From: a virus
Length of the DNA stretch: 30,169 bases
IMG/VR virus record: IMGVR_UViG_3300027365_000046
Span: 1-30,169 of that record
Reading direction: 5' to 3' (one strand)
A model generated the notes under the pieces. That model did no database searches, was not told the origin of the DNA, and saw only the letters and a program-made list of their open reading frames with translations. A program made the position numbers and the translations under genes. Shown here piece after piece: positions 1 through 30,169 of this stretch; position 1 is the first letter of the stretch, and each line of letters starts with the position of its first letter.

Positions 1-250
1 ATTTGCCCACCTTCAGACTGTTCGCCTGCACACCCTTGAAAGGCATTGTCAGGAACGCCAGCGCAGCAGACATCGCAGCAGTGACACCAGCCGCTACAGC
101 CTTGCTTCCGTAAAGTGCCATCACTGCGCCAAGCTCGGCGAGCGTGTCTGCTTCAGCTGTGCGAATGCCATCGCCGAAGACAGTTGCAAACGATGCGCCG
201 AACGCGATCAGGACGACGACGAGGAGTCGAGATACGGATATGCTGTTCAC
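1..250 (-). CDS. Small membrane protein, holin candidate (open at left edge)
   Basis: Function is not recognised with certainty. The visible 83 residues have two hydrophobic stretches: residues 9-24 (LLVVVLIAFGASFATV) and about 42-68 (Ala/Val-rich, ending in AALAFLTM). A short basic tail ends in KVGK. The GTG start at 250-248 overlaps the TGA of the upstream gene (GTGA), and a GGAG motif lies about 8 bases before it, so the two genes are translated together. The frame is still open at base 1. If the window is circular, the next two bases (AA, from the right edge) complete TAA, giving an 83-residue protein. Two small membrane genes in a row beside the structural module fit a holin or holin/antiholin pair, although the endolysin gene is far away. 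A tail-anchored or host-modifying membrane protein is also possible. Confidence 0.6.
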   Translation of the reverse strand, partial: MNSISVSRLLVVVLIAFGASFATVFGDGIRTAEADTLAELGAVMALYGSKAVAAGVTAAMSAALAFLTMPFKGVQANSLKVGK

Positions 251-594
251 TTTGTTACTCCATCAATAATCTTTTTACGCGAGACTCCCGGCTTGCCGTC
301 GAGTCCGGCCCAGTCGGCAATCATTTCAATACCACGCAAACCAAGCACGCCAAGTAAGAATGCAAACCCTAGCAGATAGTTTGGGTCCGTCTGGTTGAGC
401 ATTTTTCCCAGGAGCGGAGTCAAGTACGTTGCACTTGCTGTCCCGGCAATAACGCTCGCGATGTTCGTCCCGATAGACCGCTCCGCAGGTGACCGCAAAA
501 CCATAATAACGGCGCCGACGAAACCCGCGATGAGCTGCTGAATGTTGATGGATTGATTGCTGTCCATGCCTGCATTATGACCCCGTATGTCCAT
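247..594 (-). CDS. Three-helix membrane protein, probable holin
   Basis: The product has 115 residues. Three hydrophobic segments can be seen: about 20-35 (LIAGFVGAVIMVL), 43-65 (IASVIAGTASATYLTPLL) and 73-92 (YLLGFAFLLGVLGLRGIEMI). Polar ends and a lysine-rich C-terminus (RKKIIDGVTK) flank them. Size, three membrane passes and charged tail are typical of phage holins, which make the membrane holes that release endolysin; this is a class-level inference, as no family-specific motif was seen. The ATG at 594 has GAGG six bases upstream. An internal ATG at 567 is the alternative start. It lies 24 bp after the head-closure gene and overlaps the next membrane gene by 4 bp, so the two are probably co-expressed with the head genes. 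Confidence 0.6.
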   Translation of the reverse strand: MDIRGHNAGMDSNQSINIQQLIAGFVGAVIMVLRSPAERSIGTNIASVIAGTASATYLTPLLGKMLNQTDPNYLLGFAFLLGVLGLRGIEMIADWAGLDGKPGVSRKKIIDGVTK

Positions 595-618
595 GGTTAC
601 CCTCGGCGAGTGCGTTGA

Positions 619-1002
619 TTATCCATTGACATGATGACGCAAGTTAATAGTCAGCGTCACCGCGTCGCTATGCCCTTGGTCTTCGCCTGCAACCTCCCAG
701 TACTCACCCGCGGCCCAAGGCGTACCGCCTTCGCGATACACGCGGTCCTCGATCTCGATATCCGAGCCATACCCGCAGGTCATAATCCATGCGCCCTCTG
801 GTTGCATCGCGTCAGCTGTTACGAGCTCGGTGTCGACACCAGCGCGCACCGTTGCCTTGATGGTTGCAACCTTGCGCCATACGGTGATGACTCCGCCCAT
901 ACCGTCGTTGTCAGGAGTCCACCGATACACGTCCAGGTATTCGGATCCAACGTATTGTGATAAGCCTGCGCGCAGGTTCGCGCGGAGTCCTTGAGGTATC
1001 AC
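619..1002 (-). CDS. Head-closure (stopper-type) connector protein
   Basis: The product has 127 residues and starts at a GTG whose G overlaps the upstream TAG (TAGTG). GAGG lies about 9 bases before it, which is better supported than the in-frame ATG at 1047 inside the previous gene. The sequence is beta-rich: an N-terminal LRANLRAG segment, then YLDVYRW, ITVWRKVATIKATVRAG, IEDRVYREGG and WEVAGEDQGHSDAVTLTINL. The order of a small strand-rich protein of 110-130 residues right after an adaptor gene matches SPP1 gp16-like or HK97 gp9-like head-closure proteins, which plug the portal-adaptor channel after packaging. The assignment rests mainly on position and size. It could be another neck component. 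Confidence 0.6.
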   Translation of the reverse strand: MIPQGLRANLRAGLSQYVGSEYLDVYRWTPDNDGMGGVITVWRKVATIKATVRAGVDTELVTADAMQPEGAWIMTCGYGSDIEIEDRVYREGGTPWAAGEYWEVAGEDQGHSDAVTLTINLRHHVNG

Positions 1003-1478
1003 TATAAAATCCTCATCGAGAGAAAACGCCCGGCTTGCCTGATGCACTTGTCCTGGAGCGAGCCCATCGATGCCGACACGGCGCCATCAGTGACATTGAC
1101 CAACCCGGTTGCGCGTGATGCCTTGAGTAGCCATCCCTCGCGGCTGGCTGCCATCACGTCGTACTGTACCGGAGCGGGTCCGATATCTTGCCACTCGAGA
1201 TCTTGACCATCACCGATTGCATAGTATGGCTGCGTGACATAGTCAGGCCAGCCAGGCTCGACAGTGTCGGATGTGCCAGCAATGATGCAGAGATAGAGTC
1301 GACCATTGGATACGGTAGGAATGATTTTGTCACCGACCACGTAGGCGGTGCTTGCGGTCCACACGGTATAGCCCTGCCACTTGTCCACCAGCTCGCCGAG
1401 GTCGGTGCTATCGAGTTGCGGGTAGTCAGAGGATGCGCAGTTTCGCGCAACGGTTAGGAGTGCCTCGGCACGAGTCAT
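1002..1478 (-). CDS. Head-tail adaptor with an inserted carbohydrate-binding-like module
   Basis: The product has 158 residues. The ATG at 1478 has a clear GGAGG seven bases upstream, just after the capsid-gene terminator. The N-terminus (MTRAEALLTVARNCASSDYP) and the C-terminal half (QYDVMAASREGWLLKASRAT onwards) are helical, as in gp6-like adaptors that sit under the portal. Between them, residues about 38-90 carry the pattern WTASTAYVVGD, NGRLYLCIIAGTSDTVEPGWP and GDGQDLEW. This W-x-A-x-T-x-Y-x-x-G-D pattern with a later Gly-Thr-Ser and E-P-x-W-P is known from small beta modules in phage fibres and carbohydrate-binding proteins. Its presence inside an adaptor is unusual. Position between capsid and head-closure genes supports the adaptor call. 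The module's ligand is unknown. Confidence 0.6.
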   Translation of the reverse strand: MTRAEALLTVARNCASSDYPQLDSTDLGELVDKWQGYTVWTASTAYVVGDKIIPTVSNGRLYLCIIAGTSDTVEPGWPDYVTQPYYAIGDGQDLEWQDIGPAPVQYDVMAASREGWLLKASRATGLVNVTDGAVSASMGSLQDKCIRQAGRFLSMRIL

Positions 1479-1487
1479 AGATGCCTC

Positions 1488-1524
1488 CAAACAAAAGAGG
1501 GAGTGGAGCAGCTGCCCCACTCCC
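1488..1524 (-). terminator. Rho-independent terminator or attenuator after the capsid gene
   Basis: Read on the minus strand, an 8-bp GC-rich stem (GGAGTGGG-type arms at 1524-1517 and 1506-1499) closes a 10-base loop and is followed by TCTTTTGTTT. It lies 23 bp after the capsid stop codon and just before the SD of the adaptor gene. It would lower transcription of genes downstream of the highly expressed capsid gene rather than stop it fully, since the same operon has to supply the connectors. Confidence 0.75.
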
Positions 1525-1547
1525 CCAGAGTGAACAACCCGAGAGTA

Positions 1548-2861
1548 CTAGGTACCCTGAGCTGCAAAGACGATGACGGAACCAGGGAACTGTGAAGCAG
1601 GCCCAGGAGCGGCAACGTTACCCGGATCGATTGCACCCGAGAATCCAAAGCGCTCGGTCGCACGGATGGCGACTGCGTCCTGATCAAAGTAACGCTCGTA
1701 CGACGTCTGGACATTGAGTCCGCGCTTGTCGCCGAATGCACAACCCTTGTCAAGTGCGCCGAACACCGCGAATGGCTGGTTGGCCGTGAGCGTTGCAGGC
1801 ATGTCTTGAACAAAGCGAACAGGGTAGCCGAGGAACTCAGGCTCCTTGCCAACACCCATTGCAAGCGCGCTGTATGAGTTGCCACCAAGGGTGACCAGCT
1901 TGTCTGCGATGTAGGAGTAGAACAAGGTCTTGTGGCAGTAGAGCGCGGCGGTGTCCTGTGCGTATACAGGGAGTTTGCCGTAGCCGCTCTGCCATGTAGC
2001 CAGAGTCATCGTTGCAGGTGTCGTGATGGAACCAGCAGGAGCGAGCACGAGGGATGCGATGTTCGCTTTGGTGCCAGACAGTGCATAGATGTACTGCATC
2101 ACACCAGTGATGCCACCGTCACCAGCAATGCCGGTGCCGTTGAAACATACGCGGTCTTCTTCGTGGCCGAGCTTGTTTGCCATGTCAGCAGCAACGTAGG
2201 AGCCAATCGCAACGACGGCGTCCTCGTCGAGTTCGGACGAGATAACAGTCAGTGCAGCGAGTTTCTTTGCGGTCAAGGATGCCTGTGTCAGCGTGCCATC
2301 AGACGGAGTGATTGCAGCTGCGTCAGCGTACCAGTTAGCCGTGACAGATCCGGAGAGGATAGGGATGTTGAGCGCGTTGCTCTTCATCGGCCATACACGC
2401 GCATACTGGCGCATGACGGATGCCTTTTCACGGAGGTAGACAAGAGTCTCCTGCACGATGGTTGGGACAGCGTAGCCACCAGCACCAGGAGTAGTCTCGG
2501 TCATGGCCTTGATAGCCTTCGCGTCGACACCCATATGGTCACGGCACCAGCGGTCAGCATACTCGTTGCCGTTCATCGCAAGGATGAAGGAGCCCATCTT
2601 GTATGCTTCAAATGCCTTCTCAGCACGAGTGTTTCCAGCGAATGGCAGCGGGCCGTAATGTCCGCGCTCCCATGCCTTAACCTCTGGCTCAGACTTGGAC
2701 ACGAGGAGAGTCTTTGCGAGCTCGTGGCGGTCCTTAGCAGCTTCGTATGCATCCTTGACGCGCTTTACCTCAGCGTCGTCGCAATGTGGCTGATTGAGCA
2801 GCTCAATGAGTGCAGACTTATACTGCGACTCTTCGACTGCGAATCGTTCGATCTTGGACAT
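1548..2861 (-). CDS. Major capsid protein, HK97 fold
   Basis: The product has 437 residues. The first ~120 residues are charged and helical, like the delta domain that is removed by the head protease. The mature part would begin near TETTPGAGGYAVP (about 121-133), the usual entry to the HK97 N-arm. After it come LREKASVMRQYARVWPM, NIPILSGSVTANWYADAAA, ISSELDEDAVVAIGSYVA, DRVCFNGTG, LGYPVRFVQDMP and a C-terminal YFDQDAVAIRATERFGFSG. These are characteristic of the phage capsid family fold. The ATG overlaps the protease stop codon (TGATG). It is followed by a terminator and the connector genes. Length is at the upper end of the usual 300-430 residues because of the N-terminal domain. Confidence 0.93.
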   Translation of the reverse strand: MSKIERFAVEESQYKSALIELLNQPHCDDAEVKRVKDAYEAAKDRHELAKTLLVSKSEPEVKAWERGHYGPLPFAGNTRAEKAFEAYKMGSFILAMNGNEYADRWCRDHMGVDAKAIKAMTETTPGAGGYAVPTIVQETLVYLREKASVMRQYARVWPMKSNALNIPILSGSVTANWYADAAAITPSDGTLTQASLTAKKLAALTVISSELDEDAVVAIGSYVAADMANKLGHEEDRVCFNGTGIAGDGGITGVMQYIYALSGTKANIASLVLAPAGSITTPATMTLATWQSGYGKLPVYAQDTAALYCHKTLFYSYIADKLVTLGGNSYSALAMGVGKEPEFLGYPVRFVQDMPATLTANQPFAVFGALDKGCAFGDKRGLNVQTSYERYFDQDAVAIRATERFGFSGAIDPGNVAAPGPASQFPGSVIVFAAQGT

Positions 2862-3910
2862 CAGTCCTCCAACAGCGAGAGCAGGAGCGCTCGCCGATCT
2901 ATTGTGCTCAGTGCATCCGGATTCTTTTCAACTACCGGAGTGCTTGGTGTCGTCGATTTGATTTCGTCTTGTGTCGATGCATCCCGCATCGATTCCCAGA
3001 CGGTTGGAGAGAGGCGCTTGGCCTCCTCCCGTGACAGCCGCAATGCATCCCGCAAGCGACCCTCAACATCTCGTACGGATGTCGGGCGTACTGCCCGTCG
3101 TCCGATTGTCTGCAGTGACTTGAGCTCATCCTCGCTCATGGTATCGACCTTGGATGCAAGGTCTTTCGCACGGCGCGCAAACTCATCAACCAGCGCAGGG
3201 ATATATTGCGCGACCGGCATCCCGGATTCGTAGATCTCGTGCATTCCACTGGTCAATACACAGTAGAGCGAGTGCAACGCCTGGCTAAACATATCCTGCT
3301 CGGCGTTCGCGTAGAGCTCGCTGATGTACTCCGCAACATCCGTGACAACAACAACGTCCGGCGCTTCGGTCTCCATCTCGCCCATGCCTTCGCCCATATG
3401 CTCGCCCATGCCGTCGTCCTTGGTCTCTTCTTCCATGAGCGACTTGACAAAGTTGCGCGGTTCGGCAGGCGTTGGTGTCAGGGATGCCTCACCGATTGGC
3501 CAACGCGTGACCATGTAGCGACCGTCTGGCATTTGCTTGCGCTCAACCAGGTGCGATGCCGCACCGCTTGAATACGCGAGTTTGCCCATCTTGACCAGTT
3601 GGGCAATTTTGTCGGCGTACTCTTCGCTCATCTTGAGCTGTGCGTCAAGCCACATGCCCTTTTCGTCTACGTTGATGGTGCCGTAACCGATGTCTTTTTT
3701 GCCGATGGCTTCATCAAACCCGTGATGATAATAAAGGTTGATTGCCATCCCGTTGAGCTTGTCAATCGGTCGACCGAAATCCGTTTCGGGGGTGAAGAAA
3801 TCGCCCGCGACGTCAGCGCCCTTTGCGCCATCGAACCGCAGGAGATAGCCACGGACACGCCCGTCCGGCGTGCTCTTGACCTCGTCCCCGATGTAAATCA
3901 TCTCCGGCAT
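2861..3910 (-). CDS. Prohead protease fused to a scaffold-like C-terminal domain
   Basis: The product has 349 residues. Residues 1-155 resemble S78-type (HK97 U35-like) prohead proteases: VRGYLLRFDGAKGADVAGD, then NLYYHHGFDEAIG with candidate catalytic His62/63, KMGKLAYSSGAASHLV with candidate Ser114/115, and IGEASLTPTPAEPRNF, the conserved strand after the active site. Residues 160-349 are acidic, Met/Glu-rich and helical (GEHMGEGMGEMETE, then long charged helices), as expected for an internal scaffold. The protease would process the scaffold and the capsid N-domain during head maturation. The ATG overlaps the TAA of the Mu F-like gene (TAATG), with GGGAG about 9 bases upstream. The stop overlaps the capsid start. 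No separate scaffold gene is present, which supports the fusion. Confidence 0.88.
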   Translation of the reverse strand: MPEMIYIGDEVKSTPDGRVRGYLLRFDGAKGADVAGDFFTPETDFGRPIDKLNGMAINLYYHHGFDEAIGKKDIGYGTINVDEKGMWLDAQLKMSEEYADKIAQLVKMGKLAYSSGAASHLVERKQMPDGRYMVTRWPIGEASLTPTPAEPRNFVKSLMEEETKDDGMGEHMGEGMGEMETEAPDVVVVTDVAEYISELYANAEQDMFSQALHSLYCVLTSGMHEIYESGMPVAQYIPALVDEFARRAKDLASKVDTMSEDELKSLQTIGRRAVRPTSVRDVEGRLRDALRLSREEAKRLSPTVWESMRDASTQDEIKSTTPSTPVVEKNPDALSTIDRRALLLSLLED

Positions 3911-4941
3911 TAGACTAACTCCCTCACCGGTATGGTTTGTGCGACCGGTCCCCACTGTGTATCTTGACGCACGCGGCCCATTTTTTCCAATGGTAGACCA
4001 GCCTGCCACAACCTATACCGCATTGGTCCAAGCACCTCGAGCTGCTCTTGCGGTGTGAGCTGTCCGAAAAGGTCATCGCGGTCAGGCGCCATTGGTGACG
4101 GTAACCCGCCCGGCTTGCCCGTCAACTCCTCGTAGGATAGGAGTATCGGGATGATGGTACACCGACAGTTTGGGTGCGACGCAACCGGCTTGTCGAGTGG
4201 CCACGTCTGACCATGTAGCGCCCAGCAAACGACACAGACGCGTTGGTCGCCGGCACACACGCGCTGATAGCCCTTGATAATGTCCTGATTCGCGAGCATT
4301 GCCGCCCGCGTACCTTCGCGAGCTGCACGTATCATCTCAGTGCGTGCGATTGTCTCCGCTCGCGCAGGAGCAAGCACGGTGTATGTGTCGCTTAGAATCT
4401 TTGCGAGCTTGTACGGGTGAAACCCTTGCGCGACGGCGGATGCTACACGCTTAGACATGTCCGGGCCGATGGTTGCGTATAGGTCGCCAAGTGGTGAACC
4501 ATCAGCGGCGAACCCTAGCGCGAACTCGACACCCTGCTCATCGACGGCGTTCCACACGCTCGAGATCGATACGCTCGATGGCAATCCCATGCCCGGTCGA
4601 ATCGGGTCGGTTTGCATATCGAGCGCGAGTTGCAATCCGGACCGCTGCGCAGCTGTCGCACGCCTTGCTGCATCGATGCCATACTCCGAGACCTTGGCGC
4701 TCATCTGATCGGCGAGAGACTCGAGGCGCTCTTGGTACATCTGCAACAGGTCGAGCCGGTCAGAGATTAGTACGCCCTCGCTCACGAGCTCGTCCTCGAT
4801 GGCTTGCGTCACGACACCCAGACGCGCAAGAACGTCGGACATGCTGTCCATGTACGTGTCCCGCACCTCCTTGACTATCGACGCCTCACGCCGGAGCATC
4901 CTCTGGCGGTAAACCTCGGCAACCTCATAGAGTGTCGGCAT
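3910..4941 (-). CDS. Mu F-like minor head protein
   Basis: The product has 343 residues if the ATG at 4941 is used. This ATG overlaps the end of the portal gene by 17 bp; another ATG lies 5 codons upstream. The C-terminal half carries the family signature: AETIARTEMIRAAREGTRAA (about 194-214), then CVVCWALHGQTW and HPNCRCTIIP (Cys236, Cys239, His243, His256, Cys259, Cys261), a cysteine/histidine set that probably binds zinc. The N-terminal half is long-helical. Proteins of this type (Mu gpF, SPP1 gp7) sit in the head close to the portal and take part in head assembly or DNA delivery. The order portal, Mu F-like protein, protease, capsid is standard. Confidence 0.88.
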   Translation of the reverse strand: MPTLYEVAEVYRQRMLRREASIVKEVRDTYMDSMSDVLARLGVVTQAIEDELVSEGVLISDRLDLLQMYQERLESLADQMSAKVSEYGIDAARRATAAQRSGLQLALDMQTDPIRPGMGLPSSVSISSVWNAVDEQGVEFALGFAADGSPLGDLYATIGPDMSKRVASAVAQGFHPYKLAKILSDTYTVLAPARAETIARTEMIRAAREGTRAAMLANQDIIKGYQRVCAGDQRVCVVCWALHGQTWPLDKPVASHPNCRCTIIPILLSYEELTGKPGGLPSPMAPDRDDLFGQLTPQEQLEVLGPMRYRLWQAGLPLEKMGRVRQDTQWGPVAQTIPVRELV

Positions 4942-6829
4942 CGATCTCCCATCCATACACCGGGTGTGTCGCGCTCTTGGTCTCGTCTGCTTGGTCTACA
5001 ATCTTGCGTGCAAGGTTGCGCGCCCAGCTCTGCCCGCTGTCACCGCCCCAGAGGTCCCACGCCACGCGACCGGGACTCGGGAATCCCGGCTCACCTGAAT
5101 GAAAACCCTCGGCTTGCTTGTCGACTTCGTGCCTGCTGAAAAACGAGTGCATCCGGAGTATCGTATCCTCGGACAGCTTGTCACCATTCACAAGTTGATT
5201 CGCACGACGTAGACCAACGAGCGTCCCGCCCTTGTTGCCAGCCTCACGCCATGCGAGTGCGCGCTTGGCAGCGTTCCGCATTGAGTCGGTGGGGTAATAC
5301 TTCAGCCCAGACTCTTCTCCTGGTTCGAGCTGCAACGCCTTAGATTCTGTCTGGACCGTGACCGGAAGCAATCCAAGGTGCTGAATCGGGTCGAGGCCGA
5401 CAGCCGCAAGTGCAGCCTCTGGTGCGAATCCTGAGCGAATGAGCGTGCCTGCAGAGGTTACGAGCGCGGCAATCTCTTGCGGTGTGCGCACTGGCTGTCC
5501 GGCTGGCATCAATGACAGGTCAATAATCGGCGTAGGTTGCGCGCTTGGGAAATACCGCCCCTCGTCGTCTGGACCAGGCGTAATACCACTGATGCGCTTC
5601 GCGGTTGCTTGGTCGATGATGCCAGCCTTGTATAAGCGTTCGGCGCGCTCCGAATCCTCGTTGAGGTCGCTTTGTAGCGCAGGGATGTTGCTCGTATCCC
5701 ACTCGAGATAATCTCCAGGCAATGTCTCAGGGAAGTCCGGGAGCAGCTGTGCCGTCAGTGAACGAGCGAACGCGGCATAGAGCGGAATCATGCCATCGGT
5801 CCACGCAGATCTAGTCGCTTGGTCGAGGTTGGAGTACGTGGCGCGCTCGAGGCCGGAACCTAACTGGAGCACCAACGGGTTGAGCCCGAGTGCTGCGCAG
5901 ATACGCTCCTCTGGCTTGCGCCTGATGTCATCAAGCGCCATGTCTTTAGGTGACCATGCGACGCGCTCAATCTTGTACGGTTGTTGCATGACAACGACAC
6001 CGCCGGAGCGGTCACCACGGAAGTTCTGCTGTAGCGCGCTCTTCGTGACTTGCGCGTCCTCTGGCTGAATCATCACCGAGTCGCCATCAGGTGGCCCAAC
6101 GATAAAGCTCGGAACCGGGGATGATGCAAGCCCATAGCCCATGCGTGATGCCATGTTGTCGGCGGCAATCTCCGCGAGCACCGATGTGAGCGGGGAGCGT
6201 CCGAGTTTCCAGTCGTCCGGGTCTCGTCCGTATTTGACGCGAATCACATCATCCACCGGCAGATCGCGAGACCATCCACTGGCCGTGTAGCGATAACTGA
6301 TGATGCGCCCGTCCTTGTCTGTCTGCGGCGCAATCATGTCAGGCGGGATTGACTGCAGCGCACCTGGGATTCCGTTCGACGGGTTGCGCCGCTTGACCAA
6401 GTACGTCAGGCCTTGCACCCGGTACTCGGCAATCATGTTGTCCCAGAGTTCACCAGGTACCGCTTGGCTGTACGGGTCAGGGTCACGCAGGAGCGCGAGG
6501 ATTGGATGGTCCGGCACTGGCTCCGCTTGCCCATCAGCTGTCGGGCGCATCACGCGGAGTTGTCCCTGCGGGAAGTTTCGCACGTACCAGTCGATGCCGA
6601 TTGCGACCACACTGTTGAGCATCAGGTCGCCAGCAATATCGCGCCAGTTGCGGTTGCTCTCTGGCAGGCGAACGGTCAGGAGCGACCGATACTGTCCATC
6701 CCCGTAACCAGTGCCCCATGTACTCTGACGTGTCTGCGACGGTCCCGGGAGCGCGGTATCAAGCGGTGCCGGTGTCACTGCCTTGGTGCCAAAGGAGCGG
6801 ATGCGGTCGATTATCGATATCTTGGCCAT
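4925..6829 (-). CDS. Portal protein with an extra C-terminal domain
   Basis: The product has 634 residues from the ATG at 6829; a GTG at 6835 is equally possible, and neither has a strong SD. Residues about 60-440 match HK97-type portals: NSVVAIGIDWYVRNFPQGQ, DHPILALLRDPDPY, VQGLTYLVKRRNPSNG, VIRVKYGRDPDDWKLGRSPL and ERICAALGLNPLVLQLGSG with ATYSNLDQATRSAW. This ring forms the DNA entry vertex and docks the terminase. After a linker, residues about 511-612 form a separate domain (MRNAAKRALAWREAGNKGG, RRANQLVNGDKLSEDTI, MHSFFSRHEVDKQAEG, AWDLWGGDSGQSWA). A domain like this is, to my knowledge, found in various phage head and protease proteins. The protein is longer than the usual 400-500 residues for this reason. 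Confidence 0.93.
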   Translation of the reverse strand: MAKISIIDRIRSFGTKAVTPAPLDTALPGPSQTRQSTWGTGYGDGQYRSLLTVRLPESNRNWRDIAGDLMLNSVVAIGIDWYVRNFPQGQLRVMRPTADGQAEPVPDHPILALLRDPDPYSQAVPGELWDNMIAEYRVQGLTYLVKRRNPSNGIPGALQSIPPDMIAPQTDKDGRIISYRYTASGWSRDLPVDDVIRVKYGRDPDDWKLGRSPLTSVLAEIAADNMASRMGYGLASSPVPSFIVGPPDGDSVMIQPEDAQVTKSALQQNFRGDRSGGVVVMQQPYKIERVAWSPKDMALDDIRRKPEERICAALGLNPLVLQLGSGLERATYSNLDQATRSAWTDGMIPLYAAFARSLTAQLLPDFPETLPGDYLEWDTSNIPALQSDLNEDSERAERLYKAGIIDQATAKRISGITPGPDDEGRYFPSAQPTPIIDLSLMPAGQPVRTPQEIAALVTSAGTLIRSGFAPEAALAAVGLDPIQHLGLLPVTVQTESKALQLEPGEESGLKYYPTDSMRNAAKRALAWREAGNKGGTLVGLRRANQLVNGDKLSEDTILRMHSFFSRHEVDKQAEGFHSGEPGFPSPGRVAWDLWGGDSGQSWARNLARKIVDQADETKSATHPVYGWEIDADTL

Positions 6830-6844
6830 GCTCACATTATGACA

Positions 6845-8242
6845 CTACACCGCGCCCCATGACTTTGACCGAAGTGTGAGTTCGTTGTACGCGTCTGCAG
6901 CTGCGTCGACGGCATCATCGTGCTTGCCGACAGGGAACTGGCGCCACTGTTCCATGATGCCTGGTGTCCACTCGCCACGCGTCATCTTGACCATTCCGCC
7001 TGCGACAGCTGACGCGAACGGCTCAGCGCGCACGGTCTTGTCGCCTGTCACTGGCTGTATAGCGACCGAGTATCCCTGCAGCAGTCTCATCAGGTGCATG
7101 CGCTGACTCTTGCCAGCCTGCCCAGGATCCTGCGGTAGACGAACCCTAACGCGTACGCCATCGAGCACGGCTGTCTGTCTGATGATACGGTCGCGCTCGT
7201 CGGGGTCATACTGGCCCATCACGGCATCGAGCACCCACACATACCCGTCGGCATCGATGCCCATCAACACGCCGACGGTGAAGTCTCCACCGCCAGCCGT
7301 CGACGCAAGGTCCCATGCCCGACACATGCTCTTCAGTTGCGGACGCTCGGTCACAACCTCGATACGGTCTGTGCGAATGTATGCCCCGGTACGCGGTGTC
7401 GGATTCTGCTGGTACAAGGATGACCAGCCGTATTCGCCACCATCCTGCTTGATGACGTCCCGTATACGCTCGAGATCCGCGACCGTGTAGCGCTCTGGCC
7501 ACAAAGCATCGCCCATCACACGCCCGATGGCGTCTGTCTCGTCCTCGCATATCGCGGCAAGGTTGAGCACTGTCCAGCGTCCACGCTCGGATGCGACAGC
7601 TCGTGCGGCGATGTCGTCGTGATGCCAGCGTGTGCATATCATGACGATTGCACCGCCAGGTTCGACACGAGTGTAAAGGTCATCCGTGTACCAGTCCCAC
7701 GTCTTCTCACGGTAGACCTCGGACTCCGCATCCTCACGACGCCGGATGGGGTCATCGATGATGATGCGCCGGAATCCAACACCCGTCGGAGGGCTGCCGA
7801 CTCCACGCGCCATGAAGGTACCACCCTCCGGCATACTCCATTCGTCCTGCGCCGCGTTGTCTTTTGAGAGTGGTGTCCTGGCGCGGACAATGGCGCGTGT
7901 CTTGCGGCTGAATCGCCGAGCCATCGACGTGTTGTACGCCGTGACCAGAGAGTTGCTGTGTGGGTCCATCTCCATGCAATACGCCCCGTAGCGCACGGTG
8001 CCGGTCTCAGTCTTCCCGTGTCTTGGCGGCATGTGGATTGCCAGTCGGTCTATTTCGCCGGTCTGCACCGCGTCCAGGTGTTCGCAGATTGCCTTGATGT
8101 GCTTCGCTTCGGCAGTCCAGCCAGGCGGGAGTGTCTGCCGTAGATAGTCCTGGTATCCGGCGAGTTCCTGAGCCCCGGTGTTAGTTGTCGGGCTCGGCTG
8201 CCGCGTTGAGAATCTGAAGCGTTGTAGTCGCAATCGCGTCAT
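6845..8242 (-). CDS. terL: Terminase large subunit
   Basis: This is the DNA-packaging motor, with an ATPase and a nuclease half. From the ATG at 8242 it has 465 residues. Walker A is MPPRHGKTETG (71-81), Walker B is RRIIIDDP (158-165) and the coupling motif is CTRWHHDD (203-210). The RNase H-like nuclease is seen in RAWDLASTAGGGDFTVGV (Asp311 and Asp320) and in GKHDDAVDAAADAY (Asp442, Asp443, Asp446). The start is uncertain: the frame is open to an ATG at 8290, a TTG at 8233 also exists, and none has a convincing SD. All candidate starts overlap the small terminase gene, so translation is probably coupled. It is followed by the portal gene 16 bp later. Confidence 0.95.
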   Translation of the reverse strand: MTRLRLQRFRFSTRQPSPTTNTGAQELAGYQDYLRQTLPPGWTAEAKHIKAICEHLDAVQTGEIDRLAIHMPPRHGKTETGTVRYGAYCMEMDPHSNSLVTAYNTSMARRFSRKTRAIVRARTPLSKDNAAQDEWSMPEGGTFMARGVGSPPTGVGFRRIIIDDPIRRREDAESEVYREKTWDWYTDDLYTRVEPGGAIVMICTRWHHDDIAARAVASERGRWTVLNLAAICEDETDAIGRVMGDALWPERYTVADLERIRDVIKQDGGEYGWSSLYQQNPTPRTGAYIRTDRIEVVTERPQLKSMCRAWDLASTAGGGDFTVGVLMGIDADGYVWVLDAVMGQYDPDERDRIIRQTAVLDGVRVRVRLPQDPGQAGKSQRMHLMRLLQGYSVAIQPVTGDKTVRAEPFASAVAGGMVKMTRGEWTPGIMEQWRQFPVGKHDDAVDAAADAYNELTLRSKSWGAV

Positions 8243-8561
8243 AGAGCTTAGCGAGGGCAGCTGCGTTCTGTTGCTCCCTATACTTGGCATCGTGTGCAGT
8301 CCTTGCTATGCCTTGCATAGCCTTGATATTGTCCGCCAGCAGATCAACCAGCATGTCGTCTAGCTGTGTCTGCTGTTGAGTCTGTGTGTTTGCAAGCGCT
8401 TGCAGTTGCGTGTCGGTCATGCGCTTGCGGATGCGCATCACCGTCGAGTCAGGTAGGCCGTAGTGCCTCGCGATGTCTGACTGTCGCTGTCCCGCAATGA
8501 GCGCGGCTTGAATGGCGGCCTCGAGCTCGCCGTCTATCTTTCGTCCTTGTCGTGATTCCAT
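8181..8561 (-). CDS. terS: Terminase small subunit
   Basis: The product has 126 residues. The N-terminus has a helix-turn-helix: ELEAAIQAALIAGQRQSDIA followed by RHYGLPDSTVMRIRKRM (about 11-48). A long helical part follows (LANTQTQQQTQLDDMLVDLL, then KYREQQNAAALAKLYDAIA), suitable for ring formation. Small terminases bind the packaging start site and hand the DNA to the large subunit. The ATG at 8561 was chosen because it follows the HNH stop by only 4 bp and starts the HTH at a normal distance; upstream in-frame ATGs lie inside the HNH gene. Its position between HNH and the large terminase supports the call. Confidence 0.82.
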   Translation of the reverse strand: MESRQGRKIDGELEAAIQAALIAGQRQSDIARHYGLPDSTVMRIRKRMTDTQLQALANTQTQQQTQLDDMLVDLLADNIKAMQGIARTAHDAKYREQQNAAALAKLYDAIATTTLQILNAAAEPDN

Positions 8562-8565
8562 ACCG

Positions 8566-8910
8566 TTATTGTGCCTTATACATCGACCGTACGTAATGCA
8601 CCGTGCCGTGGCATCGATAGCAGAGAGGCAACAGATCTGCATCCTCTTCGCCACCGAGTCGAGCGTATGTCAGGTGATGCACGTCGACTTTGTATCGCTC
8701 CCGTGAGACTCCGCACCTAGCGCAACATCCCGAATGGGCATCGAGGATGCGCTGTCGTGTCACCTTCCATCGTGCCGAGCGCATGTATCGCTTGACGTAC
8801 GAGGCGTAGTGCTCCGCGATGTCGAGTGGGCTATGACCTAACTGCTTGAGCCGTGACACGTTGTGATGCCACGGCTCTTGCATGTCAAGCGATATCGTCG
8901 CGTTGTCCAT
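8566..8910 (-). CDS. HNH endonuclease
   Basis: The product has 114 residues from the ATG at 8910; an ATG at 8883, two bases after the upstream TGA, is the alternative. The HNH/zinc core is clear: CCARCGVSRERYKVDVHHLTY (Cys63, Cys66, His78-His79) and LLPLCYRCHGTVHY (Cys97, Cys100, His101). The N-terminal part contains AEHYASYVKRYMRSARWKVT, a segment common before such cores. It lies directly before the terminase genes. HNH proteins next to terminases (HK97 gp74 type) are known to help terminase cut cohesive-end sites, so a packaging role is more likely than homing. No split gene or intron is visible nearby. Confidence 0.9.
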   Translation of the reverse strand: MDNATISLDMQEPWHHNVSRLKQLGHSPLDIAEHYASYVKRYMRSARWKVTRQRILDAHSGCCARCGVSRERYKVDVHHLTYARLGGEEDADLLPLCYRCHGTVHYVRSMYKAQ

Positions 8911-9031
8911 TGGTCTCGTATGTACTATCGATTGCACGGCATACGGACGCGCAGTAGCCGATGATGAGCGCACCGATTGTCAGCATCGCGAGAGCTGTCG
9001 CACCGATGATAATGAGCGCCCATGTCAGCAC
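8885..9031 (-). CDS. 48-residue single-pass membrane protein
   Basis: This small gene starts with GTG at 9031-9029, overlapping the TGA of the upstream gene (GTGCTGA), and ends in TGA at 8887-8885. Residues 2-27 form one uninterrupted hydrophobic stretch (TWALIIIGATALAMLTIGAL and IIGYC), followed by a polar tail (RAIDSTYETNGQRDDIA). There is no good SD, so translation would depend on coupling to the upstream gene. It overlaps the HNH start by 26 bp and fills what would otherwise be the only gap in this stretch. The clean hydrophobic pattern and the tight junctions argue for a real gene. Function is unknown; small membrane proteins of this kind can act as lysis regulators or host-envelope modifiers. 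Confidence 0.55.
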   Translation of the reverse strand: MLTWALIIIGATALAMLTIGALIIGYCASVCRAIDSTYETNGQRDDIA

Positions 9032-9459
9032 TTGTCGCCGTCCATCTCAGTGATCTGCTTGCGCCATTCGCTCCATGCTGACCGCCACAGGGTGTATTCC
9101 TGTTCATTGAGCATCACCTGCCATGAGCCGAGGTGTAGTGTGTCGATGAGCTGCTCAAGGACAAAACTCCCGAACGCCTGGCAATCGTGCTTGAACACTT
9201 CCGTACCCGTCGCACGCATCACACGCTCCGATTCCGGGTCGTCTTCATCGACGTTAACCATCTCCACAAAGCATCCATCGGTCCATTGCATCTTGCGGAC
9301 CTTGTAACCGAGAGACATTGCGTAAGTGACGCCATGGCCGGTAATTGGCAGCCATTCATCGGCCTTGACTTCATCGGTCTTGAACGCCATACCGAGACTG
9401 ATCCAGTCCATGACCATATGTCGATGAACCCCCACGGCTTCCGCTGTCTTGCCGAACAT
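9025..9459 (-). CDS. Unknown protein with a partial Tad2-like (DUF2829) motif
   Basis: The product has 144 residues from the ATG at 9459, which has GGGAG eight bases upstream and follows the regulator stop by 4 bp. An ATG at 9474 is the alternative. Residues 41-68 (GHGVTYAMSLGYKVRKMQWT, then DGCFVEM) resemble the first half of the DUF2829/Tad2 domain, whose consensus is roughly G-x-A-L-x-x-x-x-x-G-x-x-V-R-R-x-x-W. The second half (LGSWQVMLNEQEYTLWRSAW) does not match clearly. The C-terminus is helical and Trp-rich. Tad2 proteins block Thoeris immunity by sequestering its cADPR-type signal. Here the resemblance is partial and rests on pattern only; a plain hypothetical protein is the fallback. 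Confidence 0.5.
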   Translation of the reverse strand: MFGKTAEAVGVHRHMVMDWISLGMAFKTDEVKADEWLPITGHGVTYAMSLGYKVRKMQWTDGCFVEMVNVDEDDPESERVMRATGTEVFKHDCQAFGSFVLEQLIDTLHLGSWQVMLNEQEYTLWRSAWSEWRKQITEMDGDKC

Positions 9460-9463
9460 TGTT

Positions 9464-9721
9464 TCAACTCCCATCCTGCACCTCCATTGCATCTGCCATC
9501 GTCAGCAGCTGCACAAGTGTCAACCCTAAACCATCAGCGATGCGTTGCCCCATGGCAATCGTGATATTCCTACGCCCGAGCTCGATGTCGGTCATGTACG
9601 TACGATTGATGTCATGAGTACACGCGAACATCTCCTGCGATAACCCGGTCCGCACCCGCATGCGCCGAATGACGGCGCCGAGGCGTGCGGAGTATTCATC
9701 CGCGCCGTTCTTACCCTTCAT
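9464..9721 (-). CDS. XRE-family (Cro/CI-like) DNA-binding regulator
   Basis: The product has 85 residues. A GGAGG lies six bases before the ATG at 9721; a GTG one codon upstream is less well spaced. The helix-turn-helix is SQEMFACTHDINRTYMTDIE followed by LGRRN (about 28-52), with the typical first helix LGAVIRRMRVRTG and last helix RIADGLGLTLVQLLTMA. Such proteins act as repressors or Cro-like switches, or as antitoxin-type autoregulators. It sits inside a long minus-strand operon and has no intergenic region of its own, so its operator is elsewhere. It is a second regulator besides the one at 17393-17602. Confidence 0.88.
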   Translation of the reverse strand: MKGKNGADEYSARLGAVIRRMRVRTGLSQEMFACTHDINRTYMTDIELGRRNITIAMGQRIADGLGLTLVQLLTMADAMEVQDGS

Positions 9722-10268
9722 CACGTACCTCCTTGGTCCATCTTTCGAGGTGCAGCATCTGGCCGAGTTGCCTTGTAACGTCCTTGATTACATGTCTGTC
9801 GATGCCATCGAGTACATCTGCATGTTGCACCTCGTCAATCGTGTCCGATGCCTTCGTGAGTGCCTCAAATGCGGCAAATAAATGCGTCATCAAGTCCGAC
9901 CTGCTCGGATACGGCATCGGGTCGGATGCGATGTGAACTTTGATCCAGCACACATCGACATCCTCATCTACGATATCGATGTCATGCCCAAACAGCGCGC
10001 ATTGCGCTGGGTCGAAAACCACATCGGTAACGCCCTTATGAAAATCTGTCCAAAACTTTGGACTTGCCGAGAATCCGAGCGTCTCTCGCCGAACTTCTCC
10101 GTAGTCGACCTTTGTTTGCATCGCAAAGTTGATGCACTCTCTGACAGGACCAACGTGTCCCAGGACAAGGCAATCGGTCGAAACTCGCCGTGGTGCAAAC
10201 TTGTCAATGAGCAATGGTTGTCGCCGAGGTTTAGGCTGGCGCGGATTAGGCATAGCTGCAAACATCAT
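9711..10268 (-). CDS. Protein of unknown function
   Basis: The product has 185 residues. I do not recognise it. The ATG at 10268 has GGAGAG seven bases upstream and directly follows the previous stop (TAAaATG); an in-frame ATG at 10307 lies in the previous gene. The N-terminus is basic and proline-rich (PNPRQPKPRRQPLLIDKFAP), followed by a mixed domain with VSTDCLVLGHVGPVREC, FWTDFHKGVTDVVFDPAQCA and an acidic DIDIVDEDVDVCWIKVHI. The C-terminal half is helical (LMTHLFAAFEALTKASDTID, LGQMLHLERWTKEVR). It overlaps the regulator gene by 11 bp. The accessory position between replication and packaging genes suggests a host-takeover or regulatory role, but nothing more specific can be said. Confidence 0.65.
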   Translation of the reverse strand: MMFAAMPNPRQPKPRRQPLLIDKFAPRRVSTDCLVLGHVGPVRECINFAMQTKVDYGEVRRETLGFSASPKFWTDFHKGVTDVVFDPAQCALFGHDIDIVDEDVDVCWIKVHIASDPMPYPSRSDLMTHLFAAFEALTKASDTIDEVQHADVLDGIDRHVIKDVTRQLGQMLHLERWTKEVRDEG

Positions 10269-10269
10269 T

Positions 10270-10578
10270 TTATTGCTCTCCAACATGAACGGAATCCCGA
10301 GCGCCATTTACAAAGTCCAGACATGCCTCAACGAGCTCATTCAGCATATGTTCGTTGCTTGCCCCTGCGACGTATTCTGGATAGAACAAAATATCTTTTG
10401 CCCATATACCAGAACGAAAACTCACTTGCACATAGCCTTCAAAAGGGGAGAATCCGACCCGGATCTGGTCGATGCCACTTGCACTGACAGGTTGCTTGAT
10501 GGCCTCTCTGCCCTTGATAGCTTTTACCACTGACATGAGCTCATCAGTGTCATATTGCCAGCCATTGACCACCATCAT
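10270..10578 (-). CDS. Protein of unknown function
   Basis: The product has 102 residues. I do not recognise it. It begins with two ATGs at 10578 and 10575 overlapping the upstream TGA; GGGAGG lies about 10 bases before the first. The sequence is mixed alpha/beta: MSVVKAIKGREAIK, IDQIRVGFSPFEGYVQVSFR, WAKDILFYPEYV, then a helical end (NEHMLNELVEACLDFVNGAR). It has no membrane segment and no metal motif. Tight overlaps on both sides place it in the same operon as the Tad2-like genes. Confidence 0.6.
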   Translation of the reverse strand: MMVVNGWQYDTDELMSVVKAIKGREAIKQPVSASGIDQIRVGFSPFEGYVQVSFRSGIWAKDILFYPEYVAGASNEHMLNELVEACLDFVNGARDSVHVGEQ

Positions 10579-11384
10579 GACGCCATCACCTCCCAGTCAG
10601 TCGCGAGCAGATCTGCACCGATGATGTACGCGAGGCCAACATGTTGACGGCGCCCGAGGATGACCTTGTACTCGGTCATGCGCCCCTCGCACATCGCATA
10701 GCATGTATATGAATCACTCCGCCGTATAGCCTTGCCCATCCGGAGGGCAGGCAAGACCGATGAAATCGTGCCATCCTGAACCATCATCGGAGTGCGTGGC
10801 ACTTTTGCCTCGGCTGATTGGACGATGCGCGCAGCTGTATCTTGTGTCAACGCTTGCCCCTTTTCCGTCATTGTCTTCGCAAAGGTCTCCGCTCTCTGTG
10901 CTCGGCGGATGCCATTGATGCGCTCTTTCAGAGTTGCGTGATGAGTTTCGCGCTCGACCCAGTAGTCATTGACGTTGTCATCCTTGCGCCAATTTGGAGT
11001 ATCACTGCCCCATACTTTTGATTGGTTTTCGGCATCGGCTTTTTTTACGCCTGAGTCGCGCAGATCCCAATATACTTTCAGGCGCTCGATGCGTTCGGTC
11101 GGCGTGAGCGTTCGTTGTCCTGGATTGCCCTTGCCTTTGATGAGTCGGTAATACAGGCGCTTGTACTCTTCGTTTCGGCTGAGCACATAGTAAAAATTAC
11201 GATTCTCATCATTGAATACAAGCCGGCTTGCCTGAGCGACTGTTAATCCGTCATTGATATGGACCGCCATTGCTCGCACAATCTCTTCGCATCGACTAGG
11301 TGTGTATGACTCACGCTCACCGGTGCGCGGTGATGTCACGACGTTTGACCGGCTGATGGTCCCGATTCCATGAGCGCCTATCAT
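10575..11384 (-). CDS. Helical N-terminal domain fused to a Tad2-like (DUF2829) C-terminal domain
   Basis: The product has 269 residues. The ATG overlaps the TGA of the preceding gene (ATGA), with GGAGG about 9 bases upstream. Residues 28-200 are helical and charged. They include CEEIVRAMAVHINDGLTVAQ with ASRLVF, which resembles an HTH of phage DNA-binding proteins, and the helices LTPTERIERLKVYWDLRDSG and HHATLKERINGIRRAQRAET. Residues about 207-267 match the DUF2829/Tad2 pattern at both ends: ISSVLPALRMGKAIRRSDSY and IGADLLATDWEVM. Tad2 sequesters Thoeris signal molecules. A DNA-binding-like domain in front of it would be unusual. The Tad2-like call comes from motif resemblance alone; the N-terminal HTH call is weaker still. 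Confidence 0.55.
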   Translation of the reverse strand: MIGAHGIGTISRSNVVTSPRTGERESYTPSRCEEIVRAMAVHINDGLTVAQASRLVFNDENRNFYYVLSRNEEYKRLYYRLIKGKGNPGQRTLTPTERIERLKVYWDLRDSGVKKADAENQSKVWGSDTPNWRKDDNVNDYWVERETHHATLKERINGIRRAQRAETFAKTMTEKGQALTQDTAARIVQSAEAKVPRTPMMVQDGTISSVLPALRMGKAIRRSDSYTCYAMCEGRMTEYKVILGRRQHVGLAYIIGADLLATDWEVMAS

Positions 11385-11623
11385 TCGACCACCTCCCAGT
11401 CACACGTTGGTGTGCCTTTGTCGAGGATGTCTCCCGGGTGCGGATACCAGCGCTGTCGTGGCTTCTCGCCGATGACAATCATCAGCAGCTCGCCATCGAG
11501 GCGTACCGCTACGCGTGGTGGCCATGACATGCGACGGATACCGCGTCCCTCGGTGAGAGTGCGATACACGTCGCCGAACTCTGCACCACGCTTGCGCTTG
11601 GCTGTTGTGAAGTTATTCGCCAT
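11381..11623 (-). CDS. Tad2-like (DUF2829) protein, candidate Thoeris inhibitor
   Basis: The product has 80 residues. The ATG at 11623 has GAGGAGG about 10 bases upstream and overlaps the previous gene by 11 bp. The pattern FGDVYRTLTEGRGIRRMSWP (16-35) and the ending GDILDKGTPTCDWEVVE (64-80) fit the DUF2829 arrangement: F-G-x-A-L-x-x-L-x-x-G-K-x-V-R-R-x-x-W near the start and D-(I/L)-L-x...D-W-x-V at the end. Size (80-100 residues) also fits. Known Tad2 proteins bind cADPR-type signal molecules and so protect the phage from Thoeris. It is the cleanest of three similar domains in this cluster. Without a profile search the call remains tentative. Confidence 0.55.
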   Translation of the reverse strand: MANNFTTAKRKRGAEFGDVYRTLTEGRGIRRMSWPPRVAVRLDGELLMIVIGEKPRQRWYPHPGDILDKGTPTCDWEVVE

Positions 11624-12173
11624 CTGCTCGCGCCTCCTCGATGTCCTCTGCCTGCGCCATCACTTGCGACTCGATGCTGAGCATCTTTGCAAACAATCCG
11701 GATGGAGCAATTGACGAGCTTAGATCCGCGAGCGGAAATGCTAGAATCTCCTCCGTAAGTGTCGCGATGTCTTCACCAGTTGGCGACCGCAAACGCTCAA
11801 TCAGTTGAGCGTGATTATCTACATCGTGCCTCAAGCCGGCGATACCTTTTGTAGCTGCACTATCCCTCAAATCACCAAGCAAAATCAACTCAGCGACTTT
11901 TTTTGAAATCGCTTTTGCCCAGGTAGTCAACTCCAATACAGTCATCAAGTCGAGGTCGTCGTTGTCGCCTCCTTCAAGTTTGTCAACCCTTGCTTTTAGC
12001 GTGCCGTAGACCTGCTGTGCTACTTGCTCAAACATTTGCTGATTGAGTGCCATCTGCTCAATCTTTTGGGCCAGTACACCGAACGCCTGGCGCATCTCCT
12101 CAAATGTGTATTCCGTCACTGGCTTGACGCCAAAGTTTACGGGGCCGTCATCCCACTTAGCTTGTTCTTCCAT
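11613..12173 (-). CDS. Coiled-coil protein of unknown function
   Basis: The product has 186 residues. The second of two tandem ATGs (12173) was chosen because it is five bases after AGGAGG; the first is only two bases away. The sequence is almost entirely helical and acidic: FEEMRQAFGVLAQKIEQMAL, QVAQQVYGTLKARVDKLEGG, LELTTWAKAISKKVAELILL and GLRHDVDNHAQLIERLRS look like coiled coils. No catalytic or metal motif is visible. It is the first gene after the SSB-like gene and a weak terminator, and leads the accessory cluster. An accessory replication or host-interaction protein is conceivable, but nothing in the sequence decides it. Confidence 0.65.
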   Translation of the reverse strand: MEEQAKWDDGPVNFGVKPVTEYTFEEMRQAFGVLAQKIEQMALNQQMFEQVAQQVYGTLKARVDKLEGGDNDDLDLMTVLELTTWAKAISKKVAELILLGDLRDSAATKGIAGLRHDVDNHAQLIERLRSPTGEDIATLTEEILAFPLADLSSSIAPSGLFAKMLSIESQVMAQAEDIEEARADGE

Positions 12174-12192
12174 CATTGCCTCCTGTGAAAAT

Positions 12193-12214
12193 GGCCCGGG
12201 TCATTGCCCAGGCC
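12193..12214 (-). terminator. Weak terminator or attenuator after the SSB-like gene
   Basis: On the minus strand GGCCTGGG, a 6-base loop and CCCGGGCC form an 8-bp stem with one G-T wobble, followed by ATTTTC. It lies 10 bp after the SSB-like stop and before the AGGAGG of the next gene. The short T run suggests partial termination, which would favour SSB over downstream genes. Confidence 0.45.
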
Positions 12215-12224
12215 TTGTGTGTTC

Positions 12225-12878
12225 CTAATCCTCGAACGGGTCTTTCAACTCGCCGAATGCGTCACCGGCTGGCGCCTGCGCTTTTCGTCCTGGTGCGCGT
12301 GGCGGTTGCGGTGCCTGTGGCGCGACTGGCGCCTGCTGTGCGAACTGTTGCTGTACCGGTGGCTGTTGCACCCATCCTTGCGCTTGTGGCGCTCCTTGCG
12401 GGGCGTAGCCCTGCTGTGGGGCCATCTGGGCAGGCTGTTGTGCGAATCCCTGCTGTGGTGCCGGTGTTGCCGGATACACAGACACAATCGCGTTGGTGCC
12501 GCTTCCGCTCTCTTGACGTGGTGCAACCCATTCGACCGTGACATTCCATGCGCCATTGAACAACAGTGCATCGTTGAGCTGTGACCACTGCTGAGCGGTG
12601 AACCGCTGACCGAGCATCGTGTCCATCAGCTGTGTAAGGTGAGCACGATCGGAACCATACGACATGCCGGTCCACTTGCGGAATCGGTACGGGTTGCCGT
12701 TTGCGTCTGCAACCTGCGTTGTCTCGAACGCAAACTCGTACTGGTCCTCGAACTCCCCAGGACGCTGATACTTGGGACGCTGCACAACGTTGAGCCCTGC
12801 CAGCTTGCACACATACGTGCCTGCTGGTGCTGGTACCGCATCCGGGCGGAATGCGGTCGATTGGAAAAACCCTGCCAT
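12225..12878 (-). CDS. Single-stranded DNA-binding protein-like
   Basis: The product has 217 residues. The ATG at 12878 has AGGAGT about 8 bases upstream; an in-frame ATG at 12941 would lie upstream of the inferred transcription start. Residues 1-130 are strand-rich (GTYVCKLAGLNVVQRPKY, EDQYEFAFETTQVADANGNP, FNGAWNVTVEWVAP) and could form an OB-type fold. Residues 135-205 are Gln/Pro/Ala-rich and disordered. The end, GDAFGELKDPFED, resembles the acidic tip by which SSB proteins dock partner enzymes. The overall plan (fold, disordered linker, acidic tip) and the position beside the origin and helicase support a ssDNA-binding role. It is not a canonical bacterial SSB by sequence, so family membership is uncertain. 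Confidence 0.65.
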   Translation of the reverse strand: MAGFFQSTAFRPDAVPAPAGTYVCKLAGLNVVQRPKYQRPGEFEDQYEFAFETTQVADANGNPYRFRKWTGMSYGSDRAHLTQLMDTMLGQRFTAQQWSQLNDALLFNGAWNVTVEWVAPRQESGSGTNAIVSVYPATPAPQQGFAQQPAQMAPQQGYAPQGAPQAQGWVQQPPVQQQFAQQAPVAPQAPQPPRAPGRKAQAPAGDAFGELKDPFED

Positions 12879-12900
12879 AACTTTCTTACTCCTTACCGTC

Positions 12901-12951
12901 GCCGGTTTTGACCGGTTCGACGTTATAACACAATCACGCATTGTTGCGCAA
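12901..12951 (-). promoter_or_regulatory. Promoter and operator-like repeat for the SSB-to-late operon
   Basis: On the minus strand TTGCGC (12951-12946), an 18-base spacer and TATAAC (12927-12922) form a plausible sigma-70-type promoter. Transcription would start near 12915. At the start lies an inverted repeat, ACCGG/CCGGT with a 4-base loop (12902-12915), that could be an operator or an mRNA hairpin. Both -35 and -10 are embedded in small palindromes (TTGCGCAA and GTTATAAC). This is the only sizeable intergenic region before the long minus-strand operon. Confidence 0.5.
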
Positions 12952-13257
12952 CCATGATTTTAGACACCCAGAATCGATGTCTCCCTGCTGTCCATCCTGC
13001 GTGTGGTCTCGGTACTCCGCGACCCGTAGGGAGCGGGTACCAGGACCACCGCATTCCAAACATTCCTTAACGCCAACATGCTTAACTGTCTAACTGCCAA
13101 CCCCGCCGTAGGCGGTGCGTAGTGGCGGTGCCGTAGGCCGCCTACACGGGGGGATTTATAAGGGGGGTTTTTACAAGTGGTTCCCATATTTATATACTTA
13201 AAGGGGAACCACTTGCGGAACCACTTGCGGAACCACTTGAACGCCTAGTTTGAGGGC
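12952..13257. other. Non-coding stretch with GC-rich hairpins and the iteron origin candidate
   Basis: No credible gene is visible here. The left part (12960-13080) shows nothing recognisable. At 13102-13155 there are GC-rich short palindromes, including CCGCCGTAGGCGG and GTAGGCCGCCTAC, with GCCGTAGGC present twice. From 13161 a run of Gs and Ts leads into the repeat array described separately. The region separates the helicase gene from the SSB operon. Confidence 0.7.
13174..13240. repeat. 12-bp iterons with AT-rich core, candidate replication origin
   Basis: Three perfect or near-perfect tandem copies of GGAACCACTTGC lie at 13205-13216, 13217-13228 and 13229-13240 (the last ends in A). An inverted copy, CAAGTGGTTCCC, lies at 13174-13185. 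The inverted copy and the first direct copy can pair over 12 bp, enclosing an 18-base, A/T-only-but-two segment (13186-13203). Tandem 11-22 bp repeats beside an AT-rich unwinding element are the usual design of iteron origins bound by a Rep protein. The helicase and primase genes lie immediately next to it. Confidence 0.7.
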
Positions 13258-14574
13258 TCAGAACATGCCACGCGGATAGTACAAAACGGACGCATTTGGG
13301 CCACGCTGGGACGTTATCAAGCCATCGCCGAGCATCTGCTGGAGCACGTCCTGCAGGGTCGCTTTGCGCTTGCCTAGCTGTTTCGCGAGCACATTGATAC
13401 CAAGCCCCTGACCGCCATCTATGGCCTGCAGCAGCTCATCTTGTATTGCTTTCGCAGTGATCGCCGCGCGCGCGTCCTTGTCCACTGTTCGGATGTAGGT
13501 CTGCCCGCCATCGTCCGCGATTTCAAAAGTGACGTCGAGCTGCTCATCCTCGCCCACGAGGCGACCTTTTGTGGTCTGGATGCGGTATTGTCCCTTTTCG
13601 ACTTTAGACAGGCTGTACGCCGCATCCGCAGCGGCAACAATCTCGGCAGCACCGCGCATGCCTTCGTGTGCTATGCCGCCAGCTGTCCCTCCCTTGCGGT
13701 CATGGTGCGCAATCACCACGGCGATGTCGGCCTCGAGCAAGCACTTGAACCTCTCGAACAACATGCGCATCTGGCTGTTGTCGGATTCGTCGAGCCCATG
13801 GATTCGGACTAGGGAGTCAATGAGGACTAGCCGCGTACCTGTCGCTTGACAGTGATCGAGGACGCGCTTGGTATCCATCATGGTGTCCATACGGACGCCA
13901 ACACGGTTGGTGTACGTCAATCCTGCACCGCTCTTGAGGCCGAGCCTCCTCAGCCGGCTCATGAGCTTGCGGAGGCCCATCTCCTCGTCGATGTACATCA
14001 CGGGCGTTTGTGGGATATCGAACTCCCCAAGCCATTGACCGCCATCGAGCGCCGCGCGCATGAGGTCGAGCATAACCCATGTCTTGCCGGTGCCAGGCGG
14101 GGATGACAGATAGTGCAATCCGCCAACGGCAAATACCTTGTCGACTAGCCATTGTTGCGCGCCGAGCTGCTGTTCTTCAACGAGCATCCGGTCCCAGTCC
14201 CAGATCTCCCACGCGCCGGCAGGCGTTATGCCTGGGAGTGCATCCGGGATGGTGCCTTGTGCCCATGTAACCCAGAATCGGGATATGGTTCGCTCGACCT
14301 CCTCACGCGGGAGCGGTGGCACACAGTACGCATCGTTCCAAACAAGTGCGTGGTATAGCGCGTGGTCATACTCAAACCGCTTTGCGCGGAGGAATCCGCA
14401 GTAGCCCACCAGACCCGCGTTGCGGGTACCTTCACCATGCGGTCGGAATACTTGCGACCACGTACTCTTTCCGCTCGAGAGGACAGCGCCTACCCGTTTT
14501 TCATCGCCACTTTGCAGTATCGCCGCGAGATCCTCGAGCGATAACTCTGCAAGCTCGTTGACTTGCTCATCCAT
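13258..14574 (-). CDS. RecA-like replicative helicase with N-terminal PriCT-1 domain
   Basis: The product has 438 residues. Residues about 48-101 (GTRNAGLVGYCGFLRAKRFE, then VPPLPREEVERTISRFW) fit the PriCT-1 domain that usually links a primase to a helicase. The motor domain follows: Walker A SSPPGTGKTW (157-166), VMYIDEEMG (192-200), Walker B RLVLIDSL (248-255) and VVIAHHDRKGG (286-296). This is the RepA/AAA_25 type of hexameric helicase. The C-terminal ~70 residues look like a winged helix (LLQAIDGGQGLGINVLAKQL and KATLQDVLQQML). It unwinds DNA at the fork, probably acting with the primase gene that overlaps it by 8 bp. In many phages and plasmids the two are one protein; here they are split. 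Confidence 0.88.
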   Translation of the reverse strand: MDEQVNELAELSLEDLAAILQSGDEKRVGAVLSSGKSTWSQVFRPHGEGTRNAGLVGYCGFLRAKRFEYDHALYHALVWNDAYCVPPLPREEVERTISRFWVTWAQGTIPDALPGITPAGAWEIWDWDRMLVEEQQLGAQQWLVDKVFAVGGLHYLSSPPGTGKTWVMLDLMRAALDGGQWLGEFDIPQTPVMYIDEEMGLRKLMSRLRRLGLKSGAGLTYTNRVGVRMDTMMDTKRVLDHCQATGTRLVLIDSLVRIHGLDESDNSQMRMLFERFKCLLEADIAVVIAHHDRKGGTAGGIAHEGMRGAAEIVAAADAAYSLSKVEKGQYRIQTTKGRLVGEDEQLDVTFEIADDGGQTYIRTVDKDARAAITAKAIQDELLQAIDGGQGLGINVLAKQLGKRKATLQDVLQQMLGDGLITSQRGPNASVLYYPRGMF

Positions 14575-15403
14575 TTTTCAACCTCCTGATATGCATCATA
14601 AGCAGATACGCGCATTCGTACGCGTGCTTACCCATGTCCGGATATGTCCGACGCATCCACTCTACATCGAGCACGGACCCTCCGATGTCGTATGTGTAAT
14701 AATTCCCTCCCTTTCGAGTTTTGCCCAGCAAGACGTTGCTGTCATATACGGGGAGCATCCCCTGGCGCGCAAGGTTGAGGCACTCTACCCATGCCGCCGT
14801 CCACGGATGACCACCATCGGTCTTGGCTTCGACAGCATCTGGCGGATAGAGCATCAGCCGGACGTCCTTCGGGTTGTTACGGTCTTTCCAATTTTTAGTC
14901 CCGGGTACGCGTAGGATGCGCGAGACATTGGTCGATGCCATGTCAACGCCAGGATGCAATGCAGCTGCCCACGCGCGCAGGATGCGCACAAAGGTTGACT
15001 GCTCGGTTTTCTTCGTCCCAATCTGTGAGACCGCAAGGCGCCGGTACAAGTGATAACCCTTGCCGCTCGAAACAATGACCTCGGCGCTGCCGCGTAGCTC
15101 ATCGACGGTTGTCGTTCCAATAGCATCGATGTCCGCCCAGAGCATCGCGGCGGTGTCGACGGATGAGTCTCGCCCACTTTGCTCCCAGCGTGGTAGTACA
15201 CCCATGTACACGTCCCAGCCTTGGTCGGAGCGTGTGACGCACATCTGCGCGAGCTCGCTCCATTGCGTGTCGCTTCGCGGTATCTGATGGTAACTCAACT
15301 GTGGACCATGCCCCGGGTTGAGCATCCGGATCTCGATGTAGCCGGACGTATAGCGCCGCATAAGCCAGCGCATAAATGTCGCGGCTTGACTTTCCCTATC
15401 CAT
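14567..15403 (-). CDS. Archaeo-eukaryotic-type primase (PrimPol-like)
   Basis: The product has 278 residues. The ATG at 15403 has a perfect AGGAGG six to seven bases upstream, which excludes the longer frame reaching 15460. The catalytic set of AEP primases is visible: LWADIDAI (Asp91, Asp93), VSSGKGYHLYRR (110-121, the S-x-G-x-G-x-H motif) and SRILRVPGTKNWKD (161-174, the basic R-x-P-G-T-x-N-x-K motif). It makes primers at the phage origin. The PriCT-1 domain normally fused to its C-terminus is found instead on the downstream helicase. The 3' end overlaps the helicase start by 8 bp, so both are made in a fixed ratio. Confidence 0.88.
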   Translation of the reverse strand: MDRESQAATFMRWLMRRYTSGYIEIRMLNPGHGPQLSYHQIPRSDTQWSELAQMCVTRSDQGWDVYMGVLPRWEQSGRDSSVDTAAMLWADIDAIGTTTVDELRGSAEVIVSSGKGYHLYRRLAVSQIGTKKTEQSTFVRILRAWAAALHPGVDMASTNVSRILRVPGTKNWKDRNNPKDVRLMLYPPDAVEAKTDGGHPWTAAWVECLNLARQGMLPVYDSNVLLGKTRKGGNYYTYDIGGSVLDVEWMRRTYPDMGKHAYECAYLLMMHIRRLKNG

Positions 15404-15452
15404 ACAAACCTCCTGCGGGCGTCGTTGCGCCCAGTGCGTGGTACCCTTAGCC

Positions 15453-15776
15453 ATGACCACGCAACCGCAATATTACACAGATATGACCGTTGAGCCAGTA
15501 GACGTATGGGAGCAACAAGGCGTGCTTTTCCCAGCGTCAATCGCCATGTGCACCAAGTACGTCATGCGCAATGGCCTCAAGTCGACTGACCATCACGACC
15601 TGGACGGCTTGGTATTCTTTGCATTATGTGCCCGTTACGGATTGGAGTCAGCCCGCGCCATTTTGGCAGGCATGAACCATAATCCCCATACGCAATGTAC
15701 TCCCGGAGACCAAACGTCGACGATGACTCGATGTAATGTAGACGGCGAGGCGCGAGGGATACCAGCTCGTTACTGA
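15453..15776 (+). CDS. Small DUF3310-like protein on the opposite strand
   Basis: The product has 107 residues from the ATG at 15453; a GTG/ATG-rich upstream extension to 15438 adds five residues. Residues 12-70 (VEPVDVWEQQGVLFPASIAM, CTKYVMRNGLKST, DLDGLVFFALCARYG) resemble the DUF3310 pattern found in many phages: P-(I/V)-x-V-(W/I)-E, then a K-Y-V-x-R core and a helix. Its role there is unknown, although nucleotide metabolism has been suggested. No SD is clear. It runs against its neighbours, and its last 200 bp overlap the 3' part of the VRR-NUC gene on the other strand. The last 35 residues do not look family-like. Confidence 0.5.
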   Translation: MTTQPQYYTDMTVEPVDVWEQQGVLFPASIAMCTKYVMRNGLKSTDHHDLDGLVFFALCARYGLESARAILAGMNHNPHTQCTPGDQTSTMTRCNVDGEARGIPARY

Positions 15777-16143
15777 TATCAATCACACGGTCGTTTTGAG
15801 CAAGACCGCACCAGTAGCAGTGCTGGACAATCGCGAGCGCGGCACCAATCCAGTCGTAGGCCACGGCAAATTTATCGCTACCTGATGCCATCAACCAATC
15901 GGTCTGCTCATCTGTCAATCGATTACTATTGACCTTCATTTCAATCCATAGGTTAGGCGGCCCATCAGGTAGACACAGGTCCCAAACTCCGGCGCGTACG
16001 CCCTCAGATCGCAAACGTGCTGCCGTGCTGATGTGGCGAAATCCGCCGTTAGGGATGGCGAATAACCTCCGCATCTCTGGGATGTCTTTGACGTGTGCTC
16101 GATGCCACGTCATAAGAGCTTGTTGTTGTTGACTCTCTGTCAT
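15577..16143 (-). CDS. VRR-NUC family nuclease
   Basis: The product has 188 residues. The ATG overlaps the sigma-factor stop (TAATG) with GGAGAGG just upstream. The nuclease core covers residues 1-108: HRAHVKDIPEMRRLFAIPNG, then AARLRSEGVRAGVWDLCLPD (Asp55) and LWIEMKVNSNRLTDEQTDWL (Glu68, Lys70, Gln80). This is the PD-(D/E)xK arrangement of VRR-NUC proteins, which act on branched or structured DNA and are common in phages as small resolvases. The family is usually complete at 100-120 residues. The extra 80 residues here have no recognised motif and lie largely opposite another gene. Confidence 0.88.
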   Translation of the reverse strand: MTESQQQQALMTWHRAHVKDIPEMRRLFAIPNGGFRHISTAARLRSEGVRAGVWDLCLPDGPPNLWIEMKVNSNRLTDEQTDWLMASGSDKFAVAYDWIGAALAIVQHCYWCGLAQNDRVIDISNELVSLAPRRLHYIESSSTFGLREYIAYGDYGSCLPKWRGLTPIRNGHIMQRIPSRPGRDGQST

Positions 16144-17033
16144 TACCTCTCCAATGTCTGGCGCAGAATGCGCGCCTTTTCGCTTTGCGCCATGAGTCGC
16201 AACGACAGCTGTATAACCTGCCTCACGCGTTCACGGCTGATTCCGGTCGCCTCGCTTATCTCGTTGAGTGTGTGCTCCTTGTTGTCAGGCTGACCTATGC
16301 CGTATCGCATCCGCATGAGTAGCTGATCGCGCGGCGAGAGTATCCCGATGGTGTCATCGATGGCGCGTGTCACGGCGTCCTGATCGAGCCCTTCGGTGAT
16401 GTCTTCGCCGGTGGTGATTAGGTCACCTTGCAGGATGTTATCTGTCCCGGTGATTGGGTCATCCAGTGAAATGTGGTCGGACACGGCATACCGGAGGTAA
16501 TCCTCGACAAGCTCCGCTGTCATCCTTGGCAACTTAAGTCGCAGAGACTCAGGATACTTGTCCTTGTCCTGGTGCATGCGATTGAGCAGCTGTGCGGAGG
16601 TTGGCCAGTGACCATTGACGCCGTAATATGCGCGCCGGGATTCCATGATGTGGGTCAGGTCGGAGTACTTACCCTGCGGGAGGCGCACCATAGCGACACC
16701 AAGGAGACTCCGATTGATGCGTTGCATAATCCAATACGTTGCATACGTCGTGAAGCGGTACCCGGTTGCCGGGTCGTATCTCTTGACGGCCGTATGTAAC
16801 CCAAGCAATCCCTCGCTGCAGAGGTCGTCATAGTCGCGATTTCGTATGGCGTACTTTCGAGCGATTGAGTACACGAGTCGGACATTGGCATTGACCAGCG
16901 CAGCGATTGCCCGCTCTTTGTCGTGTGCGTCAGCCTGTATGCGCGTGCCCAGCCAGATCTCGTGCGCATGCGTTAGGAGGCCATCGACGAGCGGTGTCCT
17001 GTCGTAGTGCCTCCATGTCTTGATATCTCGCAT
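16143..17033 (-). CDS. Sigma-70-family RNA polymerase sigma factor
   Basis: The product has 296 residues. All core-binding and promoter-reading regions are present. Region 1.2-like: LVDGLLTHAHEIWLGTRIQA (15-34). Region 2: NANVRLVYSIARKYAIRN, DYDDLCSEGLLGLHTAVKRY and GYRFTTYATYWIMQRINRSL (48-110). Region 3: about 122-185. Region 4: LSPRDQLLMRMRYGIG, HTLNEISEATGISRERVRQV (232-273). This layout is that of primary/group 2-like sigma factors rather than small ECF types. It would direct host RNA polymerase to phage promoters. The ATG at 17033 lies one base after the upstream TAG; there is no SD, so translation is probably coupled. A longer frame to 17153 lies inside the upstream gene. The VRR-NUC gene follows with a TAATG overlap. 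Confidence 0.93.
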   Translation of the reverse strand: MRDIKTWRHYDRTPLVDGLLTHAHEIWLGTRIQADAHDKERAIAALVNANVRLVYSIARKYAIRNRDYDDLCSEGLLGLHTAVKRYDPATGYRFTTYATYWIMQRINRSLLGVAMVRLPQGKYSDLTHIMESRRAYYGVNGHWPTSAQLLNRMHQDKDKYPESLRLKLPRMTAELVEDYLRYAVSDHISLDDPITGTDNILQGDLITTGEDITEGLDQDAVTRAIDDTIGILSPRDQLLMRMRYGIGQPDNKEHTLNEISEATGISRERVRQVIQLSLRLMAQSEKARILRQTLER

Positions 17034-17034
17034 G

Positions 17035-17367
17035 CTAGTCTGCAGTGTGACCGCGTAGCTCCTGTGCTGCCACACGCGCACGGAACAGCTGCTCGCGTTG
17101 CCAGCTGTTACGGATGTCCTGAGCGAGCATCCAAGCAACTGCAAGACTTGCAACTATCATTGCAAGAGTGACGAGAGGGTGCCGACGTGCTCGCTTTGGC
17201 TTCGGGACCATATAGTCCACATAGGTGTCGCCAAGGCTCACCGGTAGGGAGTTTATGGCGCCGCATGGGCAGAGCCAGATATTCCCACTCGATGGCTCGA
17301 CGGTTACTGTGCGGGCAGCTGCACATACTTGGCAGCTTAGACGTTTGGTGCGTGTTGATGTTGTCAT
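17035..17367 (-). CDS. Zinc-ribbon membrane protein next to the sigma factor
   Basis: The product has 110 residues with AAAGGA before the ATG at 17367. The N-terminus carries CQVC (12-15) and CPCG (33-36), a C-x2-C plus C-x-C set fitting a small zinc ribbon. After a basic stretch (KPKRARRH) comes one transmembrane helix (LVTLAMIVASLAVAWMLA, about 64-81) and a charged helical tail (RNSWQREQLFRARVAAQELR). The basic stretch before the helix puts the zinc ribbon in the cytoplasm. It is translationally linked to the sigma-factor gene. A membrane anchor or anti-sigma factor for the phage sigma is an attractive guess from position only; no anti-sigma family motif was recognised. Confidence 0.7.
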   Translation of the reverse strand: MTTSTRTKRLSCQVCAAARTVTVEPSSGNIWLCPCGAINSLPVSLGDTYVDYMVPKPKRARRHPLVTLAMIVASLAVAWMLAQDIRNSWQREQLFRARVAAQELRGHTAD

Positions 17368-17392
17368 GGTTGTTGTCCTTTTTGCGTGCGCT

Positions 17393-17602
17393 TTATGCGC
17401 GTTTACGAGCGGTCGAATCTAAATACGTTGCGCGCTTATTGCTGATGATTTGCCACATGTCGGTGATTGTTACCTCGTATGCGTCCGCCAGGCGCTCGAC
17501 GGTAGTCACGTTTGGCACATGGCGGCCAGATAGCCAGCGTGCAACGCATGGCTGTGTGACGCCAAGCTTGTTGGCGATCTCCTGCTGTGTCTTGGTTGTC
17601 AT
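17393..17602 (-). CDS. Small Cro/CI-like repressor
   Basis: The product has 69 residues. Residues 4-45 form a helix-turn-helix of the XRE type: TKTQQEIANKLGVTQPCVAR followed by WLSGRHVPNVTTVERLADAY. The ATG at 17602 starts directly at the edge of the divergent control region; there is no SD, and a possible -10 (TATAGT, 17613-17608) would place the RNA start at the ATG itself, which suggests a leaderless message. It probably binds the palindromes between it and the plus-strand early operon and so controls both directions. It leads the minus-strand operon containing the sigma factor. Confidence 0.85.
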   Translation of the reverse strand: MTTKTQQEIANKLGVTQPCVARWLSGRHVPNVTTVERLADAYEVTITDMWQIISNKRATYLDSTARKRA

Positions 17603-17607
17603 GCCGG

Positions 17608-17651
17608 CACTATAACATAATCTTTGCAAAGATAACACATTATGTTATTAT
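17608..17651. promoter_or_regulatory. Divergent control region with operator palindromes
   Basis: ATAACATAAT (17612-17621) and ATTATGTTAT (17639-17648) are a perfect 10-bp inverted repeat around a 17-base centre. Inside lies a second perfect palindrome, CTTTGCAAAG (17622-17631). For the plus operon, TTGCAA (17624-17629), a 16-base spacer and TATTAT (17646-17651) form a good promoter whose -35 and -10 lie within the palindromes. Binding of the adjacent repressor would block it directly. Confidence 0.7.
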
Positions 17652-17685
17652 CGACATGTCAGTGATGACACAGGAGGTTGGTTAT

Positions 17686-18252
17686 ATGAGTTTTGAAAAC
17701 GCCGGCAACGCATCCGGCAAACAGGTTACGGTCCGCTTCAGGTGCGGACACTCGGATGTGCATACTTTTAGTCTGACTGCAAATGGCATGCAGGCCGAGC
17801 GGCGTTTCATGGCGGCATCCATCAGTCAACTGTGCCGACAGTGCTATAACACGGCAGGTCACGCAGTAAGTATTCCAAGCACTAACGGCCAGCACCCGAG
17901 TATCACACGCGCATTGCATCTGCTCAACGTGTCGTACTCAACGCCTGCATGCGTCAATCGCGACCAGTCACGGTGGGCGTACGATGTGCAGTGGCGCACC
18001 ATGCCGATTGTAGATCTCATTCGCAAGCGACTGCTCGCGATGTACGCTGCCGACCAAGCGGTGTGCATCGATGCGCTCGCTGTGATGATGCCTACGTTGT
18101 CGCAGCTCTCGGGCGTCTATGGCTTGTCATACAAGACCATCATCAACAGCCGCGGGTCGAACTGGCTCGGACTCATTGTCGCCTCGCTCCGCGATGCTGG
18201 GCTTGACAGCGCCGTGTTGTACATGTCAGGAGCAAACGATGTTAACAAGTAA
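17686..18252 (+). CDS. Early protein of unknown function with a possible zinc site
   Basis: The product has 188 residues. AGGAGG lies nine bases before the ATG at 17686. I do not recognise the family. The N-terminal part has VRFRCGHSDVHTF (Cys20, His22) and ISQLCRQCYNTAG (a C-x2-C pair), which could bind one zinc ion. The C-terminal part is helical (IVDLIRKRLLAMYAADQAVC, MMPTLSQLSGVYGLSYKTII, LGLIVASLRDAGLDSAVLYM). It is the first gene of the repressor-controlled plus operon, ahead of an ERF-type annealing protein, whose start it overlaps by 14 bp. A role in recombination, replication or host takeover is plausible from position only. Confidence 0.75.
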   Translation: MSFENAGNASGKQVTVRFRCGHSDVHTFSLTANGMQAERRFMAASISQLCRQCYNTAGHAVSIPSTNGQHPSITRALHLLNVSYSTPACVNRDQSRWAYDVQWRTMPIVDLIRKRLLAMYAADQAVCIDALAVMMPTLSQLSGVYGLSYKTIINSRGSNWLGLIVASLRDAGLDSAVLYMSGANDVNK

Positions 18253-18772
18253 CACCGTAACCGCCATCATGCCGTCGCTGCTGTACGTACAGTCCAAGGT
18301 GTCAGCGATTCCAAAGGAGGGAGTCAACCCGTTCGCGCGGTCCAAGTATGTCACCCTGCAGTCGATGGTTGATTTCGTCCGTCCTCTCCTGACCGAGGCA
18401 GGGATTGTACTTAGCCAGGGAGCGAGACCGCTCCACACGCTTGATGTCACGTATAGCGCGAAGGGCACCGAGCCCGGGATGCCACGGCAGGCAATCCCGC
18501 AGACAATCATGCTTATTACGGTGTGGACACGCCTCACGCACTCACTGTCTGGCGAGTGGGTCGAGAGTGAGCTCACACTCCCGCTACGCGAGGTCAACCC
18601 GCAGGAGAGCGGGAGCATCATGACATATGGCAGGCGGTACACTCTCGGTGCCATACTGGCATTGACCCCTGATGAGGACAACGACGGCGAACCCGTTACG
18701 CCAGCTCCTCGCGGTGGACAGCGGAGCGCTCCTGGTCCGAGTGCACCCATCCGTAGTTTTGGACCCGGATAA
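18239..18772 (+). CDS. erf: ERF-family single-strand annealing protein
   Basis: The product has 177 residues. AGGAG lies six bases before the ATG at 18239. The family pattern is clear: KEGVNPFARSKYVTLQSMVD (26-45) followed by FVRPLLTEAGIVLSQ, then WTRLTHSLSGEWVESELTLP and ESGSIMTYGRRYTLGAILAL with TPDEDNDGE (about 97-153). ERF proteins anneal complementary single strands and promote phage recombination or genome circularisation. The C-terminal tail is Pro/Gly-rich and disordered, a probable partner-binding tail. It overlaps the previous gene and is followed by a small gene 12 bp later. Confidence 0.92.
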   Translation: MLTSNTVTAIMPSLLYVQSKVSAIPKEGVNPFARSKYVTLQSMVDFVRPLLTEAGIVLSQGARPLHTLDVTYSAKGTEPGMPRQAIPQTIMLITVWTRLTHSLSGEWVESELTLPLREVNPQESGSIMTYGRRYTLGAILALTPDEDNDGEPVTPAPRGGQRSAPGPSAPIRSFGPG

Positions 18773-18784
18773 GGAGGATAGATT

Positions 18785-18985
18785 TTGGCTAAAGATACAA
18801 AGTTGGACGAACTCATCAAGGGTGGGAGCGTCGGAGATATCGCGCAAGCACTCAGTGCTGAACCCGCGAATGTTTTCATCTTGCCGCTCCTCGATGGCGA
18901 CACGCCGACCCATGAGGTTGCGCTCCACGTCGGTAAGGATGGCAAGGAGATCAAGATTGTACGGATCTGGCGTAAGGCACTCTAA
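18785..18985 (+). CDS. Small protein of unknown function
   Basis: The product has 66 residues and starts with TTG. This start is supported by AAGGAGG eight to nine bases upstream and by its place 12 bp after the ERF gene. The sequence has a short helix (KLDELIKGGSVGDIAQALSA) and a strand-rich end (VFILPLL, HEVALHVGKDGKEIKIVRIW). It resembles no family I can name. Being last in the operon with a recombination gene, it may assist that process. A palindrome and a strong terminator follow it. Confidence 0.75.
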   Translation: MAKDTKLDELIKGGSVGDIAQALSAEPANVFILPLLDGDTPTHEVALHVGKDGKEIKIVRIWRKAL

Positions 18986-18987
18986 CT

Positions 18988-19004
18988 TGTAAGGAATCCT
19001 TACA
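18988..19004. repeat. 17-bp palindrome TGTAAGGAATCCTTACA
   Basis: This is a perfect palindrome around a central base, located two bases after the stop codon of the plus operon. It shares the 11-base core AAGGAATCCTT with the palindrome at 19731-19747. The two flank the endolysin gene, and each lies near a plus-oriented terminator. Possible roles are protein binding sites or mRNA hairpins. Confidence 0.65.
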
Positions 19005-19024
19005 TGTTGACGTCTAAATGGACA

Positions 19025-19055
19025 ACACCCCGGGAAGGCGGCCCGGGGTGTTTTT
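19025..19055 (+). terminator. Strong rho-independent terminator of the plus-strand early operon
   Basis: ACACCCCGGG (19025-19034), a 7-base loop and CCCGGGGTGT (19042-19051) form a 10-bp stem followed by a run of Ts. It ends the early operon 40 bp after the last gene. On the minus strand there is no T run after the stem, so it acts mainly on plus-strand transcripts and protects the convergent endolysin gene. Confidence 0.9.
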
Positions 19056-19095
19056 GCGTTTCAACCATGCAACAGTAACACGCACCGGCAGGATA

Positions 19096-19635
19096 TCACA
19101 GGTTAAGCAAACCGAACCCGCCGAACATACCGAGCTCGTGCCATTCACGACGCTTATAATACACGCCGTCGCCGTCGCGCTCGACGTCTCCTGGGCGCTC
19201 GGGCTCCGGGCTTGTGTTACCCTCGACTGTCCACACTCCGTTTTCATCGACGGAATACACGATGCCGATATGCGCGATGCGCGCGAGCTGGCGGAAGTAG
19301 AATAGCGCGTGGTCACCTTTGCGTGGTCTCTTGATAGTCTTACCGGTGATGATTGATTGTGCGGGTATCCACAGGTCTTTCGCCTTGTAATACCTGGACC
19401 AATCGGGACAGTATCCCGAGCGTGGGAAATCATCAGGGTATGTCGTGTTCAACTTCGTCGCCGCTTGCTTCATGCGGTATCGGACATGCGCAGCACACCA
19501 CGGCGCGCCGGGCGGTAACGGCGGTTTGCAGCTGGCCTGATAGGTCTCCACGGCTTTTCCGCGATTCTCGCCAACCTCAGTGACGCCGATGTTTGCGTAT
19601 GCCAAGTCCGCATGTAACAACGCAATATCTCTCAT
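19096..19635 (-). CDS. CHAP/NlpC-like endolysin
   Basis: The product has 179 residues with AGGAGT nine bases before the ATG. It has the arrangement of CHAP-type cell-wall amidases or endopeptidases: ENRGKAVETYQASC, then PPGAPWCAAHVRYRMK with candidate catalytic Cys47, KGDHALFYFRQLARIAHIGI with candidate His122, and GVWTVEGNTSP with the third polar residue (Glu138/Asn140). The end GDGVYYKRREW is also usual. It would cut peptidoglycan peptides at lysis. There is no signal peptide, so a holin is needed; candidates are the membrane genes at the left edge. No separate cell-wall-binding domain is present. A virion-associated lysin is an alternative because it follows the tail tip gene. Confidence 0.82.
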   Translation of the reverse strand: MRDIALLHADLAYANIGVTEVGENRGKAVETYQASCKPPLPPGAPWCAAHVRYRMKQAATKLNTTYPDDFPRSGYCPDWSRYYKAKDLWIPAQSIITGKTIKRPRKGDHALFYFRQLARIAHIGIVYSVDENGVWTVEGNTSPEPERPGDVERDGDGVYYKRREWHELGMFGGFGLLNL

Positions 19636-19690
19636 TGGTGTATACTCCTTGTATCAACAACCTCCTGCCCGTTGATATTCCTAGCCGACA

Positions 19691-19725
19691 CCCCGCAGCC
19701 TCGCATCTGCGGGGTTTTTCTTTTT
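19691..19725 (+). terminator. Second plus-oriented rho-independent terminator
   Basis: CCCCGCAG (19691-19698), an 8-base loop and CTGCGGGG (19707-19714) form a stem followed by TTTTTCTTTTT. It lies in the leader of the endolysin gene but points the other way. It would stop plus-strand transcripts that read through the first terminator before they run against the tail operon. Confidence 0.85.
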
Positions 19726-19730
19726 CAGGT

Positions 19731-19747
19731 GTCAAGGAATCCTTGAC
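19731..19747. repeat. 17-bp palindrome GTCAAGGAATCCTTGAC
   Basis: This is a perfect palindrome around a central base in the gap between the tail operon and the endolysin gene. It shares the core AAGGAATCCTT with the palindrome at 18988-19004. Confidence 0.65.
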
Positions 19748-19776
19748 GACTTGAACCAACAAGGTTTACTTGTCGG

Positions 19777-22704
19777 TTACGAGAATGTCGTCGCGTCGTC
19801 CGTTGAGCTCACCATTGTGATTGCACCAGCCGTCGATGTGTAAATGACGTACACCACGCCCAGCCTAAAGAACGCTGCGATCTCATCATCGCCTACGCCT
19901 GATGCCACCACGTTAGACGCGGCAAGGATGGTGTTTCCCTGTGGGTCTCGCTTGAGCCGTTGAATGGCGCCTGCGCTCGTGCGCCAAAAGTGATACTCAA
20001 TGCCGTTGGTGTTTATGCACACGGCAGCATGCGCGCCTGTGCCAAGTGTTGTAGCCACTGATACCGTTAGCCCCCTGTCCGTACTCTGATACCGCTTGCA
20101 TGTGCCGTCGGTGTGGTCAACATCGATGACAAGTATGTCACCCATGGCGCGATTGTATGCCAGGGAAAGACACGCGGCGGATGTTATGCCTGGTGTGTAG
20201 TTGACCCAGTTCGTACCGCTTGGACCCGTCGCATGATAGAGCTGCACCGCACCAGTGGCATCGATGACGCCATACGTCGCGGTCTGGTCTCCAGCAACAT
20301 CCGCAGCTGTACACGCTCCGCCGAGCGTGACGTCACGGAATACGCCCTTGTAGCGTTTTGCAGTGCGTAGCGGGTTGACACCGATGCTCGATGTCCCGAG
20401 CTGTATCTGGTGGTTGCTCTCGCCGAGTCCCCACGGCACACCGGTGTAATACCTTCCGGCGGCATCGATGGTGCTGTCAGTACCGCGGTTCGCTGTCGTA
20501 GACGTCAGCACCAGGTTATATGTGGCCGTGGTCAGTGGTGCGCCTGCAGACGTTAGACCGAATCCATGCGCGATACCTCGGAGGAGACTTGCTCCCGCGA
20601 GGTTGAGTGCGCCATCCGTACCACCGTTGATGTCGAAAGGGTCGAACAGATCCGGAGGGAAATCTCCGTTGATGCTGTCGAACTGCGTCTGTGCGGTGAC
20701 CGCTCCGGCGCCTACCTTGTGAGGGTATGCCCATTGCGTCCCGGTTGGCGTTGCCGGTGTTGCTAGTGCGCCACCACCATATAGCCACACGGCATAGCCC
20801 GTGGTGCCGTTGAGGTAACAATCGCGGAGTGGTGGCTGGCTGACACTACATGTGCCCGCGCCAGGATATGCCACCGTTGATGTTGCTGTGCATCCCGGGT
20901 GACGCACGACGCCTGCATCACTGATGCCTACCTGCGTTGCGAGCTCGCTGATGGTGAGCAGCTGCACGGCATACGATGTCACGCCTGTGATGCCACCGAC
21001 AGTCTTCTGCCACCAGACGTCGCCCTCCTCTTCGGTTCGTCCGTCGTTATCGAGTTGCCAAAATCGCCGGGTGTAATAGTATGTCGTCGTGCCATCACCT
21101 GACACGATGGCAGGCGTCACACGCTCGGGTGCATACGTCGCGCTCGATGGCGCATACGTGTGGTCGGTGAGTGTGCTCCGGAGTGTGGCTGTGCCGATGT
21201 CGATTGCACCTGACAACACGCGGATGCGACTCGTAGATGTGATGCCCCAGTATGCGGAGTCGGTGCTCTCTGACCCGGCGTAGGATGTGCTGCCAGTGTT
21301 TACGCGCGGGTAGGGGTCGTCCTTGCCATCAGTCGACGGGAGTGCGCTCACGGACCATGCCGCAGGTGAGCACAAGTCGACCTCGACGGTGTTGTATGTC
21401 GTTGCGGTTGCGGTGACGTTGTATTGCTTAGTGTTGCCCTTGTAGTCCGTGATCTCGATAACGCCCGATGCCGGCGCGCTGGTCTGCGCCTTGACCTGCA
21501 GGTCGAGATACCTGTATGTCGATAGCCCCTGGCGTGGACTGTATGCGCGGTCGTTCCCTGTGCCGCTGACACCAAATGTCGATGCCATCGTAAGAGACCA
21601 GCCAGCGAAACGCCATCCACGGAATAGCACTCGATTGTCGGTCGGGCTGTCTCCATTGGTCGTCAAGCTTGCACCAACGATGCTCGCGCTCACACTCGCG
21701 GGAACGTCATATGCCGACGTCGTCAAAGTGTTGCTGCCATATGTCGGAGCTGTCAAAACAGTGATTGTCGAGTAATTTACAAACGTGTCTGATGCAGACC
21801 ATGCTCCACCAGTTGCAGCCACTGTGCGCGATGATCCATCGAACCCTTGTATGGTCACGCTGAGCGGGTCAGGGTATGCACTATCCCAGGCACGTACAAC
21901 ACCAGTGATGGCGCATTGCCGGTCGAGGCACGACGAGGTTGAGATAGTGGCACTTGATGTTTGAACGAGACCGGCACCGTCTGTTGTGCCTAAAACACTC
22001 AGTGTCCATTCGGTCGCACTCTGACTATTGAATGTATGGTTGTGCGAAATGTCGTGCACCGCAACGGCGTTGACCTTGACGAGAGACACGGCAAAATCGT
22101 GCCGCACATCACCACTAGAAAAACCATACGCCGACAGGGATGCTGTGTAGTCTGCAGTCCTTCTCGATGTTGCAGCTGCACTCACCGATACGCCGCCACC
22201 ATTTGCAGTCAATGAGCAGCTCGCTGTCGCGCCTGCAGTTGTCATCTCGTAATAGCGATAAGCGGTCGTAGGTGGGAACCGCGTCGGTGGCGACGTTGAG
22301 CTGTACGCAGTCTCTGTGATTGCCCACAACTTGTCAGTCGACACACTCGCCGAAAACGTCCCAGCGCATGTCAGGCCAACATCTCGATAACTCGTCCCGC
22401 CTGTCTCGCTACCGCTCGCGAGCACAACATAACTCGAACTTGATGTGCCGTGTCCGTTGTTGACGGTGAGGTTCGCCCGTAGTTCCCATGTCCATGCTGC
22501 CCCTGGTGATGGCGCAACGATATAGTCGACAAGCGCAAGGGACCCACTAAAACCTAGATGACCGCTGAATGTGAAATATGTGGAGTGAGTGTCATAGTCT
22601 GGCTCCTCTGGTTGCAATGCAAAAGGATTCCAAATACGCCACTGGACATTTTGGGTGTGCGCCATGGTGAGCGTCGATGTGCGCGTTCCGTCAATGTACG
22701 CCAC
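19777..22704 (-). CDS. Large tail tip or receptor-binding protein candidate
   Basis: The product has 975 residues, beginning with a GTG that overlaps the upstream TAG (TAGTG). It is Ser/Thr/Gly-rich and almost all beta, like phage fibre and baseplate proteins. Recognisable pieces are RRFWQLDNDGRTEEEGDVWW (about 560-580) and a C-terminal 160 residues with repeated short sheets ending in Ser-Thr-Asp-Arg or Ser-Thr-Asp-Asp (YQSTDRGLTVSV, MVSSTDDATTFS), which resemble BNR/sialidase-type propeller blades. Several cysteine pairs (SCLDRQC) may form disulphides. As the last gene of the tail operon, after the hub protein, it is the best candidate for host recognition. I do not recognise a specific family, and catalytic activity cannot be inferred. 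Confidence 0.65.
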   Translation of the reverse strand: MAYIDGTRTSTLTMAHTQNVQWRIWNPFALQPEEPDYDTHSTYFTFSGHLGFSGSLALVDYIVAPSPGAAWTWELRANLTVNNGHGTSSSSYVVLASGSETGGTSYRDVGLTCAGTFSASVSTDKLWAITETAYSSTSPPTRFPPTTAYRYYEMTTAGATASCSLTANGGGVSVSAAATSRRTADYTASLSAYGFSSGDVRHDFAVSLVKVNAVAVHDISHNHTFNSQSATEWTLSVLGTTDGAGLVQTSSATISTSSCLDRQCAITGVVRAWDSAYPDPLSVTIQGFDGSSRTVAATGGAWSASDTFVNYSTITVLTAPTYGSNTLTTSAYDVPASVSASIVGASLTTNGDSPTDNRVLFRGWRFAGWSLTMASTFGVSGTGNDRAYSPRQGLSTYRYLDLQVKAQTSAPASGVIEITDYKGNTKQYNVTATATTYNTVEVDLCSPAAWSVSALPSTDGKDDPYPRVNTGSTSYAGSESTDSAYWGITSTSRIRVLSGAIDIGTATLRSTLTDHTYAPSSATYAPERVTPAIVSGDGTTTYYYTRRFWQLDNDGRTEEEGDVWWQKTVGGITGVTSYAVQLLTISELATQVGISDAGVVRHPGCTATSTVAYPGAGTCSVSQPPLRDCYLNGTTGYAVWLYGGGALATPATPTGTQWAYPHKVGAGAVTAQTQFDSINGDFPPDLFDPFDINGGTDGALNLAGASLLRGIAHGFGLTSAGAPLTTATYNLVLTSTTANRGTDSTIDAAGRYYTGVPWGLGESNHQIQLGTSSIGVNPLRTAKRYKGVFRDVTLGGACTAADVAGDQTATYGVIDATGAVQLYHATGPSGTNWVNYTPGITSAACLSLAYNRAMGDILVIDVDHTDGTCKRYQSTDRGLTVSVATTLGTGAHAAVCINTNGIEYHFWRTSAGAIQRLKRDPQGNTILAASNVVASGVGDDEIAAFFRLGVVYVIYTSTAGAITMVSSTDDATTFS

Positions 22705-24956
22705 TACTCGCCACCATCACCGAGGTACAAGCACCGATACGTCGCAGTGCGTATCGCGCGCTTGTCGCCTGCGCTTGTCGGCTCGAATCCTAAATCGATG
22801 CTTGGTATCGCGATGATCCGGTAGATTCCGCGGATGGTTGCTCCACCAGGCATCATGATTTGCACCACGTCACGCAGCCATAGCGGGCGGTTGGTGGCAT
22901 CGTCAATGAGCAAATCGCTCGTAAACTCGAGTAGGATGCGACCGGTCATCAAGCGTGTTGATATGACATTCTTCGCCTGTATCGCAGCTGCGTCACTGGT
23001 GATGGCTGGCTCGCTTAGGATGTAACTTACGGTGCGCCCACGCCAGTTGTACGGCCTCGATGCCGGCGCGGTTGTCGGGTCCGCGCTTGCACCGTCGGCT
23101 GCATAACTGTAGATGAGGTCACCGTTTCGCGGGTCCTGTCCAAGCACGATGATTTGATTCGCCTCTGGGGACTCATAGTGCGCGCTCATCTTGTAGATGA
23201 CGCGATGCGGTACAAGGTCACCGGATACGCCTGCGGTGATGGCATCCTGGCGCGAGTTGTAGAGCGTCATTATCGGTGTATTGACGAGGTCGTTTGGATT
23301 GCTCCACTGGTACTTGTAGCCTGTTGTGGTTGGACTCCATCCCGTCACCCATGTGGCGGCGTAGTCATTCTTCATCTTGGACAGGAGCGTCGCCACATAC
23401 TCGCCCCGCTGCGGGACAACAGTCGAGTATCCGCGCGCAATGTCTGCGCTTCGAGGGAGCGTGAATCCGCTCGTGTCGTCCCAGATCAGGTCCGTTGATA
23501 GGAATCCGGCAGTCTGAATCATGTCAGACACCGCCGACTGCATGGTCATACCGTCGTAGACGATGCCATCCTGATACATCGTGAGCTCGAGATCGCGTGT
23601 GCGGTCTTGCCCGTCAAACTGGAGCACGTCGTGCGATTGTGTCCAGCGGCGCTCGTAGTGAATCTGCGGAGGCGTGAGAGAGCCGCGGAATATGTCGATG
23701 TATGTGGGTGAAGCGCCCGAACTGCCGACGGCAATCCGAATGGGTCGGTCACTGGTAATCTGCGGTTGCTCAACGCCAGCATCGAGCAAACGTTGTCGAC
23801 GCGCCGTCATGCTCAGTGTTGCTCGTGATGTCTCGTCTACGCTGATTGACAGAGACTCATACAACCCGGTGATGTCGACCGGGTCATCTGCCGTTGTCGC
23901 CTGTGCTGGCTGATACCACGCCTCACCGAGCGCAATCCCCGGTGACTCAATATTGTCCGACGATGTCATCTGGACTTTGAGCCGTACTGTATCAATGACG
24001 CCATCCGGTGTGTACGCAGTGAGGTCAGACTTGACAACGGATGCCGTAACCGAACTCCCGCCCGTCGCACGTCCGACGCGGTCCTGAATGACACGAGCCG
24101 TGAACACCGCACCCGTCGGAGGAGCGTACCGCAACTTGATGGGCTTGCTGTAGATGGCTGCCGAACTGACAAAGCGAATCGGCGAGAACTGGAGGAACTG
24201 ACGCGACACCGCATCCTGTACCTGCAACTTGCCCGCAGGGATGATGGTGTTCGTCGTGCTGTCCTGGCTCAAATCCTCGAACAGGTGCGATATGTTGAGG
24301 CCCCAGCTCGTGAGCACCAGAAGCTCGCGACGCTTGTGCGGAATGATGACCACGCTGTGATACTGGTTGCCCATTGGCGTAAGCCCATTGACCAGACGCC
24401 CGGCGGTCTTGTTGCTGTCCTCTTGGTCATACTGACCCTTGAGCACACCGTCCTTGAATATCTGCAATGAGCCGTCAGTGAAGAATCGCAGGTAGAGCGG
24501 GCTCATGCTCATGGTAGCAGTTGGCGCGAATGCGACCGCAAGCACCATGCGCTTTGCCTTGGTCGGGATGTTGCCGTGGTACATGCCAAGGCACCAGCCC
24601 TGATTCGCGCTCCACGATGTAGCGGTACGGATGCTGTACGCCGTCGTGGTGTCCTCTTGGCTGCACCAGTAGTCACCGGCGCCTCGCACCTGGTACTGAC
24701 GCCATGTGCCACCAAATGGTGTCTCCATGTCCGACAACTGCAATCGGCTGTAGATGCCCGAGAATGTCGTGTCGTACGCGCCATCAAAACACATCGGCAA
24801 TAGCATTGCCGACCCTGTCACGCTGTCAAACCATGCGTACTCGTTCGATGTCGCGCGGTCCCATGAAGTACCGTCGGCGCCAATGACGAGCCGTGACTTT
24901 GCCGGCCTTGGTTCCGGACAATCAACCTCAACCTTGATAGGCCACTTGATAGCCAT
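22704..24956 (-). CDS. Baseplate hub / tail-associated protein
   Basis: The product has 750 residues; its ATG overlaps the tape-measure stop (TAATG). Residues 1-250 contain a jelly-roll-like stretch (FSGIYSRLQLSDMETPFGGT, LYLRFFTDGSLQIFKDGVLK, SVVIIPHKRRELLVLTSWGL), which suggests a concanavalin-type domain. Residues 290-700 look like a tail hub: DTVRLKVQM, YESLSISVDETSRATLSMTA, IRIAVGSSGASPTYIDIFRG, YDGMTMQSAVSDMIQTAGF, YVATLLSKMKNDYAATWV and WLRDVVQIMMPGGATIRGIY. The combination of beta domains that set an axis and a ring is typical of gp27/Tal-like hubs at the tail end. Position just after the tape measure supports this. No separate Dit gene is visible, so the protein may combine distal-tail and hub functions. 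Confidence 0.7.
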   Translation of the reverse strand: MAIKWPIKVEVDCPEPRPAKSRLVIGADGTSWDRATSNEYAWFDSVTGSAMLLPMCFDGAYDTTFSGIYSRLQLSDMETPFGGTWRQYQVRGAGDYWCSQEDTTTAYSIRTATSWSANQGWCLGMYHGNIPTKAKRMVLAVAFAPTATMSMSPLYLRFFTDGSLQIFKDGVLKGQYDQEDSNKTAGRLVNGLTPMGNQYHSVVIIPHKRRELLVLTSWGLNISHLFEDLSQDSTTNTIIPAGKLQVQDAVSRQFLQFSPIRFVSSAAIYSKPIKLRYAPPTGAVFTARVIQDRVGRATGGSSVTASVVKSDLTAYTPDGVIDTVRLKVQMTSSDNIESPGIALGEAWYQPAQATTADDPVDITGLYESLSISVDETSRATLSMTARRQRLLDAGVEQPQITSDRPIRIAVGSSGASPTYIDIFRGSLTPPQIHYERRWTQSHDVLQFDGQDRTRDLELTMYQDGIVYDGMTMQSAVSDMIQTAGFLSTDLIWDDTSGFTLPRSADIARGYSTVVPQRGEYVATLLSKMKNDYAATWVTGWSPTTTGYKYQWSNPNDLVNTPIMTLYNSRQDAITAGVSGDLVPHRVIYKMSAHYESPEANQIIVLGQDPRNGDLIYSYAADGASADPTTAPASRPYNWRGRTVSYILSEPAITSDAAAIQAKNVISTRLMTGRILLEFTSDLLIDDATNRPLWLRDVVQIMMPGGATIRGIYRIIAIPSIDLGFEPTSAGDKRAIRTATYRCLYLGDGGE

Positions 24957-26485
24957 TAGATGCGCCTCATCAGGTTAACCGCTTGCGTACGATACTCTGC
25001 CGCGAATATCTTTTTGACGCCTCGCTCGAGATCGATGTTGTAGGGGATGAGCGTATTCGGTATGCGTCCGGTCCCAGCTGCAATGCCTCCGCCACCGTTA
25101 GCCTCGCGCATCTCAACCGCGGTCGCGCCAAGTCGACCCAAAGCCCCACCGCCGAATGTCTGCCGGCGCAGGTCGAGCAGGTCGTTTGTAGTGCCGGTGT
25201 TCTTGGCAATCTTGTCCAGGGACTCGGCAACAGTCTTGCCCCATTCTTCGCGGAACTCGCCGACCTTCGACATACCAATGCCGACGCGCGCCATGGTTCC
25301 AATCAAGCCACCGTGCCCGCTCCCTGGCGTTGGAGTTCCACCGGTCGCGCCAGTCATTGGATTTGATGGGGTCGTTGTTGTCGGAGGCTTGAGCCCCTCG
25401 GGCTTGGTCTTTGCCGATTGCTCCATCTGGTTGAAAATGGCATCCATCCCCCAGATTGCAAGCCCGGCAGCGGCAACTCCGGCGACAACCTTTGCAATAC
25501 CAGCCGGACCGGCAAGCGCCTGAATGAGTGCCTCACCAGCCGCGACCAACTTCAGCGTGTTTGCGAGCCCCTTCATCACCTTACTGAGCATGATAATGCC
25601 ATCGACGACCTGTACCGCCGTGATGAGCGCAAGGGTTGCCGCAATCCCCTTGAGGATGTTTTGCGCAGTACTTCCATTCGTCGACACAGAGTCGAAAAAC
25701 TTCGTCACGCTGTCAAGCCCACTTGTGAGAGCAGGTGTTATCAAACTCAGCCCAGCACCGAAAATGTTGCCGACCTTTTCCATCATGACTGTAAACGAGT
25801 CAACGATAGTCGCCATCTGCGACTTTGTGTTTTTCGCCATACGTTCAGTCATTCCGCCGTACTTCTTGTCGATGATGCGGAACAGCGCATCGAGCGTTTC
25901 GGTTGCGCTCGAAATGAGACTGCCGTTTTTATCGAACGTGATGCCTTCTCCGGCAAAATCCTTTTTGGACAGGCCGAACATCGAGAGTGTTTCGGAGTCT
26001 GGCATGAGCCCTTGGTTCAGTTTGCCCATCATGCCGACAAGGGATTTTAGGTGCTCTTCATCCGCGCCGAATGCGGCGCCTAGATCCGCAAGTTTCGGGA
26101 GTGCTTTCTGAGCATTGATACCCATCGCCTGCAAACCGACAGCGGCGTTCGCGAGCTGCTTAGTCGTGAATGGCGACGGACCAGCAACCTCGCGCACCTT
26201 TGCCATAACCTTAGCCGCTTCGGCAGCCGACCCGGTTACACCTTCCAGTCGCGTGTTGAGTTCCTGGGCGTCTCCACTGGCCTCGAGGGCGGACTTGCCA
26301 AACGCCACGATGCCACCAAGTGCGCCGAGTGTGGCACCTATCCTACCAAGCTTGGACATTGTGCCGGCGAGTTGCTCAACGGCGGGTGCGGCGCTCCCGG
26401 CTTCGTCCTTGATCGCCTTAATGTCGGACTGGACTTTGTTTGCGCCGGACGCCTTAAAGATGATTTCAAACAGTCCAAGTGCCAT
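24956..26485 (-). CDS. Tail tape measure protein
   Basis: The product has 509 residues. The N-terminal half is helical (ANKVQSDIKAIKDEAGSAAP) with the common segment KSALEASGDAQELNTRLEGV followed by TGSAAEAAKVMAKV and FTTKQLANAAVGLQAMG (about 65-125). This segment is shared by tape measures of many siphophages. In the middle are hydrophobic helices (NILKGIAATLALITAVQVVD, GPAGIAKVVAGVAAAGLAIW), the probable membrane-inserting part. A Pro/Thr/Gly linker (KPPTTTTPSNPMTG) precedes the C-terminal domain. The protein fixes tail length; 509 residues at about 1.5 Angstrom each suggest a short tail of roughly 75 nm. The ATG overlaps the stop of the frameshifted chaperone (TAATG). Confidence 0.92.
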   Translation of the reverse strand: MALGLFEIIFKASGANKVQSDIKAIKDEAGSAAPAVEQLAGTMSKLGRIGATLGALGGIVAFGKSALEASGDAQELNTRLEGVTGSAAEAAKVMAKVREVAGPSPFTTKQLANAAVGLQAMGINAQKALPKLADLGAAFGADEEHLKSLVGMMGKLNQGLMPDSETLSMFGLSKKDFAGEGITFDKNGSLISSATETLDALFRIIDKKYGGMTERMAKNTKSQMATIVDSFTVMMEKVGNIFGAGLSLITPALTSGLDSVTKFFDSVSTNGSTAQNILKGIAATLALITAVQVVDGIIMLSKVMKGLANTLKLVAAGEALIQALAGPAGIAKVVAGVAAAGLAIWGMDAIFNQMEQSAKTKPEGLKPPTTTTPSNPMTGATGGTPTPGSGHGGLIGTMARVGIGMSKVGEFREEWGKTVAESLDKIAKNTGTTNDLLDLRRQTFGGGALGRLGATAVEMREANGGGGIAAGTGRIPNTLIPYNIDLERGVKKIFAAEYRTQAVNLMRRI

Positions 26486-27053
26486 TAGATACCACTCCTC
26501 GCGATGGTCCGTATAATCGCTTCGGCCACATCATGGATGACCTTTTTCCAGCTCTCGCCGATGTAATACACCTCGCCGAGTTCTGTTAGCGTCAAGTCAC
26601 ATTCTGAAGGATGGCGATGTAGCCAGGTTACCGATGCTTCGAGTACCTGTTGCTCCACCGCCCCTAGTCGTTTGGGACCTTCTCCGAGATAACCGACAAG
26701 TCCAGCTGATAGTTGGTGTTAAACGTCCCGTGGATGTAGAGGTACAAAAGCTTGTTGTCTCGTGCCAAATCGCCGAGTGTCTCGAATACGTTGTACTTAC
26801 CCTCATCGCCTTCGGTCGCCACGTAGCAGATAGCCATCAGCCGGAGCAGCTTGATGAGCTCATCATCGTAATCCGGATACTTGACCTTTTCCGCGACCGT
26901 CGGCGCCTGGAACGCACGGAACAGATCTGCACCTGTTGGCTCGCGAAACGTGATACTTGCCTCCTCGCCATCTGGCATGAATGCCGAGAGATCGACGACG
27001 AGGTTAGGCTTAGCCTGCGACGCTCGCGCGCGCTTGAGGTCAGATAACGCCAC
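26485..27053 (-). CDS. Frameshifted tail assembly chaperone (long, G-T-like form)
   Basis: A -1 shift at C CCA AAC (26676-26670) in the zero frame leads to the extension that begins RLGAVEQQVLEASVTWLHRH. The extension adds 61 residues and ends at TAA 26487-26485, directly overlapping the tape-measure ATG. The long form would have 189 residues. The extension is helical and well formed (LTELGEVYYIGESWKKVIHD, VAEAIIRTIARSGI). It has no start codon or SD of its own. Long and short chaperones in a fixed ratio load the tape measure during tail assembly, as in lambda G and GT. The slippery site lies two codons before the zero-frame TAG, the classical arrangement. Confidence 0.85.
26664..27053 (-). 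CDS. Tail assembly chaperone (short, G-like form)
   Basis: The product has 129 residues. The GTG start overlaps the TAG of the major tail gene (TAGTG), with GGAG about 7 bases upstream. Sequence features are typical of this group: DLSAFMPDGEEASITFREPT, GADLFRAFQAPTVAEKVKYP, DDELIKLLRLMAICYVATEG and LARDNKLLYLYIHGTFNTNY. It is the zero-frame product; a share of ribosomes shift near its end to make the long form. It acts transiently and is not part of the mature tail. Confidence 0.85.
   Translation of the reverse strand: MALSDLKRARASQAKPNLVVDLSAFMPDGEEASITFREPTGADLFRAFQAPTVAEKVKYPDYDDELIKLLRLMAICYVATEGDEGKYNVFETLGDLARDNKLLYLYIHGTFNTNYQLDLSVISEKVPND
26670..26676 (-). other. Programmed -1 ribosomal frameshift site C CCA AAC
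   Basis: On the minus strand the zero frame reads GTC CCA AAC GAC TAG. The heptamer C CCA AAC has the X XXY YYZ form with X = C and Y = A, so both tRNAs can re-pair as CCC AAA. The -1 frame is open from here to the tape-measure start, and the zero frame stops within two codons. No obvious downstream stem was worked out. Confidence 0.85.
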
Positions 27054-27496
27054 TAGCTACTCCAGGTTGTCTGGCCAGCGACGCCGAGGTTGATGGTAAT
27101 GCTTTCGGTCTGCTCGGTCTCGGATTGTGTACCCCATCCACAATCGGCAATCATGCCGACCCATGTCTCGGAGGTTGCAGCTCCTGCGCCGTCTACGTCT
27201 ACGGTGACCTTCATCGGGAATCCAATCATCGATGAGTTGGTGACGCGGACGCCATCCACATAGAGCTCGAGCGTGATTGACCCAGCGAACGTCGTCGGCA
27301 TTTTCTGCTCGTAGATGTCGCCCAGCGCGGTCAGGTTGATTGTATTTACCGTGACCGACTGCGTGACGGACTTCGCGAACGCGCGCATTTCCGTCGCGGG
27401 AGTGACGGCTGTCGCGAGAGTGGCGGCGGTCCCATCCACAATGGCGGTGCCGATTGAATACTTAACGGTGCAGTTTTTAGCAATTAGTTTGGCCAT
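27053..27496 (-). CDS. Major tail (tube) protein
   Basis: The product has 147 residues with a GGGG-type SD before the ATG. It is strand-rich: KNCTVKYSIGTAIVDGTAAT, MRAFAKSVTQSVTVNTINLT, FAGSITLELYVDG, GFPMKVTVDVDGAGAATSET and ESITINLGVAGQTTWSS. This alternation, with the exposed long loop in the middle, is usual for tail-tube proteins, which stack as hexamers around the tape measure. Position between the tail terminator and the frameshifted chaperone gene supports the call strongly. At 147 residues it is among the smaller members, with no added Ig-like domain. Confidence 0.85.
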   Translation of the reverse strand: MAKLIAKNCTVKYSIGTAIVDGTAATLATAVTPATEMRAFAKSVTQSVTVNTINLTALGDIYEQKMPTTFAGSITLELYVDGVRVTNSSMIGFPMKVTVDVDGAGAATSETWVGMIADCGWGTQSETEQTESITINLGVAGQTTWSS

Positions 27497-27508
27497 TAGT
27501 AGGTCCCC

Positions 27509-27988
27509 TTACTCCGATATTGTGACATTGTACGCCTGCATGATGCCACAGTTGATGCGCCCGTCAGGCTGCGGGTCGATGATGGTGTCGGACGCCATGC
27601 GCATACTCCAGCCTTGGCCATCCGCCACGGTGAATGACACATTGTGCAAGAGTGCGTCCACACGGTCCGCGACTGCCTTGGTACGAGAGAATGTGACCGT
27701 CCCGGTGTGGATGTCCCACACGACAACCGACACGATGTGCCGGACAATACATCTCGCGCCACCGATGGATACCTGCTCCTGTGTCGACCCGCTGTCGCGC
27801 TTGACAATTACGAACGGCACCATCACCGGCTTACGACTTACGACGTCCTTCTCCGGCGCCACGTTGGTGTACACGCCGAGCTGGTACCCGGGTGCCCTGC
27901 CATCGATGGCGAGTAGATCCTGGAGCGTCGCATCCGCGCGGAGAGTCTCTGTTATCCACTCGTCAACCTGCAATACATCAGCTGCCAT
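27509..27988 (-). CDS. Tail terminator / tail completion protein
   Basis: The product has 159 residues; AGGAGT lies eight bases before the ATG at 27988. The plan fits DUF3168/gp17-like tail terminators: an N-terminal helix (LQVDEWITETLRADATLQDL), strands with the conserved PFVIVKRDSGSTQEQVSIGG, RHIVSVVVWDIHTGTVTF, a long helix (TKAVADRVDALLHNV) and a final strand (CGIMQAYNVTISE). Such proteins form the ring at the head-proximal end of the tail. The position between the gp10-like neck gene and the tube gene is standard. Confidence 0.8.
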   Translation of the reverse strand: MAADVLQVDEWITETLRADATLQDLLAIDGRAPGYQLGVYTNVAPEKDVVSRKPVMVPFVIVKRDSGSTQEQVSIGGARCIVRHIVSVVVWDIHTGTVTFSRTKAVADRVDALLHNVSFTVADGQGWSMRMASDTIIDPQPDGRINCGIMQAYNVTISE

Positions 27989-28400
27989 CGGCGATACTCC
28001 TTGCCGCTGCGACCAAGAACTTGAACGCCTCGGCGCCTGCCGGAATCAGGAATGGGCGATTGCGCTTGCGTTCGAGAATCTGCCCATACTCTTTTTCGAC
28101 CCCTACACGGGACTCCCATTTATTGGTACCTTCGCGTGGCTTGATGCTGTTTCGTAGGTTGCCAGTCAATGCCGCCGGCGCTTCTCCAGGTGCGGATGCA
28201 ATGTGGACGCGTGGCGGACTCCCGGGCTTGTCAGAAATCATGTATGCGCGCCCACTCTTGATACCAGTCATCGACAGCCGCGCGTAGCTCGTTGCACGCC
28301 AGGCGCAATCGCGAACCACACGCGACAACCTGTCCAGTGCGGCAGACTTGCGGTCAAGGCCGGACATGTCAACCTTGATTGTCAGGCTGTAGTCACTCAC
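27978..28400 (-). CDS. HK97 gp10-like neck protein
   Basis: The product has 140 residues. The GTG at 28400 overlaps the TGA of the upstream gene (GTGA). Upstream in-frame starts lie inside that gene. Typical segments are SGLDRKSAALDRLSRVVRDC (about 12-32), PPRVHIASAPGEAPAALTGN with LRNSI, WESRVGVEKEYGQILER and NRPFLIPAGAEAFKFLVAAA. The G-x-A-P-x-x-x-T-G-x-L motif and the Y-G-x-x-x-E...R-P-F-L-x-P ending mark the HK97 gp10/minor tail completion family. It acts at the head-tail joint. It overlaps the tail terminator by 11 bp. Confidence 0.88.
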   Translation of the reverse strand: MSDYSLTIKVDMSGLDRKSAALDRLSRVVRDCAWRATSYARLSMTGIKSGRAYMISDKPGSPPRVHIASAPGEAPAALTGNLRNSIKPREGTNKWESRVGVEKEYGQILERKRNRPFLIPAGAEAFKFLVAAARSIADGS

Positions 28401-28750
28401 GGAGCGGACACTCCCACCAGGAGAGGGCCGAACCTCCGCACAATTGCTCCGTTGGTCAGCGCGACCGTCACACGCACAATGGCGGCTGTTGGCCAAGCAG
28501 CAGGGAGTACAAGCTCGATGAGCCCCTCATCCGCCCACTTCTTGGTCAGTACCGCAGATCCGCTAGGGAACGTGTACGGCAGGCCTGTTGTGTCATCAGT
28601 GAATGTTACCGACAGGGTGCCTGTAGTGATGTCGACCGGGCTCCACTGAGCATCCACGAGCGAGAGGTTGTATGGATGGAAATCACCGACCCATGCTCCG
28701 ACATGCGTCGATGTGTCCGGGTCCTCGACCATCCTGAGTAGCGTAGTCAT
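28397..28750 (-). CDS. Small beta-sandwich structural protein (BppU-like fold)
   Basis: The product has 117 residues; the ATG overlaps the upstream TAA (TAATG). It has the pattern LSLVDAQWSPVDITTGTLSV, LVLPAAWPTAAIVRVTVALT and a final strand (GPLLVGV). This strand order resembles the Ig-like N-terminal domain of BppU-type baseplate proteins and the C-terminal part of the gene before it. No cysteines or membrane segments are present. It probably belongs with that gene as a small fibre, decoration or neck component. The function is inferred from fold type and position. Confidence 0.55.
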   Translation of the reverse strand: MTTLLRMVEDPDTSTHVGAWVGDFHPYNLSLVDAQWSPVDITTGTLSVTFTDDTTGLPYTFPSGSAVLTKKWADEGLIELVLPAAWPTAAIVRVTVALTNGAIVRRFGPLLVGVSAP

Positions 28751-30159
28751 TAGATAGCCCTCACCCGCAGCTGTAGCGGGCCGTATACCGTGACCGTCGA
28801 ACCGACGGTGCTCCAGAGATTGATGATGTATGAGCCAGCCGTGCCGGTGACCGTAGTCGTCATCGGGATGGACATATAGCCACCAAGCGCGTAGGCGGCG
28901 GTACATGTGTACGTCGCGACCAGCGCGCCGGCCACGTTGTACACCTTAGCCTGGACAGTTGCCGATGTCTGGTCAATGCCTGTGCCTTGTCCGTCCGTCA
29001 TCTGCACCACGATAGATGCAGCTGTACTTTGGTTGAGGTCGAGAGCATCATCAGCACCCCCGCCATCAGCGCGTACACCGAATGGACCGATGCGGAGCGT
29101 CTGTGCGCTGGCTACGGGGTTCAGTAGATCTGCTGTGATGTAGTCTCCGCCGGTGTGCAGTAGCGCGCCCTTGAGCTCAGCAGCTGCCGCCGTGTCATTT
29201 ACAATCGCATGTATGTCGGCATCGATGCGGGAGATACCACCAGACTGATGGAGTGTGACCAATCCCTCCTTGCTTGGAGCGTCAGCACGGAGGATGTTGT
29301 AGCCATATGTTCCGTGCGTTGTATGGTCGTTTGTCTCCTCCTGCCAGACATTAGACGGTATGTCCTGCACCAATGTACTTGTACCCGTGACCGTCTGGTC
29401 AATCTGATTGACAACACCACCAAAGGTCGTAGCGTCGTTGTAGCCTGCTGGGCTTGCACCCCAGACAGCAGATGCAGTCTGCGCTGATGTCAAACCACCA
29501 CTGCTCAGTTTGATTGTCATCACCGCACCGTTAGTACCGCTTGCACCTCTAACCACTACAGTGACATCGTCAGCACCAGCCGCCAAAGCAGCATCAGGGA
29601 GGTCTAAGCGATACACGCCCGGCATGTTGGTTGCGTCTACCTCGGCAAAGCCGCCAGATGTCCACGCTTGAGCGATTGTACGCGCTACTAGAGGAATCGC
29701 TACACTGGCAGTGCGTGTGCGGTTGTATCGGGCTGTGAGACCACTTGTGGAGGCTGTTAGACCTGTAGCACCTAGATACAGCTCGATGCTTTGTGATGTT
29801 GAGCCGGGAGCGATGGTGATGGTTGAAGCGTTCCGCTCTGTTGGAGCGTAATAACCAACACCACCCACCTGCCGGAATGTACCAGAGCCTGCATCTGGGC
29901 TTGTGCCAGTCCACGTCACGCCGTATAGGTCGTTAGCCGGTGCGCCAGTACTGTTGCCAAAGTTTCTATTTGGTGATGCAACATAAGAGGTATACATTTG
30001 CAGGTTATTCAGCCCAGCAAGTAATGTTTCACCAAAATCAACACCAATGTCACCCACGCTGCTCGATGTACCATTATCTACAACATTACTCCTAGCGGTA
30101 ACACCTAGTAAACGATTGTAGTTTTCAATTACCGTATTAATAGTAACGATACATTGCAA
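28750..30159 (-). CDS. Fibre or baseplate adhesin-like protein (5' end uncertain)
   Basis: At least 469 residues. The frame is open to the right edge; the first start codon is a TTG at 30159 without SD, and the first in-frame ATG is at 29997. Residues about 135-225 contain LTARYNRTRTASVAIPLVAR, then SGGFAEVDATNMPGVYRLDL, a module recurrent in phage structural proteins. The C-terminal 100 residues (MTDGQGTGIDQTSATVQAKV, YMSIPMTTTVTGTAGSYIIN, YGPLQLRVRAI) form an Ig-like sandwich resembling BppU. The first ~75 codons are AT-rich (27-45% GC) against about 57% in the rest, which hints at a mosaic origin. An appendage near the neck or baseplate, or a head fibre, is likely. Confidence 0.6.
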   Translation of the reverse strand: MQCIVTINTVIENYNRLLGVTARSNVVDNGTSSSVGDIGVDFGETLLAGLNNLQMYTSYVASPNRNFGNSTGAPANDLYGVTWTGTSPDAGSGTFRQVGGVGYYAPTERNASTITIAPGSTSQSIELYLGATGLTASTSGLTARYNRTRTASVAIPLVARTIAQAWTSGGFAEVDATNMPGVYRLDLPDAALAAGADDVTVVVRGASGTNGAVMTIKLSSGGLTSAQTASAVWGASPAGYNDATTFGGVVNQIDQTVTGTSTLVQDIPSNVWQEETNDHTTHGTYGYNILRADAPSKEGLVTLHQSGGISRIDADIHAIVNDTAAAAELKGALLHTGGDYITADLLNPVASAQTLRIGPFGVRADGGGADDALDLNQSTAASIVVQMTDGQGTGIDQTSATVQAKVYNVAGALVATYTCTAAYALGGYMSIPMTTTVTGTAGSYIINLWSTVGSTVTVYGPLQLRVRAI

Positions 30160-30169
30160 GTCAATATTT

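What the first reader, a model, noticed from the sequence alone, without database searches (positions are those of the whole stretch)
9025..11623. Three Tad2-like (DUF2829) motifs clustered in one accessory block
The genes at 11381-11623, 10575-11384 (C-terminus) and 9025-9459 (partial) each carry the G-x-x-V/I-R-R/K-x-x-W element. The first two also end in D-L/I-L...D-W-E-V. Tad2 proteins bind the signal molecules of Thoeris defence. Several divergent copies side by side could cover different signal nucleotides or act as mixed oligomers. The small genes between them may be further anti-defence genes.
Basis: inference. Interest (0 to 1): 0.75.

Follow-up and report, generated by a model that had tools for sequence, protein, structure and literature searches.

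The report
Conserved cluster of divergent Tad2-like genes
An uncultured phage carries two, probably three, distant relatives of the phage protein Tad2, which blocks bacterial immunity, close together; its relatives keep such a cluster too, usually with one member fused to a DNA-binding domain, so the cluster looks like core phage machinery rather than a chance set of immune blockers.

Summary
Gene A (11381-11623) and the C-terminus of gene B (10575-11384) are divergent Tad2-like (PF11195) domains: below Pfam's cut-off (15.7 and 15.6 bits), but above all shuffles and unrelated ORFs, and confirmed by profile comparison. Gene C (9025-9492) has the N-terminal motif but stays statistically undecided, although it is syntenic and one homologue's best Pfam hit is PF11195. 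Two AlphaFold models failed (pLDDT 40 and 45). Main new result: in all 27 related viral contigs with a complete interval between the SSB-like gene and the terminase genes, that interval holds 2-3 Tad2-like genes; in the 25 more distant ones, a helix-turn-helix (HTH)-Tad2-like fusion plus stand-alone genes, several over Pfam's cut-off. So this is a core module of an uncultured phage clade, not an accessory anti-defence block. Solved Tad2-fold proteins keep a W-N-G-K stretch that A and B lack, so an anti-Thoeris role is possible but not supported. I favour a mixed Tad2-like oligomer tethered to DNA by one member, a regulator or sensor. That mechanism is inferred.

The parts
11381..11623 (-). Gene A, 80 aa stand-alone Tad2-like protein
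   Evidence: PF11195 15.7 bits over 2-73/73; own HMM 17.0 bits, above 5,000 shuffles; family hhalign 96.6%; dN/dS 0.12
10575..11384 (-). Gene B, 269 aa, N-terminal helical region plus C-terminal Tad2-like domain; overlaps A by 4 bases
10578..10775 (-). Tad2-like domain of B (residues 204-269), ends DLLATDWEV, lacks the motif W
   Evidence: PF11195 15.6 bits, residues 206-266; column-shuffle test 0 of 400; dN/dS 0.07
10776..11384 (-). N-terminal part of B, inferred HTH-like units
   Evidence: No Pfam hit itself; homologous B-like proteins have HTH_23 over cut-off; whole-length hhalign 74.8%, N-terminus alone 3.2%
9025..9492 (-). Gene C, 155 aa, possible third Tad2-like gene (probable start 9474)
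   Evidence: GYKVRKMQW motif; 3.6 bits with own HMM, near noise; L045 homologue has PF11195 as best Pfam hit, 14.3 bits; residues 47-128 dN/dS 0.04
9464..9724 (-). Small HTH gene between B and C
   Evidence: HTH_31 34.7 bits; found only in the sister contig
9711..10307 (-). Gene of unknown family in the block
   Evidence: no Pfam hit; found only in the sister contig
10270..10578 (-). Gene of unknown family, overlaps B by 4 bases
   Evidence: no hit; found only in the sister contig
11613..12176 (-). Gene of unknown family upstream of A, overlaps it by 11 bases
   Evidence: partial match in L045
12225..12941 (-). SSB-like gene that marks the upstream border of the module in the clade (identity inferred from Q/P/A-rich linker and acidic tail)
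   Evidence: no Pfam hit; conserved in 27 related loci
8566..8973 (-). HNH endonuclease gene that marks the downstream border
   Evidence: phrog_144 41.3 bits

Best explanation
A, B and probably C are divergent Tad2-like paralogues that form a core module of an uncultured phage clade, between the SSB-like gene and the HNH/terminase genes. One member (B; 'B-like' in relatives) carries an N-terminal helix-turn-helix region and the others are free Tad2-like proteins. The most likely mode of action is that the domains, which in known Tad2 build tetramers, assemble into mixed oligomers that the B-type subunit places on DNA, acting as a regulator or sensor in which the old nucleotide pocket has been reshaped or lost. 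Shown here: homology of A and B, the HTH in relatives, co-conservation, operon overlaps, absence of W-N-G-K. Inferred: an HTH in the window's own B, hetero-oligomers, DNA binding, regulation. I hold homology of A and B at about 0.93 and of C at about 0.6; the confidence below is for the whole mechanism.
For: Pfam, HMM and hhalign results for A and B. 27 of 27 related contigs with a complete interval hold 2-3 Tad2-like genes there. HTH_23 over cut-off (27.6-44.4 bits) on five B-like proteins of relatives. Stand-alone genes over Pfam's cut-off in four cases. Overlapping genes. Purifying selection. W-N-G-K in printed PDB Tad2 chains but not in A, B or most of the clade.
Against: No structure, no ligand or DNA-binding data. 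The HTH of the window's own B is not detected by Pfam and its N-terminus alone aligns at 3.2%. C is near noise. The count of 27 uses an HMM iterated on the same relatives. Core anti-defence genes also exist, so conservation does not exclude a sponge.
Confidence: 0.4

Rival explanations
1. Counter-defence: the proteins are sponges for TIR- or CBASS-derived nucleotide signals, diverged to other ligands. B would be an HTH-sponge fusion that also represses its own operon, as in fused anti-CRISPR/Aca proteins (compared from general knowledge).
For: Membership in the Tad2-like family; known Tad2 proteins already bind different signals: gcADPR and His-ADPR (PMC13299392), cyclic dinucleotides (PMC12043709); small overlapping genes.
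Against: W-N-G-K, present in the printed PDB Tad2 chains, is absent from A and B and most of the clade; fixed location and purifying selection are less typical of patchy anti-defence genes; HTH fusion.
Confidence: 0.3
2. Packaging or replication part: the Tad2 fold serves only as an oligomerisation scaffold in a DNA-bound complex next to the SSB-like, HNH and terminase genes.
For: Fixed place between the SSB-like gene and HNH/terminase genes; both B-like proteins and the presumed small terminase hit HTH_23.
Against: No direct similarity of B's N-terminus to the presumed small terminase; the Foldseek hits to small terminases are at chance level.
Confidence: 0.17
3. A and B are not Tad2-like; the short motifs are coincidence.
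For: No window protein passes Pfam's cut-off; AlphaFold gave no usable fold.
Against: Full-profile coverage, scores above shuffle and ORF nulls, 96.6% and 94.4% hhalign probability, and stand-alone genes in the same interval of relatives above Pfam's cut-off. This stays viable only for C.
Confidence: 0.05

Closest known systems
Tad2 of Bacillus phage SPO1 (gp34.65, PF11195)
   Same: Size of A, G-x-x-V/I-x-R element, D-x-L-A-x-DW end; profile match over the whole domain
   Different: A and B lack W-N-G-K and the long insert; B is a C-terminal domain of a larger protein; no ligand known
DUF2829 protein of phage csAssE-Sib (OR575929.1)
   Same: Tad2-like domain at the C-terminus of a longer protein; the phage has two PF11195 matches
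   Different: Its N-terminal part is a WDGH domain, not HTH; the two genes lie far apart
Viral contigs L018, L026, L031 with two degenerate PF11195 matches each
   Same: More than one divergent Tad2-like gene per phage, without W-N-G-K
   Different: Unrelated phages, other layout, no HTH fusion seen
Fused anti-CRISPR/Aca proteins (from general knowledge)
   Same: One phage protein joins an HTH region to a domain of an anti-defence family
   Different: Analogy of layout only; no sequence relationship was tested or is claimed

Membership tests
PF11195 Tad2-like domain (gene A) | Score over Pfam's curated cut-off (25 bits) | tested here: not met
   15.7 bits; L045 homologue 21.9
PF11195 Tad2-like domain (gene A) | Homology to the family by profile tests against nulls | tested here: met
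PF11195 Tad2-like domain (gene B C-terminus) | Score over Pfam's curated cut-off (25 bits) | tested here: not met
   15.6 bits; L046 homologue 18.3
PF11195 Tad2-like domain (gene B C-terminus) | Homology to the family by profile tests against nulls | tested here: met
PF11195 Tad2-like domain (gene C) | Homology to the family by profile tests against nulls | tested here: inconclusive
   3.6 bits, 191 of 5,000 shuffles as high; iterated HMM 13-59 of 5,000 for the four homologues
PF11195 Tad2-like domain (A, B, C) | Tad2 fold | tested here: inconclusive
   AlphaFold pLDDT 40 (B) and 45 (C); A not modelled
Functional Tad2 sponge | W-N-G-K stretch as in solved Tad2 chains | tested here: not met
   A has W-P-P-R, B S-D-S-Y-T at that place
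Functional Tad2 sponge | Binds a TIR- or CBASS-derived nucleotide; tetramer | not testable with these tools
   needs biochemistry
HTH-Tad2-like fusion (architecture of the clade) | HTH over Pfam's cut-off on the same protein as a Tad2-like domain | tested here: inconclusive
   Met in relatives L050, L054, L072, L077, L084 (HTH_23 27.6-44.4 bits, cut-off 24.6); not met directly by the window's B, linked by 74.8% whole-length hhalign

The most novel reading that the evidence does not exclude
The Tad2 fold has been turned from a passive sponge into the sensor part of a DNA-bound regulator: the HTH-Tad2-like protein and its free Tad2-like partners form a mixed oligomer that reads a nucleotide signal, possibly one made by host immunity, and switches phage gene expression, as a core system of a whole phage clade.
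Probability: 0.2. Interest if true: 0.82.

Novelty: new variant of a known kind. Interest (0 to 1): 0.5.

Why it matters
Tad2 is known as a small sponge that phages use against Thoeris and CBASS. A phage clade that always keeps a set of divergent Tad2-like genes, one usually fused to a DNA-binding domain and without W-N-G-K, suggests that the fold has a second life in phages. It also warns that genes labelled 'Thoeris anti-defence 2-like' by annotation pipelines need not be anti-Thoeris. I found no description of such an arrangement in the papers searched (open-licence PMC papers only).

Tried and rejected
AlphaFold2 on B and C with two-sequence alignments: pLDDT 40 and 45, unusable; the Foldseek runs on them gave only chance-level matches, and I give no weight to the scattered small-terminase hits for B. 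A two-fold repeat inside B, and similarity of B's N-terminus to the window's presumed small terminase: pairwise scores at chance level. Close homologues of B or C in cultured phages, and of B in reference genomes: none; the B-like and stand-alone proteins of relatives have none in cultured phages either. Host assignment: terminase, portal and sigma-factor matches are too distant. The first Tad2 set was chosen by the word DLLATDWEV, which made its match to B circular; I rely on Pfam and on the broader set, which is only partly free of that bias. One family search failed on a wrong coordinate and was repeated.

Full report
WHAT WAS CHECKED. The window is a 30,169-base viral record with portal, terminase, capsid and tail genes on the minus strand. 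A starts inside gene 11613-12176 (11 bases), A and B overlap by 4 bases, and B and the next gene (10270-10578) by 4, as in a translationally coupled operon. All are under purifying selection against a sister contig (IMG/VR 3300011339_000654): dN/dS is 0.12 for the Tad2-like part of A, 0.07 for that of B, and 0.04 for residues 47-128 of C, against 0.15 and 0.13 for the two N-terminal stretches of B and 0.18 and 0.40 for the flanks of C.

THE MOTIFS. A carries GRGIRRMSW and DIL...DWEV; C carries GYKVRKMQW and SWQVM; B carries GKAIRR without the W, and ends DLLATDWEV. A scan of viral contigs with the back-translated word DLLATDWEV returned 20 contigs, most of which encode textbook Tad2-like proteins with GWNGKGM or close to it.

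ARE THEY TAD2-LIKE? Pfam PF11195 matches A with 15.7 bits and B with 15.6 bits over the full profile (2-73 and 2-72 of 73); the sister proteins give 14.7 each. These lie below the curated cut-off of 25, but it is the best Pfam hit in every case, and in the six-frame search of the window A and B are the only two matches. A Tad2 HMM built here from 20 diverse proteins scores A 17.0 and B 14.9 bits; of 5,000 shuffles the best reach 10.7 and 9.8, and the best unrelated ORF reaches 7.1. Profile-profile comparison beats all 400 column shuffles for both, and with the more distant homologues added the hhalign probabilities are 96.6% and 94.4%. For C the same tests stay near noise: 3.6 bits (191 of 5,000 shuffles as high), hhalign 1.3%. 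In favour of C: with the iterated HMM its four homologues reach levels met by 13-59 of 5,000 shuffles, they rank at or near the top of thousands of unrelated ORFs, PF11195 is the best Pfam hit of the L045 homologue (14.3 bits; the L046 homologue has none), and its conserved core covers the motif-to-SWQVM stretch. I call C a possible Tad2-like gene, about 0.6.

THE WIDER PICTURE. The decisive step was to fetch relatives through the portal protein (80 contigs kept). Contig L045 (portal 85% identical) has A, B and C directly next to each other, without the genes that separate B and C in the window; L046, cut by its contig end, has B and C. In more distant relatives (portal 53-55%) the interval between the SSB-like gene and the HNH/terminase genes is short, about 930-1,210 bases. 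In all 27 contigs where this interval is complete (the sister and L045 included) it holds two (24 contigs) or three (3 contigs) Tad2-like genes. In the 25 distant ones the first is a protein of about 190-290 aa (stop to stop) with a C-terminal Tad2-like domain ending DVLARDWTV or alike; the five examined carry a helix-turn-helix region (HTH_23 27.6-44.4 bits, cut-off 24.6). The next are stand-alone Tad2-like genes, of which four of eight examined pass Pfam's cut-off (27.4, 27.3, 30.5 and 29.5 bits) while the others stay at 19-22. The B-like proteins form 13 clusters at 90% identity. The window's B aligns with them over both parts (hhalign 74.8%), and A aligns with the stand-alone proteins (78.9%). 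B's N-terminus alone aligns only weakly (3.2%), so an HTH in the window's own B is an inference. A caution: the count uses an HMM that was iterated on these same relatives; the independent anchor is the Pfam scores.

So the Tad2-like genes are the conserved part of this interval; the genes 9464-9724, 9711-10307 and 10270-10578, and a DUF3307-like gene in the sister, are the variable part.

HOW IT MAY WORK. The PDB chains of Tad2-fold proteins whose alignments were printed (SPO1 Tad2, ModTad2, and the Tad2-fold 'inhibitor of type II CRISPR-Cas') all keep W-N-G-K. A review places the beta1-beta2 loop, which I take to be this stretch, in the gcADPR pocket, and describes Tad2 as a tetramer of V-shaped dimers (PMC12043709). 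A, B and most proteins of the clade do not have W-N-G-K. Together with the HTH fusion and the fixed place, this makes me favour a mixed Tad2-like oligomer tethered to DNA by the B-type subunit, a regulator or sensor, over a plain anti-Thoeris sponge. The oligomer, the DNA tethering and the regulation are inference; the sponge reading keeps about 0.3.

KNOWN AND NEW. Tad2-like domains on longer proteins are known (csAssE-Sib: WDGH plus Tad2-like), and two Tad2-like genes in one phage occur elsewhere. What I did not find described in the papers searched is a cluster of divergent Tad2-like genes with an HTH fusion as a core trait of a phage clade. No cultured phage or host of the clade was found.

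LIMITS. No usable structure, no ligand, no host. The relatives are metagenomic contigs, partly from the same studies. The HMM thresholds were chosen here. 'SSB-like' rests on architecture, not on a family hit.

Noticed in passing
window 16143-17153 (-): A phage-encoded sigma-70 family factor (Sigma70_r2 63.9 bits, Sigma70_r4 37.5 bits; phrog_351 2.4e-44), closest matches about 30-34% identical in Microcystis, human-gut and Klebsiella phages.
   Followed up: partly
L003:4166-4534 (+): The sister contig has an extra DUF3307-like gene (PF11750 29.9 bits) between the homologues of B and 10270-10578; it is absent from the window.
   Followed up: no
L031:2168-3415 (-): A 415-aa ORF in an unrelated viral contig with dozens of short SQV-x repeats (SQVESQVRSQV...) next to two degenerate Tad2-like genes.
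   Followed up: no
window 8885-9031 (-): A small ORF with a hydrophobic N-terminus between C and the HNH gene, also present in L045 and L046.
   Followed up: no
window 1002-1520 (-): Weak match to a carbohydrate-binding module (PF02839, 19.0 bits, below cut-off) beside the head genes.
   Followed up: no
window 9001-12000: The block is lower in G+C (0.53-0.54) than the rest (0.55-0.61), although its Tad2-like genes are conserved in the clade.
   Followed up: no
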